From assembly GCF_009766065.1 (NCBI RefSeq), contig NZ_LMUE01000009.1:66812-130811 (forward strand): a stretch of DNA of 64,000 bases, in the 5' to 3' direction. The notes below the pieces were generated by a model. It was not told the DNA's origin and did no database searches. It was given only the letters and a program-made list of their open reading frames with translations. The stretch comes from Dyella sp. S184. Its GTDB lineage: Bacteria > Pseudomonadota > Gammaproteobacteria > Xanthomonadales > Rhodanobacteraceae. Of the stretch, positions 1-64,000 are shown piece after piece. The position numbers were made by a program, and so were the translations under genes. The stretch's first letter is position 1; each line of letters begins with the position of its first letter.

Positions 1-2964
1 CAAACCAAGCCGTTTGCCGACAGCCGCGAGTCAGCGATCGACTTCAAGATCGATCACCTGGATCTGCCCCGCTACCTGAGCTATGTGCCGACACCGTTGC
101 CGGTAGCGATTCCCAGCGGCCAGCTGTCCGGCCAGCTCAAGCTGGATTTCATCGATCGGAATGCGACCCAGCAACTGAAACTGAGCGGCAACCTGCAGCT
201 GGACAATTTCGCCATCAGCAATCATGACGGCTCGCCGATCGTCGAGCTGGGTCATGCCAGTGCCACGCTGGCAGATGTCGAGCCGCTGGTGTCGCGCTAC
301 TACTTCGATGCCATCGCACTCGACAAGACTACCTTGCATTACACCAGCCTGGCTGGCGGTCATAGCAGCCTTGATGCTTTGACTGGTGCCGACAAGACGC
401 CAACCAAGCCGGCATCGCCTGCCGCCGATGCGCGGATTGCCACGTTGACCCTGCAGAATAGCCAGATCGACTATGCCGACCTGAGCGGCCCCACTCCGGC
501 ACGGCTGTCGCTGGATAATCTGCATGGCACGATCCGCGGGCTCGCGACCCTGGGCGCAGCGCCAGCCAACATCGATTTGAGTTCAGGGCTTGCTGGCGGC
601 ACGCTGCATCTCGGCGGCGCCCTGCACCTGAGCGAGAGCCGTTTCATCGGCCAGGCGGCATTGAATGGCGTTGGCCTGCCACCACTCGTTGCGATGGCGC
701 CATCGATGTTGAATGCGCAGGTCAGCCACGGCAGCCTGGATGCGAGTGGACAGCTCGTGGCCGACTGGAGCAACGCGTTCAACCTGCAACTGGATGCGAG
801 CAAGCTCGCGGTGAACGACTTTTCTCTGCAGCAGAAGAACCGCACGCCCGTGGCCTGGAAAGCCCTGAATGCCGATATCACCCATCTGGACCTGGCCAGC
901 AGCCAGGCGAGCCTGGGCAACCTCAACCTGCAGGGCTTGAAGATCGATGCCCAGCGTTATCGCAATGGGCGCATCGATCTCACCGACCTGGTCAAGTCAC
1001 CACCATCGCATCATGCCGCAGGCAAAAAAGCCGTGGCGCCGGCATGGCACTGGAGCATTGCGCATCTCGGCATCGATGGCAGCAGCTTTGCCTATAAGGA
1101 CATGGCGGTTGCAGGCAAGGCTGGCCGCATCACGGTGAATGCCGACAAGTTCAGCATCAATGACCTGTCCGACGACATGCATAAGCCGCTGAAGCTGGAC
1201 CTGGCCGGCGGTATCGATCAGGGCAAGTACCGCGTCACCGGCTCCGTGCGGCCGGAACCGCTCAATGCCGACCTGCGCGTCACCGCAACCCGTTTGAACG
1301 TGGCGCCGCTGCAATCCATGGTTAAGGTACCGCTCAACGTGCACGTCGACAGCGCACTGCTGAGCCTGAAGGGACGGGTGCGCTATCGCGACCACAAGCC
1401 GGAAGCTCTGCTGAGCTATCAGGGTCAGCTCACGCTGGGCCGCGTGAACGTGCTGGACAATCTCACCAATGACGATTTTCTGCGCTGGAATTCACTGGCA
1501 GCCACCGGCGTCAACGTACGCACCGGCGAGGGTGCAGCGCAAGTATCGGTTGGAGGGTTGGCGCTCGATAATTTCTATGCCCGCGTGATCGTCAACAGCA
1601 ACGGCCGCTTGAACCTGCAGGATGTGGTGGCCAGTCCGCAGACAGCGCCGGTTTCGGTGACACAGGCCAACAACGCGCCTGCTGCGTCCAATGCAGCGCA
1701 GGTGGCCGCTACCAATCCGGCCGCCTCCGGCACCGCCGCCGTACCCAGCTCAGCTGCCAGCAGCGCCACCCCGCCAGCAGTCATCCATATTGGTCAGATC
1801 ATCCTTGCACGCGGCAACCTCAACTACACCGACAACTTCATCAAGCCCAATTACACCGCCAACATCACCCAGCTCGCGGGCAAGATCGGCGCCTTCGGCA
1901 CGGCAAGCGGCGGACCGCCGGCGCCGCTCACGTTGCAGGGCCAGCTCGATGACAATGCACCGGTTAATATTGACGGCACGATCAACCCGCTGACGCCAGT
2001 GACGTTCCTGGATGTGAAAGGGAAAGCCGATGGAGTCGAGCTGACGCACCTGACGCCCTATTCGAGCAAGTACACCGGCTACCCGATCATCAAGGGTCGC
2101 CTCACCATGGACGTGCATTACGCGCTCGACCAGGGCAAGTTGAATGCGGACAACCATATTTTCCTGAGCCAGCTGACCTTCGGCGATCGCGTCGAGGGCA
2201 ACGGCATCAGCCATCTGCCGGTGAAGCTGGCGGTGGCCCTGCTCAAGGACTCGCAAGGCAATATCGATGTCGATATTCCGGTGACCGGTTCGCTGAGCGA
2301 TCCGCACTTCAGTTTCGGCAGCCTGATCTGGCACGCCTTCGTGAACCTGATCGGGCGTGCAGTCACCTCGCCATTCCGGCTGATCGCCTCGGCGATGGGC
2401 GGCAACCATCAGGATCTCGGTTATGTGGAGTTCGCGCCGGGCTCGAACGTGCTCGATGCCCAGGCGCAGGAACGGCTGACCCAGATCGCCAAGATCCTCA
2501 CCGAGAAGCCATCGCTGAGCCTCGACATCATTGGCCGGGCAGACCCCCAGTTCGACGAGAACGGCTTGCGCAAAGTCATGATGCAGCAGCTGATCACGCA
2601 CGAGCTGGCCAAGGACCAGGGTGGTGACGAGAGCGATGTTTCCGTCCTGTCCAAGCTCAGTCCTGATGACTACAACAAATACCTCAGCAAGGCTTACAAG
2701 CATGCCAAGTTTTCCAAGCCGCGCGACCTGATCGGCCTGACCAAGTCGCAGCCGCCGGACGTGATGGAAAAACTGTTGCAGGCTAATGTGACGGTCGACC
2801 AGGATGCCTTGCGTCATCTTGCCGAACGTCGTGCCGACGCAGTTCGCCAATGGCTGCGCGGCAAGGTCGACGACAAGCGCGTGTTCGTCTCGGCACCCAA
2901 GCTGGATGCCAAGGGTATCGACGACAAGGGCAAGACCACGCGCGCCGATTTCGGCTTGCACTGA
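1..2964 (+). CDS. DUF748/AsmA-like envelope protein, 5' truncated by window edge
   Basis: The frame is open from base 1, so the start lies outside the window; 987 residues are visible. The visible part consists of repeated beta-rich AsmA-like segments of the kind found in DUF748 proteins, with alternating hydrophobic and polar residues and LDxxS/LxGxL patterns. A low-complexity Ala/Ser/Pro linker lies near residues 540-595. The C-terminal ~200 residues are OmpA-like (LDIIGRADP, then LAERRADAVRQWL). Proteins of this family are inner-membrane anchored and periplasmic, and are thought to act in envelope or lipid-transport homeostasis; the exact role is unknown. The next gene, kbl, starts 99 bp downstream and is not obviously co-regulated. 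Family assignment is fairly sure, function is not. Confidence 0.8.
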   Translation, partial: QTKPFADSRESAIDFKIDHLDLPRYLSYVPTPLPVAIPSGQLSGQLKLDFIDRNATQQLKLSGNLQLDNFAISNHDGSPIVELGHASATLADVEPLVSRYYFDAIALDKTTLHYTSLAGGHSSLDALTGADKTPTKPASPAADARIATLTLQNSQIDYADLSGPTPARLSLDNLHGTIRGLATLGAAPANIDLSSGLAGGTLHLGGALHLSESRFIGQAALNGVGLPPLVAMAPSMLNAQVSHGSLDASGQLVADWSNAFNLQLDASKLAVNDFSLQQKNRTPVAWKALNADITHLDLASSQASLGNLNLQGLKIDAQRYRNGRIDLTDLVKSPPSHHAAGKKAVAPAWHWSIAHLGIDGSSFAYKDMAVAGKAGRITVNADKFSINDLSDDMHKPLKLDLAGGIDQGKYRVTGSVRPEPLNADLRVTATRLNVAPLQSMVKVPLNVHVDSALLSLKGRVRYRDHKPEALLSYQGQLTLGRVNVLDNLTNDDFLRWNSLAATGVNVRTGEGAAQVSVGGLALDNFYARVIVNSNGRLNLQDVVASPQTAPVSVTQANNAPAASNAAQVAATNPAASGTAAVPSSAASSATPPAVIHIGQIILARGNLNYTDNFIKPNYTANITQLAGKIGAFGTASGGPPAPLTLQGQLDDNAPVNIDGTINPLTPVTFLDVKGKADGVELTHLTPYSSKYTGYPIIKGRLTMDVHYALDQGKLNADNHIFLSQLTFGDRVEGNGISHLPVKLAVALLKDSQGNIDVDIPVTGSLSDPHFSFGSLIWHAFVNLIGRAVTSPFRLIASAMGGNHQDLGYVEFAPGSNVLDAQAQERLTQIAKILTEKPSLSLDIIGRADPQFDENGLRKVMMQQLITHELAKDQGGDESDVSVLSKLSPDDYNKYLSKAYKHAKFSKPRDLIGLTKSQPPDVMEKLLQANVTVDQDALRHLAERRADAVRQWLRGKVDDKRVFVSAPKLDAKGIDDKGKTTRADFGLH

Positions 2965-3063
2965 CCATATCGGAGGCCCAACAGCCCTCGCGGTGCTGTC
3001 AATGGTTTTCCGCTGCCGGCGAAAGGCTCACAATGGGCGCTTTCCCCGCATGCGGAACCCACC

Positions 3064-4263
3064 ATGAGCTACCCCGGCCAGACGCGTTACACCAGCGAAC
3101 TCGAATCCATACGCGAGCAGGGCCTGTTCAAGGCCGAGCGCATCATCACCTCGCCGCAGTCCGCCGAGATTGAGCTGGAAGGCGGTCGCAAGGTGCTGAA
3201 CTTCTGCGCCAACAACTACCTCGGCCTGGCCGACAACGCGGAAGTGATCCAGGCCGCGAAAGACGCGCTTGATACGCACGGCTTCGGCATGGCCAGCGTG
3301 CGCTTCATCTGCGGCACCCAAGATCTGCACAAGCAGCTGGAGGCGAAGATCGCCGACTTCTTCGGCACCGAGGACACCATCCTCTACGCCGCCTGCTTCG
3401 ACGCCAACGGCGGCCTGTTCGAACCGTTGCTGGGCGAGGAGGACGCGGTCATCTCCGACGCGCTGAACCACGCCTCGATCATCGATGGCATTCGCCTGTG
3501 CAAGGCCAAGCGTTTTCGCTATGCCAACAGCGACATGGCCGACCTGGAAGCCCAGCTCAAGGCTGCTGACGCCGCCGGTGCGCGCACCAAGCTGATCACC
3601 TCGGATGGCACGTTCTCGATGGACGGCTTCATCGCACCGCTGGATCAGATCACCGCACTGGCCGCGAAATACAACGCGCTGGTGCACATCGACGAATGCC
3701 ACTGCACCGGCTTCCTCGGCGACACCGGCCGTGGCGCTGCCGAAGTACACGGCGTGATGGACAAGATCGACATCTTCACCGGCACACTGGGCAAGGCGCT
3801 GGGCGGCGCGCTTGGCGGCTTCACCACCGGCCGCAAGGAAGTGATCGAGATGCTGCGTCAGCGTTCACGCCCGTACCTTTTTTCCAATTCGCTGCCACCG
3901 CACGTGGTCGCGGCAGCGATCAAGGTCTTCGACATGCTTGCCAGTGCGGGCGACTTGCGCAACATGCTCAAGGAAAACACCCGTTATTTCCGCGAAGAGA
4001 TGAGCAACGCCGGCTTCGACATCAAGCCGGGCGTGCATCCGATCGTGCCGGTGATGGTCTATGACGCGAAGAAGGCTCAGGCGATGGCTGCCGGACTGCT
4101 GGAAGAAGGCATCTACGTCACCGGCTTTTTCTATCCGGTGGTGCCGCAGGGTCAGGCGCGCATCCGCACCCAGATGAGCGCCGCGCATACACGCAAGCAT
4201 CTGGATCACGCGATTGCCGCATTCACCAAGGTTGGTCGCCAGCTGGGCGTGATTGGCGCGTAA
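3064..4263 (+). CDS. kbl: glycine C-acetyltransferase (2-amino-3-ketobutyrate CoA ligase)
   Basis: A 399-residue PLP enzyme of the alpha-oxoamine synthase family, full length for Kbl. It cleaves 2-amino-3-oxobutyrate with CoA to glycine and acetyl-CoA, the second step of threonine catabolism. Visible signatures are [11 protein letters not shown] near the N-terminus, [15 protein letters not shown] (the PLP-ring Asp/His region) and the Schiff-base lysine in [15 protein letters not shown]. The related enzymes BioF and HemA share the fold, but the [14 protein letters not shown] region and overall match favour Kbl. The usual partner tdh is not in the window. A perfect inverted repeat follows the stop codon. 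Confidence 0.95.
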
Positions 4264-4277
4264 CCGTTCAAGCCACC

Positions 4278-4307
4278 CTATGGAAGCGGCTGAAGCCGCT
4301 TCCATAG
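4278..4307. terminator. perfect 13-bp inverted repeat between convergent genes
   Basis: Arms at 4278-4290 and 4295-4307 with a TGAA loop. It lies between the stops of kbl (+) and the pseudouridine synthase (-). No clear T tract follows on either strand, so termination at this site is inferred from position. Confidence 0.5.
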
Positions 4308-4317
4308 AACAGGACGA

Positions 4318-5100
4318 TCAAGCTGCGCTCTTGCTGCGCGTATCGAGCGCCCGAACTTCATCTGCAGTGAGCTGACGCCACTGCCCTTTCGCCAGTTCGC
4401 CCAACACCTGCGGCCCGATCGCCACCCGGATCAAACGCAGCACGTCGAAACCCAATGCGGCCAGCAAACGGCGGATATGTCGGTTGCGGCCTTCGTCCAA
4501 TACCACTTCGAGCCACGCATTTTTCTCGCCTACGCGCAGTAGCGTCGCCCGCGTGGCTTTCAGAAAATCACCGGCATCGTCGACCCCGGCTTGCATCTTC
4601 GCCAGAACGGCAGCGTCCGGCTGGCCAGCCACCTGCACGTGATAGGTCTTGTCCAGATGGGTGACAGGATCGGTGATGCCAGCCGCCCAGAGGGTGTCGT
4701 TGCTGAGCAGCAATAATCCCTCGCTGGCCTTGTCCAGGCGGCCCACCGGTCCCAGCCAGGGCAGCCCGGCGGCGGCCAGCGCGGTATAGACCGTCTCGCG
4801 GCCATGCTCATCGGCCGCACTGACGACCAGTCCGCGTGGTTTGTTGAACATCACATAGACGCGTTCGGCTGATTTCACCACGTTGCCATCGACGGCAATC
4901 CGCTGTCGATCCAATTGCGTCGGGTGGTAGGGATCACGTATCACCCGCCCGTCCAGACTTACCCTGCCCTCGCGTACCCATTGCTCGGCCTGGCTGCGCG
5001 AACATGCCCCCAGCTTGGATAAAACTCTTGCCAAGCCATGCCGCGGTGCATGAGTCGTGGATGCTGTCGTGCGTGCAGAACGGATAGGTGGGCGAGACAT
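4318..5100 (-). CDS. RsuA/RluB-family rRNA pseudouridine synthase
   Basis: About 260 residues. An N-terminal S4 RNA-binding domain (LARVLSKLGACSRSQAEQWV...GRVSLDGRVI) is followed by the RsuA/RluB/E/F catalytic domain. Motif II is GPVGRLDKASEGLLLLSND, which holds the catalytic Asp. It isomerises a uridine in rRNA, probably 23S; the exact site cannot be told from sequence. The frame extends upstream to an ATG at 5160. The ATG at 5100 is preferred because the extra 20 residues look non-conserved and a plausible promoter (TTGTCG, 16 bp, TATACC) lies just in front. A second family member is at 49660. Confidence 0.88.
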   Translation of the reverse strand: MSRPPIRSARTTASTTHAPRHGLARVLSKLGACSRSQAEQWVREGRVSLDGRVIRDPYHPTQLDRQRIAVDGNVVKSAERVYVMFNKPRGLVVSAADEHGRETVYTALAAAGLPWLGPVGRLDKASEGLLLLSNDTLWAAGITDPVTHLDKTYHVQVAGQPDAAVLAKMQAGVDDAGDFLKATRATLLRVGEKNAWLEVVLDEGRNRHIRRLLAALGFDVLRLIRVAIGPQVLGELAKGQWRQLTADEVRALDTRSKSAA

Positions 5101-5207
5101 CCGGCTAGGGTATAAGCCGGACGCCTGCAGCGACAAGGATTCCGTGATGTTGCGCGTCATGGATCAGTGTCGAGTAGCGGATATGCCGCATTCGGAATGA
5201 CAGCCAA

Positions 5208-5235
5208 AAAAAACCCGGCCGAAGCCGGGTTTTTT
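5208..5235 (-). terminator. rho-independent terminator of ompA-like gene
   Basis: Arms 5208-5219 and 5224-5235 (AACCCGGC core, CGAA loop), flanked by A and T runs so it can work on both strands. It lies 24 bp after the stop of the OmpA-family gene. Confidence 0.85.
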
Positions 5236-5258
5236 CATACTGCGTTACTCAGGTTCGA

Positions 5259-6428
5259 TTACTGCTGAACCTGCAGCTCCGTACGACGGTTCTGGGCGCG
5301 ACCGGCATCCGTGGCGTTGTCGCCAATCGGATCGTTCTTGCCGTGACCGATCGGTCCTTCCAGACGGCTGGCGTCGATACCATGGCTGGTCAGGTAGCTA
5401 TACACGATCTGTGCACGGCGCTCCGACAGGCTCTGGTTGTACGCATCGGTACCCTTCGAGTCGGTGTAACCAGCAACCGTCACGTGCACCTGCGGGTAAC
5501 GCTGCAGGGTGTCGACGGCCTGATCCAGAACCGACAGCGAGTCCTTGGTCGGCTCAGCCAGCGACTTCACGATGTTCGTCTCACCCTTCTTCGGGCGGTC
5601 GAACTTGAAGTTCACGCCGCGCAGGTCGATCACAACCTTCTGCGGGCAGCCGTCCGGACCCACGACCGTGCCTTCCGGCAGGTTCGGGCACTTGTTGTCG
5701 CAGAGGTTCACGCCGTTGACGATGGTCTTCGAGCAGTCAGGAGCAGCCGGGGCCGGAGCCGGGGCAACCGGAGCTGCTGCCGGGGCACCAAAGCGCGAAA
5801 CGATGCTCAGGCCGAGGAACTGATCACCATAGCCGTTGCGGGCCGGGTTGGTCTTGTCGTCCCAGTCGTAGCGGTAGCCGGCTTCCACACGGATATCCGT
5901 GCTGTCGGTGACCGACTTCGATACACCAACACCCAGTTCGGCAGCCGGTGACCAGCCGCTCGCATAGATGCTCTGGTGATGGCTACCCATCACGCCAGCC
6001 AGCAGGTATGGACGCCAAGCGTTCCAGTCGCCAGCATAGAAGCGGGCGGCTGCACCGACGTTGGTGCTGGCCCACGAATCCTGGCTGTGACCGCTTACGC
6101 CAGGACCGGCACCCTCAACAACAACGTTGTCGATCTTCCGCTTGGTGCGGTCAACGAACGCGTCGATCGAGATGTTTGGAGTGAAGAAACGACCAAAGCC
6201 CAGGCCGTAATAGAACTGACGGCTGTTGGTGTCGCGCTTGTCGTCGTTGTAGTAACCGCCGATGGTCGGCGCAATGTACCAACGACCATCAAAGGTCGAG
6301 GTCATCGTATCGGTTGTGGTGGTGGTAGTAGTGGTGGTGCTGGCCGGAGCCGTGGCGTCCTGCGCATGAACGGCACCTACGCCGCCCAGGGCCAGCGCGA
6401 TCAGAAAATACAAGCCCTTACGTTTCAT
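5259..6428 (-). CDS. OmpA-family outer membrane protein
   Basis: A 389-residue protein. A signal peptide (KRKGLYFLIALALGGVGAVHAQ) is followed by a run of nine threonines, then an eight-strand-type beta-barrel starting near WYIAPTIGGYYNDD and ending near the SIVSRFG segment. Next come a Pro/Ala linker, a Cys-containing TSP3-like loop (CDNKCPNLPEGTVVGPDGCP) and a C-terminal OmpA peptidoglycan-binding domain with VTVAGYTDSKGTDAYNQ and LSERRAQ. It should link the outer membrane to peptidoglycan. The start at 6428 is chosen over the ATG at 6443 because AGGAGA lies at the right distance in front of 6428. Strong terminator behind; single-gene unit. Confidence 0.92.
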   Translation of the reverse strand: MKRKGLYFLIALALGGVGAVHAQDATAPASTTTTTTTTTDTMTSTFDGRWYIAPTIGGYYNDDKRDTNSRQFYYGLGFGRFFTPNISIDAFVDRTKRKIDNVVVEGAGPGVSGHSQDSWASTNVGAAARFYAGDWNAWRPYLLAGVMGSHHQSIYASGWSPAAELGVGVSKSVTDSTDIRVEAGYRYDWDDKTNPARNGYGDQFLGLSIVSRFGAPAAAPVAPAPAPAAPDCSKTIVNGVNLCDNKCPNLPEGTVVGPDGCPQKVVIDLRGVNFKFDRPKKGETNIVKSLAEPTKDSLSVLDQAVDTLQRYPQVHVTVAGYTDSKGTDAYNQSLSERRAQIVYSYLTSHGIDASRLEGPIGHGKNDPIGDNATDAGRAQNRRTELQVQQ

Positions 6429-6804
6429 CAGGTGTCTCCTCATTTATTAGATTTTTTCGCGTCCGTTCAATCCCAACCGGAAATCGCGCGTCAGAACTGA
6501 ATACGTCATTCAGAGCTTTTAAAGCCCCTGCTTGGCGTTCATGCGACAAGCGAAGGGGAGTGTAGCAAAATCGTTAAGTCAATGACACTTTAACATATTG
6601 ACTACCAGACCCCAGTGAGCGTTTGTTCAGGAAAGCCCTCTGGCAATCAAAATCTGGCGGCTCAACTCTAACGTGCGGTTCTGGTTGCGATCTACAACTT
6701 ACGATATCCGATTTTCATGAATTTACGGAAGTGGCGGAGTTTCGTGACAAGTTCGGTGCCAACCGCCGCCCTCGCCCTGCCTTAATGTTCCACTCACATC
6801 GTCT
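6429..6804. other. intergenic region between ompA-like gene and prpD
   Basis: 376 bp with no convincing gene. Both flanking genes run on the minus strand, so it should hold the ompA-like promoter (a TACACT -10-like element lies near 6560) and the end of the prpD transcript. No hairpin terminator was seen behind prpD. A plus-strand frame crossing the region is a shadow of prpD. Confidence 0.5.
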
Positions 6805-8256
6805 TTACAACGTGAAGAGACCCAGGAACTCCTGCACCGGCATCGCATCGAGCTTCGCCGGGTCCTGCGTCGCCGCCAGGATTGCCTTGACCTGGTGCGC
6901 CGGCAGATGGCCCTGCATGGCAGCCTCGAACTTCTTCAGCAACAACGGGATACCCTCGGCACGACGCTTGCGATGGCCGATCGGAAAATCGATCGAAACC
7001 TTGTCCGTGCTGCTCCCATCCTTGAAAAACACTCGCAATGAATTGCCAATGTAACGCTTGGCCGGGTCGAAATAATCCTTGGTGAACTGCGGATTCTCGA
7101 CGACGGTCATTTTGTCGCGCAGCGCATCGATACGCGGATCGGCGGCCACATTATCGTTATAGTCACTGGCCACCAGACGACCGAAGATCAGTGGCACGGC
7201 AACCATGTACTGGATGCAATGATCGCGATCGGCGTAGTTCGCCAGCGGGCCGGTTTTGTCGATGATGCGGCAACCGGCCTCCTGGGTCTCGATGACGATT
7301 TTCTCGATCTGATCGAGCTTGCCTGCCACCTGGGTATGCAGCTGCATGGCGCATTCCACTGCAGTCTGCGCGTGGAACTCGGCCGGGAAGCTGATCTTGA
7401 AGAGGACGTTCTCCATCACGTAGCTGCCGAACGGGCGTTCGAACTCGAACGACTTGCCCTTGAACGCAACGTCGTAGAAACCCCAGGTCTTCGCGCTCAG
7501 CGCCGACGGATAGCCGACCACGCCGCGATAAACCGCATTGATCGCATGGGTGACTGCGCGACGGCAGGCATCGCCAGCGGCCCAGCTCTTGCGCGGACCA
7601 GTGTTCGGCGCATGGCGGTAGGTGCGCAACGCACCGTTGTCGATCCAGCTGTGCGACACAGCGGTAGTGATCTGCTCTTTGTCGCCACCGAGCATCGCGG
7701 TAGCGACCGCGGTGGATGCGAGGCGCACCAGGATCACATGGTCCTGACCGACCCGGTTGAAGCTGTTCAACAAGGCGTAGCAGCCCTGGATTTCGTGTGC
7801 CTTGATGGCGTAGCCCAGCACGTCACGGACGGTCAGCGGGGTGCCACCTTCGCGTTCCGCCTTGCGGCTGAGGTAATCGGCCACGGCGAGGATCGCACCG
7901 AGGTTGTCCGACGGATGGCCCCACTCCGCCGCCAGCCAAGTGTCGTTGAAATCGAGCCAGCGGACCTGCGTGCCGATCGCAAATGCCGCCTGCACCGGAT
8001 CCAGCTCATGGCTGGTACCCGGCACGCGAGCGCCACCTGGCAGGTTCGCGCCCGGAACGACCGGGCCGAGGTGCTTGACGCACTCGGGAAATTTCATGGC
8101 CATCATGGCCGTGGCCAGCGAGTCCAGCAGCATGTAGCGCGCGGTGGCGTAGGCTTCCTTCGAATCGATCCGGTAATCGGCCACATAGTTGGCGATGTCG
8201 ACCATCGGCTGGTCGGGATCGGGACGTTTGGCGGAGCGGATATCATGCGCACTCAT
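6805..8256 (-). CDS. prpD: 2-methylcitrate dehydratase PrpD
   Basis: A 483-residue MmgE/PrpD family protein, full length. It starts MSAHDIRSAKRPDPDQPMVD and has the family's DSLATAMMAM, RWLDFNDTWLAAEWGHPSDN and THAINAVYRGVVGYPSALSAKTWGFYDVAF segments. It dehydrates 2-methylcitrate in propionate oxidation. Many AcnD/PrpF-type operons keep prpD even though AcnD can do this step, as here. It is the last gene of acnD-prpF-prpD, 133 bp after prpF, with an AGGAGA ribosome site in front of its ATG. Confidence 0.96.
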   Translation of the reverse strand: MSAHDIRSAKRPDPDQPMVDIANYVADYRIDSKEAYATARYMLLDSLATAMMAMKFPECVKHLGPVVPGANLPGGARVPGTSHELDPVQAAFAIGTQVRWLDFNDTWLAAEWGHPSDNLGAILAVADYLSRKAEREGGTPLTVRDVLGYAIKAHEIQGCYALLNSFNRVGQDHVILVRLASTAVATAMLGGDKEQITTAVSHSWIDNGALRTYRHAPNTGPRKSWAAGDACRRAVTHAINAVYRGVVGYPSALSAKTWGFYDVAFKGKSFEFERPFGSYVMENVLFKISFPAEFHAQTAVECAMQLHTQVAGKLDQIEKIVIETQEAGCRIIDKTGPLANYADRDHCIQYMVAVPLIFGRLVASDYNDNVAADPRIDALRDKMTVVENPQFTKDYFDPAKRYIGNSLRVFFKDGSSTDKVSIDFPIGHRKRRAEGIPLLLKKFEAAMQGHLPAHQVKAILAATQDPAKLDAMPVQEFLGLFTL

Positions 8257-8389
8257 GAGTGCTCGTCTCCTGGCAACAGGGAAACCATCATAGTGTCTGA
8301 TGGTTCCAACCTATCGCGTGACGCAAAGCTTGTCGAAGTTGCCCAACCATGTCGCGTGACAGAAGTTAGTCCCTCCGACCCTTGCGGGC

Positions 8390-9574
8390 TCACCCCGCTG
8401 GCACGCGTACCCAGCCTTCCATCAGCACGCGCGCGCTTCGGCTCATGATCGCCTTGGTAACGGTCCATGTACCGTCAACCAGCGCCGCCTCAGCGCCCAC
8501 CCGCAACGTCCCCGACGGATGGCCAAAGCACACCGCCTGGCGCTCACCACCGCCTGCCGCCATATTTACCAGCGTGCCTGGAATGGCCGCTGCGGTGCCG
8601 ATAGCCACCGCCGCAGTACCCATCATGGCGTGATGCAGCTTGCCCATCGACATCGCACGCACGAGCAGGTCGACGTCGCCCGCCGTCACCGGCTTGCCAC
8701 TCGAGGCGACGTAATCGGCCGGCCTGGCGACGAAGGCCACCTTGGGCGTGTGCTGGCGAGTGGCGATCTCGTCGAGCGAACCGATCAGGCCCATGCGCAA
8801 CGCGCCGTGCGCGCGAATGGTCTCCAACATCGCCAGCGCCTTGGCATCGCTGTTAATGGCGTCCTGCAGCTCGGTGCCGGTGTAGCCGATCGCAGAGGCC
8901 TCGACGAAGATCGTGGGAATGCCGGCGTTGATCATGGTCGCCTTGAGCGTGCCGACACCCGGCACCTCCAGGTCGTCGACCAGATTTCCGGTGGGGAACA
9001 TCGCCCCACCCGCGCCCTCTTCCTCGGCAGCCGGATCCATGAACTCCAGTTGCACTTCGGCTGCCGGGAAAGTCACACCGTCCAGCTCGAAATCACCGGT
9101 TTCCTGCACCGCGCCGCCGGTCATCGGCACATGGGCAATGATGGTCTTGCCGATGTTGGCCTGCCAGATGCGCACGGTGGCAATGCCGTCGCGCGGCAGG
9201 CGCGCCGGATCGATCAGGCCACCCGCGATGGCGAACGGGCCGACCGCCGCCGACAGGTTGCCGCAGTTGCCGCTCCAATCGACGAAGGCCTGGTCGATGG
9301 CCACCTGACCGAACAGGTAATCCACGTCATGGTCCGGGCGACTGCTCCTGGACACGATCACCGTCTTGCTGGTGCTGGAGGTGGCGCCACCCATGCCGTC
9401 GATCTGCTTGCCGTAGGGATCGGGACTACCGATCACGCGCTGCAGCAACGCATCACGTGCGGGACCCGGCATCCGCGCCAGCTCGGGCAGGTCCTCAAGG
9501 CGGAAGAACACGCCCTTGCTGGTGCCGCCGCGAAGGTAGGTAGCGGGAACGCGGATCTGAGGAAGCTGTGCCAT
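8390..9574 (-). CDS. prpF: 2-methylaconitate cis-trans isomerase PrpF
   Basis: A 394-residue PrpF-family protein of the diaminopimelate-epimerase fold. It starts MAQLPQIRVPATYLRGGTSKGVFF, contains GMGGATSSTSKTVIVSRSSRPDHDVDYLFGQV and carries the WSGNCGNLSAAVGPFAI segment with the conserved Cys. It isomerises the 2-methylaconitate formed by AcnD so the 2-methylcitrate cycle can continue. PrpF accompanies AcnD in genomes using this route, which supports both calls. It sits 84 bp behind acnD in the same orientation. Confidence 0.96.
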   Translation of the reverse strand: MAQLPQIRVPATYLRGGTSKGVFFRLEDLPELARMPGPARDALLQRVIGSPDPYGKQIDGMGGATSSTSKTVIVSRSSRPDHDVDYLFGQVAIDQAFVDWSGNCGNLSAAVGPFAIAGGLIDPARLPRDGIATVRIWQANIGKTIIAHVPMTGGAVQETGDFELDGVTFPAAEVQLEFMDPAAEEEGAGGAMFPTGNLVDDLEVPGVGTLKATMINAGIPTIFVEASAIGYTGTELQDAINSDAKALAMLETIRAHGALRMGLIGSLDEIATRQHTPKVAFVARPADYVASSGKPVTAGDVDLLVRAMSMGKLHHAMMGTAAVAIGTAAAIPGTLVNMAAGGGERQAVCFGHPSGTLRVGAEAALVDGTWTVTKAIMSRSARVLMEGWVRVPAG

Positions 9575-9658
9575 GTAGATATGGTCCTGTAGTGACTAGG
9601 CAGCACCCGCATTCATGCAAGCGCAGCCGCGTGGCATCGCCCGCGGATCTGCAAGCGG

Positions 9659-12268
9659 TCAGGCCGCCTGCGAGGCCTCGAGGAAGTCCTGCGCGAAGCG
9701 CTGCAGCACGCCGCCCGCCTCGTAGATCAACACTTCCTCGGCGGTATCGAGGCGGCAGATCACCGGCACCTCGACGCGTTCGCCGTTCTTGCGATGGATG
9801 ACTAGTGTGAGATCTGCGCACGGCGTGCGCGCACCGACCACGTCGAAGGTCTCGCTGCCGTCGATGCCCAGCGTCTTGCGGCTGGTGCCGGGCTTGAACT
9901 CCAGCGGCAGCACGCCCATGCCGACCAGGTTGGTGCGGTGGATGCGCTCGAAGCCTTCGGCCGCGATCGCTTCCACGCCCGCCAGGCGCACGCCCTTCGC
10001 CGCCCAGTCGCGCGAGGAGCCCTGGCCATAGTCGGCGCCGGCGATCACGATCAACGGCTGCTTGCGCTCCATGTAGGTCTCGATCGCTTCCCACATGCGC
10101 ATGACCTTGCCTTCCGGCTCCACACGGGCCAGCGAACCCTTCTTCACTTCGCCATCGACTACGGCCATTTCGTTGACCAGCGTGGGGTTGGCGAAGGTGG
10201 CACGCTGCGCGGTCAGGTGGTCGCCGCGATGGGTCGCGTACGAATTGAAGTCCTCTTCCGGGAGGCCCATCTTGGCGAGGTACTCGCCCGCGGCGCTGTT
10301 GAGCATGATCGCGTTGGACGGCGACAGGTGGTCGGTGGTGATGTTGTCGCCGAGCACCGCTAGTGGACGCATGCCCTTGAGTGTGCGCTCGCCCGCAAGG
10401 GCACCTTCCCAGTACGGCGGACGGCGGATGTAGGTGCTCTGCGCGCGCCAGTCATACAGCGGCGCGGCGCTCGTGCCGGTGCTCCCCGTGCGCGCGAACA
10501 TCGGGTCGTAGACCTTGCGGAACTGCTCGGGCTTCACGCTGGAGGATACGATCGCGTCAATCTCTTCGTCGCTCGGCCAGATGTCCTTGAGCGTCACCGA
10601 CCGACCGTTGGCGTCGATGCCAAGCACGTCCTTCTCGATGTCGAAGCGGATGGTGCCGGCGATGGCGTAGGCCACCACCAGCGGCGGCGAGGCCAGGAAG
10701 GCCTGCTTGGCATACGGATGGATGCGACCGTCGAAGTTGCGGTTGCCGGACAGCACGGCGGTGGCGTACAGGTCGCGATCGATGATTTCCTGCTGGATCG
10801 CCGGATCGAGTGCGCCGGACATGCCGTTGCAGGTGGTACACGCGAACGCGACGATGCCGAAGCCGAGCTGCTCCAGCTCGGACAACAGGTTCGCCTCTTT
10901 CAGGTACATCTCCACCGCTTTGGAGCCGGGGGCGAGCGAGCTCTTCACCCACGACTTGCGGGTGAGACCGCGCGCGTTCGCGTTGCGCGCCAGCAGGGCC
11001 GCCGCGATCACGTTGCGCGGATTGCTGGTATTGGTGCAGCTGGTGATGGCGGCGATGATCACCGCGCCATCGGGCATCTGGCCCGGCTGTTCCGTCCACT
11101 CACCGGCGATGCCGCGCGCAGCGAGATCAGACGTGGGCAGGCGCTTGTGCGGGTTGGACGGGCCAGCCATGTTGCGCACCACCGAAGACAGATCGAATGT
11201 CAGAGTGCGCTCGTAGTGCACGGCGGTAAGCGTGTCGGCCCACAGGCCCGCGACCTTGGCGTAGGTTTCCACCAGCTTGACCTGTTCGTCGCTGCGGCCG
11301 GTGAGGCGCAGGTAGTCGATGGTCTGGCCGTCGATGAAGAACATCGCGGCGGTGGCACCGTATTCGGGCGCCATGTTGGAGATGGTCGCGCGATCGCCGA
11401 GCGTGAGGCTGCCCGCGCCTTCGCCGTGGAACTCCAGGTACGCGCCGACCACCTTTTCCTTGCGCAGGAACTCGGTGAGTTCAAGCACGATGTCGGTGGC
11501 GGTGATGCCGGGCTGCCGCTTGCCGGTGAGCTCCACGCCCACGATGTCGGGCAGGCGCATCCACGAGGCACGGCCGAGCATCACGCTCTCCGCCTCCAGA
11601 CCACCGACGCCGATGGCGATCACGCCGAGCGCGTCCACGTGCGGCGTATGGCTGTCGGTGCCCACGCAGGTGTCCGGAAAGGCCACGCCCCTGCCTTGAT
11701 CATCGTGTTGCACCTGGATCACTGGCGACATCTTCTCCAGGTTGATCTGGTGCATGATGCCGTTGCCCGGCGGGATCACGTCGACGTTCTCGAACGCCTT
11801 CTTGGTCCAGTTGATGAAGTGGAAGCGGTCCTCGTTGCGGCGATCCTCGATCGCACGGTTCTTCGCGAACGCGTTCGGGTCGAAACCGCCGCACTCCACC
11901 GCCAGCGAGTGATCGACGATCAACTGCACCGGCACCACCGGGTTCACCTTGGCCGGGTCGCCGCCGCGTTCGGCAATCGCATCGCGCAGGCCGGCCAGGT
12001 CCACCAGCGCCGTTTGGCCGAGGATGTCATGGCACACCACACGCGCCGGGAACCAGGGAAAATCGCGATCGCGCTTGCGCTCAATGAGCTGCTTGAGCGA
12101 CTCGGTGAGGATTGCTGGATCGCAACGGCGCACCAGATTCTCGGCGAGCACGCGCGAGGTATATGGCAGCGCGTCATAGGCGCCCGGCTGGATCGCCTCC
12201 ACGGCGGCATGCGCATCGAAATAATCCAGCGACGTGCCGAGGAGGGGTTGGCGGTAGACAGTATTCAT
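9659..12268 (-). CDS. acnD: Fe/S-dependent 2-methylisocitrate dehydratase AcnD
   Basis: An 869-residue aconitase-superfamily enzyme using a [4Fe-4S] cluster. The start at 12268 (MNTVYRQPLLGTSLDYFDAH) is preferred over an upstream in-frame ATG at 12490, whose extra 74 residues are Arg/Pro-rich and unlike the family. Cluster cysteines are visible in [14 protein letters not shown] and VAFACTTCNGMSG. The swivel domain near the C-terminus has [25 protein letters not shown] and [18 protein letters not shown] where AcnA has CIGNSG, together with the adjacent prpF, separates AcnD from the housekeeping aconitase at 41336. First gene of the acnD-prpF-prpD unit. Confidence 0.95.
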   Translation of the reverse strand: MNTVYRQPLLGTSLDYFDAHAAVEAIQPGAYDALPYTSRVLAENLVRRCDPAILTESLKQLIERKRDRDFPWFPARVVCHDILGQTALVDLAGLRDAIAERGGDPAKVNPVVPVQLIVDHSLAVECGGFDPNAFAKNRAIEDRRNEDRFHFINWTKKAFENVDVIPPGNGIMHQINLEKMSPVIQVQHDDQGRGVAFPDTCVGTDSHTPHVDALGVIAIGVGGLEAESVMLGRASWMRLPDIVGVELTGKRQPGITATDIVLELTEFLRKEKVVGAYLEFHGEGAGSLTLGDRATISNMAPEYGATAAMFFIDGQTIDYLRLTGRSDEQVKLVETYAKVAGLWADTLTAVHYERTLTFDLSSVVRNMAGPSNPHKRLPTSDLAARGIAGEWTEQPGQMPDGAVIIAAITSCTNTSNPRNVIAAALLARNANARGLTRKSWVKSSLAPGSKAVEMYLKEANLLSELEQLGFGIVAFACTTCNGMSGALDPAIQQEIIDRDLYATAVLSGNRNFDGRIHPYAKQAFLASPPLVVAYAIAGTIRFDIEKDVLGIDANGRSVTLKDIWPSDEEIDAIVSSSVKPEQFRKVYDPMFARTGSTGTSAAPLYDWRAQSTYIRRPPYWEGALAGERTLKGMRPLAVLGDNITTDHLSPSNAIMLNSAAGEYLAKMGLPEEDFNSYATHRGDHLTAQRATFANPTLVNEMAVVDGEVKKGSLARVEPEGKVMRMWEAIETYMERKQPLIVIAGADYGQGSSRDWAAKGVRLAGVEAIAAEGFERIHRTNLVGMGVLPLEFKPGTSRKTLGIDGSETFDVVGARTPCADLTLVIHRKNGERVEVPVICRLDTAEEVLIYEAGGVLQRFAQDFLEASQAA

Positions 12269-12917
12269 AAATATCAAGAACCTTAGAGATAAACGCCCGG
12301 CTGACCTCAGGCCGACACTCGGCGCGCGCGCCACTGTTCGATCGGCACGTGTGGCCAGTTTCGTGGGCCATGGCCGCGCACGCCCGGGCGGATGGAAGTG
12401 GCGCCCGCGCGCGTCCAACAGCTGGAGTACCCGTGCCGACGACCAAGGCGTAGTTTCACCCGTGACAAAGGCACGATCGAGAAATTGCACTAGCTAGCTC
12501 GTCATTGTAACGCACCCTCCCTGGCGTGACCCAGCCTGGGCCTGCATTCGCGCCCCAAATCCAGGGCCGTGATTCGCGCCTCTTCGTGGTTCCATCGGGC
12601 GTGCTCATCAAAAGCTTGGTCAGGCCGTACGGCAGGAACATGGTGCCAGGCAAGAGGCGTGGCAACCGGCGACGGAGCCGAGGCAAAGGGGCACGCTCAT
12701 GCTTGGCCCGGTGTCACCACAGTCGAGTGCCTTAACCGTGTCAGCGAGGTACGCGCTCGCCACTCGACCGCCGATAATTTTGTTGAAAACAGGAAATTGT
12801 GGAAGGCGACAGACGGTACGTGTTCCCGACACGTTGTAGTCGAAGAAGGCCTTTCCTCAAGGGGGTTTGGCTTGACTGGTATGCATGACGGCATCGAGAA
12901 TGCACGAATACTGATTC
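12269..12917. other. 650-bp intergenic region upstream of acnD
   Basis: Flanked by divergent transcripts: acnD on minus, the riboswitch-TerC unit on plus. It should hold the acnD promoter. Short frames exist on both strands but none has family features or a good ribosome site. No prpR-type regulator gene is present here or elsewhere in the window. No recognisable repeats or IS ends. Confidence 0.45.
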
Positions 12918-13045
12918 CCAAAAGGGAGTAGTTCCCGACGCAGGCTCGCTTGCATCGGTGTGGTGATCGTCAACACGAGCGACGCTTCGCTCCGGTCACC
13001 ACGGCAGTCATGCTGCGAACGAGACTTTTGCGGTAGTCACGGGCC
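12918..13045 (+). promoter_or_regulatory. yybP-ykoY family (Mn2+) riboswitch upstream of the TerC gene
   Basis: Upstream of the TerC-family ATG the + strand carries AAAAGGGAGTAG (12920-12931), GATCGTCAACACGAGC (12965-12980) and GAACGAGACTTTTGC (13017-13031). These match, in order and spacing, the conserved blocks of the yybP-ykoY aptamer (GGGGAGUAG, a GUCGUCAA-type loop, GCGAGACCUUUGCC). The class senses Mn2+ and commonly sits in front of TerC/YkoY/Alx or MntP genes, exactly the context here. The exact ends and the P1 pairing are estimated by eye. Confidence 0.8.
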
Positions 13046-13091
13046 ACGCGCGCCCGCGTCTGCTGCATTGTCTTACGCGCATGGACTCCGC

Positions 13092-13781
13092 ATGAACTTC
13101 CTCACTACTGATTTTTTCTCCGACCTGCTGACCATCATCCTGCTCGACCTGGTGCTGGCCGGCGACAATGCCATCGTTATTGCCATGGCAGCCAGTCGCC
13201 TGCCCCAGGCGCTGCAGAGAAAAGCGGTGTTCTGGGGCACCTTCGGCGCTGTCGCCGTTCGTTTCTCACTGACTACCGTGGTGGTCTACCTGCTCAAGCT
13301 GCCGGGACTGATGCTGGTTGGTGGCCTTCTGCTGCTGCCGATCGCCTGGAAACTGCTGCGCCACGACAGCGACGGTAATCCGGCGATAAGTGCCACCACC
13401 ACGTTCGGGAGCGCACTGCGCACGATCATCGCCGCCGACGCCTTGATGGGCCTGGACAACGTGCTGGCGATCGCTGGCGCGTCGAGTGGGCAGCTCGGAC
13501 TGGTCATCCTCGGCCTGCTGATCAGCGTGCCGTTGGTGGTCTGGGGCTCAACGCTGATCCTGAAACTGATTGGCCGTTACCCGATCATCATGTACCTCGG
13601 TGCTGGTGCGATTGCGTTCACGGCCAGCCGGATGATCACGCACGATCACCTGCTGAATGGCTGGTTCGAGGTACACGGCTGGCTGAACTGCATAGTCGAT
13701 GTAATGCTGGTACTGGGCATCTGCGGCGGCGGCTGGCTGAAGCAGCGGCGGCGCCGCGCATCGTTGCCATCGACGAACTGA
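13092..13781 (+). CDS. TerC-family integral membrane protein (YjbE/YkoY type)
   Basis: A 229-residue, almost wholly hydrophobic protein with about seven membrane segments. It shows the TerC-family acidic signatures LVLAGDNAIVIAMAASRLP near the N-terminus and DALMGLDNVLAIAGASSG in the middle. Family members are implicated in Mn2+ efflux or metal loading of exported proteins. The start at 13092 is favoured over the upstream frame start at 12960 because the extra 44 residues are non-hydrophobic and overlap the riboswitch. The riboswitch predicts induction by Mn2+. It lies 104 bp before the GST gene; the link between the two is unclear. Confidence 0.88.
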   Translation: MNFLTTDFFSDLLTIILLDLVLAGDNAIVIAMAASRLPQALQRKAVFWGTFGAVAVRFSLTTVVVYLLKLPGLMLVGGLLLLPIAWKLLRHDSDGNPAISATTTFGSALRTIIAADALMGLDNVLAIAGASSGQLGLVILGLLISVPLVVWGSTLILKLIGRYPIIMYLGAGAIAFTASRMITHDHLLNGWFEVHGWLNCIVDVMLVLGICGGGWLKQRRRRASLPSTN

Positions 13782-13885
13782 AGTCAACCAAGCCAATGCA
13801 TTACCATCCGGCAGACTCAGCGCCCTGAACCCAACAACAAGCGCGCTCGGCACTGGCGCCGTACATGCCCTCATCCGGAGTTTCC

Positions 13886-14497
13886 ATGAAGCTTTACTAC
13901 ATGCCCGGCGTCTGTTCGCTGGCCGACCACATCGTGCTGGAATGGATCGGCGAGCCTTACCAGATCAAGGAAGTGCCACGCACCGAGTTGCGTTCACCGG
14001 AATACCTGAAACTCAATCCCGATGGAGTGGTGCCCGTGCTGGTCGATGACGATGGCTGGGTACTGACCGAGAATATCGCGATCCTCAATTACCTTGCCGA
14101 TCGCTTCCCTGCGGCAGGGCTCGGCGGCGACGGTTCACCGCGTGGTCGCGCCGAGGTCAATCGCTGGCTCGGCTTCCTCAACTCCGACGTGCACCCGGCG
14201 TTCAAACCGCTGTTCCGACCGGAGCGCTTCATTGCCGATACGGCCCAGCACGCCGAGTTGCAAGACACGGCACGGTCGAAGTTGCGCAACTATTTCGAAC
14301 GACTGAATGCACAGCTGGCAAACCAGGACTGGCTGGTCGGTACACGTTCGATCGCCGATCCCTATCTGTTCGTGGTGCACCGCTGGGCCAGGGCGAAGGC
14401 AGTCGACCTGCACGGTCTCGATCACCTCGAGCGCTTTGTCCATCGCATGCATGCCGATACCGGCGTCAGGGCCGCCATGCAGGCCGAAGGGCTATAG
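13886..14497 (+). CDS. glutathione S-transferase family protein
   Basis: A 203-residue GST. The thioredoxin-fold N-terminal domain (MKLYYMPGVCSLADHIVLEWIGEPYQIKEV, then LKLNPDGVVPVLVDDDGWVLTENIAILNYLAD with the cis-Pro and Glu-Asn glutathione-binding residues) is followed by an all-helical domain. The CSLA motif near residue 10 is typical of bacterial beta-class GSTs that use Cys. An ATG 21 bp upstream is possible, but the methionine at 13886 begins the conserved strand. Substrate unknown; detoxification or oxidative-stress defence is the family role. Confidence 0.9.
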   Translation: MKLYYMPGVCSLADHIVLEWIGEPYQIKEVPRTELRSPEYLKLNPDGVVPVLVDDDGWVLTENIAILNYLADRFPAAGLGGDGSPRGRAEVNRWLGFLNSDVHPAFKPLFRPERFIADTAQHAELQDTARSKLRNYFERLNAQLANQDWLVGTRSIADPYLFVVHRWARAKAVDLHGLDHLERFVHRMHADTGVRAAMQAEGL

Positions 14498-14553
14498 GCC
14501 AAGGTGGGCAACCTTCGCGGCAAGCCAGTCGCATGCCCCGTCTGGCCGGCTCA

Positions 14554-15960
14554 TCAGTACAGCGTCGGCACCCGCACCGTCACGAGCACATCGGGCGTAT
14601 CGCGGGTGACGCCGGCACCGAGTGTGAAATTGATCGTCCGCTTGGGATTCAAACGATAGGAACCGCCGATCAGCAGTTGGCCCAGCCAGACCTTGGTCGA
14701 ACCGGGTACGGTTTGGCCCATCTCTTTGGTGACGCCAATAAAACTCTGGTCATAGCCGATGCTCAGCGAGGCCTTGTCGTTCAGGGCAAAGCCCATGCCA
14801 ATGCTCACATCGGCGACATTGCCGATACTCACATTGCCGAGGTACTGCTTGCCCAACACCAGGTTTTCCCATACCCCGTGTCGTTCGACGTTGTACAGGT
14901 AGCTGATGTTGCCGAAGAACACCACCGGATCGGAAGGAAGCAGCCAGGTCAAACCTGGTTGCAAGGAGTAGAAACCGGAGCCGGTAGGCAATTCCAGTGG
15001 AAGACCCGTGCCGGTGACGTCTTCCACACAACGCTGCTGACAGTCGGTTGTCACCTGGAAAGGATCGGTTCCCGTGCGTGATTTGAAACGGAACCAACCG
15101 ACGTAGTACGGCTTGTCCGCACCGCCGTCATTGAACTGGTAGCGCGCGGTCGCCTCGATGTCGCCGAGGCCGCTGCCGCTGGAACTCAATACATTGTTCG
15201 TGGCCGCACCGGTGAAGACCTCGCGGCTGACGATGTTGCTCCCGTCCCATACATAAGGCACGCGCACCTCGACCTCAAGGCGATTGGTGATTCCGTAGCG
15301 CGCGGTAAGCGTGGTGGTCTGGGTGGTGGTCCGCACCGTGCGGATATCGATCAGACCGATCAGGATGGCAGGAATGATGGTGTAGCCGATCAGGTCGACC
15401 TGATCGGCGGAGGAGTAGCCGAACTGATACGACGGCTCGATCACGATGTGGCCCTTGGGGGTCAGTACGCCCGGCTGATTGGTGATCGGTGCGACCTCGG
15501 GGGGACGGGTATCCGTCGGCGGCGCTACCCCGACCGGCGGTGAATTCGTGGCACTGACTTGCTGCGTGGCATCGGCATCCGGCATCGGCAGTGTCGATGC
15601 ACTGGCGCTGCCGGTATTCAGATTGCCGCCACGCTCCTGGGCGAGTACATCCATCCCCACCGCATGGCGCAAGCTCTTGTAGTCGGCTTCCTGCTGGGCG
15701 AGCTGCTTCCGCATCGCGTCGAGTTGTGCCACCTGCGCATCAATCTGACTGCGCATCGCATCGATCCGCGCGTCCTGCGCCTGCAGTTGCTTGCGGATCA
15801 GCGTAGAAGACGCCGCAGAAGGTGTTGTAGAAGATGCCGTGCCATCGGACCCCGACGACGGCGCTGGCGTGGGTTCCTCCTGCGCACCCGCCCAACCGCC
15901 GAACATGATCAACCCAGCACAGCCCGCCGAGTACATCCACCGCCAGCGTTTGCGCTCCAC
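14554..15960 (-). CDS. FapF-like outer-membrane beta-barrel protein with N-terminal coiled coil
   Basis: 468 residues from a GTG start at 15960, chosen because AAGGGGA lies six bases in front and the resulting N-terminus (VERKRWRW then MYSAGCAGLIMFGGWAGAQ) makes a good signal peptide. An upstream frame extension to 16050 would overlap the previous gene. Residues ~54-98 form a heptad-like coiled coil (IRKQLQAQDARIDAMRSQID). A Pro/Thr-rich linker and a ~300-residue region of amphipathic strands follow, ending in the aromatic residue Tyr expected of BAM substrates. This order (signal, coiled coil, linker, barrel) is that of FapF, the Fap amyloid exporter. The barrel also resembles MetA-pathway 'transporter' proteins. 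Last gene of the locus; export role is inferred. Confidence 0.7.
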   Translation of the reverse strand: MERKRWRWMYSAGCAGLIMFGGWAGAQEEPTPAPSSGSDGTASSTTPSAASSTLIRKQLQAQDARIDAMRSQIDAQVAQLDAMRKQLAQQEADYKSLRHAVGMDVLAQERGGNLNTGSASASTLPMPDADATQQVSATNSPPVGVAPPTDTRPPEVAPITNQPGVLTPKGHIVIEPSYQFGYSSADQVDLIGYTIIPAILIGLIDIRTVRTTTQTTTLTARYGITNRLEVEVRVPYVWDGSNIVSREVFTGAATNNVLSSSGSGLGDIEATARYQFNDGGADKPYYVGWFRFKSRTGTDPFQVTTDCQQRCVEDVTGTGLPLELPTGSGFYSLQPGLTWLLPSDPVVFFGNISYLYNVERHGVWENLVLGKQYLGNVSIGNVADVSIGMGFALNDKASLSIGYDQSFIGVTKEMGQTVPGSTKVWLGQLLIGGSYRLNPKRTINFTLGAGVTRDTPDVLVTVRVPTLY

Positions 15961-16039
15961 TACAGTTCCCCTTGCCAAACCGAGGTGAATGAAATCTTTG
16001 GCGCTGACATGGCCCGCGCAGGCAACGGCACAGGCATGC

Positions 16040-16651
16040 TCAATGCCCAAGCGACAGCGATAGTTGTTGTGCTGCCTGCAAGGTGCTCTGCAGGTTCAGC
16101 TCATGGAGTACTTCCAGCGTGTTCACCGAAATGTTGAGTGTGGTGAGGGTGCTGATGGACTGGTTATTCAACGAGTTCTGGATGACCGTCGCCAAGCCGG
16201 CGTTCTGGATCGGTGAAGATGAAGCGGTGGGGTTGCCCGGCCCGTTCTGCACGAAGTTCACGGTGCTGAGCACCGATGCCAATGCGGTCGCTTGCTGGGC
16301 GGTGATTTGCCCGATATTCGGGATATTGATGCTGGTGGACGTCACCAGATTGCCGTTGATGTACGCCAATTCCTGGATGCCGAGCGATGCCACCAGGCCA
16401 TCGCCGAAGTCAAAGCCACCACGCACTTCATCAAGCCTGGCATAACTGACCGGCTGCCCCAGGCCGGCGATGTCCGGCTGCGCATGGGCGACAGCCACAC
16501 TCCCATCTGCCGCTACGCCGGCTGGAAGCGACAAGGCCTGTCCCCCCGCCTCACTCGCTCCCTCTCCAGGCACGGCATGCACGACACCGGCACTCCCGAG
16601 CAGGCAGAGTGGCAGGACAATACGGAAACCACTTATCAATTTGTTTTGCAT
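16040..16651 (-). CDS. secreted protein with internal double-glycine motif, candidate C39 substrate
   Basis: 203 residues. A Sec signal peptide (cut near VVHA, residue 26) is followed by a leader-like stretch to ARLDEVRGG at residues 71-79, where Leu73, Val76 and Gly78-Gly79 match the L-x2-[VI]-x-G-G cleavage motif of C39 peptidases. The ~124-residue part after GG has FDFGDGLVASLGIQELAYING, then GLATVIQNSLNNQSI and a tail of NISVNTLEVLHELNLQSTLQ ending LSLSLGH. The ATVIQN block recurs in the two other small secreted proteins of the locus. It starts 9 bp after the peptidase stop, so co-translation is likely. No named family is recognised; a fibre subunit or nucleator is a guess from context. 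Confidence 0.72.
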   Translation of the reverse strand: MQNKLISGFRIVLPLCLLGSAGVVHAVPGEGASEAGGQALSLPAGVAADGSVAVAHAQPDIAGLGQPVSYARLDEVRGGFDFGDGLVASLGIQELAYINGNLVTSTSINIPNIGQITAQQATALASVLSTVNFVQNGPGNPTASSSPIQNAGLATVIQNSLNNQSISTLTTLNISVNTLEVLHELNLQSTLQAAQQLSLSLGH

Positions 16652-16660
16652 TTCATCATC

Positions 16661-17350
16661 TCAATACTGCCCAGGCCCGAACTTCGGCATGGTGAGGTAG
16701 TCCATCAAGCGTCGGTCAACACCTGCGCTCATTGGCGCGAACGGTGCCGCACGCCAGTCACTCACCGTGTTGAAGCGCGCGAGATCGCGCCGGTCGTGGA
16801 TCACGAACAGCAATTTATCCTTCCACAGCTTGTCGAAGCGGTCACGCGGGATCGAACGCGTGCCCAGGGCGGGATCGCCGATCAGCACGCGGCCGTAGAG
16901 CAAGCCCTTGATCACCACGAAATGGTGGTAGCCCTTGTCTTCGATCAGCGCGATCGCTGGCAGGTGCTCCTGTGCGAGCTTCTCCAGCGGGACGCGGAAT
17001 CCGTCGGCCTCGAATCCATTGGCCTGCAGAAACTGCTTGATATCCAGCAGCGAGAATCCTTCCTTGTTGATCTTCGCGCGGTTGCCGTGCGCATACATCT
17101 GCGCGAACGCCGTCTGCTCGCTGAGCGGATAGCCGTATTGGTAGGTCAGCAAGGTGGCCACCGCCGCCGAGCCGCAGCTGAAGTCGTATTTCTGCCGGAT
17201 GGTGTTCCTGAATTTGGCTTCTTTCAGGGTAGTAAGGTGCAAGCTGTAGTTCTGCCCTACCCCATTGTTGATCACTACCGTGGCGGCCAGCAGGCCGCCG
17301 GGGGATGCCAACGCAAACATGATCGCAAGCGATGGCAGCAGTTTTTTCAT
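16661..17350 (-). CDS. periplasmic C39-family cysteine peptidase (FapD-like)
   Basis: 229 residues with a signal peptide (MKKLLPSLAIMFALASPGGLLAA). It is a stand-alone C39 peptidase with no ABC transporter domain. The catalytic residues are visible: Gln53 and Cys59 in IRQKYDFSCGSAAVATLL, His143 in KGYHHFVVIKG and Asp159 in LIGDPALG. C39 enzymes cut after Gly-Gly; here both neighbouring secreted proteins carry such a site. FapD of the Pseudomonas Fap system is the closest functional model. The start ATG overlaps the stop of the gene in front (ATGA), and the next gene begins 9 bp after its own stop: a tight operon. Confidence 0.85.
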   Translation of the reverse strand: MKKLLPSLAIMFALASPGGLLAATVVINNGVGQNYSLHLTTLKEAKFRNTIRQKYDFSCGSAAVATLLTYQYGYPLSEQTAFAQMYAHGNRAKINKEGFSLLDIKQFLQANGFEADGFRVPLEKLAQEHLPAIALIEDKGYHHFVVIKGLLYGRVLIGDPALGTRSIPRDRFDKLWKDKLLFVIHDRRDLARFNTVSDWRAAPFAPMSAGVDRRLMDYLTMPKFGPGQY

Positions 17351-17760
17351 TGCTTGAACTGCACGTTGACGATCACGCCGTTCTGGATCAGCACGTTGTT
17401 GCCGGTATTCTGGATGACCGTCGACAACCCCGCCGCGCCACTGAAAGAATCCGCGCTGATCGCATTCGCGCCGGTCACCACCTGCGTCGCACTGTTGCCT
17501 GTCACTGCACCGGTGATGTTCTGGTTGTTATGGATGTTCGTGCCGCCGCTGTATTGACCCAGGGTATCGGCGCTCACTGCCAGCCCCAAGCCATCGACAT
17601 ACATCGGATGTGCAGGGGCAGTAACAGCCACCTGCTGTTGCTGACCAACCACATGCTGCGTGGCGCTGGCGCTCCCGGGTGGGTTCGAAGCAACCGCCCA
17701 CGCGGGCACCCCAGCGAAGCACAGCACCATCACCCTCATCACGGGCCTCATGAAGGACAT
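17347..17760 (-). CDS. small secreted Asn/Gln/Thr-rich protein with double-glycine motif
   Basis: 137 residues, starting 8 bp after a GGAGAGG ribosome site. A signal peptide (to about AWAVA, residue 24) and a Gln/Val-rich leader lead to ADTLGQYSGG at residues 64-73 (Leu67, Tyr70, Gly72-Gly73), which fits L-x2-Y-x-G-G. The remaining 64 residues are rich in Asn, Gln, Thr, Val and Gly (TNIHNNQNITGAVTGNSATQ) and end GLSTVIQNTGNNVLIQNGVI then VNVQFKQ, an amyloid-like composition. It is translationally coupled to the C39 peptidase gene by an ATGA overlap. No named family recognised. An exported structural subunit is the favoured guess. Confidence 0.72.
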   Translation of the reverse strand: MSFMRPVMRVMVLCFAGVPAWAVASNPPGSASATQHVVGQQQQVAVTAPAHPMYVDGLGLAVSADTLGQYSGGTNIHNNQNITGAVTGNSATQVVTGANAISADSFSGAAGLSTVIQNTGNNVLIQNGVIVNVQFKQ

Positions 17761-17798
17761 GACACCTCTCCGATTGCGTTTGGCGCATCAAAAACGAC

Positions 17799-17839
17799 TG
17801 CGTATCGACCGGTCGCGTACAGTGGCCGGTCGATACGCA
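17799..17839 (-). promoter_or_regulatory. perfect 14-bp inverted repeat between the Gly-rich gene and the operon behind it
   Basis: Arms TGCGTATCGACCGG (17799-17812) and its exact complement (17826-17839), 13-base loop. On the minus strand a TTTTT run begins four bases past the hairpin. It lies 51 bp after the stop of the Gly-rich gene and 38 bp before the next start, so it may act as a partial terminator or as an RNA-processing/stability hairpin that sets different levels for the two sides. Confidence 0.65.
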
Positions 17840-17890
17840 CAGCAAAGTGGGGCGATGCGTGCTCCACCCTGCTGATCAGCCGTCACTCAC

Positions 17891-18841
17891 TCAATGGCCA
17901 CCCAGAGTCAGATTGGCTTGGACAGTCACGCCCTGCTGGATAAGAGCAGCTGCGCCACTGTTCTGGGCAATCGTCGTGATGCCTGCGGCCGCGGCCGCCG
18001 TGCTGTCCATGGTGTTGGACATGTCGAAGCTGCCAGCATCGGCTGCCGCGGTTCCGCCGTTACCGCCGTTACCGCCAGAAGCACCGGTTCCCGCACCGCC
18101 CATGCCTGCGCCTCCGGCCCCGCCAGCACCACCAGCACCACCTTCGCTGGCGACTTCACCGCTGGTACCGCCCGTCGCAGAGGAATTGCCGCTGGTAGCG
18201 CTCGCGCTTCCAGCCGTATTGCTGCCGCCCGTGCTGCTACCACCGGCACCGCCCGTAGCTCCACCCGTACCAGCATGATGGCTGGCATTGGCCCAGGCAT
18301 CACCACCGTCGCTACCGTAGGCACCCGCGCCCGCCGCAACACTGGCTGCGCCAGCATCGCCGCTGCTGGCACCCGACCCGCCGGCACGACCGCTCTTGGC
18401 GAACGCGTCACCGCCGCTACCGCCGCTGCCGCCCTTGCCACCAGGGCCATTGCCGCCGTTGCCGCTACCGCCCCTGCCGCCACGTGCTCCATTCGCGTTG
18501 CCGTTATTCACGGCGCTGTTGCCAATGCCCCACACCGAGACATCGCTGACCGAACCTTCGAGATCGCTATTGGCTACTGCGACGGTCTTGTTGAATGAAT
18601 CGCTGACTGTGGCGTTGGCGGTCGCACCGTTGTCGGCCGCGGCGGTTCCCAAGCCGGAGCTCTGCACATCGCTCAGGCTTACATTCTTGGTAACGGTCTT
18701 GGTATTCGTACTCGAGTTGGTATGCGTACTCGAATTCGTGTTGCCCTGATTCGAATTGTTGTTGTGGTTGTTGTCGGCCATGGCCGGGAGAGCAAGTCCC
18801 AAACCAAGCATCAGTGCCGTGAAAAGAAGAGTCTTGCGCAT
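17891..18841 (-). CDS. secreted glycine/asparagine-rich low-complexity protein
   Basis: 316 residues. The signal peptide MRKTLLFTALMLGLGLALPA ends at AMA/DNN. Residues 23-50 are Asn/Ser/Thr/His-rich. A more ordered segment (VSLSDVQSSGLGTAAADNGA to VSVWGIGNSAVNNG) follows. Residues ~115-275 are a Gly/Ala/Ser domain with GGSGG, GGDA[FW]A and GGAGGAGG units. The C-terminus is ITTIAQNSGAAALIQQGV, aligned with the C-termini of the two proteins downstream. No double-glycine leader motif of the L-x2-V-x-G-G type is seen. Composition and context suggest the major extracellular fibre or matrix component; a structural adhesin is the alternative. GGAG ribosome site upstream; first gene of the locus. Confidence 0.75.
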   Translation of the reverse strand: MRKTLLFTALMLGLGLALPAMADNNHNNNSNQGNTNSSTHTNSSTNTKTVTKNVSLSDVQSSGLGTAAADNGATANATVSDSFNKTVAVANSDLEGSVSDVSVWGIGNSAVNNGNANGARGGRGGSGNGGNGPGGKGGSGGSGGDAFAKSGRAGGSGASSGDAGAASVAAGAGAYGSDGGDAWANASHHAGTGGATGGAGGSSTGGSNTAGSASATSGNSSATGGTSGEVASEGGAGGAGGAGGAGMGGAGTGASGGNGGNGGTAAADAGSFDMSNTMDSTAAAAAGITTIAQNSGAAALIQQGVTVQANLTLGGH

Positions 18842-19237
18842 AAGGAGATTCCTCCCGGACTACCGCGATGACCCCCTGCTTTGCTTTGCATGTACATCTT
18901 TGGCCTTGCATGTACAGCAGCTACGCCCCGCAAACTGCGTGCCATCAGGGGCGCGCTTATGATTTCACGCACGATTTCTGCAACATCAAGCACTTAGCTT
19001 CATTCTTGTCCGGCAAATTTCGACAGGATCAAGCGCATCGGCGAGCAAGGTGAAGCATTCGTGTTACATCCTTTTTTCGTCAAACTCCTCTCATACGACA
19101 TGTCGTTCAAAAACATTTCTCCAAAGATCATGGGCTTAAATTAAAAATCTACAATTATTCTGAGGTTGTATCACTCGTGTTACATCAATCACCAATGCGT
19201 CGCACTAGCGACCGTAGCCCATCGCCATTAACCCAAC
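18842..19237. other. promoter region of the Fap-like locus, AT-rich with direct repeats
   Basis: About 400 bp with no gene. Near the Gly-rich gene there are two copies of TTGCATGTACA (18886-18896 and 18906-18916), exactly 20 bp apart. Further up, TCGTGTTACATC occurs twice (19059-19070 and 19175-19186), flanking the most AT-rich stretch of the neighbourhood (about 19065-19175). These are candidate operator sites for the locus read on the minus strand. No core promoter could be fixed with confidence. Confidence 0.5.
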
Positions 19238-19271
19238 AAAAAGAAAGGGGCCTTGCGGCCCCTTTCTTTTT
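19238..19271 (-). terminator. rho-independent terminator of prpBC
   Basis: A 15-bp perfect stem (19238-19252 with 19257-19271, TTGC loop) with A and T runs on the two sides. It lies 19 bp behind the prpC stop and separates prpBC from the secretion locus. Confidence 0.9.
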
Positions 19272-19290
19272 GATTGTCGCTCCCTTCGGA

Positions 19291-20436
19291 TCAGCGCTTG
19301 TCGATCGGCACGTAGGCCTGGTCTTCCGGACCGGTGTAGTTCGCGCTGGGACGAATGATCTTGCCGTCCTCGCGCTGCTCGATCACATGCGCGCTCCAAC
19401 CGGAGGTGCGCGCAATCACGAACAACGGCGTGAACATCGCGGTCGGCACGCCCATCATGTGGTATGCGCTGGCCGAGAACCAGTCGAGGTTGGGAAACAT
19501 CTTCTTGACGTCGCCCATCACCTTCTCGATGCGTTCGGATACCTCGAACAGGGTCGGGTTGCCGCCGTCGGTGCACAGCTTGCGCGAGATCTCCTTGATG
19601 ATCTCGTTGCGCGGATCGGACACCGTGTACACCGGGTGGCCGAAGCCGATGATGATTTCCTTGCGCTCGACGCGTGCGCGGATATCGGCCTCCGCATCAT
19701 TGGCACTGCGGTAGCGCGCGATGATTTCCATCGCCACTTCGTTCGCACCACCATGCTTCGGGCCACGCAACGCACCGATCGCACCGGTCAACGCCGAGTA
19801 CATGTCCGAACCGGTACCGGCAATCACGCGCGCGGCGAACGTCGAGGCATTGAACTCGTGCTCGGCATACAGCACCAGCGACTTGTCCAGCGCATGAGCA
19901 TGCAGGTCGCTCGGCTTCTTGCCGTGCAGAAGGTGCAGGAAGTGCGCCGCGATCGAGTCGTCATCGGTCTGTGTCTCGATGCGCTTGCCGTTGTGGCTGA
20001 AGTGGTACCAATACAGCAGCATCGAGCCGAAGCTGGCCATCAGGCGGTCGGCGATCTCGCGCGCACCGGTGACGTTGTGGTCGTCCTTTTCCGGCAGCAC
20101 GGTGCCGAGTACCGAGCAGCCCGTGCGCATCACGTCCATTGGATGGGTAGCAGCCGGCAGCAGCTCCAGCGCAGCTTTCACCGGCGCGGGCAAGCCGCGC
20201 AGGCGCTTCAGGCGCGCGCGGTAGTTGTTCAGCTCGGTCCAGTTCGGCAGCACGCCGTGCACCAGCAGGTACGCCACCTCCTCGAAGCAGCCCTTGGCCG
20301 CCAGATCGTGGATGTCGTAGCCACGGTAATGCAGGTCATTGCCGCTACGACCGACCGTGCACAGCGCGGTATTGCCCGCCGCCACACCGGACAGCGCGAC
20401 AGATTTCTTGGCCTTGGGCAGGGTTTGCTCGCTCAT
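19291..20436 (-). CDS. prpC: 2-methylcitrate synthase
   Basis: A 381-residue citrate-synthase family protein that condenses propionyl-CoA with oxaloacetate. The start at 20436 ([20 protein letters not shown]) is preferred to the frame start at 20490 because CAGGAGAG lies just in front. Motifs include [40 protein letters not shown] and [16 protein letters not shown]. Catalytic residues are His in EHEFNASTF and His/Asp in the substrate lid ([32 protein letters not shown]). The GVAAGNTA opening is typical of PrpC rather than GltA. It follows prpB by 72 bp. Confidence 0.95.
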
Positions 20437-20508
20437 CGATAACTCTCCTGAGACTTGCTGATACATGGCGATGCGATGGGCATCGCGCATACGAAAAGAA
20501 TGGCGCGT

Positions 20509-21399
20509 TCAGGCCTTCTTGCTGGCGAACAGCGCGTCGAGCCTGTTCTCGAAATCGTGATAGCCGATGCGCTCGTAAAGCTCCTCGCGCGTCTGCATGG
20601 TGTCGATCACATTGCGCTGGTGGCCATCGCGGCGAATCGCCGTGTAGACGTTCTCGGCTGCCTTGTTCATCGCGCGGAAAGCCGACAACGGATACAGCAC
20701 GATGCCAACGCCGGCCGTGCGCAATTCGTCCACGCTGAAGAGTGGCGTGCTGCCGAACTCGGTGATGTTCGCCAGCACCGGCACCCTCACGGCGTCGACG
20801 AAGCGGCGATAGGTCGGCAGGTCGTAGGCGGCCTCGGCGAAGATGCCGTCAGCACCCGCCTCGACGCAGGCGACCGCGCGCTCGATCGCGGCATCCACAC
20901 CATCGACGGCAATCGCGTCGGTCCGTGCAATCAGGAAGAAATCCGGGTCGGTCCTCGCGTCTGCTGCAGCCTTCACGCGGTCAGCCATTTCATCGGCGGA
21001 TACGATCTCCTTGCCTGGCCGGTGCCCACAGCGCTTGGCGCCGACCTGATCCTCGATGTGGCACGCGGCTGCACCGAACTTGATCAGGCTCTTCACCGTG
21101 CGGGCGATATTGAATGCGCTGGGGCCGAAGCCGGTATCGATATCCACCATCAACGGCAGGTCACAGACGTCGGTGATGCGGCGCACATCGGTGAGCACGT
21201 CATCCAGCGTATTGATGCCCAGATCCGGCAAACCCAGTGAACCGGCCGCCACGCCACCGCCGGAAAGGTAAATCGCACGATAACCGGCGCGCTTGGCGAG
21301 CAGCGCATGGTTCGCGTTGATCGCGCCGATCACCTGCAGCGGCTGTTCCTCCACCAAGGCAGCGCGAAAACGCGCTCCAGGAGATGCGATCTTCGTCAT
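20509..21399 (-). CDS. prpB: 2-methylisocitrate lyase
   Basis: A 296-residue isocitrate-lyase/PEP-mutase family protein that splits 2-methylisocitrate to pyruvate and succinate. Visible are [38 protein letters not shown], the Mg2+-binding [18 protein letters not shown] and the active-site loop [15 protein letters not shown] with the catalytic Cys. The start at 21399 is chosen for its GGAG site; an ATG at 21420 adds seven residues, and the long frame to 21633 is not credible. It lies downstream of mdh on the same strand and 72 bp before prpC. Confidence 0.95.
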
Positions 21400-21475
21400 G
21401 GGCTGCTCCACGGAAAACATCCATTTTAGCGCACCGGAGCCATGCCCGTGCCCCATGACCTTCGAGGCATTGCAT

Positions 21476-21658
21476 CTAGCTCCACTGCTCCAGGCCCTGT
21501 TCGAGCGCACGACGGATTTCCTCCAGCACCTGCGGATCATCCAGTGTCGACAGGTCACCTGGATCGGCGCCCCGCCGTAGAGCGTCCAAGGCCAGAACAG
21601 ACGCAGCGCAGCAATGCACCCGACTTTCGTCACTGCGGAAACGACAACGGGTCGGCAT
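21476..21658 (-). CDS. possible 60-residue small protein between mdh and prpB
   Basis: The frame ([20 protein letters not shown], then [20 protein letters not shown], ending [10 protein letters not shown]) has a plausible helical, acidic/basic-balanced composition and the same orientation as mdh and prpB. Its ATG falls inside the loop of an inverted repeat (21646-21671), and no clear ribosome site is visible. It could be a real conserved small gene or chance coding. No family recognised. Confidence 0.35.
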
Positions 21659-21671
21659 GAGCCGGCCCGTT
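21646..21671 (-). terminator. imperfect inverted repeat behind mdh
   Basis: Arms AACGGGTCGGC (21646-21656) and GCCGGCCCGTT (21661-21671), one mismatch each side, loop ATGA. It lies 64 bp after the mdh stop and has no strong T tract, so it is a weak terminator candidate. Confidence 0.4.
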
Positions 21672-21735
21672 ACGAGTCGCTGGATCCCGTGTCACCAGCC
21701 ATCCATGGCCTGCACGGGATGAAGTCATCCTGACT

Positions 21736-22722
21736 TCACTTCTTCGCGAACAAATGCTCGACGCCGGCGCGCTCTTCGCGCAGTTCCTTGTCGGTGGCGT
21801 CCATGCGGGCACGCGAGAAGTCGTTGATCGCCAGGCCTTGCACGATCGTGTACTTGCCGTCCTTCACGGTCACCGGGTAGCCGTAGATCACGCCCGGCGC
21901 GATGCCATACGAGCCATCGGACGGGATGCCCATCGAGACCCAGTCGCCCTCGGCCGTACCCAGCGCCCAGGAGCGCATGTGGTCGACCGCGGCCGAAGCG
22001 GCCGAAGCAGCTGAGGAAGCGCCGCGCGCCTTGATGATCGCCGCACCGCGCTGCTGCACGGTCGGGATGAAATCGCTCTCGTACCAGGCCTGGTCGACCA
22101 GTGACAACGCCGCCTTGCCGTCCACCGTGGCGTGGTGCAGATCCGGGTACTGGGTGGAGCTGTGGTTGCCCCAGATCGTCATCTTCTTGATGTCGGTGTT
22201 GTGCTTGCCGGTTTTCTCGGCGAGCTGGCTCAAGGCGCGGTTGTGGTCGAGGCGAACCATCGCGGTGAAGCACTTCGGATCCAGGTCCGGTGCGTTCTGC
22301 TGGGCGATCAGCGAGTTGGTGTTGGCCGGGTTGCCGACCACCAGCACGCGCACGTCACGCTTGGCGTGATCGTTCAGTGCCTTGCCCTGCGGGCCGAAGA
22401 TGGCGCCGTTGGCTTCCAGCAGATCCTTGCGCTCCATGCCCGGGCCGCGCGGACGCGCGCCGACCAGCAGCGCGTAGTCGACGTCCTTGAAGGCGACGTT
22501 GAGGTCATCAGTGGCCACCACGCCAGCCAGCGTCGGGAACGCGCAGTCGTTGAGTTCCATCACCACGCCCTGCAGCGCAGGCAGCGCCGGGGTGATTTCC
22601 AGAAGGTGCAGGATCACCGGCTGGTCAGGACCCAGCATGTCACCTGCAGCAATGCGGAACAGCAGCGCATAGCCGATCTGGCCAGCGGCACCGGTAACGG
22701 CAACTCGAACGGGGGCTTTCAT
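21736..22722 (-). CDS. mdh: malate dehydrogenase (NAD)
   Basis: A 328-residue group-1 (cytosolic-like) MDH that interconverts malate and oxaloacetate. The Rossmann start is [20 protein letters not shown]. The substrate-loop arginines are in [23 protein letters not shown] contacts are in [14 protein letters not shown], and the catalytic His is in [20 protein letters not shown]. The start at 22722 follows an AAGGAG site; the longer frame to 23106 has a non-conserved Arg-rich extension. The position upstream of prpB/prpC fits the need for oxaloacetate in the 2-methylcitrate cycle. Same strand as the aminotransferase in front, 65 bp apart. Confidence 0.96.
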
Positions 22723-22787
22723 CGTGGCAACTCCTTGGGAGAATAAGGCAACACCCGCATCCAGCGATGCGGGCTGGAACTGATCGG

Positions 22788-23987
22788 TCAACTCAACTCG
22801 GCAAAGAACTCGGCGATGCGGGCGAGGCCCGGCGCGAGTTGTGCCGTTGGGCAGGTATACGAAATTCGCATCGCGCGTGGCTCGCCGAATGCCGAACCCG
22901 GCACACAGGCGACGCCCTTGGCTTCCAGCAAGGCGGCACAGAAATCCACATCGCTGCTGATCTTCGTACCGTTGTGGCTCTTGCCGAATGCCACCGAGAT
23001 ATCCGGGAACGCATAGAACGCACCCTGCGGTCGCGGGCAGATCACGCCGGGGATCGCACTGAGCGCAGCGACCACGGTGTCGCGCTTGCCGGCGAACTCG
23101 GCGCATTTCGCCTGCGGGATGTCCTGCGGACCAGAAAACGCTGCCACCGCAGCCGCCGTGATCACTTCGGGAATGCTGGTGATGTGGTTGGAATTGAGCG
23201 TGGTCACGGCCTTGGCCACCGACTCCGGTCCGGCGATCAGGCCAACGCGCCAGCCCGGCATGCCGTAGGTCTTGGAGACCGAGTCGACGAAGACCAGCCG
23301 TTCTCGCAGCTCGGGCCTGGCGAACACGAAATTGTGGTAACCGATGCCGTCGAACACCATCGAGTTGTAGATGTCGTCGGTGACAATCCAGGTATCCGGA
23401 TACTTCGCCAGCACGTCGGCCAGCGCAGCGATTTCCTCGCCCGTGTAGACCATGCCGGTGGGATTGGACGGATTGTTGAACAGAAACACTTTCGGCTTGC
23501 GCGCCAGCGCCGCCTCAAGCTGCATCGGGGTGAGCTTGTAGTTCTGCTCAGTACCACACGGCATCACATTGACTTTGGCGCCCACGATGTCTGCGATGTC
23601 GCGATAGGTGGTCCAGTACGGGGCCGCGAAGCAGATCTCGTCGCCTTCGTCGAGCATGGCCTCGGCCAGGTTGTACAGCACCTGTTTGGCACCGATGCCG
23701 ATGGAGAGGTTCATGCGGCCGTAGCCACTGAAGCCGAGCGCCTCGATATGTTTCAGGAACGCATCCAACAACGGTTCGGCACCACGGTTGCTGCCGTACT
23801 GGCCGGAGTCATGCGACAACGCCTCGCGCGCCGCAGCATACACATGGTCGCCGGGCAGGAAGTTCGGTACGCCAATGGAGAAACTGATGATGTCGCGGCC
23901 GGCAGCCTTGAGCTGCTTCGCCTTCTCGGCTATCACCATGATTGCGCTGGGTTTGGCGCGGCCGACACGCTGGGCAAGCTGGGGCAT
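22788..23987 (-). CDS. class I aspartate aminotransferase (PLP)
   Basis: A 399-residue fold-type I aminotransferase. Signatures are [49 protein letters not shown], the PLP-phosphate and Asp/Tyr segment [12 protein letters not shown], the Schiff-base lysine in [14 protein letters not shown] and the C-terminal arginine in AMRISYTC. The I-gamma-type sequence points to aspartate (or prephenate) aminotransferase activity; exact substrate is open. Linkage to mdh supports an oxaloacetate/aspartate role. Start at 23987 ([20 protein letters not shown]) rather than the upstream frame at 24068. Confidence 0.88.
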
Positions 23988-24200
23988 GGGTTCCTCGACG
24001 TCAGGGGATGAGGTCAGCAAACCCGCGAATTTTAGCATGCGGCGACGCGGCATTCGGCAGGATCGCAAAAGCTTGCGCGGTCAAATTCCTATGGTGGTAT
24101 CCAGCCGACTAGTTGCATGATGCGGACGCCGCCGCACCATGTGCACACGGTCGCTGGTGGAATTGGTCAACTCAACAGCAATCCAGGGAGGTAGGCGTCC

Positions 24201-24467
24201 ATGTTCCACCTGATATGGTCCATCATCGTTGGCTTCTTCGTTGGTCTGATTGGCAAATTCGTCCTCGATCACGTTTTCCACGCGAACATACACCTCGGCT
24301 TCTGGCTGACAGCCATCGTCGGCATCGTGGGTTCGGTGATCGGTGGTCTGATCGGCAGGATGATCAGCACACCGCCACCCGACTCCAAGTTCCATACGGC
24401 CGGCTTCCTGATGTCAATCCTCGGCGCCATCATCCTGCTGCTGGTTGTGCAGTTCGTCTTCAAGTAA
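24201..24467 (+). CDS. GlsB/YeaQ/YmgE-family small membrane protein
   Basis: 88 residues with three membrane segments in the transglycosylase-associated pattern (MFHLIWSIIVGFFVGLIGKF, FWLTAIVGIVGSVIGGLIGR, a short polar loop, AGFLMSILGAIILLLVVQFV). The family is stress-induced in many bacteria; the molecular role is unknown and the 'transglycosylase' name is historical. A GGGAGG ribosome site precedes the ATG and a terminator follows. Single-gene unit. Confidence 0.88.
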   Translation: MFHLIWSIIVGFFVGLIGKFVLDHVFHANIHLGFWLTAIVGIVGSVIGGLIGRMISTPPPDSKFHTAGFLMSILGAIILLLVVQFVFK

Positions 24468-24516
24468 TCCCTGCCACCGGCCGAAGCATCGGCATCTACA
24501 TTTGCAGGCAGCACAA

Positions 24517-24551
24517 AAGAAATCGGCGGGTAACCCCCGCCGATTTCTTTT
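24517..24551. terminator. bidirectional terminator between the YeaQ-like and YidB genes
   Basis: Stem AAGAAATCGGCGGG paired with CCCGCCGATTTCTT around a short loop, with A and T runs. It lies between convergent genes and can serve both. Confidence 0.88.
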
Positions 24552-24570
24552 CATGAAATCACAACCGTTA

Positions 24571-24996
24571 TCAGGCCTGGCCGCCCATCAGCTTGCCGGC
24601 GAGGCCTTCAAGCATGCCGAAATTGAAACCGCCGCCCTGCCCAGCCGCCGGAGCCTGACCGTCGGGGGTCAGATGATCGACCGCGTGCGGCAGCACTTGC
24701 GAAAGACCGTTGAGCACCACGCTAGGATCGACACCCATCTTGCTGGCGGCCTCCTGCACTATCGAACCCATGCCTCCGTTCTGCAGCGCCTGGCCGAGCT
24801 GGTCGCTCGATACCGCCTGATTGGCCCCCGTACCGACCCACGACTGCACGGCATCGCCCAGCCCATGCTGTTGCAGCATGCTGGTGAGACCCTGCACGCC
24901 GCCGGCCTGCTGCAGCAGCTGGCCCGCCACACCAATCATCGAACCTGCACCAGCCTGCTGTCCCTGCCCCCCAAGCAAACTATCGAGGAATGACAT
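24571..24996 (-). CDS. YidB-family protein (DUF937)
   Basis: 141 residues, Gly/Gln-rich and mostly helical, starting MSFLDSLLGGQGQQAGAG with the DUF937 pattern (QGLTSMLQQHGLGDAVQSWV, then GTGANQAVSSDQLGQALQ and ASKMGVDPSVVLNGLSQVLP). Cytoplasmic by appearance (no signal peptide). Function is unknown; members are often stress-associated. A C-terminal Gly-rich tail ends KLMGGQA. Confidence 0.85.
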   Translation of the reverse strand: MSFLDSLLGGQGQQAGAGSMIGVAGQLLQQAGGVQGLTSMLQQHGLGDAVQSWVGTGANQAVSSDQLGQALQNGGMGSIVQEAASKMGVDPSVVLNGLSQVLPHAVDHLTPDGQAPAAGQGGGFNFGMLEGLAGKLMGGQA

Positions 24997-25087
24997 GGTC
25001 GTTCTCCTTAGTTAGTTAGTAAGTGAATGGGTGTGTAGCCTGCCGATCATAGGCGCGCAAAACCGCATTTGTCATGACGTTCGCGCA

Positions 25088-25125
25088 CAAAAGAAACCGC
25101 CGGCCATGGGCCGGCGGTTTCTTTT
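25088..25125 (-). terminator. rho-independent terminator of the cyclophilin gene
   Basis: A 16-bp stem (AAAGAAACCGCCGGCC and its complement, ATG loop) with a T run. It is placed 18 bp after the stop of the peptidyl-prolyl isomerase gene. Confidence 0.9.
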
Positions 25126-25143
25126 GCATCCTTTAACAAAAAC

Positions 25144-25653
25144 TCAACCGCGCTGGTCGAGCACCGCGTTCCATTCCTTCAGACGATCCGACTGCGCCGC
25201 CAGCAGCGCGTCGACGTCGCCGTCCACGGTGACCTTCTCGATCACGTCACCCTGCTGGATCGCGTTGACCACATTCATGTCAGCCGCATCGACCACTTCG
25301 CCGAACACACTGTGCTTGCCGTCCAGCCAGGGCGTGGCGCCATGGGTGATGAAGAACTGGCTGCCGTTGGTACGCGGGCCAGCATTGGCCATCGACAACA
25401 CACCCGGCTTGTCGTGGCGCAGCGATGCGTTGAACTCGTCCTCGAACTTGTAGCCCGGGCCGCCGCGACCGCTACCTTCGGGGCAACCGCCCTGGACCAT
25501 GAAGTCGGCGATCACGCGATGGAACGACAGCCCGTCGTAATAGCCGCGCTTGGCCAGGTTGACGAAGTTGGCGACCGTGACCGGGGCCTTGTCCTCATGC
25601 AGACGCAGGTGGATCGGGCCGCGGTTGGTGGTGAAGGTGACATTGATGGTCAT
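25144..25653 (-). CDS. cyclophilin-type peptidyl-prolyl cis-trans isomerase
   Basis: 169 residues in PpiB style, starting [20 protein letters not shown]. Conserved active-site residues are in [20 protein letters not shown] (His, Arg, Phe, Gln), [20 protein letters not shown] (Gln/Phe) and [12 protein letters not shown]. It catalyses proline isomerisation in protein folding. The frame extends upstream to 25752 and would add a 34-residue hydrophobic N-terminus, giving an exported form. AAGGA eight bases before 25653 favours the cytoplasmic form, but export cannot be excluded. Confidence 0.92.
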
Positions 25654-25776
25654 CGCAAAATCCTTGAGTTCGAAAGCTGCACCGCGCGACGGCACGGGCA
25701 CGAGGGTCGCCAAGAATAACCCAAGCCAAGGTCGGTGCAGCAGGGTTGCCATCCGTCGATTCAGGCGCGACTGCGC

Positions 25777-27612
25777 TCAGGGCAGACCCAGCGTACTGCG
25801 TTCGAGTGCGCCGGCACCGCGTGGCTGCGCTGCCGGTGTCGGCACCTCGGCCGGCCAGGCGGCCCCGTCATACAGGTGCGCCCACAGCCGATCCAGCGCC
25901 GCATAACCGTAAGGCAGCAGCGGCACGTGCTGATCACCGAAACCGGGCAGCACCAGGAACGCATCGAAATGTTGCGCGTGCGGCACCTTCCAGTAGATCG
26001 GCTGACGGCCCTCGTCGCGCAGCCATGCCACATACGGCTCGGAGCTGAACGCGGTTGGCAGCAAGCCGTCGCTGGCGCCGTGCACCACCCACAGCGGCAG
26101 GTCACTGCGCGGCAACCGGGCGGCCGTTGCGGCAATGGATGCGTGCAAGGCCTGTGACTCGTGATCGTCGCCGGTCCACAGCCCACGCAGGCATTCATTG
26201 CCGATCAAGGTGGGATCAGTCGAGACACTGGTGCCACCCAGCAGACCGACACCGTTGCCGGGTGGAATGCCTGAACCATCCGCCCACCATGCCGCCCGTG
26301 TGGCGGGATCGGCCACGGCCGGCAAACCCTTGGCATCGATTGCCGCGTAGTGGAAGCCACACGGCATGTCGCCCGCGCCACGGCGCAGGTAGGACGAGGC
26401 ATAACCCGCGGCAATCACCCGCCACAAGTCGAACGCGGTGGTGCTGGCAGCGGTGCTCATCGCTTCGTCGGTCCAGCCACGGGCATGCAGATATTGACGG
26501 GCCTGCTCCGCCTGTTCGGCCGCGGTGTTGCCACTCAACTTGCCCTGCGCACGCAGGCTGGAACAGCGCAGCGGCCATGCCGGTATCGGCACACCCTTGG
26601 GCCCGCGTGCCAGTGGCACCTTGGCGAAATGCTCCGCGCTCAGCGCACATGGCAGCCAGATCGCCGCCTCGGTGGCGTAGTCGTACATCGCGCGACCATG
26701 CACGGGGACGTACACGTTCGGCTCCAGCGCCACCACGCCGGCGAAGAAATGCTCATGATCGAGACCGGCTGCCTGCAACACCGCGCCGCCGCCGTTGGAC
26801 AGGCCGGTGGCGATGATCTTCGTGTTCTGCGGCGTGAACGGTGCCTCGGCGGGAAACGCGCGGTCGAGCATGGCCAGGCCGAACTGCGCCGCCTGGATCA
26901 CATGCCGGCCCCAATCGGCCTCCGGGTTGTCACCGGAGTTCATCTGCTTCACCGCGATGCCCGCGCTCTGGGGCGCTGGCGTAGGCTGAAACTCCAGCTC
27001 CGCCTCACCGCGTTTCGCGCGTCGACCGTCCAGTGCCACACCGCTATTGTCGGCATAGTCGAAATAGCCGGCGCCGGTACCCTTGTCGGTATAGGCCACC
27101 GCGCAACCATGCGGCAGGCCCCACGCACCAGCCAGCGCGATCGCGCCATAGATGCCGCGCGAGCCGGACGAGGCGGTCACCACCAGGCAGCGCTTCTGCC
27201 GATCGAAGTGATCGGGCACCTGCAGCAGCACGCGATGCGGCGCGCGAGCACCAGGAATGCGCGCGAACGCCTGGTATTCGCGTCCCGGCACGTCCGGTAC
27301 GCCGCCATACACCGTGCCGTAGCCGCCCAGCGGGCCGAGATCGGCGATACCTTTCCAGCTGGTCTGGATGGCCCGCTGGCGCAGTTCCTCCGCCGTCGGG
27401 TTCAACGCGTCGGCAAACGGCCGTGGTGTGCTGGCCAGACCAGCCAGCCCCAACCCGGCGCTCAACAGATCATCCTGGCCGCGATGATCGGTAACCCGCA
27501 CTTCGCCGTAGTCAACATCACGCATTGCGGATTCCTTCGGCACCGGGTTGCCGGCGCAGGCCGACAGCACGAGCAAGATCAACAGGGAGGACACACAGGC
27601 GGATTTTTTCAT
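25777..27612 (-). CDS. D-(-)-3-hydroxybutyrate oligomer hydrolase
   Basis: A 611-residue 3HB-oligomer hydrolase, full length. N-terminal lipoprotein signal MKKSACVSSLLILLVLSACA with lipobox Cys19, so it is probably membrane-anchored in the periplasm or outer membrane. The alpha/beta-hydrolase nucleophile is Ser272 in ATGLSNGGGAVLQ. Other family blocks are VVTASSGSRGIYGAIALAGA and KGTGAGYFDYADNSGVALDG. It converts oligomers released by PHB depolymerases to 3-hydroxybutyrate monomers. It is divergent from the LuxR-type regulator 110 bp away and belongs with the depolymerases and permease to the right. Confidence 0.93.
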   Translation of the reverse strand: MKKSACVSSLLILLVLSACAGNPVPKESAMRDVDYGEVRVTDHRGQDDLLSAGLGLAGLASTPRPFADALNPTAEELRQRAIQTSWKGIADLGPLGGYGTVYGGVPDVPGREYQAFARIPGARAPHRVLLQVPDHFDRQKRCLVVTASSGSRGIYGAIALAGAWGLPHGCAVAYTDKGTGAGYFDYADNSGVALDGRRAKRGEAELEFQPTPAPQSAGIAVKQMNSGDNPEADWGRHVIQAAQFGLAMLDRAFPAEAPFTPQNTKIIATGLSNGGGAVLQAAGLDHEHFFAGVVALEPNVYVPVHGRAMYDYATEAAIWLPCALSAEHFAKVPLARGPKGVPIPAWPLRCSSLRAQGKLSGNTAAEQAEQARQYLHARGWTDEAMSTAASTTAFDLWRVIAAGYASSYLRRGAGDMPCGFHYAAIDAKGLPAVADPATRAAWWADGSGIPPGNGVGLLGGTSVSTDPTLIGNECLRGLWTGDDHESQALHASIAATAARLPRSDLPLWVVHGASDGLLPTAFSSEPYVAWLRDEGRQPIYWKVPHAQHFDAFLVLPGFGDQHVPLLPYGYAALDRLWAHLYDGAAWPAEVPTPAAQPRGAGALERSTLGLP

Positions 27613-27722
27613 CCCGCCACCATATCAAGCATGCACGCACACGCCATCGTACGAAAGTCCAGCATCACACCAGTGACCCTTGGACCTCGACGGCCGCGCT
27701 GCGGCCCGCTAACGTCAACGAC

Positions 27723-28382
27723 ATGACGAGCCTGCTGATCGCTGACGACCACCCGTTGTTCCGCGCCGCGCTGCGCCTGGCAGCCAGCGAAGGCCTGCCC
27801 GGTTGCCACATGCGCGAAGCCGCCGACCTCGCCAGCGTATTGGCTGCCCTGGCTACCGAACCAGACACCGACCTCGTCCTGCTCGACCTGCACATGCCCG
27901 GCAGCCAAGGGCTGTCAGGCCTCGCCATGCTGCGCGGCCAGCATCCCGGCGTGGCCGTGCTGGTGGTCTCCGCCCACGACGAACCGCGCATCGTGCGCCG
28001 CGTGCTCGATCACGGCGCCGCCGGCTTCATCCCCAAAAGCGCCAGCCCCGCCGATATCGGTGAGGCGATTCGCAGCGTGCTCGACTGTGGCACCTGGTTG
28101 CCACCCGGCCTCGCCGACGCCATCGCCGCCCTGCCCGCCAATCCGGCCGACACTGATCTCGCCAGCCGCCTCGCCCGCCTCACCGAACAGCAATCCCGGG
28201 TCCTCACCCTGCTCGCCGAAGGCCTGCTCAACAAGCAGATCGCCGACCGGCTGGCGATCCAGGAGCGCACGGTGAAGGCGCATGTCACGGCGATCTTCGA
28301 GAAGCTCAGAGTGAGGAATCGCACGCAGGCGGGGATGTTGCTGCGGTCGTTGGATCTGGGGGAGCCAGCGCGGGTGATGTGA
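27723..28382 (+). CDS. LuxR-family response regulator (CrbR/ErdR-like)
   Basis: 219 residues. The receiver domain (MTSLLIADDHPLFRAAL, phospho-acceptor Asp55 in LVLLDLHMPG, Lys in FIPKSAS) is followed by a NarL-type HTH at about 150-200 (LTEQQSRVLTLLAEGLLNKQ and ERTVKAHVTAIFEKLRVRNR). The start at 27723 is chosen because the receiver begins there; the upstream frame to 27525 is Arg/His-rich noise. The most likely cognate kinase is the SSS hybrid kinase at 29799, as in CrbS/CrbR (MxtR/ErdR) pairs that control acetate use. The pairing is inferred from proximity and domain types. Confidence 0.88.
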   Translation: MTSLLIADDHPLFRAALRLAASEGLPGCHMREAADLASVLAALATEPDTDLVLLDLHMPGSQGLSGLAMLRGQHPGVAVLVVSAHDEPRIVRRVLDHGAAGFIPKSASPADIGEAIRSVLDCGTWLPPGLADAIAALPANPADTDLASRLARLTEQQSRVLTLLAEGLLNKQIADRLAIQERTVKAHVTAIFEKLRVRNRTQAGMLLRSLDLGEPARVM

Positions 28383-28447
28383 CAGAAGCTTTCACCCGAA
28401 GACGGATACCGAAGGTGGCTCGCAAGGCCGCCACCAAAACGGAGATT

Positions 28448-28476
28448 GAAGCCGCACCGGCTCACGGTGCGGCTTC
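28448..28476. terminator. inverted repeat between convergent crbR-like and PHB depolymerase genes
   Basis: 12-bp arms GAAGCCGCACCG (28448-28459) and its complement (28465-28476), 5-base loop. No T tract next to the stem. Position between two convergent stops supports a terminator role. Confidence 0.5.
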
Positions 28477-28496
28477 GCAATGTAGCGACGCGGCAT

Positions 28497-29528
28497 TCAG
28501 AGCTGCAACGAACCGCCGGCCAGTTTATTGACTTCCGCCATGATGGCCGTCATCTGCGGGGCGGATTTGAGCGCATAGTGATTATTGGTGTAGCCCCACC
28601 AATCCCAGCATCCATAGGGGTTGTAAGGAGCATAGGCATCGATCGTCTGTGGATAGAGCACGATGATATTGTTCGTGTCAGCCCATTCGTTGATGCCGCT
28701 GTCATGCACGAAGGTTGTGCCTACCGTTTCCTGATTTTGCGAGCATCCATGCAACGCCACGACCAGGCGACAGGCCTGTCCCGCTGCGCAATTCTTGGGC
28801 ACGAAGACCCAGCCCGTGCTATCCATCGAGATGGCCGCGCAGTTTCCATTTGCGCAAAACGGATTCTGATTGAACTGGATGAAGCTGCCACCCAAAGCAC
28901 CTGAATTGCGCGCCTGGAGCGTGCCGTAAAACATCGTCAAGAATGTCTGTTCCGGATCGATGCCGCAGTTATTGATGTACGGCAGTGCAAGATACAGGCA
29001 GGCGGTGAGTGCGTCCGGCGACACCCAGGAATGCTCTGCCGCGGTGTGGTTGTTGTAGGTGATCTCACTGCCCGATGTGAAACTTTGGTAGTACTGATAC
29101 AGGTCGTTCATCGTTGCCTGATAATCCACCGTATCCAGCGTGCCACTGAACATGTAAATCGGCTTGCCGACGATATTGCTGACCGGATCGATCGCGCCTG
29201 CCGAGGCTTCTTTATTGGTATAGCTGACCAGCGACGACACCGGCACGCTGACGCCGGTAGCGCAGGCCTCGCCCCAGAGCGCGTCATTATCCTGCGCGCA
29301 GTAGTACGTACCGCCGGCCATCACGGCGGTCCCGTAGATCGCTTTTGAATAGGCTACTTGCAGCTGTGTGGCCATATAACCGCCTGATGAAATGCCTGCC
29401 ACCGTTACGGAGCTAGGTGTGATGTTGTACGAGCCGAGCGCCGCTTGTGCCCTCGCAAACGGAGAAGCGATCGTGATAGCGCTGAACAACACCGCCATAA
29501 CCAAGAATCTGAAGTGTTTCGAAAACAT
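28497..29528 (-). CDS. short-chain PHB depolymerase, type-2-like catalytic domain
   Basis: 343 residues from 29528, where GGAGGA precedes the ATG. Signal peptide MFSKHFRFLVMAVLFSAITI through ARAQA. The lipase box VAGISSGGYMA (Ser47) is close to the N-terminus. The catalytic Asp is probably in SGTLDTVDY and the His in AEHSWVS. The oxyanion-hole LVVALHGCSQN lies late in the protein. This Ser-Asp-His-oxyanion order is that of type 2 (permuted) PHB depolymerases. No linker or substrate-binding domain follows, so binding to solid polymer may be poor; soluble or amorphous PHB is more likely. Six or more cysteines suggest disulfides. A paralogue is at 33130. Confidence 0.88.
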   Translation of the reverse strand: MFSKHFRFLVMAVLFSAITIASPFARAQAALGSYNITPSSVTVAGISSGGYMATQLQVAYSKAIYGTAVMAGGTYYCAQDNDALWGEACATGVSVPVSSLVSYTNKEASAGAIDPVSNIVGKPIYMFSGTLDTVDYQATMNDLYQYYQSFTSGSEITYNNHTAAEHSWVSPDALTACLYLALPYINNCGIDPEQTFLTMFYGTLQARNSGALGGSFIQFNQNPFCANGNCAAISMDSTGWVFVPKNCAAGQACRLVVALHGCSQNQETVGTTFVHDSGINEWADTNNIIVLYPQTIDAYAPYNPYGCWDWWGYTNNHYALKSAPQMTAIMAEVNKLAGGSLQL

Positions 29529-29798
29529 CGAAGAGTCCTCCATCGTCACGTGAGTGTGTTATCGATGCCGCCCGATATGCCCCCATCAGCACCGTCGCCA
29601 AAGCCCTAATGCGGTCGCCGCAATGGAGATCGCAAAGCGAGAAGTGACCACGGAGTTTGGAAAAGGGCACTCATTCGCCTCGCCAAGAGAGCACAAGGTG
29701 GTAATGAGTTGAATTGGACGATAGGGCTATGCGGCTGTCGCGGTGTCGTGTCGGCCAAGCCGATCCAGGCGTTACGCCGGATCCCGGGCCAACCTGCC

Positions 29799-32700
29799 TT
29801 AGGCCCACCCGGCACCCGCCGTTATCCGTTGCAACACCTGCCTCAATGCCAACGGCTTCAAGGGCTTGTACAACACGCCCAGCCCTGCATCGAGCAATCG
29901 CTGGCGCAGCTCGCCGTCACGGTCGGCCGTAAGCATCACAGTTGGCACATCAGCATGCAGTTCACGCAGCCGATGCCACACATCGAATCCTGTATCGCCG
30001 CCATCGAGGTGGAAATCAAGGATATGCAGGTCCGGTCGCCACGGCGCAGCCAGCGCCTGCTTGGCATTGCGCGCAGCGTGCACATGCCAGCCCCAGCTGG
30101 TCAGCAGGCTGCTGAGCGCGGCGAGTGCAGCGGGCTCGTTATCCAGCACCAGCGCACGACCAGCGGGCAGTGAGTGCTGTGCATCAGCGATGGGTGGCAA
30201 TCGTATCGCGGCACGTGCCATCGGCATGCTGAGGTCAAACACGCTGCCCCTGCCGGGCCATGAGCGTAGACCGAGCGGATGGTCGAGCAACCCAGCCATG
30301 CGTTGCGCGATGGACAAACCCAGCCCGAGTCCCTGCCCGCCTGCAGCACTTCCGCGACGAAACTCCTGGAAGATCAGTTGCTGCTCGCCCGGCGCGATGC
30401 CGGGGCCGGTATCCCAGACTTCCACGCGCAACTGCTCGCCGTGTCGGCGCACACCAAGCAACACGCGGCCGTATTCCGCATAACGCAACGCATTCGACAG
30501 GAAGTTCTGCAACACGCGGCGTAGCAGCTGTGGATCGGAGCGCACCCATGCACGCGTGCCGACCACGTCGAACTGCACGCCGCGATCCAACGCAATGGCC
30601 CGGAATTCGGCAGCCAACGGATCGAGTACGTCGGCCAGCGGGAATGCGCGCGGCTGGGGATGCAGACGGCCACCTTCCAGACGCGCGATATCGAGCAGGC
30701 CAGCGAGCAGACCTTCCGTAGCAGAAAGCGCACCGTTGAGGTGACGTGCAGTCGTGGCATCGGCACCGCGCTCGGTCAAAGAGTGAGCAAACAGCTGCGC
30801 GGCATGCAGCGGCTGCATCAGGTCGTGGGTTACCGCGGTGAGGAAGCGGCTCTTCGCCTCGTTCGCGCCCTGTGCTTCCGCCGATGCCGCGGCCAACGCG
30901 CGGGTGCGTTCCTCCACTCGCAGTTCGAGCGTCTCGTTGACGCGCTTGAGCGAGCCTTCGGCCTGGCGGAATGCGGTGACGTCGGTGAAGGTGGCAACAA
31001 AGCCGCCTCCCGGCATCGGGTTGCCGCGGATCTCGACCACGATGCCATCGGGAAAACGCCGCTCGGACAGATGCCGAGTGCCGGCACGCATGTGGGTGAG
31101 CCGGCGCTGCACACGGCGCTCGACTTCACCGGGGCCGAGCATGCCGGCCTCGACGTTGTGACGGGTCAGGTCGGCGACCGGGCGGCCTACCTGCAGCAGT
31201 TCGTCGGGATAGCCGAACAGGCTGGCGTAGCGGCTGTTCCATGCCACCAGTCGCAACTCGGCATCGACCACGCAGATACCCTGGCTCATGTTCTGCAGCG
31301 CCGCCTCCAGCACGCGCTGGTTGAAGCGCAGATCCTGTGCCGCCTCGCCGACGATGGCGACGACAGTATCCAGATCATCGCGTCCCTGCCGATGCACCAC
31401 TTCCAGCAGCAGCCGCGCCGAGGCGGCGCCAATCACTGCAGCCAACTCATGTTCCACCTCAGCGACTCGAGTGCTGCCGGACGATCCGGTCAACGGTGCG
31501 TTATGGAACAGGTGTTCGACACGCTCGGCCGGCAGGAAGCGCGCTGCCAACGCGCGTAGCTCGGTCACACCGACATCGCCTACGCTGACCGCACGTGCGT
31601 TACGGCCATAACGCGATCCGGCCACTGCCAGCATCACCGCACCGTTCGCCGCCAGGCTCACCACTACCGCGCGGCCCAGCCGGTTCCAGTCGCCCAGCCC
31701 GAACAGGTCATCCGGCGACAGCCAGTGCAGACCGAACGGACCCACGTGCAGCCACGGCAAGGTGGACGGCAACAACGCCGGCGAGACCGCATACAGCCAG
31801 ACCAGGGTGCCGACTGCCAGTCCGGCCATCACCGCACGCGACCCCAGCTGCGGACGGTATACCGCCGCCAGCAACGCCGGCGTCAGCCCAGCCAGTGCGG
31901 AAAACGAGATCGCGCCGATATCGGCCAAGACCTCGTTGCGCGCCAGCACCCGGCTGTATGCCCAGGCCAGCAACAGCACCAGCAGGATCGCCACTCGTCG
32001 GTGATTCAACAACTCGCCGCGCAGATCGCCGTGCTCGTCGCGACCCCAGCCGGCCTTCACCCGCAGTGGTGCGATGAAGTGATTGACCACCATCAGGCTC
32101 AGCGACAGCGTAGCGATCACCACCATGCTGGTGGCAGCGCTGAGGCCGCCGAGAAACGCGATCAGGGCCAGCCCGTGCTCGCCGCGCGCCATCGGCAGCG
32201 CCAGCACGTACATGTCCGACGACACGCCGCTCGGCCCAAGCAAGGTATCGCCCAACCGCGCCAGTGGCAGGATCGGCAGTGAGATCAGCAGCAGGTACAG
32301 CGGAAACAGCCAGCGCGCACTGCGCAGATGACCGTCGTTCCGGCACTCCACGATGCCTGCATAGAATTGATGCGGCATGGTGAACATCGCCAGCGCACCG
32401 AGCAGGATCAGCGCCGGGAAGCCGCTGCTGTCCGGCGGTGGTGGCACGTTGACTGGCATGCCAGCCGGCAACGCAGTGAACAACAAGGTACCCAGTGCCA
32501 GCATCGCGCCGAGCTTGAACAGCGACTCGAACGCCATCGCCAGCACCAGCCCGCGGTTGTGTGCCATGGTCGAGGCACGCCGCGTACCGAACAGCATCGC
32601 GAACAGCGCCATCAGCAGCGCGACATACAACGCGCTGTCCTGCCATGGCACGGATTCGGCCAGCTGCCCCTGGCTTAGGATGCCGTAACTCATCGCCACC

Positions 32701-33107
32701 GCTTTCAGCTGCAACGCGATGTACGGCACGATGCCAATCACCACCACCGCGGTGACCAGCGCGGCCAGCCCCGAATGTCGCCCCAGCCGCACCGCGATCA
32801 GGTCGGCCAGCGAGCCGGCGTTGTACTCGCGCACAAGCTGCACCATTCGGCGCAGGAATTTCAGCGCGAACAGATACATCAGGATCGCACCGACAAACGT
32901 CGGCGGCAGCCACCAGCCGGAGCGGCTGGCCTGGGTGACGGTGCCGTAGAACGTCCACGAGGTGCAGTGGATCGCCAGCGACAAGGCGTAGATGATCGCC
33001 CAGCGCTTCTCGAACAGATGCGGGCGGCGTTCGCCGAGCAAGGCCACGCCGAACAGCAGGCCCAGCCAGCACAGCGCTGCGATGGCGATCAGGCCAGCGC
33101 TCAGCAT
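29799..33107 (-). CDS. SSS-domain hybrid sensor histidine kinase (CrbS/MxtR-like)
   Basis: 1102 residues. An N-terminal sodium:solute-symporter (SSS) domain with about 13 membrane segments spans roughly residues 1-480. A connecting region and a PAS domain follow (EAALQNMSQGICVVDAELRL then VAWNSRYASLFGYPDELLQV). Next come a HisKA domain with phospho-His761 in FLTAVTHDLMQPLHAAQ, a HATPase domain (LRYAEYGRVLLGVR, GLGLGLSIAQRMAG) and a C-terminal receiver with Asp1031 in HILDFHLDGG. This is the CrbS/CbrA layout, in which the transporter module may sense or move a substrate. The ATG at 33107 (ACGGAG in front) is preferred to a TTG at 33125. It begins 22 bp after the second PHB depolymerase. Confidence 0.9.
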   Translation of the reverse strand: MLSAGLIAIAALCWLGLLFGVALLGERRPHLFEKRWAIIYALSLAIHCTSWTFYGTVTQASRSGWWLPPTFVGAILMYLFALKFLRRMVQLVREYNAGSLADLIAVRLGRHSGLAALVTAVVVIGIVPYIALQLKAVAMSYGILSQGQLAESVPWQDSALYVALLMALFAMLFGTRRASTMAHNRGLVLAMAFESLFKLGAMLALGTLLFTALPAGMPVNVPPPPDSSGFPALILLGALAMFTMPHQFYAGIVECRNDGHLRSARWLFPLYLLLISLPILPLARLGDTLLGPSGVSSDMYVLALPMARGEHGLALIAFLGGLSAATSMVVIATLSLSLMVVNHFIAPLRVKAGWGRDEHGDLRGELLNHRRVAILLVLLLAWAYSRVLARNEVLADIGAISFSALAGLTPALLAAVYRPQLGSRAVMAGLAVGTLVWLYAVSPALLPSTLPWLHVGPFGLHWLSPDDLFGLGDWNRLGRAVVVSLAANGAVMLAVAGSRYGRNARAVSVGDVGVTELRALAARFLPAERVEHLFHNAPLTGSSGSTRVAEVEHELAAVIGAASARLLLEVVHRQGRDDLDTVVAIVGEAAQDLRFNQRVLEAALQNMSQGICVVDAELRLVAWNSRYASLFGYPDELLQVGRPVADLTRHNVEAGMLGPGEVERRVQRRLTHMRAGTRHLSERRFPDGIVVEIRGNPMPGGGFVATFTDVTAFRQAEGSLKRVNETLELRVEERTRALAAASAEAQGANEAKSRFLTAVTHDLMQPLHAAQLFAHSLTERGADATTARHLNGALSATEGLLAGLLDIARLEGGRLHPQPRAFPLADVLDPLAAEFRAIALDRGVQFDVVGTRAWVRSDPQLLRRVLQNFLSNALRYAEYGRVLLGVRRHGEQLRVEVWDTGPGIAPGEQQLIFQEFRRGSAAGGQGLGLGLSIAQRMAGLLDHPLGLRSWPGRGSVFDLSMPMARAAIRLPPIADAQHSLPAGRALVLDNEPAALAALSSLLTSWGWHVHAARNAKQALAAPWRPDLHILDFHLDGGDTGFDVWHRLRELHADVPTVMLTADRDGELRQRLLDAGLGVLYKPLKPLALRQVLQRITAGAGWA

Positions 33108-33129
33108 TGTCGGCTCCGTGCGCAACCGA

Positions 33130-34167
33130 TCAATGTGCGGGTTGCAGCCCCAGTGCGTGTACCGCGTTCACCAGCCAGCGCAGCTGCACGCCGTGGCGGC
33201 TGTCGTAGTCGGCTCCGGAATATCCCCACCAGTCCCAGCATGCTTGCGGATTCAAGGGCGCGAAACTTGCGCGAGTCTGAGGATATAGCACTGCCACGTC
33301 ATAGACGTCGGCCCAGCGGTTGAAGCCGGCATCTTTCACGAATGCATCGCCCACCGCCTCGGCGTTCTGCTTGCAGCCGTGAAACGCGACCACCAGGCCA
33401 CACGGTTTGCCAGCGAGGCAATCGGGCGGCAGGTAGACATAGCCAGTCTTGGCCAGCAACGCATCGGCGCCATCCGGGCGCAGTGTGTCCTGGTCGAACG
33501 TGCGTAGCTCGCCGAGTGCCTGCGCTGCCGCATGCATAGGCTTGCCGAACATCTGCGCGAAGATCTCGCCAGCCGCATCGAAACCGCAATGGCCCAGATA
33601 CGGCGACACCGACTTGTCGCAATCGCCACCGCTGGCGGCCACTGGCAGATTGTGGGCGAATGCGCGCTGGCCATCATCATGCACCTGCATGCCGCTCAGG
33701 CCAGGCGTGTTGTCACGCAGTTGCTCGTAGAAATGCGCCCCGGCCTCAGCCACCGCCGGTGCCACAAGCACATCGGCGCTGCCGTGCAGCAGGTAGACGT
33801 GGGCATGCGCTAGATCCTTCAGGGGACCGATCTCGCCGGCAGCTGCACGCTTCGTGGCACTCGCCACCAGTGTGCCGACATCCAGTGCCGGCACGCCTTT
33901 CATGCAGCTGCCAAGGGCAACATCAAGCTTGCCGCCGGCGCAGCCATAAGGACCACCAGCGACCAGCGCCGCGTTCGGGAACAGCTCCGGATAGGCGAGC
34001 TGCGCCTGGGTCGCCATGTAAGCGCCGGACGAAAGTCCGACCACAGCCACCCTCGATGGATCAAGCTTCAGTTTTGGCAGGGAACCTGCCGGCTGGGCCG
34101 CGCAGGCACTGCCACTGCCGAGCAATAACGACAAACCGCACAGGCGGATCCAGGCTCTCAATGACAT
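33130..34167 (-). CDS. second short-chain PHB depolymerase, type-2-like
   Basis: 345 residues. Signal peptide MSLRAWIRLCGLSLLLGSGS through ACAAQ. Lipase box VVGLSSGAYMA (Ser46). Asp in LLHGSADVLVAP, catalytic His in AFAHNLPVAASGG, then CDKSVSPYLGHCGFDAAGE, and a late oxyanion site VVAFHGCKQNAEAVG. The C-terminus WDWWGYSGADYDSRHGVQLR parallels its paralogue at 28497. Again no substrate-binding domain. It lies between the TonB receptor (93 bp upstream) and the kinase (22 bp downstream) on one strand, so the three are probably one operon. Confidence 0.88.
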   Translation of the reverse strand: MSLRAWIRLCGLSLLLGSGSACAAQPAGSLPKLKLDPSRVAVVGLSSGAYMATQAQLAYPELFPNAALVAGGPYGCAGGKLDVALGSCMKGVPALDVGTLVASATKRAAAGEIGPLKDLAHAHVYLLHGSADVLVAPAVAEAGAHFYEQLRDNTPGLSGMQVHDDGQRAFAHNLPVAASGGDCDKSVSPYLGHCGFDAAGEIFAQMFGKPMHAAAQALGELRTFDQDTLRPDGADALLAKTGYVYLPPDCLAGKPCGLVVAFHGCKQNAEAVGDAFVKDAGFNRWADVYDVAVLYPQTRASFAPLNPQACWDWWGYSGADYDSRHGVQLRWLVNAVHALGLQPAH

Positions 34168-34260
34168 GGACGATCTCCGTAATTCGACAACCGCATACGC
34201 AGAATTCGCGACCGATCATGCGCAGCCATGGGGGCGGCACACGAGCGATCGTCACAAAGC

Positions 34261-36492
34261 TTAGAACGTGTAGCGCGCAGTCAACGTCACCATCCGGGGC
34301 GCACCATAGAAGCCGGTGACGATACCAAGGGCGGCAATGTTGTAGCCGGTGGTGCGATACGCCTTGTTGGCGAGGTTCGAGCCTTGCAGGCTAAGCGTCC
34401 ACGGCTGGTTGATCTTCCAGATCAGGCCGGCATTCCACAGTCCGTAGGCCGGCTGTTCGATCAGCGGCGACAGAGTCGTCTCCGGGAAGACGCTGGTCTG
34501 GTAGGTGTAGTTGATACGACCGGTAATGCTGCCACCGTCGGAGAGCGGGAAAGTGCGCTCGAGGTTCAGCGCACCGGACCATTTCGGCGCATTGGTGAAG
34601 GTCTGCGTGTCGGCGATGTTCACGCCGGCGCTGATGAACTGCGTGTACTTGGTATGCAGGTAGGCGAAGTTGCCGCTGACCGTCCAGTTCTCCGCCGGTT
34701 TCCAGGCGAATTCCTCTTCCAGGCCGTCGATATGGCCCTTGCCGGCGTTGGTGAAGTCGCCGAAGAAGCCCTGGCTGTCGTTCGGCAGCGTGTACGAGGT
34801 AAACACCGACAGTTGGATGTTGGAATAGATGTTGTGGTAAAGCGCCGTGTTCAGCAGCAGGCTGTCGTCGAAGAAGGTCATCTTGCTACCCAGTTCGTAC
34901 GACTTCACATTCTCGTCCTGGATCGGACGGCACGACTCGGGAATCGCCTCACAGTTCGCACGGATGTTGTAACCGCCCGAGTGGAAACCCTCGCTATAGC
35001 TGCCATAGAGCATGACATGGTCGTTCGCGGTCCAGCTCAGCGATGCCTTCGGTGACACGTTGTGCGAATCGTGCGAACCGGTGAAGTCGGCCAGCGTGGC
35101 AATCGGATTGGTGAAGCTTGCATTGGCGTAGCCGTAGTTCTGGATCAGCGCGGTCTTGGTCTCGTCGGTCAGCCGCATGCCCACGTCAAGGCTCCAGGCG
35201 GGACTGATGTCCCAGGTGAAGTCGCCATAACCGGCATAGCTTTTGGTACCGATGCTGCCTCCGGTGCTGCCGTACTGCGAGTAGCCCAACGTGCTGTAGG
35301 GGGGCGAGCCCAGGAAGATGTTCTGGATCTGGCCGTCGGCGGTTCCATTGAAGTAGTACACGCCGAGCACGCCATGCACGGTGCCGCCGGAATCGTAATT
35401 GGCCTGCAGCTCCTCGGTGAACTGATGATCCTTGTAGACCGCACCGACGTCGGCGATCTGCTGTGGCAACGTGTCGAAATCGATATTGGTGTCGGTGGAC
35501 GAGCCGCGATACGCGGTGACCGATTTCAGGCTCCAGGCCGGGCTTGCGATCCAGTTCATCGTGAGCGCCGTTCCCCACAGTTTGGTGTGGTTCAACTGCG
35601 CCATGCCGCTGCGCGTGTCGTAGTCGCTCGACAACGGCGCGTAGGTCGGGTCAAACGAATTGGCGGTGAGCATTTTCGCGCCGCGCGGATTGGAATTGTC
35701 GCGCAGTCCGTCGACTGACAATTGTGCGTTGAACGTGGACGTAGGAAAGAAACCGAGCGTCGCGCGCGCGGCATTGGTGTTCTTGTCGCCGTTGCGGCTG
35801 CCGTTGACCAGGTCGGTACCGAAACCATTGTTGTGTTCGGTGGCGTAGGCGACACGGGCGCGCCACACACCATCGGCACTGGCGCCGCCCAGGCTACCCT
35901 TCACGTCCTTCTCGCCATGCGTGCCGACGGTCGTCTCTACCGAACCCTCGGTCTTGGTGGGCAGTGGGTTGGACACGTACTTGATGGCGCCGCCGATGGT
36001 GTTCTTGCCATAGAGGGTGCCCTGGGGGCCGCGCAACACCTCGATGCGTTCCACGTCGAATACATCCAGCATGGTGCCCTGCGGGCGTGCCAGATAGACA
36101 TCGTCCAGATAGATGCCGACCGCCGGATCGAAACCCCAGGTGGGGTCAGCCTGGCCGACGCCGCGAATGTAAGCGGTCAGCGTGGTGTTCGAGCCGCGGG
36201 CGGCGTAGATCTGCAGCGACGGTACCTTGCCCTGCAGGTCGGCGAGGTTCTGCACGTTCTGGTTGAACAGCGCCTGGGCGGTGAACGCGCTGACAGCGAT
36301 CGGCACGTCCTGCAGGGTTTCCTCGCGCTTGCGCGCGGTGACTTTCACTTCACCGAGCTGTTTGGCATTGGCCGGCTTGGCCTGATCAACCGGGGCGCTG
36401 TTGTCGCTGCTCTGTTGCGCATACAGCGGCACGGCAAACAGCAGGCCGGTCGTCGCCAGACCAATCGCCAGACTCAGATACGTGCGCTTCAT
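34261..36492 (-). CDS. TonB-dependent receptor of the PHB region
   Basis: 743 residues. A signal peptide (MKRTYLSLAIGLATTGLLFA) is followed by the TonB-box/plug region (GEVKVTARKREETLQDVPIA, AYIRGVGQADPTWGFDPAVG, RIEVLRGPQGTLYGKNTIGG) and a beta-barrel ending in TARYTF with a terminal Phe. It resembles the broad class of Fe-siderophore-like or carbohydrate/oligomer receptors. The ligand cannot be read from sequence, but the operon (depolymerase, CrbS-like kinase) suggests 3-hydroxybutyrate oligomers. It is divergent from the GntP permease with two palindromes in between. Confidence 0.9.
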   Translation of the reverse strand: MKRTYLSLAIGLATTGLLFAVPLYAQQSSDNSAPVDQAKPANAKQLGEVKVTARKREETLQDVPIAVSAFTAQALFNQNVQNLADLQGKVPSLQIYAARGSNTTLTAYIRGVGQADPTWGFDPAVGIYLDDVYLARPQGTMLDVFDVERIEVLRGPQGTLYGKNTIGGAIKYVSNPLPTKTEGSVETTVGTHGEKDVKGSLGGASADGVWRARVAYATEHNNGFGTDLVNGSRNGDKNTNAARATLGFFPTSTFNAQLSVDGLRDNSNPRGAKMLTANSFDPTYAPLSSDYDTRSGMAQLNHTKLWGTALTMNWIASPAWSLKSVTAYRGSSTDTNIDFDTLPQQIADVGAVYKDHQFTEELQANYDSGGTVHGVLGVYYFNGTADGQIQNIFLGSPPYSTLGYSQYGSTGGSIGTKSYAGYGDFTWDISPAWSLDVGMRLTDETKTALIQNYGYANASFTNPIATLADFTGSHDSHNVSPKASLSWTANDHVMLYGSYSEGFHSGGYNIRANCEAIPESCRPIQDENVKSYELGSKMTFFDDSLLLNTALYHNIYSNIQLSVFTSYTLPNDSQGFFGDFTNAGKGHIDGLEEEFAWKPAENWTVSGNFAYLHTKYTQFISAGVNIADTQTFTNAPKWSGALNLERTFPLSDGGSITGRINYTYQTSVFPETTLSPLIEQPAYGLWNAGLIWKINQPWTLSLQGSNLANKAYRTTGYNIAALGIVTGFYGAPRMVTLTARYTF

Positions 36493-36513
36493 GACTTCCC
36501 CTTTCGACTAGGC

Positions 36514-36562
36514 GCATCCATCGCAGATGGATGCAGGCTGTTGACGCAACCATCGACGATGG
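36514..36562. promoter_or_regulatory. pair of 13-bp palindromic sites between TonB receptor and GntP permease
   Basis: CCATCGCAGATGG (36518-36530, extended to GCATCCATC/GATGGATGC arms at 36514-36534) and CCATCGACGATGG (36550-36562). The copies are 32 bp apart, about three helical turns, on the same face of DNA. They lie just upstream of the TonB receptor start and in the divergent promoter region, and look like operator sites for a dimeric regulator. The protein that binds is unknown. Confidence 0.6.
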
Positions 36563-36695
36563 ATGCTGATGCGACGGAGAGTAGGCAGTCGGCGTCGGCA
36601 CGACACTCGTACCTTCGTACAGTGCCTGCGCGGCCGGCACGCGCCGATACTCGGCCCTCGTCGACTCCGACCTTGTCGCCCGAGGATCCGCAAGG

Positions 36696-38093
36696 ATGGC
36701 TTTCCTGATCGTGCTGGCCGCGCTGTGTTTCCTGATGTTTGCGGCCTACCGTGGCTACAGCGTGATCCTGTTCGCGCCGATCGCTGCACTGGGCGCAGTG
36801 TTGCTGACCGAGCCCGCACTGGTTGCGCCGATGTTCACCGGCCTGTTCATGGACAAGATGGTCGGCTTCCTCAAGCTGTACTTTCCGGTGTTCATGCTTG
36901 GCGCGGTATTCGGCAAGCTGATCGAATTGTCAGGGTTCTCCAAGGCCATCGTCGCCGCCACCATCGGCCTGGTCGGACGCAGCCGCGCGATCCTGTCGAT
37001 CGTGCTGGTGTGCGCGTTGCTCACCTACGGCGGCGTGTCGTTGTTCGTGGTGGTGTTCGCGGTGTATCCGTTTGCCGCCGAACTTTTCCGCGCCAGCAAT
37101 ATCCCGAAGCGGCTGATTCCCGGCACCATCGCGCTGGGCGCGTTCACCTTCACCATGGATTCGCTGCCGGGCACGCCGCAGATCCAGAACATCATCCCCA
37201 CCGCGTTCTTTGGTACCACGGCATGGGCGGCACCCTGGCTGGGCACGATCGGCGCGGTATTCATCCTGATCGTGGGCCTGGCCTATCTGGAATCACGCCG
37301 GCGCAAGGCTGCTGCCGCGGGCGAAGGCTATGGCGGCAATCTCGTCAACGAACCGGCGCCGTTCGAGTATGCCAGGCTGGCGCACCCCTTGGTCGCGTTG
37401 CTGCCGCTGATGCTGGTCGGCGTCTGCAACAAGCTGTTCACCGATCTCATTCCGCGTGTCTACGGCGAAACGCAGTCGTTCCTGCCCAGCGTGGTGGGCG
37501 ACGCCAAACCGGTGGTGCAGGAAGTGTCCAAGATCGCCGCGATCTGGGCGGTGGAAGGCGCACTGCTGGTCGGCATCCTGTGCGTGCTGGCGTTTGCCTG
37601 GCAGCCGGTGATCCGGCAGTTTGCCGATGGCAGCAAGGCAGCGGTCGGTGGGGCGCTGCTGGCCTCGATGAATACCGCCTCGGAATACGGCTTCGGCGCC
37701 GTGGTCGCCGCCCTGCCCGGTTTCAAGGTGGTCGCCGATGCACTGCACACCATCCCGAACCCGCTGGTGAACGAGGCGGTCACTGTGACCGCGCTCGCCG
37801 GCATCACGGGCTCGGCCTCCGGCGGCATGGGCATCGCGCTGGCGGCGATGGCCGACACCTTCATCGCCAACGCGCATGCGGCCGGCATCCCGCTGGAAGT
37901 GATGCACCGGGTGGCTGCGATGGCCTCCGGCGGCATGGACACACTGCCGCACAACGGTGCCGTGATCACCCTGCTCGCGGTGACCGGACTGACCCATCGG
38001 CAGTCCTACAGGGACATCTTCGCGATTACCGTGATCAAGACGCTGGCGGTGCTGGTGGTGATCGCCACCTACTACCTCACCGGCGTGGTGTGA
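36696..38093 (+). CDS. GntP-family permease, probable 3-hydroxybutyrate transporter
   Basis: 465 residues with about 12 membrane segments, full length for GntP/DsdX/HbtP-type carboxylate permeases. Typical blocks are VFMLGAVFGKLIELSGFSKA, TFTMDSLPGTPQIQNIIPTA, GSASGGMGIALAAM and MASGGMDTLPHNGAVITLLA. The family imports gluconate and other hydroxy acids with protons; members linked to PHB genes import 3-hydroxybutyrate. That substrate is inferred from its position next to depolymerases and the oligomer hydrolase. Divergent from the TonB receptor, 203 bp apart. Confidence 0.88.
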   Translation: MAFLIVLAALCFLMFAAYRGYSVILFAPIAALGAVLLTEPALVAPMFTGLFMDKMVGFLKLYFPVFMLGAVFGKLIELSGFSKAIVAATIGLVGRSRAILSIVLVCALLTYGGVSLFVVVFAVYPFAAELFRASNIPKRLIPGTIALGAFTFTMDSLPGTPQIQNIIPTAFFGTTAWAAPWLGTIGAVFILIVGLAYLESRRRKAAAAGEGYGGNLVNEPAPFEYARLAHPLVALLPLMLVGVCNKLFTDLIPRVYGETQSFLPSVVGDAKPVVQEVSKIAAIWAVEGALLVGILCVLAFAWQPVIRQFADGSKAAVGGALLASMNTASEYGFGAVVAALPGFKVVADALHTIPNPLVNEAVTVTALAGITGSASGGMGIALAAMADTFIANAHAAGIPLEVMHRVAAMASGGMDTLPHNGAVITLLAVTGLTHRQSYRDIFAITVIKTLAVLVVIATYYLTGVV

Positions 38094-38245
38094 TCAGGCC
38101 GCAGCGCAGGCGGATATGCCGGACAGGCAGGTGGATGAACAGATAATCGAAATTGCGGGCAAGTTGTCACATAAGTCCGTATAATTGGTCGATTCACCCT
38201 TCAAGAATCCTGCGTGACGGCCACCGCGCCGCCCGAGTCGATCCC

Positions 38246-40072
38246 ATGTCTATCGAAAAACTGCGCAATATCGCCATCGTCGCCCACGTCGATCACGGCA
38301 AGACCACTCTCGTCGATTGCCTGCTGAAGCAGTCCGGCACGCTCAATGAGCGCACCGTGCTGGCCGAGCGCGTGATGGACTCGAACGACCAGGAAAAGGA
38401 ACGCGGCATCACCATCCTGGCCAAGAACACGGCCATCACCTGGCAGGGTAACCGCATCAACATCGTCGACACGCCGGGACATGCTGACTTCGGTGGCGAA
38501 GTGGAGCGCGTGCTGTCGATGGTCGACTCGGTGCTGATCCTGGTCGACGCGATGGACGGCCCGATGCCGCAGACCCGCTTCGTGACGCAGAAGGCGTTCG
38601 CGATGGGCTTCAAGCCGATCGTGGTGATCAACAAGGTCGACCGTCCGGGGGCACGCCCGGAGTGGGTGGTCGAGCAGGTGTGGGATCTGTTCGATCGTCT
38701 GGGCGCCACGCCGGAGCAGATGGACTTCCCGATCGTCTACGCGTCGGCGCTGAACGGCTACGCCGGTCTCAACGACGACGTGCGCGAAGGCGACATGACC
38801 CCGCTGTACGAAGCGATCATGCAGCACGTCAGCAAGCCGGACGTGGATCCGGATGGCCCGTTCCAGATGCGCATCAGCCAGCTCGACTACAACAACTTCG
38901 TCGGCGTGATCGGTATCGGACGCATTCAACGCGGCATCTTGAAGAAGGGCATGCCGGTCGCCGTGATCGATCGCCATGGCAAGAAGCGCCAAGGCAAGGT
39001 GATGCAGGTGCTGGGCTTCCTCGGCCTGGAGCGGATCGAGCAGGACAGCGCCGAGGCCGGCGACATCGTCGCGATCTCGGGTATCGCCGACCTGACCATC
39101 TCCGACACCGTCTGCGCGCTGGATACGCCTGAGGCGTTGCCCGCGCTGACCGTGGACGAACCGACCATCTCGATGACCTTCCAGGTCAACAACTCGCCGT
39201 TCGCCGGCAACAAGGATCTGTCCGGCGGCAAGTTCCTGACCAGCCGCCAGCTGCGCGAGCGTCTGGATCGTGAGCAGGTGCACAACGTGGCGCTGAAGGT
39301 CGAGGAAGGTTCCGACGCCGACAAGTTCCTGGTCTCCGGCCGCGGCGAGCTGCATCTGTCGGTGCTGATCGAAAACATGCGTCGTGAAGGCTACGAGCTG
39401 GCCGTATCGCGTGCGGAAGTGATCATCAAGGAGATCGACGGCCAGAAGATGGAGCCAATCGAGCAACTGGTGGTCGACGTTGAGGAAGTGCACCAGGGTG
39501 CCGTGATGGAAAGGCTCGGCGTGCGCAAGGGTCAGCTGAAGAACATGGAGTCCGATGGCAAGGGACGCGTGCGTCTGGATTACGAGATCCCGGCGCGTGG
39601 CCTGATCGGCTTCCAGAACCAGTTCAAGACCCTGACCCAGGGCTCGGGCCTGCTGTTCCACGTGTTCGACCATTACGGTCCGAAGGAAGACGGCCAGATC
39701 GCCAAGCGCCTCAATGGCGTGATGATCGCCAACGCCGGCGGCACCACCCCGGCCTACTCGCTCGGACCGCTGCAGGATCGCGGCAAGCTGTTCGCAGCCG
39801 AAGGCGATAACGTGTATGAGGGCCAGCTGGTCGGCATCCACGCCAAGGACAACGACCTCACCGTCAACGTGATCAAACCCAAGCCGCTGACCAACATGCG
39901 CGCCTCGGGCAAGGACGATGCGATCCAGCTGACCCCGGCGACCAAGTTCACGCTGGAACAGGCGCTGGACTTCATCGACGACGACGAACTGGTCGAGGTC
40001 ACCCCGAAGGAAATCCGCCTGCGCAAGAAGCACCTCACCGAGAGCGACCGCAAGAAGTCTTCGCGCGGTTGA
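38246..40072 (+). CDS. typA: translational GTPase TypA/BipA
   Basis: 608 residues, full length. It starts [20 protein letters not shown] with G1 AHVDHGKT, G2 [10 protein letters not shown]3 [12 protein letters not shown] and G4 [13 protein letters not shown]-like domains and the BipA-specific C-terminal domain ([20 protein letters not shown], ending [15 protein letters not shown]) follow. It binds the ribosome and acts in 50S assembly and stress adaptation. Start at 38246; the frame to 38153 is not conserved. A TATAAT hexamer is at 38180-38185, but no well-spaced -35 was found. Confidence 0.97.
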
Positions 40073-40093
40073 GCCATCGCCTCATGTGATTGA

Positions 40094-40123
40094 ACAGAAG
40101 GCCGCCGCAAGGCGGCCTTCTGT
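40094..40123. terminator. hairpin between convergent typA and LysR gene
   Basis: Arms ACAGAAGGCCGCC (40094-40106) and GGCGGCCTTCTGT (40111-40123), loop GCAA. It lies 21 bp after typA. No long T tract, but strong stem and position support it. Confidence 0.7.
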
Positions 40124-40130
40124 CGTGTGG

Positions 40131-41081
40131 TCATGGCGAAGTCATTTTTGCCTTCGCACCCATCACGCGCAAACCGGGCCGCTGCCGGGCCAACTTGCGT
40201 AGCAGTTCGGCGAAGCTCTGCAGGTCGTCATGCCAAGGCGAGGCATCGCGCCAGTACAGCGCGATCTCGCGACCTGGCGCCTGCCCCTTGAGTTTCGCCA
40301 GCACGATGTTCGGCATCGAAGCCAGCCGTTCGTGTGCCAGCGCCGGTACCAGCGCGTAGCCACCGCGCAGACTGACCAGTGCAGCGAGACTTTCCAGGCT
40401 GACATCCTGCACGTGGCCATGCTCACTGCCGTCACTGTCGAGGCCATCGGCATGACTCTCGGCCATCAAGGTCGCCTCGGCCGGATCGAGCTGGTCCAGC
40501 GCAATACTGCTCTGGCCAGCCAAGGGATGATCAGCACGCAGCATCAGCTCCCATGGTTCGGCAAACAGCGGCCGCATCGCGATGCCGCTGACCGCCGGCA
40601 CCGGTGGTGCAAGCACCGCATCGAGTTCGCCCTCATGTAGCCGGCGCAACAAGCCACGTGGCTTGCCTTCGGAAATGCCTAGCCGCGCGCCCGGAAAATG
40701 CTGCGGGAACGGCTCGATCAGATGCGGCAGCAAGTACGGCCCCAGTGAAGCTGGCACGCCCAGGCGCAGCTCGCCGCCGAATGCCACCGCACCGGCACGG
40801 GCGACCTGCTGCAGGTGTTCGCCAGCCGCGATTACGGCATCGATCTGCAGCAGTAGTCGCTGGCCACCAGCCGTCGGCACGATGCGACGGCCACCACGCT
40901 CGAACAACGGCGCACCCAGCGCCTGCTCCACTTTCTGCACCTGATGCGACAGCCCTGACGGACTGATGTGCATGGCCCGCGCGGCGCTGTTGAAACTGCC
41001 GTGACGGTGCACGGCTTGCACCAGTGCCAGATCGCGCAGCGAGACCGCAGCAAGGGCCATCGAAATCATCGAATGCTGCAT
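40131..41081 (-). CDS. LysR-family regulator divergent from acnA
   Basis: 316 residues. N-terminal winged HTH (LRDLALVQAVHRHGSFNSAA, HISPSGLSHQVQKVEQALGA, LFERGGRRIVPTAGG) is followed by a LysR substrate-binding domain. The OxyR-like 'SGLSHQV' recognition helix is seen, but no OxyR redox cysteine pair is evident in the C-terminal domain. Alternative starts at residues 5 and 8 cannot be excluded. Divergent placement 254 bp from acnA suggests it controls acnA or itself; effector unknown. Confidence 0.85.
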   Translation of the reverse strand: MQHSMISMALAAVSLRDLALVQAVHRHGSFNSAARAMHISPSGLSHQVQKVEQALGAPLFERGGRRIVPTAGGQRLLLQIDAVIAAGEHLQQVARAGAVAFGGELRLGVPASLGPYLLPHLIEPFPQHFPGARLGISEGKPRGLLRRLHEGELDAVLAPPVPAVSGIAMRPLFAEPWELMLRADHPLAGQSSIALDQLDPAEATLMAESHADGLDSDGSEHGHVQDVSLESLAALVSLRGGYALVPALAHERLASMPNIVLAKLKGQAPGREIALYWRDASPWHDDLQSFAELLRKLARQRPGLRVMGAKAKMTSP

Positions 41082-41335
41082 GTCATCAAAGGCGTTTGTG
41101 TGCGGTGGTCATCGGGCTCATCCTGTGCGGCGAAAGCAGCCACGTGCGTTGGCGCAGTTTACTCGCCATACCCGTCATGCAGGCGCCCCACGACTCACGC
41201 TTACCGCGGCCATAGTGGCGGAATGGTTCGCCGCCATGCAGCGTTTGGGCGATAATTGCGTTTTTGCCGGGTTGGCGACCACCCCATCGCCATCGTTCAG
41301 TCATCCCAGCCGCAGGATCAGCCAGGAGCACTCCC

Positions 41336-44086
<2,751 letters not shown>

Positions 44087-44110
44087 ATTTCGAGGTAGCC
44101 GCAAACATTA

Positions 44111-44135
44111 GTGCCCCGGGTTCCGGGGCACTTTT
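44111..44135 (+). terminator. rho-independent terminator of acnA
   Basis: Stem GTGCCCCGG/CCGGGGCAC (44111-44131) with GTT loop followed by TTTT, 24 bp after the acnA stop. Confidence 0.88.
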
Positions 44136-44159
44136 GCAATCACTTCGATCAGCGCCGCA

Positions 44160-44606
44160 CTAGATCGAATGCTTCCAGCTCGCCGTATAGCAACGCCACT
44201 TGCCATCATCCTTGCGCCACGCCGACTCGACCTCGTAGACGCCTAATTGGTCAGGGAAAAGATGACTGCCGCTGGTCAGGGTGACCGTGAACGTCGCCAC
44301 CATCCGCTCGCCTCGGTGATCGATGGCAATCGGCCCCATCGTCACACCGATATGCTCACCACGCAGCGCGAAGAATCTGACCATATTGCCCAGCGCGCGG
44401 CGATCCAGTTCACCGGCATTGCCATCGAAATCGTCACTGAGTGGTGCGGTCACGTCGCTCGCCGCATTCGTTTCGGCCGCGTGGGCGATCGAGGCAATCG
44501 CCTCGCGCACTTGCACCTCATCCGGCGTGTGTCGGCAACCCGACAACGCCGCCGTGCACAGCACGAGGACGCTCAGCAGGCAGGCAGCTTTTCTCAATCG
44601 GATCAT
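44160..44606 (-). CDS. small putative lipoprotein
   Basis: 148 residues from 44606. Signal MIRLRKAACLLSVLVLCTAA with lipobox LSGC; the mature part (EVQVREAIASIAHAAETNAA ... DDFDGNAGELDRRALGNMVR ... VYEVESAWRKDDGKWRCYTA) has the helix-plus-curved-sheet pattern of NTF2/SnoaL-like domains. It is likely a periplasmic lipoprotein of unknown role. The frame could start at 44699, but that would hide the lipoprotein signal. Divergent from fadD. Confidence 0.75.
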   Translation of the reverse strand: MIRLRKAACLLSVLVLCTAALSGCRHTPDEVQVREAIASIAHAAETNAASDVTAPLSDDFDGNAGELDRRALGNMVRFFALRGEHIGVTMGPIAIDHRGERMVATFTVTLTSGSHLFPDQLGVYEVESAWRKDDGKWRCYTASWKHSI

Positions 44607-44750
44607 CGGCGGAATCTCGATGCAGTGCGGCTTGCCGCTGTACGCAGGCGTATGCTCCAATGAACCATTCGCGTGGCGCATGATGGATGCTGGCGTCATC
44701 CTAAAGCCATCGTCGACGCGCGGTCATCGACACGAACAGGGAACCCGAGC

Positions 44751-46430
44751 ATGAGCAACGAACGTCCGTGGCTGGATCACTACCCGGCAGGCGTACCCAG
44801 CCAGATTGACGTCAATACCTATGCCTCGGTACCAGCTGTCTTCGAGGAAGCGTTCGGGCATTTTCGTGAAAGACCGGCCTTTGCGAATTTCGGCCATAAG
44901 CTGACCTACGGGCAGATCGACGAGATGAGCCGTCAGTTCGCCGGTTACCTCACTGGCGAACTCAAGCTCGGCAAGGGCGATCGCATCGCGATCATGATGC
45001 CGAACGTGCTGCAGTATCCGATTGCGCTGTTCGGTGCACTGCGCGCCGGATTGATCGTGGTCAACACCAATCCGATGTACACCGCGCGCGAACTCAAGCA
45101 TCAGCTGGAAGACGCGGGTGCCAAGGCGATCGTGGTATTGGACAACTTCGCCGCGACGCTGCAGCAGATCGTTGCCGAAACCCATGTGCAGCACATCATC
45201 ACCACCGGTATCGGCGACCTGCTGGGCCCGAAGGGTGTACTGATCAATTTTGCACTCAAGCATGTCAAGAAGATGGTGCCGGCATTCGATCTGCCGCAAG
45301 CCGTGCGCTTCCGCGATGCGCTGTCCCGTGGCGCACCGCATCCGCTGCAACCGGTAAGCCTGGGCCACGACGACATCGCCTTCCTGCAATACACCGGCGG
45401 CACTACGGGTGTGGCCAAGGGCGCGATGCTCACCCACGGCAACATGATCGCGAACATGCTGCAGGCCGGTGCCTGGGTCGGCACAAACGCCAAGCCCGGT
45501 GAAGAAGTGATCATCACCGCGCTGCCGCTTTATCACATCTTTTCGCTGTGCGCGAACGGACTTGTGTTCACCCGTCTGGGCGGCCTGAACTGGCTGATCA
45601 CCAATCCACGTGACATGCCCGGCTTCGTCAAGGAGCTGAAGCAGTCCGGCTTCACCTCGTTGACTGGCGTCAATACTCTGTTCAACGGCTTGCTCAATAC
45701 CCCGGGTTTTGCCGAACTGGATTTCTCGAAGTTGCACCTGACCCTGGGTGGTGGCATGGCCGTGCAGCGCGCCGTCGCCGAACGCTGGAAGAAGGTCACC
45801 GGCTGCACCCTCGCCGAGGCCTATGGCCTCACCGAGACCTCGCCAGCGGTATGCATCAATCCGCTGGATCTCAAGGAATACAACGGTTCGATCGGGCTAC
45901 CGGTGTCATCCACTGACGTGGCCATCTGGTCGGAGGAAGGCCAGCCGTTGCCGACCGGCGAAGTCGGCGAACTGATGGTGCGTGGCCCACAGGTCATGAA
46001 GGGTTACTGGCAGCGTGATGACGAGACTGCCAAGGTGCTCGGCGCCGATGGCTGGCTGCACACTGGCGACATCGCGAAGATGGACGAGAACGGCTACTTC
46101 TACATCGTCGATCGCAAGAAGGACATGATCCTGGTGTCTGGTTTCAACGTGTATCCGAACGAGGTCGAGGATGCAGTCATGCAGCACCCCGGCGTGCTCG
46201 AAGTGGCCGCCGTAGGTGTTCCGGACGAGCATTCCGGCGAAGTGGTGAAGCTGTTCGTGGTGCGCAAGGACCCGAACCTCACCGAGGAAGCTCTCAGGCA
46301 GTTCTGCCGCGAGAACCTTACCGGCTACAAGCGACCCAAGTTCATCGAGTTCCGTGATGAGCTGCCCAAGAGCAACGTGGGCAAAATCCTCCGCCGCGAG
46401 CTGCGCGACGAGAAAAAGATCCCGGCTTGA
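44751..46430 (+). CDS. fadD: long-chain acyl-CoA synthetase
   Basis: 559 residues, full length FadD. It activates fatty acids with ATP and CoA at the inner membrane. ANL-superfamily motifs are visible: P-loop [49 protein letters not shown] and [12 protein letters not shown], and the C-terminal catalytic lysine is in [13 protein letters not shown]. Start at 44751 ([20 protein letters not shown]); the longer frame from 44673 is a chance extension. A very strong terminator follows. Confidence 0.95.
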
Positions 46431-46443
46431 GGTTGCTCCTCCA

Positions 46444-46482
46444 GAATTGAAAACGCCCGCTTCAGGCGGGCGTTTTCAATTC
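46444..46482. terminator. bidirectional terminator between fadD and PilZ gene
   Basis: A 17-bp perfect stem (arms 46444-46460 and 46466-46482, core AACGCCCGC/GCGGGCGTT) with A and T runs, between two convergent stops. Confidence 0.9.
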
Positions 46483-46497
46483 AATGACGGCTTCTGC

Positions 46498-46881
46498 TCA
46501 GCTGTCCTTCCAGTATTCCAGAATATCGGCGTAACCACCCAGCAGGTTCCACAGCGGGACCTGCTTGTCCTCGGGAATGCGGCTATAGGAAAAGCCGATG
46601 TGGTGATCGGAAACGCGCGCGACCGCCGCCTCGAGGTGGATGTGCAGATTGTGGCCGAAGATCATGTCGAGCACCCAGCTCTGCCCCGCTTCACCCGCCC
46701 AGCCAAGCGGGCGTCGCAGCAAGGCACCGGTCGCCGAGATATCGACCAGCTCAGTCGGATGCGACTCTCCATTACGGCTCATCAGGACCGTCGTCGCGAT
46801 CTGCATGCGTGCCGGACGCAACTGTTCCGGCCCATTGCCACCCTTTTTATTTTTGTCAGTCGTCATCGTCATACCGTTCAT
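46498..46881 (-). CDS. PilZ-domain protein
   Basis: 127 residues. A single PilZ domain with ELVDISATGALLRRP (D-x-S-x-x-G) and IGFSYSRIPEDKQ. The N-terminal arginine motif reads LRPAR, so the canonical R-x3-R is not clearly present; c-di-GMP binding is therefore uncertain. PilZ proteins act in pilus, motility or polysaccharide control. Alternative ATGs at 46872 and 46866. Upstream lies a gene-free kilobase. Confidence 0.85.
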   Translation of the reverse strand: MNGMTMTTDKNKKGGNGPEQLRPARMQIATTVLMSRNGESHPTELVDISATGALLRRPLGWAGEAGQSWVLDMIFGHNLHIHLEAAVARVSDHHIGFSYSRIPEDKQVPLWNLLGGYADILEYWKDS

Positions 46882-47876
46882 TTGCGCTTGCGCCTCCCAC
46901 TGGTGGGGACATCATTCCGCACATCCTGAAATTGTTCTGCTCTACCACCCGGCGATTCCATTGGCCCTGAACGCGCTCCGATCGAGCTGGTTACGGTGTA
47001 TCCAAGCAATCAACATGCCAGCTCACCGGACAATACCTACACACCGATAATTTCCTTTGTTTGGCTGCCTGGCAATCACCATCCTGGCGTTCCGTCCGTG
47101 ATAGCCATCACACAAATTCATGTTGCACCGTACGCATTGCCGGCATTTCCGGCAAACGATCATCGAGTCACGATAAACCCGACCGGTTCAATTCGTAAGC
47201 ACCGCATGCCGAACCAGCAAGATGAAACCGTCTACCGAACTGCGGACCGACGCATTAGGTCACATGCCGCCCCGCACCGACGAAGCATGCGGGTGGAGCG
47301 CGACGTCAGTCAGGAAATGGGCGCACTCCAATCGCCCATTGTGCCTATGGTCGGTGCAGTCATGAAATCGGCAGGCGCCGATATCTCTCGGCGCGAATAG
47401 AAAATGGCTGTCTGTCCAAGGAAAATTCGGCCCGCGAGACCTAACTGGACTTGTCGCCAGCTAGCCGCTACTCTTTGTTCCACGTGTGGCCCCATGAATA
47501 GCGCTTGCCAGTCACTTCCGGCGGCCCATGGTTTCCATCCGATGCTCTCGAACCGATCGATAAATAGTCAGTGGCGTCGTTGTTCGCCATTTGTGACTTG
47601 CGCCTTTGCCGTGGCTGACAACCCGGAACCGACGCACGGTGATCGTTAGCGACCTGCCTGACCGAACCACCAAAAGCGTGGCTTCATCATGCCCGTCGCA
47701 ACGGTGGCGCCCGACGCGCCTCGGCGGAAGATTATGTAAGACAGCAGTACCCTGGAACGCCGCTTCACCGCCGCATTCCGAGCACGGACATTCCATGGTC
47801 ACGCCCATGCATGGAATGGCTCCGAACGTGTTGAACGCACTGCCAGCCGCTGAAGGCGGCCCAACGACATGTATTG
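46882..47876. other. ~1-kb region without a convincing gene
   Basis: Between divergent PilZ (-) and scpA (+). Base composition is visibly less GC-rich than the neighbours. Frames of 80-134 residues exist on both strands (e.g. + 46996-47400, - 47512-47808), but they lack family motifs, signal peptides and good ribosome sites. A 7-bp hairpin GCGCCGA/TCGGCGC lies near 47376-47395. It may be decayed sequence or a regulatory region; nothing definite seen. Confidence 0.4.
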
Positions 47877-48809
47877 ATGAGCACTGAGCCAGTCGAGCCC
47901 GAGAGCCTGGTCACCGCACCACAGGATGCGTTTGCGTCGGTACCGCAGCAGCAGGAAATGCCTCTGGCCATCGTGCGCGGCCAACCGCTGCTGCAGATGC
48001 CGCAGGACCTGTACATCCCACCGGACGCGCTCGAGGTCATCCTGGAGGCCTTCGAGGGACCACTGGACCTGCTGCTGTACCTGATCCGCCGGCAGAACCT
48101 GGACATTCTGGATATCCCGGTGGCCGAGATCACCCGGCAGTACATGACCTACATCGAGCTGATGCGCGATGTGATGCGGCTGGAGCTGGCCGCTGAATAC
48201 CTTTTGATGGCCGCGATCCTGGCCGAGATCAAGTCGCGGCTGCTGCTGCCGCGGCCGCCAGCCGAGGAAGGGCTGGAGGATGACCCCCGCGCCGAGCTGG
48301 TCCGTCGGTTGCAAGAGTACGAGCGGTTCAAGCGGGCGGCCGAGGATATCGAAACCCTGCCCCGGCTGGAACGCGATACCGCGGTGGTGCATGCCGAGGT
48401 AGGCGAACGCAACGTGATCAAGTTGCCGCCGCCGCTGGAGCTGACCGAGCTGCTGCTTGCGCTGAAGGACGTGATGCACCGGGCCGAGTTGTTCGGCCAT
48501 CACGCGATCAAGCGCGAGGCACTCAGCGTGCGCCAGCGCATGGGCGAACTGCTGAGCCGGCTGGACGACAACAGCTTTCACCGTTTCGAGAGTCTGTTCG
48601 ATGCCAGCGAAGGGCGACTCGGCGTGGTGGTGACCTTCCTGGCAATGCTGGAGCTGGCCAAGGAAATGCTGGTGGAAATCGTCCAGGAAGCCCCGCTGGC
48701 AGCGATCTATGTAAAGGCAAAGGCAAGCCACTCCGAGACATTCGCCGAAATAGAGGCGGACGACGCACAAGCAGGCGAATCGGCACTGATCGAATCGTCC
48801 AACGAATGA
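47877..48809 (+). CDS. scpA: segregation and condensation protein A
   Basis: 310 residues, the kleisin subunit of the SMC-ScpAB condensin that compacts and segregates the chromosome. Family blocks are FEGPLDLLLYLIRRQNLDIL, AEYLLMAAILAEIKSRLLLP and the C-terminal winged-helix region (VVVTFLAMLELAKEMLVEIV). ATG at 47877; a TTG at 47874 is adjacent and in frame. The Ser/Glu-rich N-terminus is slightly extended. Start of an scpA-scpB-rluB operon. Confidence 0.94.
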   Translation: MSTEPVEPESLVTAPQDAFASVPQQQEMPLAIVRGQPLLQMPQDLYIPPDALEVILEAFEGPLDLLLYLIRRQNLDILDIPVAEITRQYMTYIELMRDVMRLELAAEYLLMAAILAEIKSRLLLPRPPAEEGLEDDPRAELVRRLQEYERFKRAAEDIETLPRLERDTAVVHAEVGERNVIKLPPPLELTELLLALKDVMHRAELFGHHAIKREALSVRQRMGELLSRLDDNSFHRFESLFDASEGRLGVVVTFLAMLELAKEMLVEIVQEAPLAAIYVKAKASHSETFAEIEADDAQAGESALIESSNE

Positions 48810-48844
48810 ACGACAACCACTGAATCGGCATCCGACCCAAGGCT

Positions 48845-49663
48845 ATGCAGATCGAGCAACTCAAACCGATTATCGAGGCCGCCCTGCTGGCCTCCAGCCA
48901 GCCGATGACGGTTCATCAGCTGGGCGACCTGTTCAACGAGGCTGACGACGTCAGTCACGCACAGATCGCCAAGGCACTGGAAACGCTGGCCGGTGATTGC
49001 AACGGACGCGGCATCGAGCTCAAGGAAGTGGCCTCCGGCTTCCGCTACCAGGTACGCCAGGACGTGCATCCGTGGATTTCGCGGATGTGGTCCGAAAAGC
49101 CCAGCCGCTATTCGCGTGCGCTGCTGGAAACCCTGGCGCTGATCGCTTACCGCCAACCGATCACCCGCCCCGAGATCGAGCAGATTCGTGGTGTGGTGGT
49201 GTCCTCCAACATCATCAAGACGATGGAAGAGCGCGAGTGGATCCGCGTGGTTGGTTATCGCGACGTGCCCGGCAAGCCGGCACTGTTCGGCACCACCCGC
49301 ATGTTTCTCGACTACTTCAACCTGAAATCGCTGGATCAGCTGCCACCGCTGTCGGAAATCCGCGATATGGAAGACCCACAACTGCGCTTCGAGCAGGAAC
49401 CACTGCCTGCGCGCATCGTGCGCGACCTGCCGATCGATCCCGACGAGGAAACCGCGATCGATGCGGAACCAGCCGACGACGACACCCACCACATCACGGC
49501 CGACGCTCCGGCGTCGTCCACATCTCCCGAGTCCGACGGACATGGCTCCGACCTGAGCCCATCCGCCGAGATCCCGACTAGCACTGCCGATGAGGCAGCG
49601 AACCCCGCCGCGGACGTCGAACCCGACACCGCCGAGCAAGATACCGAGGAGTACCGCGCATGA
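48845..49663 (+). CDS. scpB: segregation and condensation protein B
   Basis: 272 residues. Two winged-helix domains (MQIEQLKPIIEAALLASSQP, LGDLFNEADDVSHAQIAKAL, RYSRALLETLALIAYRQPIT, IEQIRGVVVSSNIIKTMEER) bind ScpA. The C-terminal ~80 residues are an acidic Asp/Glu/Pro/Ser-rich disordered tail, longer than in E. coli-like relatives. It starts 35 bp after scpA, and its stop overlaps the start of rluB (ATGA), so the two are translationally coupled. Confidence 0.94.
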   Translation: MQIEQLKPIIEAALLASSQPMTVHQLGDLFNEADDVSHAQIAKALETLAGDCNGRGIELKEVASGFRYQVRQDVHPWISRMWSEKPSRYSRALLETLALIAYRQPITRPEIEQIRGVVVSSNIIKTMEEREWIRVVGYRDVPGKPALFGTTRMFLDYFNLKSLDQLPPLSEIRDMEDPQLRFEQEPLPARIVRDLPIDPDEETAIDAEPADDDTHHITADAPASSTSPESDGHGSDLSPSAEIPTSTADEAANPAADVEPDTAEQDTEEYRA

Positions 49664-51264
49664 CTGCGCCGCAGAAATCCGTTCTTTCCCTGAAGCGCGA
49701 ACCGCGCAACGACGCCACTGCCACCCAGATCGAGGAGCGCCTGCACAAGGTGCTGGCCAATGCTGGCCTCGGCTCGCGTCGCATGCTCGAGGTGCGCATC
49801 CAATCCGGCGAAGTCGAGCTCAATGGCAGCCCGGCCGGCATCGGCGCCAGCGTGCACGCCGGCGACCGCGTGGTTATTGACGGCAAGCAATTCGTCGTCG
49901 CCACCGATAGCCGCGACGAGACCGAGGTGCTGATCTACCACAAGCCCGAAGGCGTGCTGACCACCCGCGACGATCCGGAAGGTCGCCCCACCGTGTTCGA
50001 ACAGCTGCCGCGCCTGAAGGGTGCGCGCTGGGTCGCCGTGGGCCGGCTGGATATCAATACCACCGGCCTGCTGCTGCTGACCACCGACGGTGAGCTGGCC
50101 AACACACTGATGCACCCGAAGAGCGGCCTCGAGCGCGAATACCTGTGCCGCGTGCACGGCGAAGTGCCGGACGAGATCATCGAAAGACTCAAAGCCGGTG
50201 TGGAACTGGACGATGGTCCTGCCCGCTTTGACGAGATCGCCGTGATCAGCCGTGGCGGCAGCCACAGCTGGTTCCGCGTGGTGATCCGCGAAGGCCGCAA
50301 CCGCGAAGTACGCCGCCTGTGGGACTCGCAGGGTTTCCTGGTCAGTCGTCTCAAGCGCATCCGCTATGGCAAGATCGAACTGCCACGCAATCTGCGCCGC
50401 GGCGAATGCGAAGCGCTCGACGCGGAAGCCGTCAAGCAGCTGCGCCATGCCACCGGCCTCGGTGCGCCGCAACCGGTGCTGACGCTGAGCCCGGTGCTGC
50501 ACCAGCGCCGTGCCAATCGCAGCGTCACCGAATATCGCCCCGAGAGCGGTAGCAGCAAAGCCTGGACCGGTGGCCAGGATGAGGCACGCGAACTGCGTGC
50601 CTACGACCGTATCCGCGAAGAACCGTCACGCGGTCGCAAACCGCCACGTCGCGATGGCAAGGAAGTCAACGGCAACGTCGCCCGTCCCGAGCGCGGTGCA
50701 GGTGGCGGCAAGGGTCGTCGCGTGGCGCCAGGCCAGGAGCTGCCGTCGGTACGCAGCTGGTTTGCCGGTGAAAGCCGCGCGGGCAGCGCTGGCCGTCCCG
50801 GAGCTCCGCGCGGCAATGCCGCGGGTGGTGCGGCAGCCGGCAATCGTCGTCCTGCTGGCGGCAAGCCGTTTGGTGCACGTGCTGGCGGTGGCGGTGAGAA
50901 CCGCGGCGCCGGCAGTCCGTACGGTGGTTTCGGCGGCGAGTCGCGTGGCACCGGTGGTGGCAACCGCGCGCCTGGTGGTCGACCCGCGCAGGGTGGGCGC
51001 CCGCAAGGCCAAGGCAACCAGGCTCACGGTAACCAGGCACATGGCAATCAGTCCTACGGCAATCAGGCCCACGGCAACGCGCGCCCGCAAGGTCAGGGCG
51101 GCGCTAGGCCGCAAGGCCAGGGTGGCAATCGTCCGCAAGGTGCTGGTCGGCCGCAGGGCCAGGGTGGCAATCGTTCGCACACTGGTGCCCGGCCGCAAGG
51201 CCACGGTGGCCCTGCGGGTGGTCGCCCGCCAGGTCGCGGCGGCAATCGTTCGGGCAATCGCTGA
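49660..51264 (+). CDS. rluB: 23S rRNA pseudouridine synthase with long repetitive C-terminal tail
   Basis: 534 residues, roughly twice the catalytic length. S4 domain at about 25-75 (EERLHKVLANAGLGSRRMLE), then the catalytic domain with Asp131 in GRLDINTTGLLLLTTDGE and GRNREVRRLWDSQGFLVSRL, ending near residue 265. Beyond is a basic, Gly/Arg/Gln/Asn-rich tail with QGQGGNRPQG and GNQAHGNQ-type repeats, predicted disordered. RluB modifies U2605-type sites in 23S rRNA; the RluB assignment rests on scpAB linkage and sequence style. The tail may aid RNA binding. Confidence 0.9.
   Translation: MTAPQKSVLSLKREPRNDATATQIEERLHKVLANAGLGSRRMLEVRIQSGEVELNGSPAGIGASVHAGDRVVIDGKQFVVATDSRDETEVLIYHKPEGVLTTRDDPEGRPTVFEQLPRLKGARWVAVGRLDINTTGLLLLTTDGELANTLMHPKSGLEREYLCRVHGEVPDEIIERLKAGVELDDGPARFDEIAVISRGGSHSWFRVVIREGRNREVRRLWDSQGFLVSRLKRIRYGKIELPRNLRRGECEALDAEAVKQLRHATGLGAPQPVLTLSPVLHQRRANRSVTEYRPESGSSKAWTGGQDEARELRAYDRIREEPSRGRKPPRRDGKEVNGNVARPERGAGGGKGRRVAPGQELPSVRSWFAGESRAGSAGRPGAPRGNAAGGAAAGNRRPAGGKPFGARAGGGGENRGAGSPYGGFGGESRGTGGGNRAPGGRPAQGGRPQGQGNQAHGNQAHGNQSYGNQAHGNARPQGQGGARPQGQGGNRPQGAGRPQGQGGNRSHTGARPQGHGGPAGGRPPGRGGNRSGNR
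50960..51260 (+). repeat. degenerate Gly/Gln/Asn/Arg repeat tract inside rluB
   Basis: Short repeated units encode [AG]HGNQ and [RG]PQGQGG[NA]; AAGGCCAGGGTGGC-like DNA units recur several times between about 51090 and 51180. In-frame repeats of this kind tend to vary in copy number between strains. Confidence 0.75.
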
Positions 51265-51301
51265 GCCAGAGCTAGACATGACCACGCGGGGAAGCTGAGC
51301 G

Positions 51302-51646
51302 ATGGTGCGCATCTATCACAACACCCGCTGCTCCAAATCGCGCGCCACGCTGGCGTTGCTGGAAGAGCATGTCGGCGTATGCGAGGTGATCAATTACCTC
51401 GATACGCCGCCAAGTGCGATTGAATTGGGTGTGCTGCTGGGCCAACTCGGCATGACGGCGCGCCAGTTGCTGCGCACTGGCGAAGCGGAATACCAGTCAC
51501 TCGGACTGAATGATCACGCGCTGAGCGAGACGGCGTTGATTGCTGCCATGGTGGCGCACCCCAAACTGATCGAGCGCCCGATCGTGGTCGCCAACGGCAA
51601 CGCCGTCATCGGACGGCCGCCGGAAGCGGTGCTGGCGATACTCTGA
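51302..51646 (+). CDS. ArsC-family (glutaredoxin-like) reductase
   Basis: 114 residues, one thioredoxin-fold ArsC domain. The active-site motif HNTRCSKSRATLALL has the nucleophilic Cys10 and Arg14. A C-terminal RPIVVANGNAVIGRPPE holds the family Arg. Members reduce arsenate with glutathione/glutaredoxin, or are Spx/YffB-like proteins. With no ars genes nearby, arsenate as the in vivo substrate is uncertain. Starts 37 bp after rluB on the same strand. Confidence 0.88.
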   Translation: MVRIYHNTRCSKSRATLALLEEHVGVCEVINYLDTPPSAIELGVLLGQLGMTARQLLRTGEAEYQSLGLNDHALSETALIAAMVAHPKLIERPIVVANGNAVIGRPPEAVLAIL

Positions 51647-51705
51647 ACCACAGCATGACGCGCATCTGCTGCGAGGCGCGCTTCAGCGCATGGCGACAGA
51701 AGTGA

Positions 51706-52425
51706 TCACTGCAGATCGAGCGCCTGGCGATCGCTGTCACGGCGGCGCTGTTCCTTCTGGTTGAAACTGGCCATGCAGCTGTCACGCTTGACCATCACGC
51801 AGTCCAGGTAGTCGGAGGCTTCCACCAGTGCACCGCGCACGGCCTTGCCGGCCGGCGTGTTCTTCTTCTGGCTGAAGGTGCCACCGAGACCATCGCGCAG
51901 GTAACCACCCACGCCCACCTGCGTGTTTGTGGTATTTCCTTCGACCGTACGCGAGTACACCACTTCACTCGTTTCCGAATCGATCACGCGCAGGTCGATC
52001 GCGACATACGCCTGGCTTTTGCCTCCGCCGAACGATAAACCGTGAAAGCTCAGTCCGCCCCCGGTATTGCTGGTGTCTTCGGTATACGCAGTAACGGTGC
52101 CAGTAACGAGATAGCGCGCACCCGTTATATTGCCCGTGCGTGGACCGCTGCCTTGACGCACCCGCCCCGAACTGGCCAGGTCCTGCTCGCCGATCACGGC
52201 GCCCAGCTTCTGCCGTTCGACCACGTTGAAATCACCGGATGAGCTGAGCTCATTGCTAAGCGCATCCGACAGCTGGTTGCCCACATCACCATTCCACCAA
52301 TTCGCGGTGCTAGTCTGATTGGTGAACTCCGATACCGCGATCGTAGGACGACCTGACTGCGCCACCACTGCACCCGAAAGCAGGCATAGACCGAGTGCAC
52401 AACCAAGGTTAAGAATCGGCTTCAT
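51706..52425 (-). CDS. orphan CsgG/HfaB-family periplasmic protein
   Basis: 239 residues from 52425 (MKPILNLGCALGLCLLSGAV signal, cleaved near VVAQ). The CsgG-like domain has RPTIAVSEFTNQTSTANWWN, LSDALSNELSSSGDFNVVER, QDLASSGRVRQGSGP, ARYLVTGTVTAYTEDTSNTG and VAIDLRVIDSETSEVVYSRT. CsgG itself is a lipoprotein pore for curli; this one lacks a lipobox and has no csgAB/EF neighbours, so it may be a soluble relative. It ends with a basic Gln/Arg/Asp tail. Confidence 0.82.
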   Translation of the reverse strand: MKPILNLGCALGLCLLSGAVVAQSGRPTIAVSEFTNQTSTANWWNGDVGNQLSDALSNELSSSGDFNVVERQKLGAVIGEQDLASSGRVRQGSGPRTGNITGARYLVTGTVTAYTEDTSNTGGGLSFHGLSFGGGKSQAYVAIDLRVIDSETSEVVYSRTVEGNTTNTQVGVGGYLRDGLGGTFSQKKNTPAGKAVRGALVEASDYLDCVMVKRDSCMASFNQKEQRRRDSDRQALDLQ

Positions 52426-52542
52426 GGCATTCTCCGTGATGCAGGGGCGCCCGCCGCCAGCCTGCTGTTCACGGTGAATCATAGAGTTGCGATTTGGCTG
52501 CCGATATTCTTCGGCTGGTCTATATCCGACGACCGATGCAGA

Positions 52543-53343
52543 TCACCCTGGATCGAGGGTGAAGGTGTCGGCATCCATCCAAGCCGGGAACCGTTCGCGA
52601 TGCGCGAGCAGTGGCGCCGGATCAAGTGTGACCGTTACCACCTGCTCTTGCGTACCCAGCTCAACTAACGGCTCGCCGACCGGGTCGATCACCGCGCTGT
52701 CACCGGCATATGGCAACTCATTGCCATCCACGCCGACCCGGTTTACGCCGATCACGTAGCTGAGGTTCTCGATTGCGCGCGCACGCAGCAACGTGCGCCA
52801 CGGCTGCCGACGCGGTGCCGGCCAGTTCGCCACAAACAATGCGAGGTCGTACTCCATGCCACCGCTGGCGGAGGCAAGCCGGCGATTGCGCAGCCAGACC
52901 GGGAAGCGCAGGTCGTAGCAGACCTGCGGCAGGATCCGCCAGCCGTTCAATTCGACGATCAGGCGTTCGTTGCCTCCGCCATAGCGGGTGTGCTCGCCAG
53001 CCATGCGGAACAGGTGGCGTTTGTCGTATTGCGCGAAGCTGCCGTCGGGCTTGACCCACAGCAAGCGGTTATAGACAGTGTCGTTCTCGCGGATCGCCAG
53101 GCTGCCGCAGATCACCGCGCCAACCTCGATCGCCAGCGCGCGCAACCAGGCAACGCCCTCACCGTCCATGCTCTCGGCACTGGCGCGGGTGTCGTTGCTG
53201 AAGCCAGACAGGAAGGTCTCCGGCAGCAGGATCAGGTCGCTGCCTTTTGCCTGCCGCACCAGCGCGCCGTAGTAGTCGCGATTGGCAGGTGCGTCATGCC
53301 AGCGGGTAGCGCCCTGTACCAGTGAAACCCTCAGAGCTTGCAT
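52543..53343 (-). CDS. omega-amidase (YafV/Nit2-like carbon-nitrogen hydrolase)
   Basis: 266 residues. The nitrilase-fold triad is visible: Glu in LILLPETFLSGFS, Lys in FAQYDKRHLFRM and Cys in ILPQVCYDLRFPVWLRN. It hydrolyses alpha-ketoglutaramate or alpha-ketosuccinamate, the products of glutamine/asparagine transaminases. Start at 53343; it overlaps the end of the aminotransferase gene by 13 bp, so the two are coupled and likely form the glutamine transaminase-omega-amidase route. Confidence 0.9.
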   Translation of the reverse strand: MQALRVSLVQGATRWHDAPANRDYYGALVRQAKGSDLILLPETFLSGFSNDTRASAESMDGEGVAWLRALAIEVGAVICGSLAIRENDTVYNRLLWVKPDGSFAQYDKRHLFRMAGEHTRYGGGNERLIVELNGWRILPQVCYDLRFPVWLRNRRLASASGGMEYDLALFVANWPAPRRQPWRTLLRARAIENLSYVIGVNRVGVDGNELPYAGDSAVIDPVGEPLVELGTQEQVVTVTLDPAPLLAHRERFPAWMDADTFTLDPG

Positions 53344-54476
53344 AGCCGCTCCGCCGCTGCATCCATCGTCGCATCGCTCTTGGCGAAGCACAGTCGCAGC
53401 AGGCGTGTGCCCGGTGCGGTTTCATAGAACGGCGTCAGCGGAATCGCCGCTACGCCAGCGTGTTGCACCAGCCAACGACTGAAAGCGAGGTCATCCTCGT
53501 CGCGGATCGACGAGTAGTCGACCAGCTGGAAATAACCGCCTGGTACGTCGAGCAGCTTGAGGCGCGACGGCGCCAACAGCGCACGGAAACGATCTCGCTT
53601 GGCCTGGTAGAACGCCGGCAGCTCCAGGTAATGCTCCGGATGACTAGCCATGAATTCGCCGAACGCCACCTGTGCCGGATGGAAGGTGCAGAACGTGAGG
53701 TACTGGTGCACCTTGCGGAACTCGGCCGACAGTGCCGCCGGTGCCACCGCATAGCCAACCTTCCAGCCAGTGCAGTGATAGGTCTTGCCAAACGAAGAGA
53801 CCACGATGCTGCGCTCGGCCAGTTCCGGGTGACGCAGCACGCTCTCATGCTGTGCGCCGTCATACACGATGTGTTCGTACACCTCGTCGGACAGCACCAC
53901 GATGGCCGTGTCGCGCACGATCGCCGCCAGTTCTTCCAGGTCCGCCGCCGACAGTACTGCGCCGGACGGGTTGTGCGGGCTGTTGATCAGGATCATCCGG
54001 GTCTTCGGTGTCACCGCATCGCGTACGCGCTGCCAGTCGATCGCGAATGCCGGCAAGGTCAACGGGATGTGTACCGCACGCGCGCCCTGCAGATCGATCG
54101 CCGGCTCGTAACAGTCGTAGGCCGGGTCGAACACGATCACTTCCTCACCGGCACGCACCACCGCGGCGATCGCCGCAAAGATCGCCTCTGTGGCGCCGGA
54201 TGTGACCGTAATGTCAGTGTCGACATTGAGCTTGCGGCCATACAGCTGTTCGGTCTTCAGCGCGATCTGCTCGCGCAAGGCTGCCGCGCCGTGCATTGGC
54301 GCGTACTGGTTTCGGCCTTCGTTCATCGCACGGGTCAACGCATCGCGCAATGGTTGCGGTGGTTCGAAGTCGGGAAAGCCCTGCCCCAGGTTGACGGCCT
54401 TGTGTTCCAGCGCCAGCTGGCTCATCACGCTGAAGATGGTGGTGCCGACTTTCGGAAGTTTGGTAGCTATCATCAT
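53331..54476 (-). CDS. methionine/glutamine aminotransferase (YbdL/KAT type)
   Basis: 381 residues, PLP fold-type I. Blocks are HKAVNLGQGFPDFEPPQPLR, VTSGATEAIFAAIAAVVRAG, NSPHNPSGAVLSAADLEELA, DEVYEHIVYDG and the Schiff-base lysine in VSSFGKTYHCTGWKVGYA. Such enzymes move the amino group from methionine or glutamine to keto acids, for example in methionine salvage. Two adjacent ATGs (54476, 54473) are possible. It overlaps the omega-amidase downstream. Confidence 0.9.
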   Translation of the reverse strand: MMIATKLPKVGTTIFSVMSQLALEHKAVNLGQGFPDFEPPQPLRDALTRAMNEGRNQYAPMHGAAALREQIALKTEQLYGRKLNVDTDITVTSGATEAIFAAIAAVVRAGEEVIVFDPAYDCYEPAIDLQGARAVHIPLTLPAFAIDWQRVRDAVTPKTRMILINSPHNPSGAVLSAADLEELAAIVRDTAIVVLSDEVYEHIVYDGAQHESVLRHPELAERSIVVSSFGKTYHCTGWKVGYAVAPAALSAEFRKVHQYLTFCTFHPAQVAFGEFMASHPEHYLELPAFYQAKRDRFRALLAPSRLKLLDVPGGYFQLVDYSSIRDEDDLAFSRWLVQHAGVAAIPLTPFYETAPGTRLLRLCFAKSDATMDAAAERLCKL

Positions 54477-54548
54477 TCGGCCGTATGGATGTCTATAAAA
54501 CATGCAGCGTACCGCATGCGAGGTATCGTGCGCATCACACCGCATCCG

Positions 54549-55523
54549 TCAGGATCCGGGCAAATCCTCCAGCGGACGCAGCTTGCATTGCTCATGTTTC
54601 AGCAGTGTCGTGGCCGGCAGCCGCTCGGCCAGGAAATCGACCAGCGCGCGTACGCCCGGCAGCATGCCGCGCCGGCTGGGATAGACGAAGTGCATGGTGC
54701 CTTCGGGCGCGCTCCAGTCCGGCAGCACCACCTCCAGTTCGCCGCGGGCAATCGCCGGGGCACAGACGAACTCCGGCAACAGCGTCACGCCCATGCCACG
54801 GCGGGCTGATTCCAGCAGTACCGCAAAATCGCCGGTGATCAGGCGCGCCTGCACCTCCACATTGATCTGTTCGCCGTTCGCGCCAATCAGTTCCCACACC
54901 TGCGCGCCTTCGTGCTCGCGCATCGACAGCGCCGGCAGCTTGGCCAGTTCCTCAGGTGTGGTCGGACGCCCCTGTGCTTTCAGCAGGGCGGGACTGGCCA
55001 CCAGCTTGGTGCTTGACTGGCCGAAGCTGCGCATCACCAGGTTCGCATCGCTGTCCAGCTTGTTGCGCACCCGGATCGCCAGGTCGTAGCCTTCGCCGAT
55101 CACGTCGACGCGGCGATTGCTGGCAAGCAACCGCACCTGCATCTTTGGATACAGCATGAGGAAATCCGGCAGCAAGTACGCCATCACCGTCTGCGCCAGC
55201 GATTCCGGGCAGCTCAGGCGCACTACACCGCGCGGTTCGGCGCGTAGTTCATCCACCGCATCCTGAGCCGCCTGCGCCTCTTCCAGCACGGCACGACAGT
55301 GCGCATAGAAACGTTCGCCAACCTCGGTCACCACGAAGCGTCGCGTGGTTCGCTGCAGCAGGCGCACACCGAGCCGTTCCTCCAGCTGCGCCACGCGCTT
55401 GCTCAGCCGCGATTTCGGCACGCCCAGCGCACGGCCGGCCGCGGAAAAACCGCCGTGTTCAACCACGGCCGCAAAAAAGTACAGATCGTTGAGGTCCTGC
55501 AGCGCGCCGCTCAATACCGTCAT
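54549..55523 (-). CDS. LysR-family regulator divergent from azoreductase
   Basis: 324 residues from 55523 ([20 protein letters not shown]). N-terminal HTH ([40 protein letters not shown]) and C-terminal effector domain. The upstream extension to 55739 overlaps the neighbour and is not conserved. The divergent azoreductase gene (112 bp away) is the likely target, in the pattern of quinone- or diamide-responsive LysR/azoR divergons. Confidence 0.9.
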
Positions 55524-55635
55524 GATCGTTTCCTTGAACGGACTATACGTCCGAAAATTGCCATCTAATCGCCATATTGTTCTAAATATATCCTGTTTCC
55601 ATCGCCGATTCGTCGGCTCGAGCAGGAACCTCACC

Positions 55636-56226
55636 ATGAAACTGTTGCATATCGACTCCAGCGCTCTGGGTGCCCATTCAGTGTCGCGCCAGCTCACCGC
55701 CGACATCGTAGCCGAGCTGAAGCGCCAGGCTGCCGGCATCCAGGCCCATTACCACGATCTGACCGCCGAACCGCTGCCGCATTGGTCGCCGGTGGCCGAT
55801 GCCAGCGACCCCGCCGTCGCTCTGGGTAACCAGATGCTGGAAGACTTTCTCGCTGCTGACATCGTGGTTATCGGTGCGCCGATGTACAACTTCGGTATCC
55901 CGAGCCAGCTCAAGGCCTGGATCGACCGCATCGCGGTCGCCGGCAAGACCTTTCGCTACGGCGCCAACGGCCCCGAGGGACTGGCCGGCGGCAAGCGGGT
56001 AATCATCGCCTCCAGCCGCGGTGGCATGTATGCCAGCGGCCCGGCCGCCGTGATGGATTTCCAGGAGTCCTATCTGCGTACCGTATTTGGATTCATCGGC
56101 ATCACCAACGTTGAATTCGTGCGTGCCGAAGGGCTCAACATGGGCGACGAGCCGAAAGCACAGGCATTGCAATTGGCGCGGGCGGCGATTGGTTCGCTGG
56201 TCGCACCGGCGGCCAAGGTCGCCTGA
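55636..56226 (+). CDS. azoR: FMN-dependent NADH:quinone/azo reductase
   Basis: 196 residues, flavodoxin-like fold. It starts [20 protein letters not shown], with FMN-binding [20 protein letters not shown] and [12 protein letters not shown], and [20 protein letters not shown] near the C-terminus. It reduces quinones and azo compounds and protects from thiol stress. The frame extends upstream to 55345, but that part overlaps the divergent LysR. Start 55636. Confidence 0.93.
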
Positions 56227-56366
56227 GTTCCAGTACGACTGTTGTTCGCGACGGCCCTGCGGGGCCGTTTGCGTTTCCCGTCGAGGAAAGCCCGGCAGCG
56301 TGGCTGGCAATGCGCTTGGCAGCGCGACACACTGCTGCCTTGATTCACTTTCCAAGGCTCCCACGC

Positions 56367-58034
56367 ATGCCTTTCTTTCCGCGCGTCCTGCTGCTGATCG
56401 CGCTGCTGGCGACGACGCCCGGTGTCCGGGGCGCCGACCTGCTGGTGCGCAACGTCAACGGCTACACGCTGGATCGCCACGGCCAGCTGCAACACTTCCA
56501 GGCGCTGCTGGTCGACCAAGGCAAGGTGGTAGCCACCGGCAACGTTGCTGAACTGGCGAAGCGCGCTGGTAACGCAAGGGTGGTCGATGGGCACGGCGAT
56601 ACCCTGCTCCCCGGACTGACCGACTCGCATGGCCATGTCATGCAGCTGGGTCGGATCCGCAATCAGATCGACCTCAGCCAGACCTCGTCATTGGCGCAGG
56701 CACTGGCCGCGGTGAAGGTCTATGCAAACGCGCAGCCGGATACCGCCTGGATTCGTGGTGGCGGCTGGAACCAGGAGTTGTGGAAGCTCGGCCGCTTTCC
56801 AACCGCACAGGAACTCGACACCGCCGTGGCGAATCGCCCGGTGTGGCTGGAGCGCATCGACGGCCATTCCGGCTGGGCCAATAGCGCGGCGATGAAGCGC
56901 GCTGGCATCACCAGGGAAACCAGGGATCCGCCCGGCGGCCGCATCGAACGCGATGCGGCAGGCAAGCCCACCGGCGTGTTTGTCGATGCGGCTGCCGCGT
57001 TGATCGACAGCAAGATTCCCCTGCCTACCGCCAGCGAGCAGGCCGCCGCACTGGATACCGCGCTGGCTGAATTGGCCCGGCTAGGCATCACCAGTGTCGA
57101 TGATCCCGGCATCGATCTGGCCACCTACCAGCTGTATCGCCAGTACGCCGACGCACACAAACTCACCGCGCGCATCTACGCGTTGATCCATAACACCGGC
57201 GCGGACTTCGACACCGTCAGCCAGCACGGGCCGCTGATCGGCTATGGCGGCGATTTTCTTACCGTGCGCGGGGTCAAGCTGTTTGCCGATGGCGCACTGG
57301 GCAGTCGTGGTGCCGCGATGCTGGCGCCCTACTCCGACGATCCCGCCAACAGCGGCACATTGTTCCAGACGCCAGCCGAACTGACCGCGATGATCGGCAA
57401 GGCATTGGGCAAGGGCTATCAGGTGGCGATCCACGCGATCGGCGATCGCGCCAACCGCGAGGTACTGGATGGCTTTGAAGCAGCCTACAAACAGCATGGC
57501 GGCGAGAACCTTCGCAACCGCGTCGAGCATGCGCAGATCGTCTCGCCGCAGGATTTCCCGCGCTTCGTGTCGCTGCACCTGATCGCCTCGATGCAGCCGG
57601 TACATGCCACCTCGGACATGAACATGGCCGAGGAGCGCATTGGCCGCCAGCGCATCCTCGGTGCCTACGCGTGGCAACGCTTCCTCAAGCAGGGCACGAT
57701 GATCGTGGGCGGCTCGGACTTTCCGTTCGATGCCGACAACCCGTTCGACGGCCTGCATGCCGCAGTCACCCGGCAGGATCACCATAACCTGCCCGCCGGC
57801 GGCTGGTACCCGGCTCAGGACATGACCCTGCTGCAGGCATTTCGAGCGTATACGCTCGATGCCGCGTGGGCCAGCTACCACGAGCAAAGCCTCGGCACGC
57901 TGGAGCCGGGCAAGTGGGCCGACTTCATCCTGATCGACCGCGACATCTTCAAGAATGCGCCGCAAGACCTTTGGAAAACCCGGGTATTGCAGACTTGGGT
58001 AGGCGGCAAACAAGTGTACGCCGCACACGATTGA
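56367..58034 (+). CDS. exported metal-dependent amidohydrolase (YtcJ-like)
   Basis: 555 residues with a signal peptide (MPFFPRVLLLIALLATTPGV to RGAD). Amidohydrolase-3 family: metal ligands in LPGLTDSHGHVMQLG (His-x-His), GVKLFADGALGSRGAAML, YQVAIHAIGDRANREVL, NRVEHAQIVSPQDF and GGSDFPFDADNPFDGLHAAV. Substrates of this family are diverse (amides, hydantoin-like, ureas), so none is assigned. It starts 140 bp after azoR and a terminator follows. Confidence 0.88.
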   Translation: MPFFPRVLLLIALLATTPGVRGADLLVRNVNGYTLDRHGQLQHFQALLVDQGKVVATGNVAELAKRAGNARVVDGHGDTLLPGLTDSHGHVMQLGRIRNQIDLSQTSSLAQALAAVKVYANAQPDTAWIRGGGWNQELWKLGRFPTAQELDTAVANRPVWLERIDGHSGWANSAAMKRAGITRETRDPPGGRIERDAAGKPTGVFVDAAAALIDSKIPLPTASEQAAALDTALAELARLGITSVDDPGIDLATYQLYRQYADAHKLTARIYALIHNTGADFDTVSQHGPLIGYGGDFLTVRGVKLFADGALGSRGAAMLAPYSDDPANSGTLFQTPAELTAMIGKALGKGYQVAIHAIGDRANREVLDGFEAAYKQHGGENLRNRVEHAQIVSPQDFPRFVSLHLIASMQPVHATSDMNMAEERIGRQRILGAYAWQRFLKQGTMIVGGSDFPFDADNPFDGLHAAVTRQDHHNLPAGGWYPAQDMTLLQAFRAYTLDAAWASYHEQSLGTLEPGKWADFILIDRDIFKNAPQDLWKTRVLQTWVGGKQVYAAHD

Positions 58035-58061
58035 TCGCGTCAGATCCTGTCCCGCACCACG

Positions 58062-58087
58062 AAAAGCCAGCCATTGCGCTGGCTTTT
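58062..58087 (+). terminator. rho-independent terminator of the amidohydrolase gene
   Basis: Stem AAAAGCCAGC/GCTGGCTTTT (58062-58071, 58078-58087), six-base loop, T run. Confidence 0.85.
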
Positions 58088-58151
58088 TCGTTGTTGGGCA
58101 ACGGTTTGCGCTTATAGGCCATCAGTCATGTTGCGAAATCGCACTTTTTTA

Positions 58152-58192
58152 TTGACAGCTCGAAACATGGTGTTATAGTTCACTACAACACC
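58152..58192 (+). promoter_or_regulatory. promoter and overlapping YtrA-type GntR operator
   Basis: TTGACA (58152-58157), 16-bp spacer, TATAGT (58174-58179). A 24-bp near-palindrome at 58169-58192 (arms GGTGTTATAGT and ACTACAACACC around TC) covers the -10. Short YtrA-type GntR regulators repress through such sites, and the GntR gene is in this operon, so autoregulation is expected. Confidence 0.75.
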
Positions 58193-58221
58193 GGCCAACG
58201 AGATCACTAAGGAGACACGTC

Positions 58222-58563
58222 ATGAAAGCAAACAACCTCATCGCCAGCGTCGCCGCCGTCCTGTTCACCACTGCAACTCTTGGCGCCCTGAATTACAACG
58301 TCGACAGCTACCAAGCGTCGAACACTGAAATCAACGGCAGCAAGGTCATCAATCTGGCGCCGGTCAATGTCTACCCCAGCGCTGCCGAACGGCGCGCCGC
58401 CGCCCTGCTTGCCGACGTGGGGATGGCCGGCATCGCCACGATTCCCGCCTTCGGTCACCTGGGCGGAGCCAGCGGTGCAGAGCAGTTCAGCCTGATCGGA
58501 TCGCAATTGGCCATGCCCTACTATTCGTTTGGCAACAAGTTCGGTCGCATCAGCAAGGAATAA
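58222..58563 (+). CDS. small exported protein, first gene of the GntR/ABC operon
   Basis: 113 residues. N-terminal signal-like segment MKANNLIASVAAVLFTTATL, then NYNVDSYQASNTEINGSKVI, LAPVNVYPSAAERRAAALLA and a hydrophobic/glycine-rich C-terminal half (GIATIPAFGHLGGASGAEQF). No family recognised. A strong ribosome site (AAGGAGA) precedes it, and it ends 3 bp before the GntR gene. As the first and best-translated gene behind a regulated promoter, it may be the induced effector rather than a passenger. Confidence 0.75.
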   Translation: MKANNLIASVAAVLFTTATLGALNYNVDSYQASNTEINGSKVINLAPVNVYPSAAERRAAALLADVGMAGIATIPAFGHLGGASGAEQFSLIGSQLAMPYYSFGNKFGRISKE

Positions 58564-58566
58564 AAC

Positions 58567-58941
58567 ATGACCATTACCTGGAACGACAGCGTCCCGATCT
58601 ATCGTCAACTGCAGCAACGTGTGGTGGCGATGATCCTGGACGGCGCCTTGAACGAGGGCGACCCGCTGCCGTCGGTACGTCAAGTGGCAGCGGATTACCA
58701 GATCAACCCGCTGACCGTATCGAAGGCGTATCAGGAACTGGTCGACGAACAACTGGTTGAAAAAAGGAGGGGATTAGGCATGTTCGTCATCGAAGGCGCC
58801 CGTGAGGCGCTGCTGAAATCCGAACGCGAGCGGTTCCTGCGCGAAGAATGGCCAATGTTGTTTGCCCGGCTGCAACGACTGGGACTGGATCTCAAGACGT
58901 TGCTGCGCGAGGCCGAGTCCGCCAAGGGAGAACAATCATGA
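58567..58941 (+). CDS. YtrA-subfamily GntR regulator
   Basis: 124 residues: an N-terminal winged HTH (VPIYRQLQQRVVAMILDGAL, GDPLPSVRQVAADYQINPLT, VSKAYQELVDEQLVEKRRGL) and a short C-terminal dimerisation helix pair, the YtrA layout. It probably represses its own operon through the site at 58169-58192 and controls the ABC transporter. Its stop overlaps the start of the ATPase gene (ATGA). Confidence 0.92.
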   Translation: MTITWNDSVPIYRQLQQRVVAMILDGALNEGDPLPSVRQVAADYQINPLTVSKAYQELVDEQLVEKRRGLGMFVIEGAREALLKSERERFLREEWPMLFARLQRLGLDLKTLLREAESAKGEQS

Positions 58942-59795
58942 GCGCGGTGATCACGGCCAGCGGCCTGAGCAAGCGTTACAAGTCGTCGCTGGCGCTGGAC
59001 AACATCAGCTTCCAGATCGCGCCCGGCCGCATCGTCGGCCTGATCGGCCCGAATGGCGCCGGCAAGACCACTGCACTGAAGGCGATCCTTGGCCTTACCG
59101 ACTTCACCGGCGAGCTGAATGTGCTCGGCTTCGACCCACGCAAGCAGCGTGACCGGCTGATGGGTGAAGTCTGCTTCATCGCCGACGTCGCGGTGCTGCC
59201 GCGCTGGATCCGCGTAAGTGAGGTGGTCGACTTTGTCGCCAACGTGCACCCACGCTTCGATCGCAAGAAGTGCGAGGCATTCCTGGCCCGTACCAAGCTG
59301 CAACCTGGCCAGCGCGTGCGGCAGATGTCCAAGGGCATGATCGTGCAGTTGCACCTGGCACTGGTGATGGCGATCGACGCCAAGTTGCTGATCCTGGACG
59401 AACCGACGCTGGGTCTGGACATCCTCTATCGCAAGCAGTTCTACCAGAACCTGCTGGAAGACTACTTCGACGAGAACAAGACAATCATCGTGACGACGCA
59501 CCAGGTGGAGGAAGTCGAACACATCCTCACCGACCTGATGTTCATCCGCGACGGCAAGATCGTGCTGGATGCGGACATGGACGCAGTTGGCGAACGCTTT
59601 ATCGAAGTCATGGTGAACGGCGACAAGGCCGACGCCGCCCGCCAGTTGAAACCACTGGACGAGCGCCAGGTCTTCGGCAAGAGCATTTTTCTGTTTGACG
59701 GCGTGAATCGCTCGGTGCTGGAACAGCTGGGCGAAACCCGCCGGCCATCCATCAGCGACCTGTTCGTCGCCACCATGAAGGGAACCTACGCATGA
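58938..59795 (+). CDS. ABC transporter ATP-binding protein
   Basis: 285 residues. Walker A GLIGPNGAGKTTALKAI, a divergent signature MSKGMIVQLHLALVM, Walker B LLILDEPTLGLDILY and H-loop VTTHQVEEVEHIL. The ABC-2-export-like C-terminal half is typical of YtrB-type ATPases. Start at 58938 in the ATGA overlap with the GntR gene; the earlier frame start at 58848 lies inside it. It works with the permease that follows. Confidence 0.93.
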   Translation: MSAVITASGLSKRYKSSLALDNISFQIAPGRIVGLIGPNGAGKTTALKAILGLTDFTGELNVLGFDPRKQRDRLMGEVCFIADVAVLPRWIRVSEVVDFVANVHPRFDRKKCEAFLARTKLQPGQRVRQMSKGMIVQLHLALVMAIDAKLLILDEPTLGLDILYRKQFYQNLLEDYFDENKTIIVTTHQVEEVEHILTDLMFIRDGKIVLDADMDAVGERFIEVMVNGDKADAARQLKPLDERQVFGKSIFLFDGVNRSVLEQLGETRRPSISDLFVATMKGTYA

Positions 59796-60760
59796 AAACC
59801 TTCTATTGGCTCGTGAAGCGCGAGTTCTGGGAACACCGGGGTGGCTTCTTCTGGGCGCCGGTCATCACTGGCGGCGTATTCCTGCTGCTGAACATCATGG
59901 GCATCATCACCGCCGAGGTGCTGGGTGCCAGCCATGGGATCCATTTCGGAGCCAGCAGTGGTTTGCATAGCGTCATGACCGACATGGATGCGGGTGACAT
60001 GAGCAATGTCGGGTTCGCCCTCGATCTCGCGATGTACTCGGCGATGGGACTTCTTGCCGTGGTGCTCGGCTTCGTAGTGTTCTTCTATTGCCTCGGCGCG
60101 CTGTATGACGACCGCCGCGATCGCAGCATCCTGTTCTGGAAATCGCTGCCAATCTCCGATGCCAGCACCGTGTTGTCCAAGATCGTCAGTGCCACCGTAC
60201 TTGCTCCGGTTATCGCCGTCATCGTGGGTATCGTCGTCGGCATGCTGCAGCTGTTGATACTCGCGATCACACTGTCCTTCCATGGCTTGAATGTGTGGCA
60301 TTTGCTTCTCATGGCCCACCCCTTCCGCATCATGGTCAACCTGATCGGCTATATCCCGCTGTACGTGCTCTGGGCTCTTCCTTCGATTGGCTGGCTGCTG
60401 CTCTGCTCGGCATGGGCACGCAACAAGCCGTTCCTCTGGGCAGTAGCGTTGCCGGTGGCCACCGGTCTGGTGATCAGCTGGTTTGGCCTGATGGGACTGT
60501 TCAATCTGCCAGCCACCTGGTTCTGGAAGAACGTCGTACAGCGCGGCTTGTTCAGCACATTCCCCGGCACAGGCAGCCTGTTCGGCACTAACGGAGACTC
60601 TATCGCACACAGCGTCGCCGGCAATCCAAGCATGGACTTCATGGATCTCACGAATACCTACCATTTGCTGGCTTCGCCGAACCTGTGGATTGGCGTGGTG
60701 ATCGGCTCAGGACTGCTGGCCGGTGCCATCTGGTTCCGCCGCTGGCGCGACGACAGCTGA
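59792..60760 (+). CDS. ABC-2 type membrane permease
   Basis: 322 residues with six to seven membrane segments (FFWAPVITGGVFLLLNIMGI, MGLLAVVLGFVVFFYCLGAL, VLAPVIAVIVGIVVGMLQLL, IGYIPLYVLWALPSIGWLLL, VALPVATGLVISWFGLMGLF, VVIGSGLLAGAIWF). Start overlaps the ATPase stop (ATGA). In YtrA-type operons this pair forms an exporter linked to cell-envelope stress; substrate unknown. Confidence 0.9.
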   Translation: MKTFYWLVKREFWEHRGGFFWAPVITGGVFLLLNIMGIITAEVLGASHGIHFGASSGLHSVMTDMDAGDMSNVGFALDLAMYSAMGLLAVVLGFVVFFYCLGALYDDRRDRSILFWKSLPISDASTVLSKIVSATVLAPVIAVIVGIVVGMLQLLILAITLSFHGLNVWHLLLMAHPFRIMVNLIGYIPLYVLWALPSIGWLLLCSAWARNKPFLWAVALPVATGLVISWFGLMGLFNLPATWFWKNVVQRGLFSTFPGTGSLFGTNGDSIAHSVAGNPSMDFMDLTNTYHLLASPNLWIGVVIGSGLLAGAIWFRRWRDDS

Positions 60761-60792
60761 CATCCGACCGAACTTCAACGGGGAGAACATCG

Positions 60793-61503
60793 ATGAAAAC
60801 CAACGCGATCACCATCGGCATCCTTGCATCGGCTCTGCTGCTGCCGCTGACCGCCTGCAGCCAATCAGGCCAGGGCAACAACCCATCAGGCGCCGCCAGC
60901 GACACGACTCAGGCAGCGAAGGAAGTCCAGGAGCAGACCTCTTCGTCGATGATTGCCGACGAGGTCCGCAAGGGAATCGAGCAGGCCAAACGGGAGCTGG
61001 TCACCAAGGACATCAGCGTGAGTGACGTCCACGTCGGCAACGGCTCGCATCACCACGACGATACCCGTGTCAAGGCGGTAATCACCCCGCAAGGCGAGCT
61101 GGTGATCGCCGGCAAGCCGGTGCAGGCCACGCCGGAACAGCACACCATGCTGGTGGATTACCGCCAGCAGATCATCGGCATCGCCGAGGCTGGCATGGAC
61201 ATCGGCGCCAGCGGCGCGGACATCGGCGTCACCGCGGCCAAGCAGGCGATCTGGGGTGCGCTCAGCGGCAAGAGCGACAAGGAGATCGAAGCGAGCATCA
61301 AGCCACAAACCGACAAGATCGAGGCCGCCGCTGCAAAGCTGTGCCAGCGACTGCCTGACCTGTTGTCCACGCAGCAGAAACTGGCGGCAGCGATGCCCGA
61401 GTTCAGGCCCTACGCAACCATGCAGCAAAAGGACGTCGATGATTGCGGCAAGGACATGGCTGACAAGAACGGCAAGAAAGGCTTCGCCGTGTTCTCGGAT
61501 TGA
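60793..61503 (+). CDS. DUF2884-like putative lipoprotein
   Basis: 236 residues. Signal MKTNAITIGILASALLLPLT ending LTAC, a lipobox Cys22. A Gln/Ser/Thr linker, then a region with HHHDDTRVKAVITPQGELVI, IAGKPVQATPEQHTMLVDYR and a helical C-terminal half with two Cys (KLCQRLPDLL, DVDDCGKD). The pattern fits DUF2884/YggN proteins, function unknown. It lies 32 bp after the permease with a good ribosome site, so it may be part of the GntR/ABC operon. Confidence 0.8.
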   Translation: MKTNAITIGILASALLLPLTACSQSGQGNNPSGAASDTTQAAKEVQEQTSSSMIADEVRKGIEQAKRELVTKDISVSDVHVGNGSHHHDDTRVKAVITPQGELVIAGKPVQATPEQHTMLVDYRQQIIGIAEAGMDIGASGADIGVTAAKQAIWGALSGKSDKEIEASIKPQTDKIEAAAAKLCQRLPDLLSTQQKLAAAMPEFRPYATMQQKDVDDCGKDMADKNGKKGFAVFSD

Positions 61504-61512
61504 TCCAGGCAA

Positions 61513-61548
61513 CCACGGCCCTCATGCACGATGCAATGAGGGCCGTGG
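61513..61548. terminator. bidirectional hairpin between DUF2884 gene and fumC
   Basis: 13-bp arms CCACGGCCCTCAT (61513-61525) and its complement (61536-61548) around a 10-base loop, between convergent stops. No long T tract. Confidence 0.65.
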
Positions 61549-61554
61549 GCGCAT

Positions 61555-62949
61555 TCAACCGCCACCACCCCCACCGTGGATACCGCCCTTGGTCAGGGTC
61601 AGCGGATCAAGCAGCTTCTTCAACTCGTCCTTCGACAGTCCGGTGGTTTCCAGCGCCACGTCCATGATCGGCCGATGCTCCTTGTACGCCTGCTTGGCGG
61701 TGGCCGCGCCCTTCTCGTAACCGATCACCGGGTTCAGCGCGGTGACCAGGATCGGGTTCATCGCCAGCGCCTGATTGACCCGCGCGGTATTGACCTTGAA
61801 ACCGGCGATCGACTTGTCGGCCAGCAGCACGCTGACGTTGCTCAGGATCCCGATCGACTGCAGCAGGTTGTGCGCGATCAGCGGCAGCATCACGTTGAGT
61901 TGGAAGTTGCCGGACTGACCAGCAATCGTGATGCTGGCATCGTTGCCGATCACCTGCGCTGCCACCATCGCGGTGGCCTCCGGAATCACCGGGTTGACCT
62001 TGCCCGGCATGATCGACGAACCCGGCTGCAACGCCGGCAGTTCAATCTCGCCCAAGCCGGCCAGCGGGCCTGAATTCATCCAGCGCAAGTCGTTGGCGAT
62101 CTTCATCAGCGCCACCGCCAGCGTCTTCAACTGACCGGACAGTTCTACCGCCGCGTCCTGCGAGGCCATGCCCTCGAAATAGTTTTCCGCCGACTCGAAC
62201 TTCACACCCGTCAGTTTCTTAAGCTGCACTGCCACTGCCGAACCGAATTTCGGATCGGCGTTGATGCCGGTGCCCACGGCAGTGCCACCCTGCGGCAACC
62301 GGCGCATGCGCTTCAAGGCATCCTCGATGCGCTCGATCGCCGAACCGATCTGCGCCGACCAGCCGGACAACTCCTGGCCGAAGGTGATCGGCATCGCGTC
62401 CATCAGATGCGTGCGGCCGGTCTTCGGTATATTCCGCAGCTCGCGAGCGCGCTTGTCGATGGTCTTCTGCAGATGCTTGAGCGCCGGCAGCAATTGTTCG
62501 CTGGTGGTAAGCGTGGCGCTGACGTGGATCACGGTGGGGATGACGTCGTTCGAACTCTGCCCGTAATTGACGTGATCGTTCGGATGCACCTTGGTACCGC
62601 CCTTCACCGCCAGATGCGCGATCACCTCATTCGCATTCATATTGGTGCTGGTACCCGAGCCGGTCTGGAAGATGTCGATCGGGAACTGTGCGTCGTACTG
62701 GCCATCCGCCACCGCCAGCGCCGCCTTGCGGATCGCCGCGGCCTGATTCTTCTTGAGATAGCCCATCGACAGGTTAACCTCGGCCGCCGCCGCCTTGATC
62801 AAGCCCAACGCACGGATGAACGGGCGCGGCAGGTGCAGGCCGGAAATCGGGAAATTGTCGATCGCGCGCTGGGTCTGGGCGCCATATAGCGCGTCTGCCG
62901 GCACCTTCAGCTCACCCATACTGTCGTGTTCGATGCGAAAACCGCTCAT
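61555..62949 (-). CDS. fumC: class II fumarate hydratase
   Basis: 464 residues. It converts fumarate to malate without a metal cluster. Start MSGFRIEHDSMGELKVPADA at 62949; the frame to 63057 is not conserved. Motifs are YGAQTQRAIDNFPIS, FQTGSGTSTNMNANEVIAHL, GRTHLMDAMPITFGQELSGW and the signature GSSIMPGKVNPVIPEA. An unusual detail is the C-terminal tail GGIHGGGGGG. Divergent from purB, 100 bp apart. Confidence 0.95.
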   Translation of the reverse strand: MSGFRIEHDSMGELKVPADALYGAQTQRAIDNFPISGLHLPRPFIRALGLIKAAAAEVNLSMGYLKKNQAAAIRKAALAVADGQYDAQFPIDIFQTGSGTSTNMNANEVIAHLAVKGGTKVHPNDHVNYGQSSNDVIPTVIHVSATLTTSEQLLPALKHLQKTIDKRARELRNIPKTGRTHLMDAMPITFGQELSGWSAQIGSAIERIEDALKRMRRLPQGGTAVGTGINADPKFGSAVAVQLKKLTGVKFESAENYFEGMASQDAAVELSGQLKTLAVALMKIANDLRWMNSGPLAGLGEIELPALQPGSSIMPGKVNPVIPEATAMVAAQVIGNDASITIAGQSGNFQLNVMLPLIAHNLLQSIGILSNVSVLLADKSIAGFKVNTARVNQALAMNPILVTALNPVIGYEKGAATAKQAYKEHRPIMDVALETTGLSKDELKKLLDPLTLTKGGIHGGGGGG

Positions 62950-62986
62950 GGCCGGATCCTGGCTGGGAAATACCGGCTGACTATAA

Positions 62987-64000
<1,014 letters not shown>

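Follow-up and report, generated by a model that had tools for sequence, protein, structure and literature searches.

A five-gene locus of Dyella sp. S184 from a sister clade of the canonical Fap system carries candidate C39 peptidase sites

Identification of a Fap-related locus

We describe a five-gene locus within a 64,000-nucleotide stretch of the Dyella sp. S184 genome (hereafter the window, meaning that whole stretch) which falls in a clade sister to canonical Fap, and which probably builds an extracellular protein fibre or matrix, with the peptidase D maturing the proteins E and B. A search of the open-licence PMC literature found no paper describing this clade, and it is apparently an undescribed matrix-type system. 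Going by their sequences, the double-glycine sites found in its proteins provide new candidate bonds, open to testing, for a FapD-type peptidase.

All five open reading frames lie on the minus strand, in the place where an earlier note on this DNA had located five same-strand genes, and the block runs in the order C-B-D-E-F from position 18841 to position 14554 of the window:

17891-18841, minus strand: gene C, Gly/Asn-rich Sec-exported protein of 316 aa (24% Gly, 9% Asn), proposed major subunit
17347-17760, minus strand: gene B, small Sec-exported protein of 137 aa with an Asn-rich mature part of 64 aa
16661-17350, minus strand: gene D, periplasmic C39 cysteine peptidase of 229 aa, FapD homologue
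16040-16651, minus strand: gene E, Sec-exported protein of 203 aa, probably a paralogue of B and a diverged relative of FapE
14554-15960, minus strand: gene F, outer-membrane barrel with an N-terminal helix, 468 aa from GTG, FapF homologue

Genes B and D share 4 bases, and the gaps between the others are 9 bases (D-E), 79 bases (E-F) and 130 bases (C-B). The GTG start of F aligns with the start of most relatives, making a listed upstream TTG at 16050 less likely. Sec-like signal sequences, judged by eye, are present at the start of all five proteins. Within the C family the C-terminal module is nearly invariant and the middle is highly variable. Searching Rfam over positions 14000-20600 returned no family at gathering score, PADLOC returned no match at the locus, and promoter and terminator scans performed no better than on shuffles.

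Homology of D and F to FapD and FapF

Searches of the barrel and the peptidase against the Fap families, as the earlier note had proposed, identified F as a FapF homologue and D as a FapD homologue. F matched the NCBIfam FapF model with E 1.4e-42 (146 bits; model cut-off 700) and FapF in the PDB with E 2.2e-27, and the same FapF model had no match in 14 control genomes. The predicted structure of F shows an N-terminal helix (residues 51-100) joined by a low-confidence linker to a barrel that starts at residue 172, in line with the barrel and N-terminal coiled coil that had been read from the sequence, and a fold search with this model retrieved FapF chains as its 18 best PDB matches; the fold is thus FapF-like rather than that of the ordinary porin that had been raised as an alternative. 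By both homology and fold, F therefore has the FapF-type barrel of canonical Fap. D matched the FapD model with E 3.1e-36 (124.7 bits; model cut-off 330) and Peptidase_C39 with E 9.5e-22, and its active-site residues Q53, C59, H143 and D159, the full Gln-Cys-His-Asp set noted previously, are invariant in an 8-row alignment. Together with its export signal (judged by eye), D has the catalytic set of the C39 peptidase FapD of canonical Fap.

Trees of D and of F from the same 55 loci show the same split, in which the 11 canonical rows all lie to the same side of a single branch (96/81 and 95/99) and 42 of the 44 non-canonical rows group together. The host genome, which belongs to the Rhodanobacter group, also carries a canonical fapABCDEF operon. 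NCBIfam models name all six proteins of that operon, each below its curated cut-off (the canonical FapF copy scores 375 bits against 700, and the canonical FapD copy 236.3 against 330), and these cut-offs therefore do not separate the two systems.

Conservation and spread of the clade

Loci were surveyed using FapD as the anchor, taking the best 80 of 568 relatives. Among these, B-D-E is kept in 80/80, C is found in 78/80 and F in 77/80; these counts, like the motif counts given below, are over related sequences and not independent events. The conservation across genera is far beyond chance, and the five genes do stay together across relatives, which the earlier note had allowed might not be the case. 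The clade is frequent among Rhodanobacteraceae, Lysobacteraceae and Burkholderiales, occurs on two Sphingomonadales plasmids as well, and some of its carriers also have canonical Fap. One carrier is Cupriavidus metallidurans CH34, with the locus at about 67040-72660 of NC_007974.2. Five further phyla have fapD-fapF pairs according to a passage of a 2018 review (PMC6173800).

Comparison of E, B and C with canonical FapE, FapB and FapC

B, C and E had no FapB, FapC or FapE model match at E<=10, in a search where HMMER filters drop most weak matches. Profiles built for the canonical proteins likewise gave no match of FapC to C or of FapE to E, and neither models nor profiles of FapB matched B; rather, B is paralogous to E and carries a Fap-type repeat. 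The canonical FapA profile matched only seven canonical loci and a remnant in locus L047, with no match in the window. These model and profile searches agree with the first reading of the sequence, in which no FapA, FapB, FapC or FapE was recognised. A profile-profile comparison of E with FapE using hhalign yielded 58.6%, a weak match over 35 columns around the predicted cleavage site, and none of 100 column permutations did as well; E is probably a diverged FapE relative. The structure model of E is poor (pLDDT 61.8) and retrieved no PDB match at E<=0.001. Full-length B and C were also compared with canonical FapB and FapC, and direct homology was rejected, as hhalign gave at most 26%, which came from a signal-peptide match; of these comparisons only those of the repeats were informative.

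The ends of B and C, and the region between their genes, contain the following features:

17894-18016, minus strand: putative C-terminal Fap-type repeat of C (residues 276-316), matching the end of B and the multi-repeat C units of relatives
17350-17466, minus strand: putative Fap-type repeat ending B (residues 99-137), from the repeat comparison
17798-17842, minus strand: intercistronic mRNA hairpin after C, -26.8 kcal/mol

The repeats of B, of C and of the relatives' multi-repeat C proteins match one another, and the multi-repeat C units match the canonical Fap repeat; in each of four such comparisons 0/150 permutations were as good, the B-C comparison (94%) being left out of the permutations. 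Both B and C appear from these comparisons to end in a diverged Fap-type repeat. Against the canonical Fap repeat the match is modest, at 66% for the multi-repeat C units, 40% for B and 0.1% for C's own end. Direct comparison of C's terminal repeat with the canonical repeat thus fails, and the link from the one to the other runs through the relatives' multi-repeat C proteins. The regular expression used to collect repeats caught 58/90 B and 86/88 C, so the profiles hold part of the available repeats. The about three repeats of canonical FapC are not found in the window's C, which has one diverged terminal repeat. The locus had previously been called a distant or parallel version of Fap; "distant" fits better than "parallel", with E apparently FapE-like and B and C apparently sharing the repeat.

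A hairpin of -24 kcal/mol or below follows C in 83/88 loci versus 13/88 base shuffles. The -24 threshold was adopted after one of -15 kcal/mol proved non-discriminating (89/90 versus 152/180 random stretches).

Double-glycine sites in E, B and F

Three of the proteins carry a site resembling those cut by C39 peptidases:

17542-17577, minus strand: double-glycine C39 site of B, VSADTLGQYSGG-TNIH, predicted cut after Gly73
16415-16450, minus strand: double-glycine C39 site of E, VSYARLDEVRGG-FDFG, predicted cut after Gly79
15625-15660, minus strand: double-glycine-like site of F, VGMDVLAQERGG-NLNT, between helix and barrel, putative cut after Gly112

In B and E the site follows the Sec signal. 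Across 90 distinct E sequences L-7, R-3 and G-1 are each present in 90/90 and G-2 in 89/90, and across 90 distinct B sequences L-7, G-2 and G-1 are present in 90/90. In further loci, 17/17 E sequences keep RGG together with an L or M at -7, and the site at the B position is relaxed, with GG in only 3/16. Canonical FapE, in a set (n=17) that is without the Pseudomonas FapE itself, has L or M at -7 with RG[RK][FY] in 17/17. The residue at -1 of the usual C39 site is G or A, where canonical FapE has R or K.

For F, L-7 with R or K at -3 and a true GG occurs in 32/87 distinct sequences. A looser form allowing GG, AG or GA, a set picked after the first F counts, is present in 58/87, although a few of these matches look accidental, and absent from 29/87. 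The only looser matches in the F proteins of loci L110 and L124 lie in odd places, and L069 has a second, accidental one.

A strict pattern matched 59/81 E and 64/81 B versus 1/490 other open reading frames; plain L-x4-GG is not rare, occurring in 97/490 other open reading frames and 38/79 C. Among relatives, a tight pattern derived from the window's three sites matched 22/92 B, 4/92 E and 13/97 F. The two leader stretches, of 41 residues each, had no match to an NCBIfam family.

Proposed mechanism and the target of FapD

Taking the homology of D and F together with the order of the genes, the conserved sites, the resemblances among the repeats and the hairpin, we infer the following scheme of cleavage, export and subunit roles for a fibre that may be amyloid. 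C, B and E would cross the inner membrane by Sec and shed their signal peptides. In the periplasm, D would cleave E behind the RGG that ends at Gly79 and B behind the SGG that ends at Gly73, taking off an N-terminal propeptide in each case, and perhaps also clips F after Gly112, between coiled coil and barrel. Matured E would then license export through F, comparable to the role proposed for FapE in the Fap system. C, encoded by the first gene, would be the bulk subunit, kept in excess by the downstream hairpin and joining the fibre through its C-terminal Fap-type repeat, and B would be a single-repeat mini-subunit that nucleates or caps. The Gly-rich body of C, unlike FapC, might not be amyloid. 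In the part of a 2017 study that deals with these proteins, secretion of FapC depended on the catalytic Cys of FapD, and the first ~70 residues of FapE yielded no peptides (PMC5557850).

The same part of that study calls the FapD target unclear and states that the Fap proteins are without canonical C39 sequences (PMC5557850), and the 2018 review, in its passage on FapD, gives the substrate as undetermined (PMC6173800). We found no paper naming a FapD-cut bond in the open-licence PMC literature. The near-canonical sites of the clade in E and B, with FapE aligned to E, point to one FapE bond. This candidate bond follows Arg or Lys, so the trypsin digest of 2017 would have been unable to tell a FapD cut from a trypsin cut. 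We would also like to put forward, as a tentative generalization that falls somewhat short of probable, that FapD-FapF pairs form one general envelope pathway. It would comprise Sec export, a periplasmic double-glycine-type cut by a stand-alone C39 peptidase (L-7, often R-3, G-2, variable -1) and release via a trimeric coiled-coil barrel, with the barrel's linker cut by the same enzyme in many lineages, and would be used by canonical FapE (RG[RK]), by E, B and F of the clade (RGG), by FilA (TGQ) and by nap peptides.

Alternative explanations

The double-glycine motif might instead serve for docking or export, being recognised by D or F but left uncut, with D acting as a chaperone. We regard this as unlikely, even though some C39-like domains are described as non-catalytic in a passage of PMC5557850 and the RG[RK] of canonical FapE and the degenerate B sites of many further loci are unusual for a C39 substrate, because the relatives of D retain the cysteine box in 92/92, GDP in 91 and strict HFVVxKG in 76/92, and the catalytic Cys is, in the same source, needed for secretion in Pseudomonas (PMC5557850). 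Also improbable, and slightly more so, is that the locus yields small bioactive peptides, such as the 64 aa mature B, processed and released by D and F, and not a fibre. The gonococcal nap island does combine double-glycine peptides with a C39 peptidase and a homologue of FapF, according to the section of PMC11798529 that describes it, on an Acinetobacter plasmid a C39 peptidase is paired with short proteins that are exported by Sec and share LSRQEMKDTQGA, and in B itself a double-glycine leader precedes a short mature part. Against this, the large, low-complexity C is present in 78 of the 80 surveyed loci, an Asn/Gln repeat is common to B and C, mature B has one K and one D versus the cationic nap peptides, and a reading of the open reading frames in the block revealed no immunity-like gene.

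That the locus is an ordinary canonical Fap operon which has merely diverged in this host is very improbable. The kinship of D and F, the probable kinship of E and the same gene order would fit such an origin, and the low model scores alone do not distinguish it, given that the host's canonical operon also scores below the cut-offs; but no FapA, FapB, FapC or FapE model or profile matches, D and F sit on separate branches common to many genera, and the canonical operon coexists in the same genome. The preferred reading is still a sister clade that probably forms a fibre or matrix.

Comparison with known systems

The Fil system of Acinetobacter (FilA-FilF) resembles the locus in its peptidase and barrel, the FilB model matching D with E 3.4e-36 and the FilC model matching F with E 9.3e-13, and FilA has MDDAALSAATGQ, in which the L-7/G-2 spacing is, by eye, the same. 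Unlike in Fil, none of the five genes looks, by appearance alone, like FilD, FilE or FilF. The nap island of Neisseria gonorrhoeae (NapP/NapF) shares the C39 peptidase, the FapF homologue and the double-glycine substrates, and periplasmic cleavage is proposed for it in the section concerned (PMC11798529). Its substrates are described there as small cationic autolysis peptides; in contrast, those of the locus, compared by description, are Asn/Gly-rich, mature B being Asn-rich and near neutral and C being large and of low complexity, and the set includes Fap-type repeats and a probable FapE relative.

Fap of Pseudomonas has in common with the locus a FapF-type barrel with an N-terminal helix, a periplasmic C39 peptidase and, between them, a protein that is probably FapE-type, as well as the order B/C-D-E-F and an apparent Fap-type repeat in the secreted subunits. 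The window locus differs in being without FapA, a chaperone that is frequently deleted in Fap operons according to a passage of PMC3792158. Its C, rich in Gly, carries a single terminal repeat, compared with the three given for FapC in that source (PMC3792158), and its B is a single-repeat protein with a double-glycine site of its own. Finally, its E has RGG in place of the RG[RK] of FapE, and its D and F form a separate group from the canonical proteins in both trees.

Organization of the Fap-like locus

The five genes of the Fap-like locus, all on the minus strand (window 18841 to 14554), are transcribed in the order C (a Gly/Asn-rich Sec-exported protein), B (a small Asn-rich Sec-exported protein), D (a C39 peptidase), E (a probable FapE relative), and F (a barrel), with the intergenic spacing and overlap typical of an operon. 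From the translations, we take the flanking genes to be a TerC-like and glutathione-transferase-like pair on one side and a citrate-synthase-like gene on the other. D is assigned to the C39 peptidases (Pfam E-value 9.5e-22) and matched the NCBIfam models for FapD (3.1e-36) and FilB (3.4e-36), while F matched those for FapF (1.4e-42) and FilC (9.3e-13) and, among PDB sequences, FapF 5o67 (2.2e-27). No Fap model was matched by B, C, or E at E-values up to 10 in the NCBIfam family scan. As modelled by AlphaFold (mean pLDDT 71.9, pTM 0.57), F has a helix and a barrel joined by a low-confidence linker. FapF chains took the first 18 places among the PDB matches of this model (best E-value 9.0e-21; best-matching chain TM 0.53 by query length and 0.82 by target length), followed by the COG4313 channel 4rl8 (TM 0.69-0.70 by target). 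The model of E was poor and yielded no informative fold match.

A strong RNA hairpin lies 3' of C, between C and B (window 17798-17842). Over 88 distinct loci, the best 45-nt hairpin after C had a median of -30.2 kcal/mol and reached -24 kcal/mol or lower in 83, as did 13 of 88 base-shuffled post-C stretches; hairpins of this strength followed B at 43/90, D at 37/90, E at 14/90, and F at 32/86. The place of the post-C hairpin is conserved across genera and its sequence differs between relatives. It probably holds C at a higher level than the genes that follow.

Conservation and relation to canonical Fap

Across 60 genomes, all five families were present at 12 loci, the window included, one of which is at a contig end with C partial. 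In a same-genus, one-contig genome (G030), the sole remnant is a 191-residue piece of F (L045 9292-9867) close to a citrate-synthase-like gene, likely the scar of a lost locus. Searching public genomes with a mixed FapD alignment gave at least 568 relatives, and the best 80 were analysed. Among these best 80, the order C-B-D-E-F in one direction was kept at 61 loci, F was inverted downstream at 7 and inverted upstream at 7, F was not found within the stretch at 3, and C was not found within the stretch at 2, both at contig ends. As named in their records, the hosts of these best 80 belong chiefly to Rhodanobacteraceae, Lysobacteraceae, and Burkholderiales; a few are metagenome bins under other names, including one 'Candidatus Eremiobacteraeota'. 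FapF-type matches occurred in 69 of 369 sampled genomes of the class, many being weak and restricted to the coiled coil. Twenty stretches with stronger matches, together with five plasmid stretches, made up 25 further loci: 17 encode an E-type protein, 4 are canonical, 1 is truncated at a contig end, and 3 have D without a recognised E. Among the 17 are two Sphingomonadales plasmids, one Photobacterium plasmid, and the megaplasmid of Cupriavidus metallidurans CH34.

The FapF model retrieved two genes from the window's own genome (G000), namely F of the window (1.4e-42) and a second (4.2e-112) within a full fapABCDEF operon (contig C19; L028 7950-13085), so a complete canonical system and its sister are found within one genome. 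The six canonical proteins were each named by the matching NCBIfam model, and each scored under the curated cut-off; therefore, cut-offs alone do not separate the window locus from the canonical operon. Of 36 genomes of the genus, 11 had window-type F by the FapF model (1e-47 to 1e-38) and 4 had canonical F (about 1e-112); the own genome is included in both counts and is the only one of the 36 with both types whole. In G021, which has the window type, a FapA-like gene (3.1e-32; L047 7932-8402) lies near a short FapF end; the two are apparently all that survives there of a canonical fap operon. G036, outside the genus, has both types.

Trees of D and F built from the same 55 loci, rooted at the midpoint only, were concordant. 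One branch (96/81 for D, 95/99 for F) has the 11 canonical rows on one side; of the 44 sister-labelled rows, 42 formed one group (99/98 for D, 96/96 for F). The remaining two rows have long branches: L185 and L186, FapD-FapF pairs that are more distantly related. In L185 (1274-5517), secreted proteins next to the pair bear the motifs LDQMTAG and LDSIYAGG.

Predicted double-glycine sites

Ninety distinct proteins of each of the E and B families, from 92 loci, were aligned; numbering is relative to the predicted double-glycine cut. In both families a little-conserved leader is followed by an invariant block. In E, L at -7, R at -3, and G at -1 are each found in 90/90, G at -2 in 89/90, F or Y at +1 in 88/90, and V, I, or L at -12 in 83/90; B has L at -7 and G at -2 and -1 each in 90/90, and R, S, or T at -3 in 89/90. 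The predicted E and B block has the geometry of the classical double-glycine leader, LSxxELxxIxGG. Several E proteins of the further loci come close to it, for example LTDHELSSLRGG.

Double-glycine patterns in proteins of the locus families and in other ORFs

Pattern: E; B; F; C; D; other ORFs
Strict general double-glycine: 59/81; 64/81; 5/78; 0/79; 0/81; 1/490
L-x3-[RST]-GG: 80/81; 80/81; 31/78; 4/79; 1/81; 15/490
Plain L-x4-GG: 80/81; 81/81; 32/78; 38/79; 15/81; 97/490

In the window, the sites of E, B, and F share the pattern L-x3-V-x4-L-x3-[RS]-G-G, which was composed after these three had been seen and is absent from 4,864 ORFs outside the families (804,340 aa in six frames); across relatives it is found in only 22/92 B, 4/92 E, and 13/97 F proteins. 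The F site, located before the barrel, has L at -7, R or K at -3, and GG in 32 of 87 distinct F proteins; the same L and R/K with GG, AG, or GA occur in 58 of 87 (control ORFs, 0.039 per 150 residues). At the further loci, [LM]-x3-RGG is kept in 17/17 E proteins, and GG, read by eye, in only 3 of 16 B-position proteins, counted without 8 other listed rows that are C-type proteins.

In all 17 canonical FapE proteins (16 genomes), position -7 is L or M, RG occupies -3/-2, position -1 is R or K, and position +1 is F or Y. Profiles of E and canonical FapE aligned only over the site stretch and the residues after it (58.6%, E-value 9.5e-5 in one comparison) with a score of 36.7, and none of 100 column permutations was as good (maximum 23.7). 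B and E, whose profiles match at 97.4%, are paralogues. Rouse et al. (PMC5557850) state that the catalytic Cys of FapD is required for secretion, that no peptides came from the first ~70 residues of FapE, and that the target of FapD is unclear, with a possible cut in the FapF linker mentioned. The predicted sites in E/FapE and in F agree with both suggestions.

Probable Fap-type repeats in B and C

Within the clade, the signal peptide of C is constant and its end nearly invariant, with great variation in the middle (Gly-rich in the window; SDNSN repeats or several Asn/Gln repeats in relatives). The repeat units of multi-repeat C proteins matched the B end at 96.0%, the C end at 89.0%, and the canonical FapC repeat at 66.2% (ungapped, 35 columns); the B and C ends matched each other at 94.2%, and the canonical repeat matched the B end at 39.8% and the C end at 0.1%. 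Column permutations gave 0/150 as good for each of units-Fap, B-Fap, B-units, and C-units. From these matches and permutations, B and C probably each carry one diverged Fap-type repeat, the case for C running indirectly through its multi-repeat relatives.

Four Asn/Gln-rich repeats (NTIKDNAFQQAEGITQVQQNNG...) occur in each of the C-type proteins encoded by two genes of L180 (4258-5163 and 7658-8644) and one of L173 (5593-6504); these proteins are attractive amyloid candidates. The C-position proteins of L182 (12536-14422) and L193 (4255-5418) consist largely of NSDNSNNSDN or DSGNDNSDNS repeats and end in the usual kind of C-terminal module.

Comparison with known systems

A plasmid of Acinetobacter sp. 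SAAs474 (L195 2447-6543) encodes a C39 peptidase, a weakly FapF-like barrel (17 bits), and three Sec-exported proteins, all short, that have LELSRQEMKDTQGA in common, which suggests that the same pathway has a version that releases peptides. One paper reports fapD-fapF pairs in five further phyla (PMC6173800), and another describes the gonococcal nap island, with a C39 peptidase, a FapF homologue, and double-glycine peptides for which periplasmic cleavage is proposed (PMC11798529). Therefore, neither the pairing nor the idea of double-glycine substrates is new. As far as open-licence papers show, what is new is the five-gene clade and the specific predicted site common to E, B, F, and FapE.
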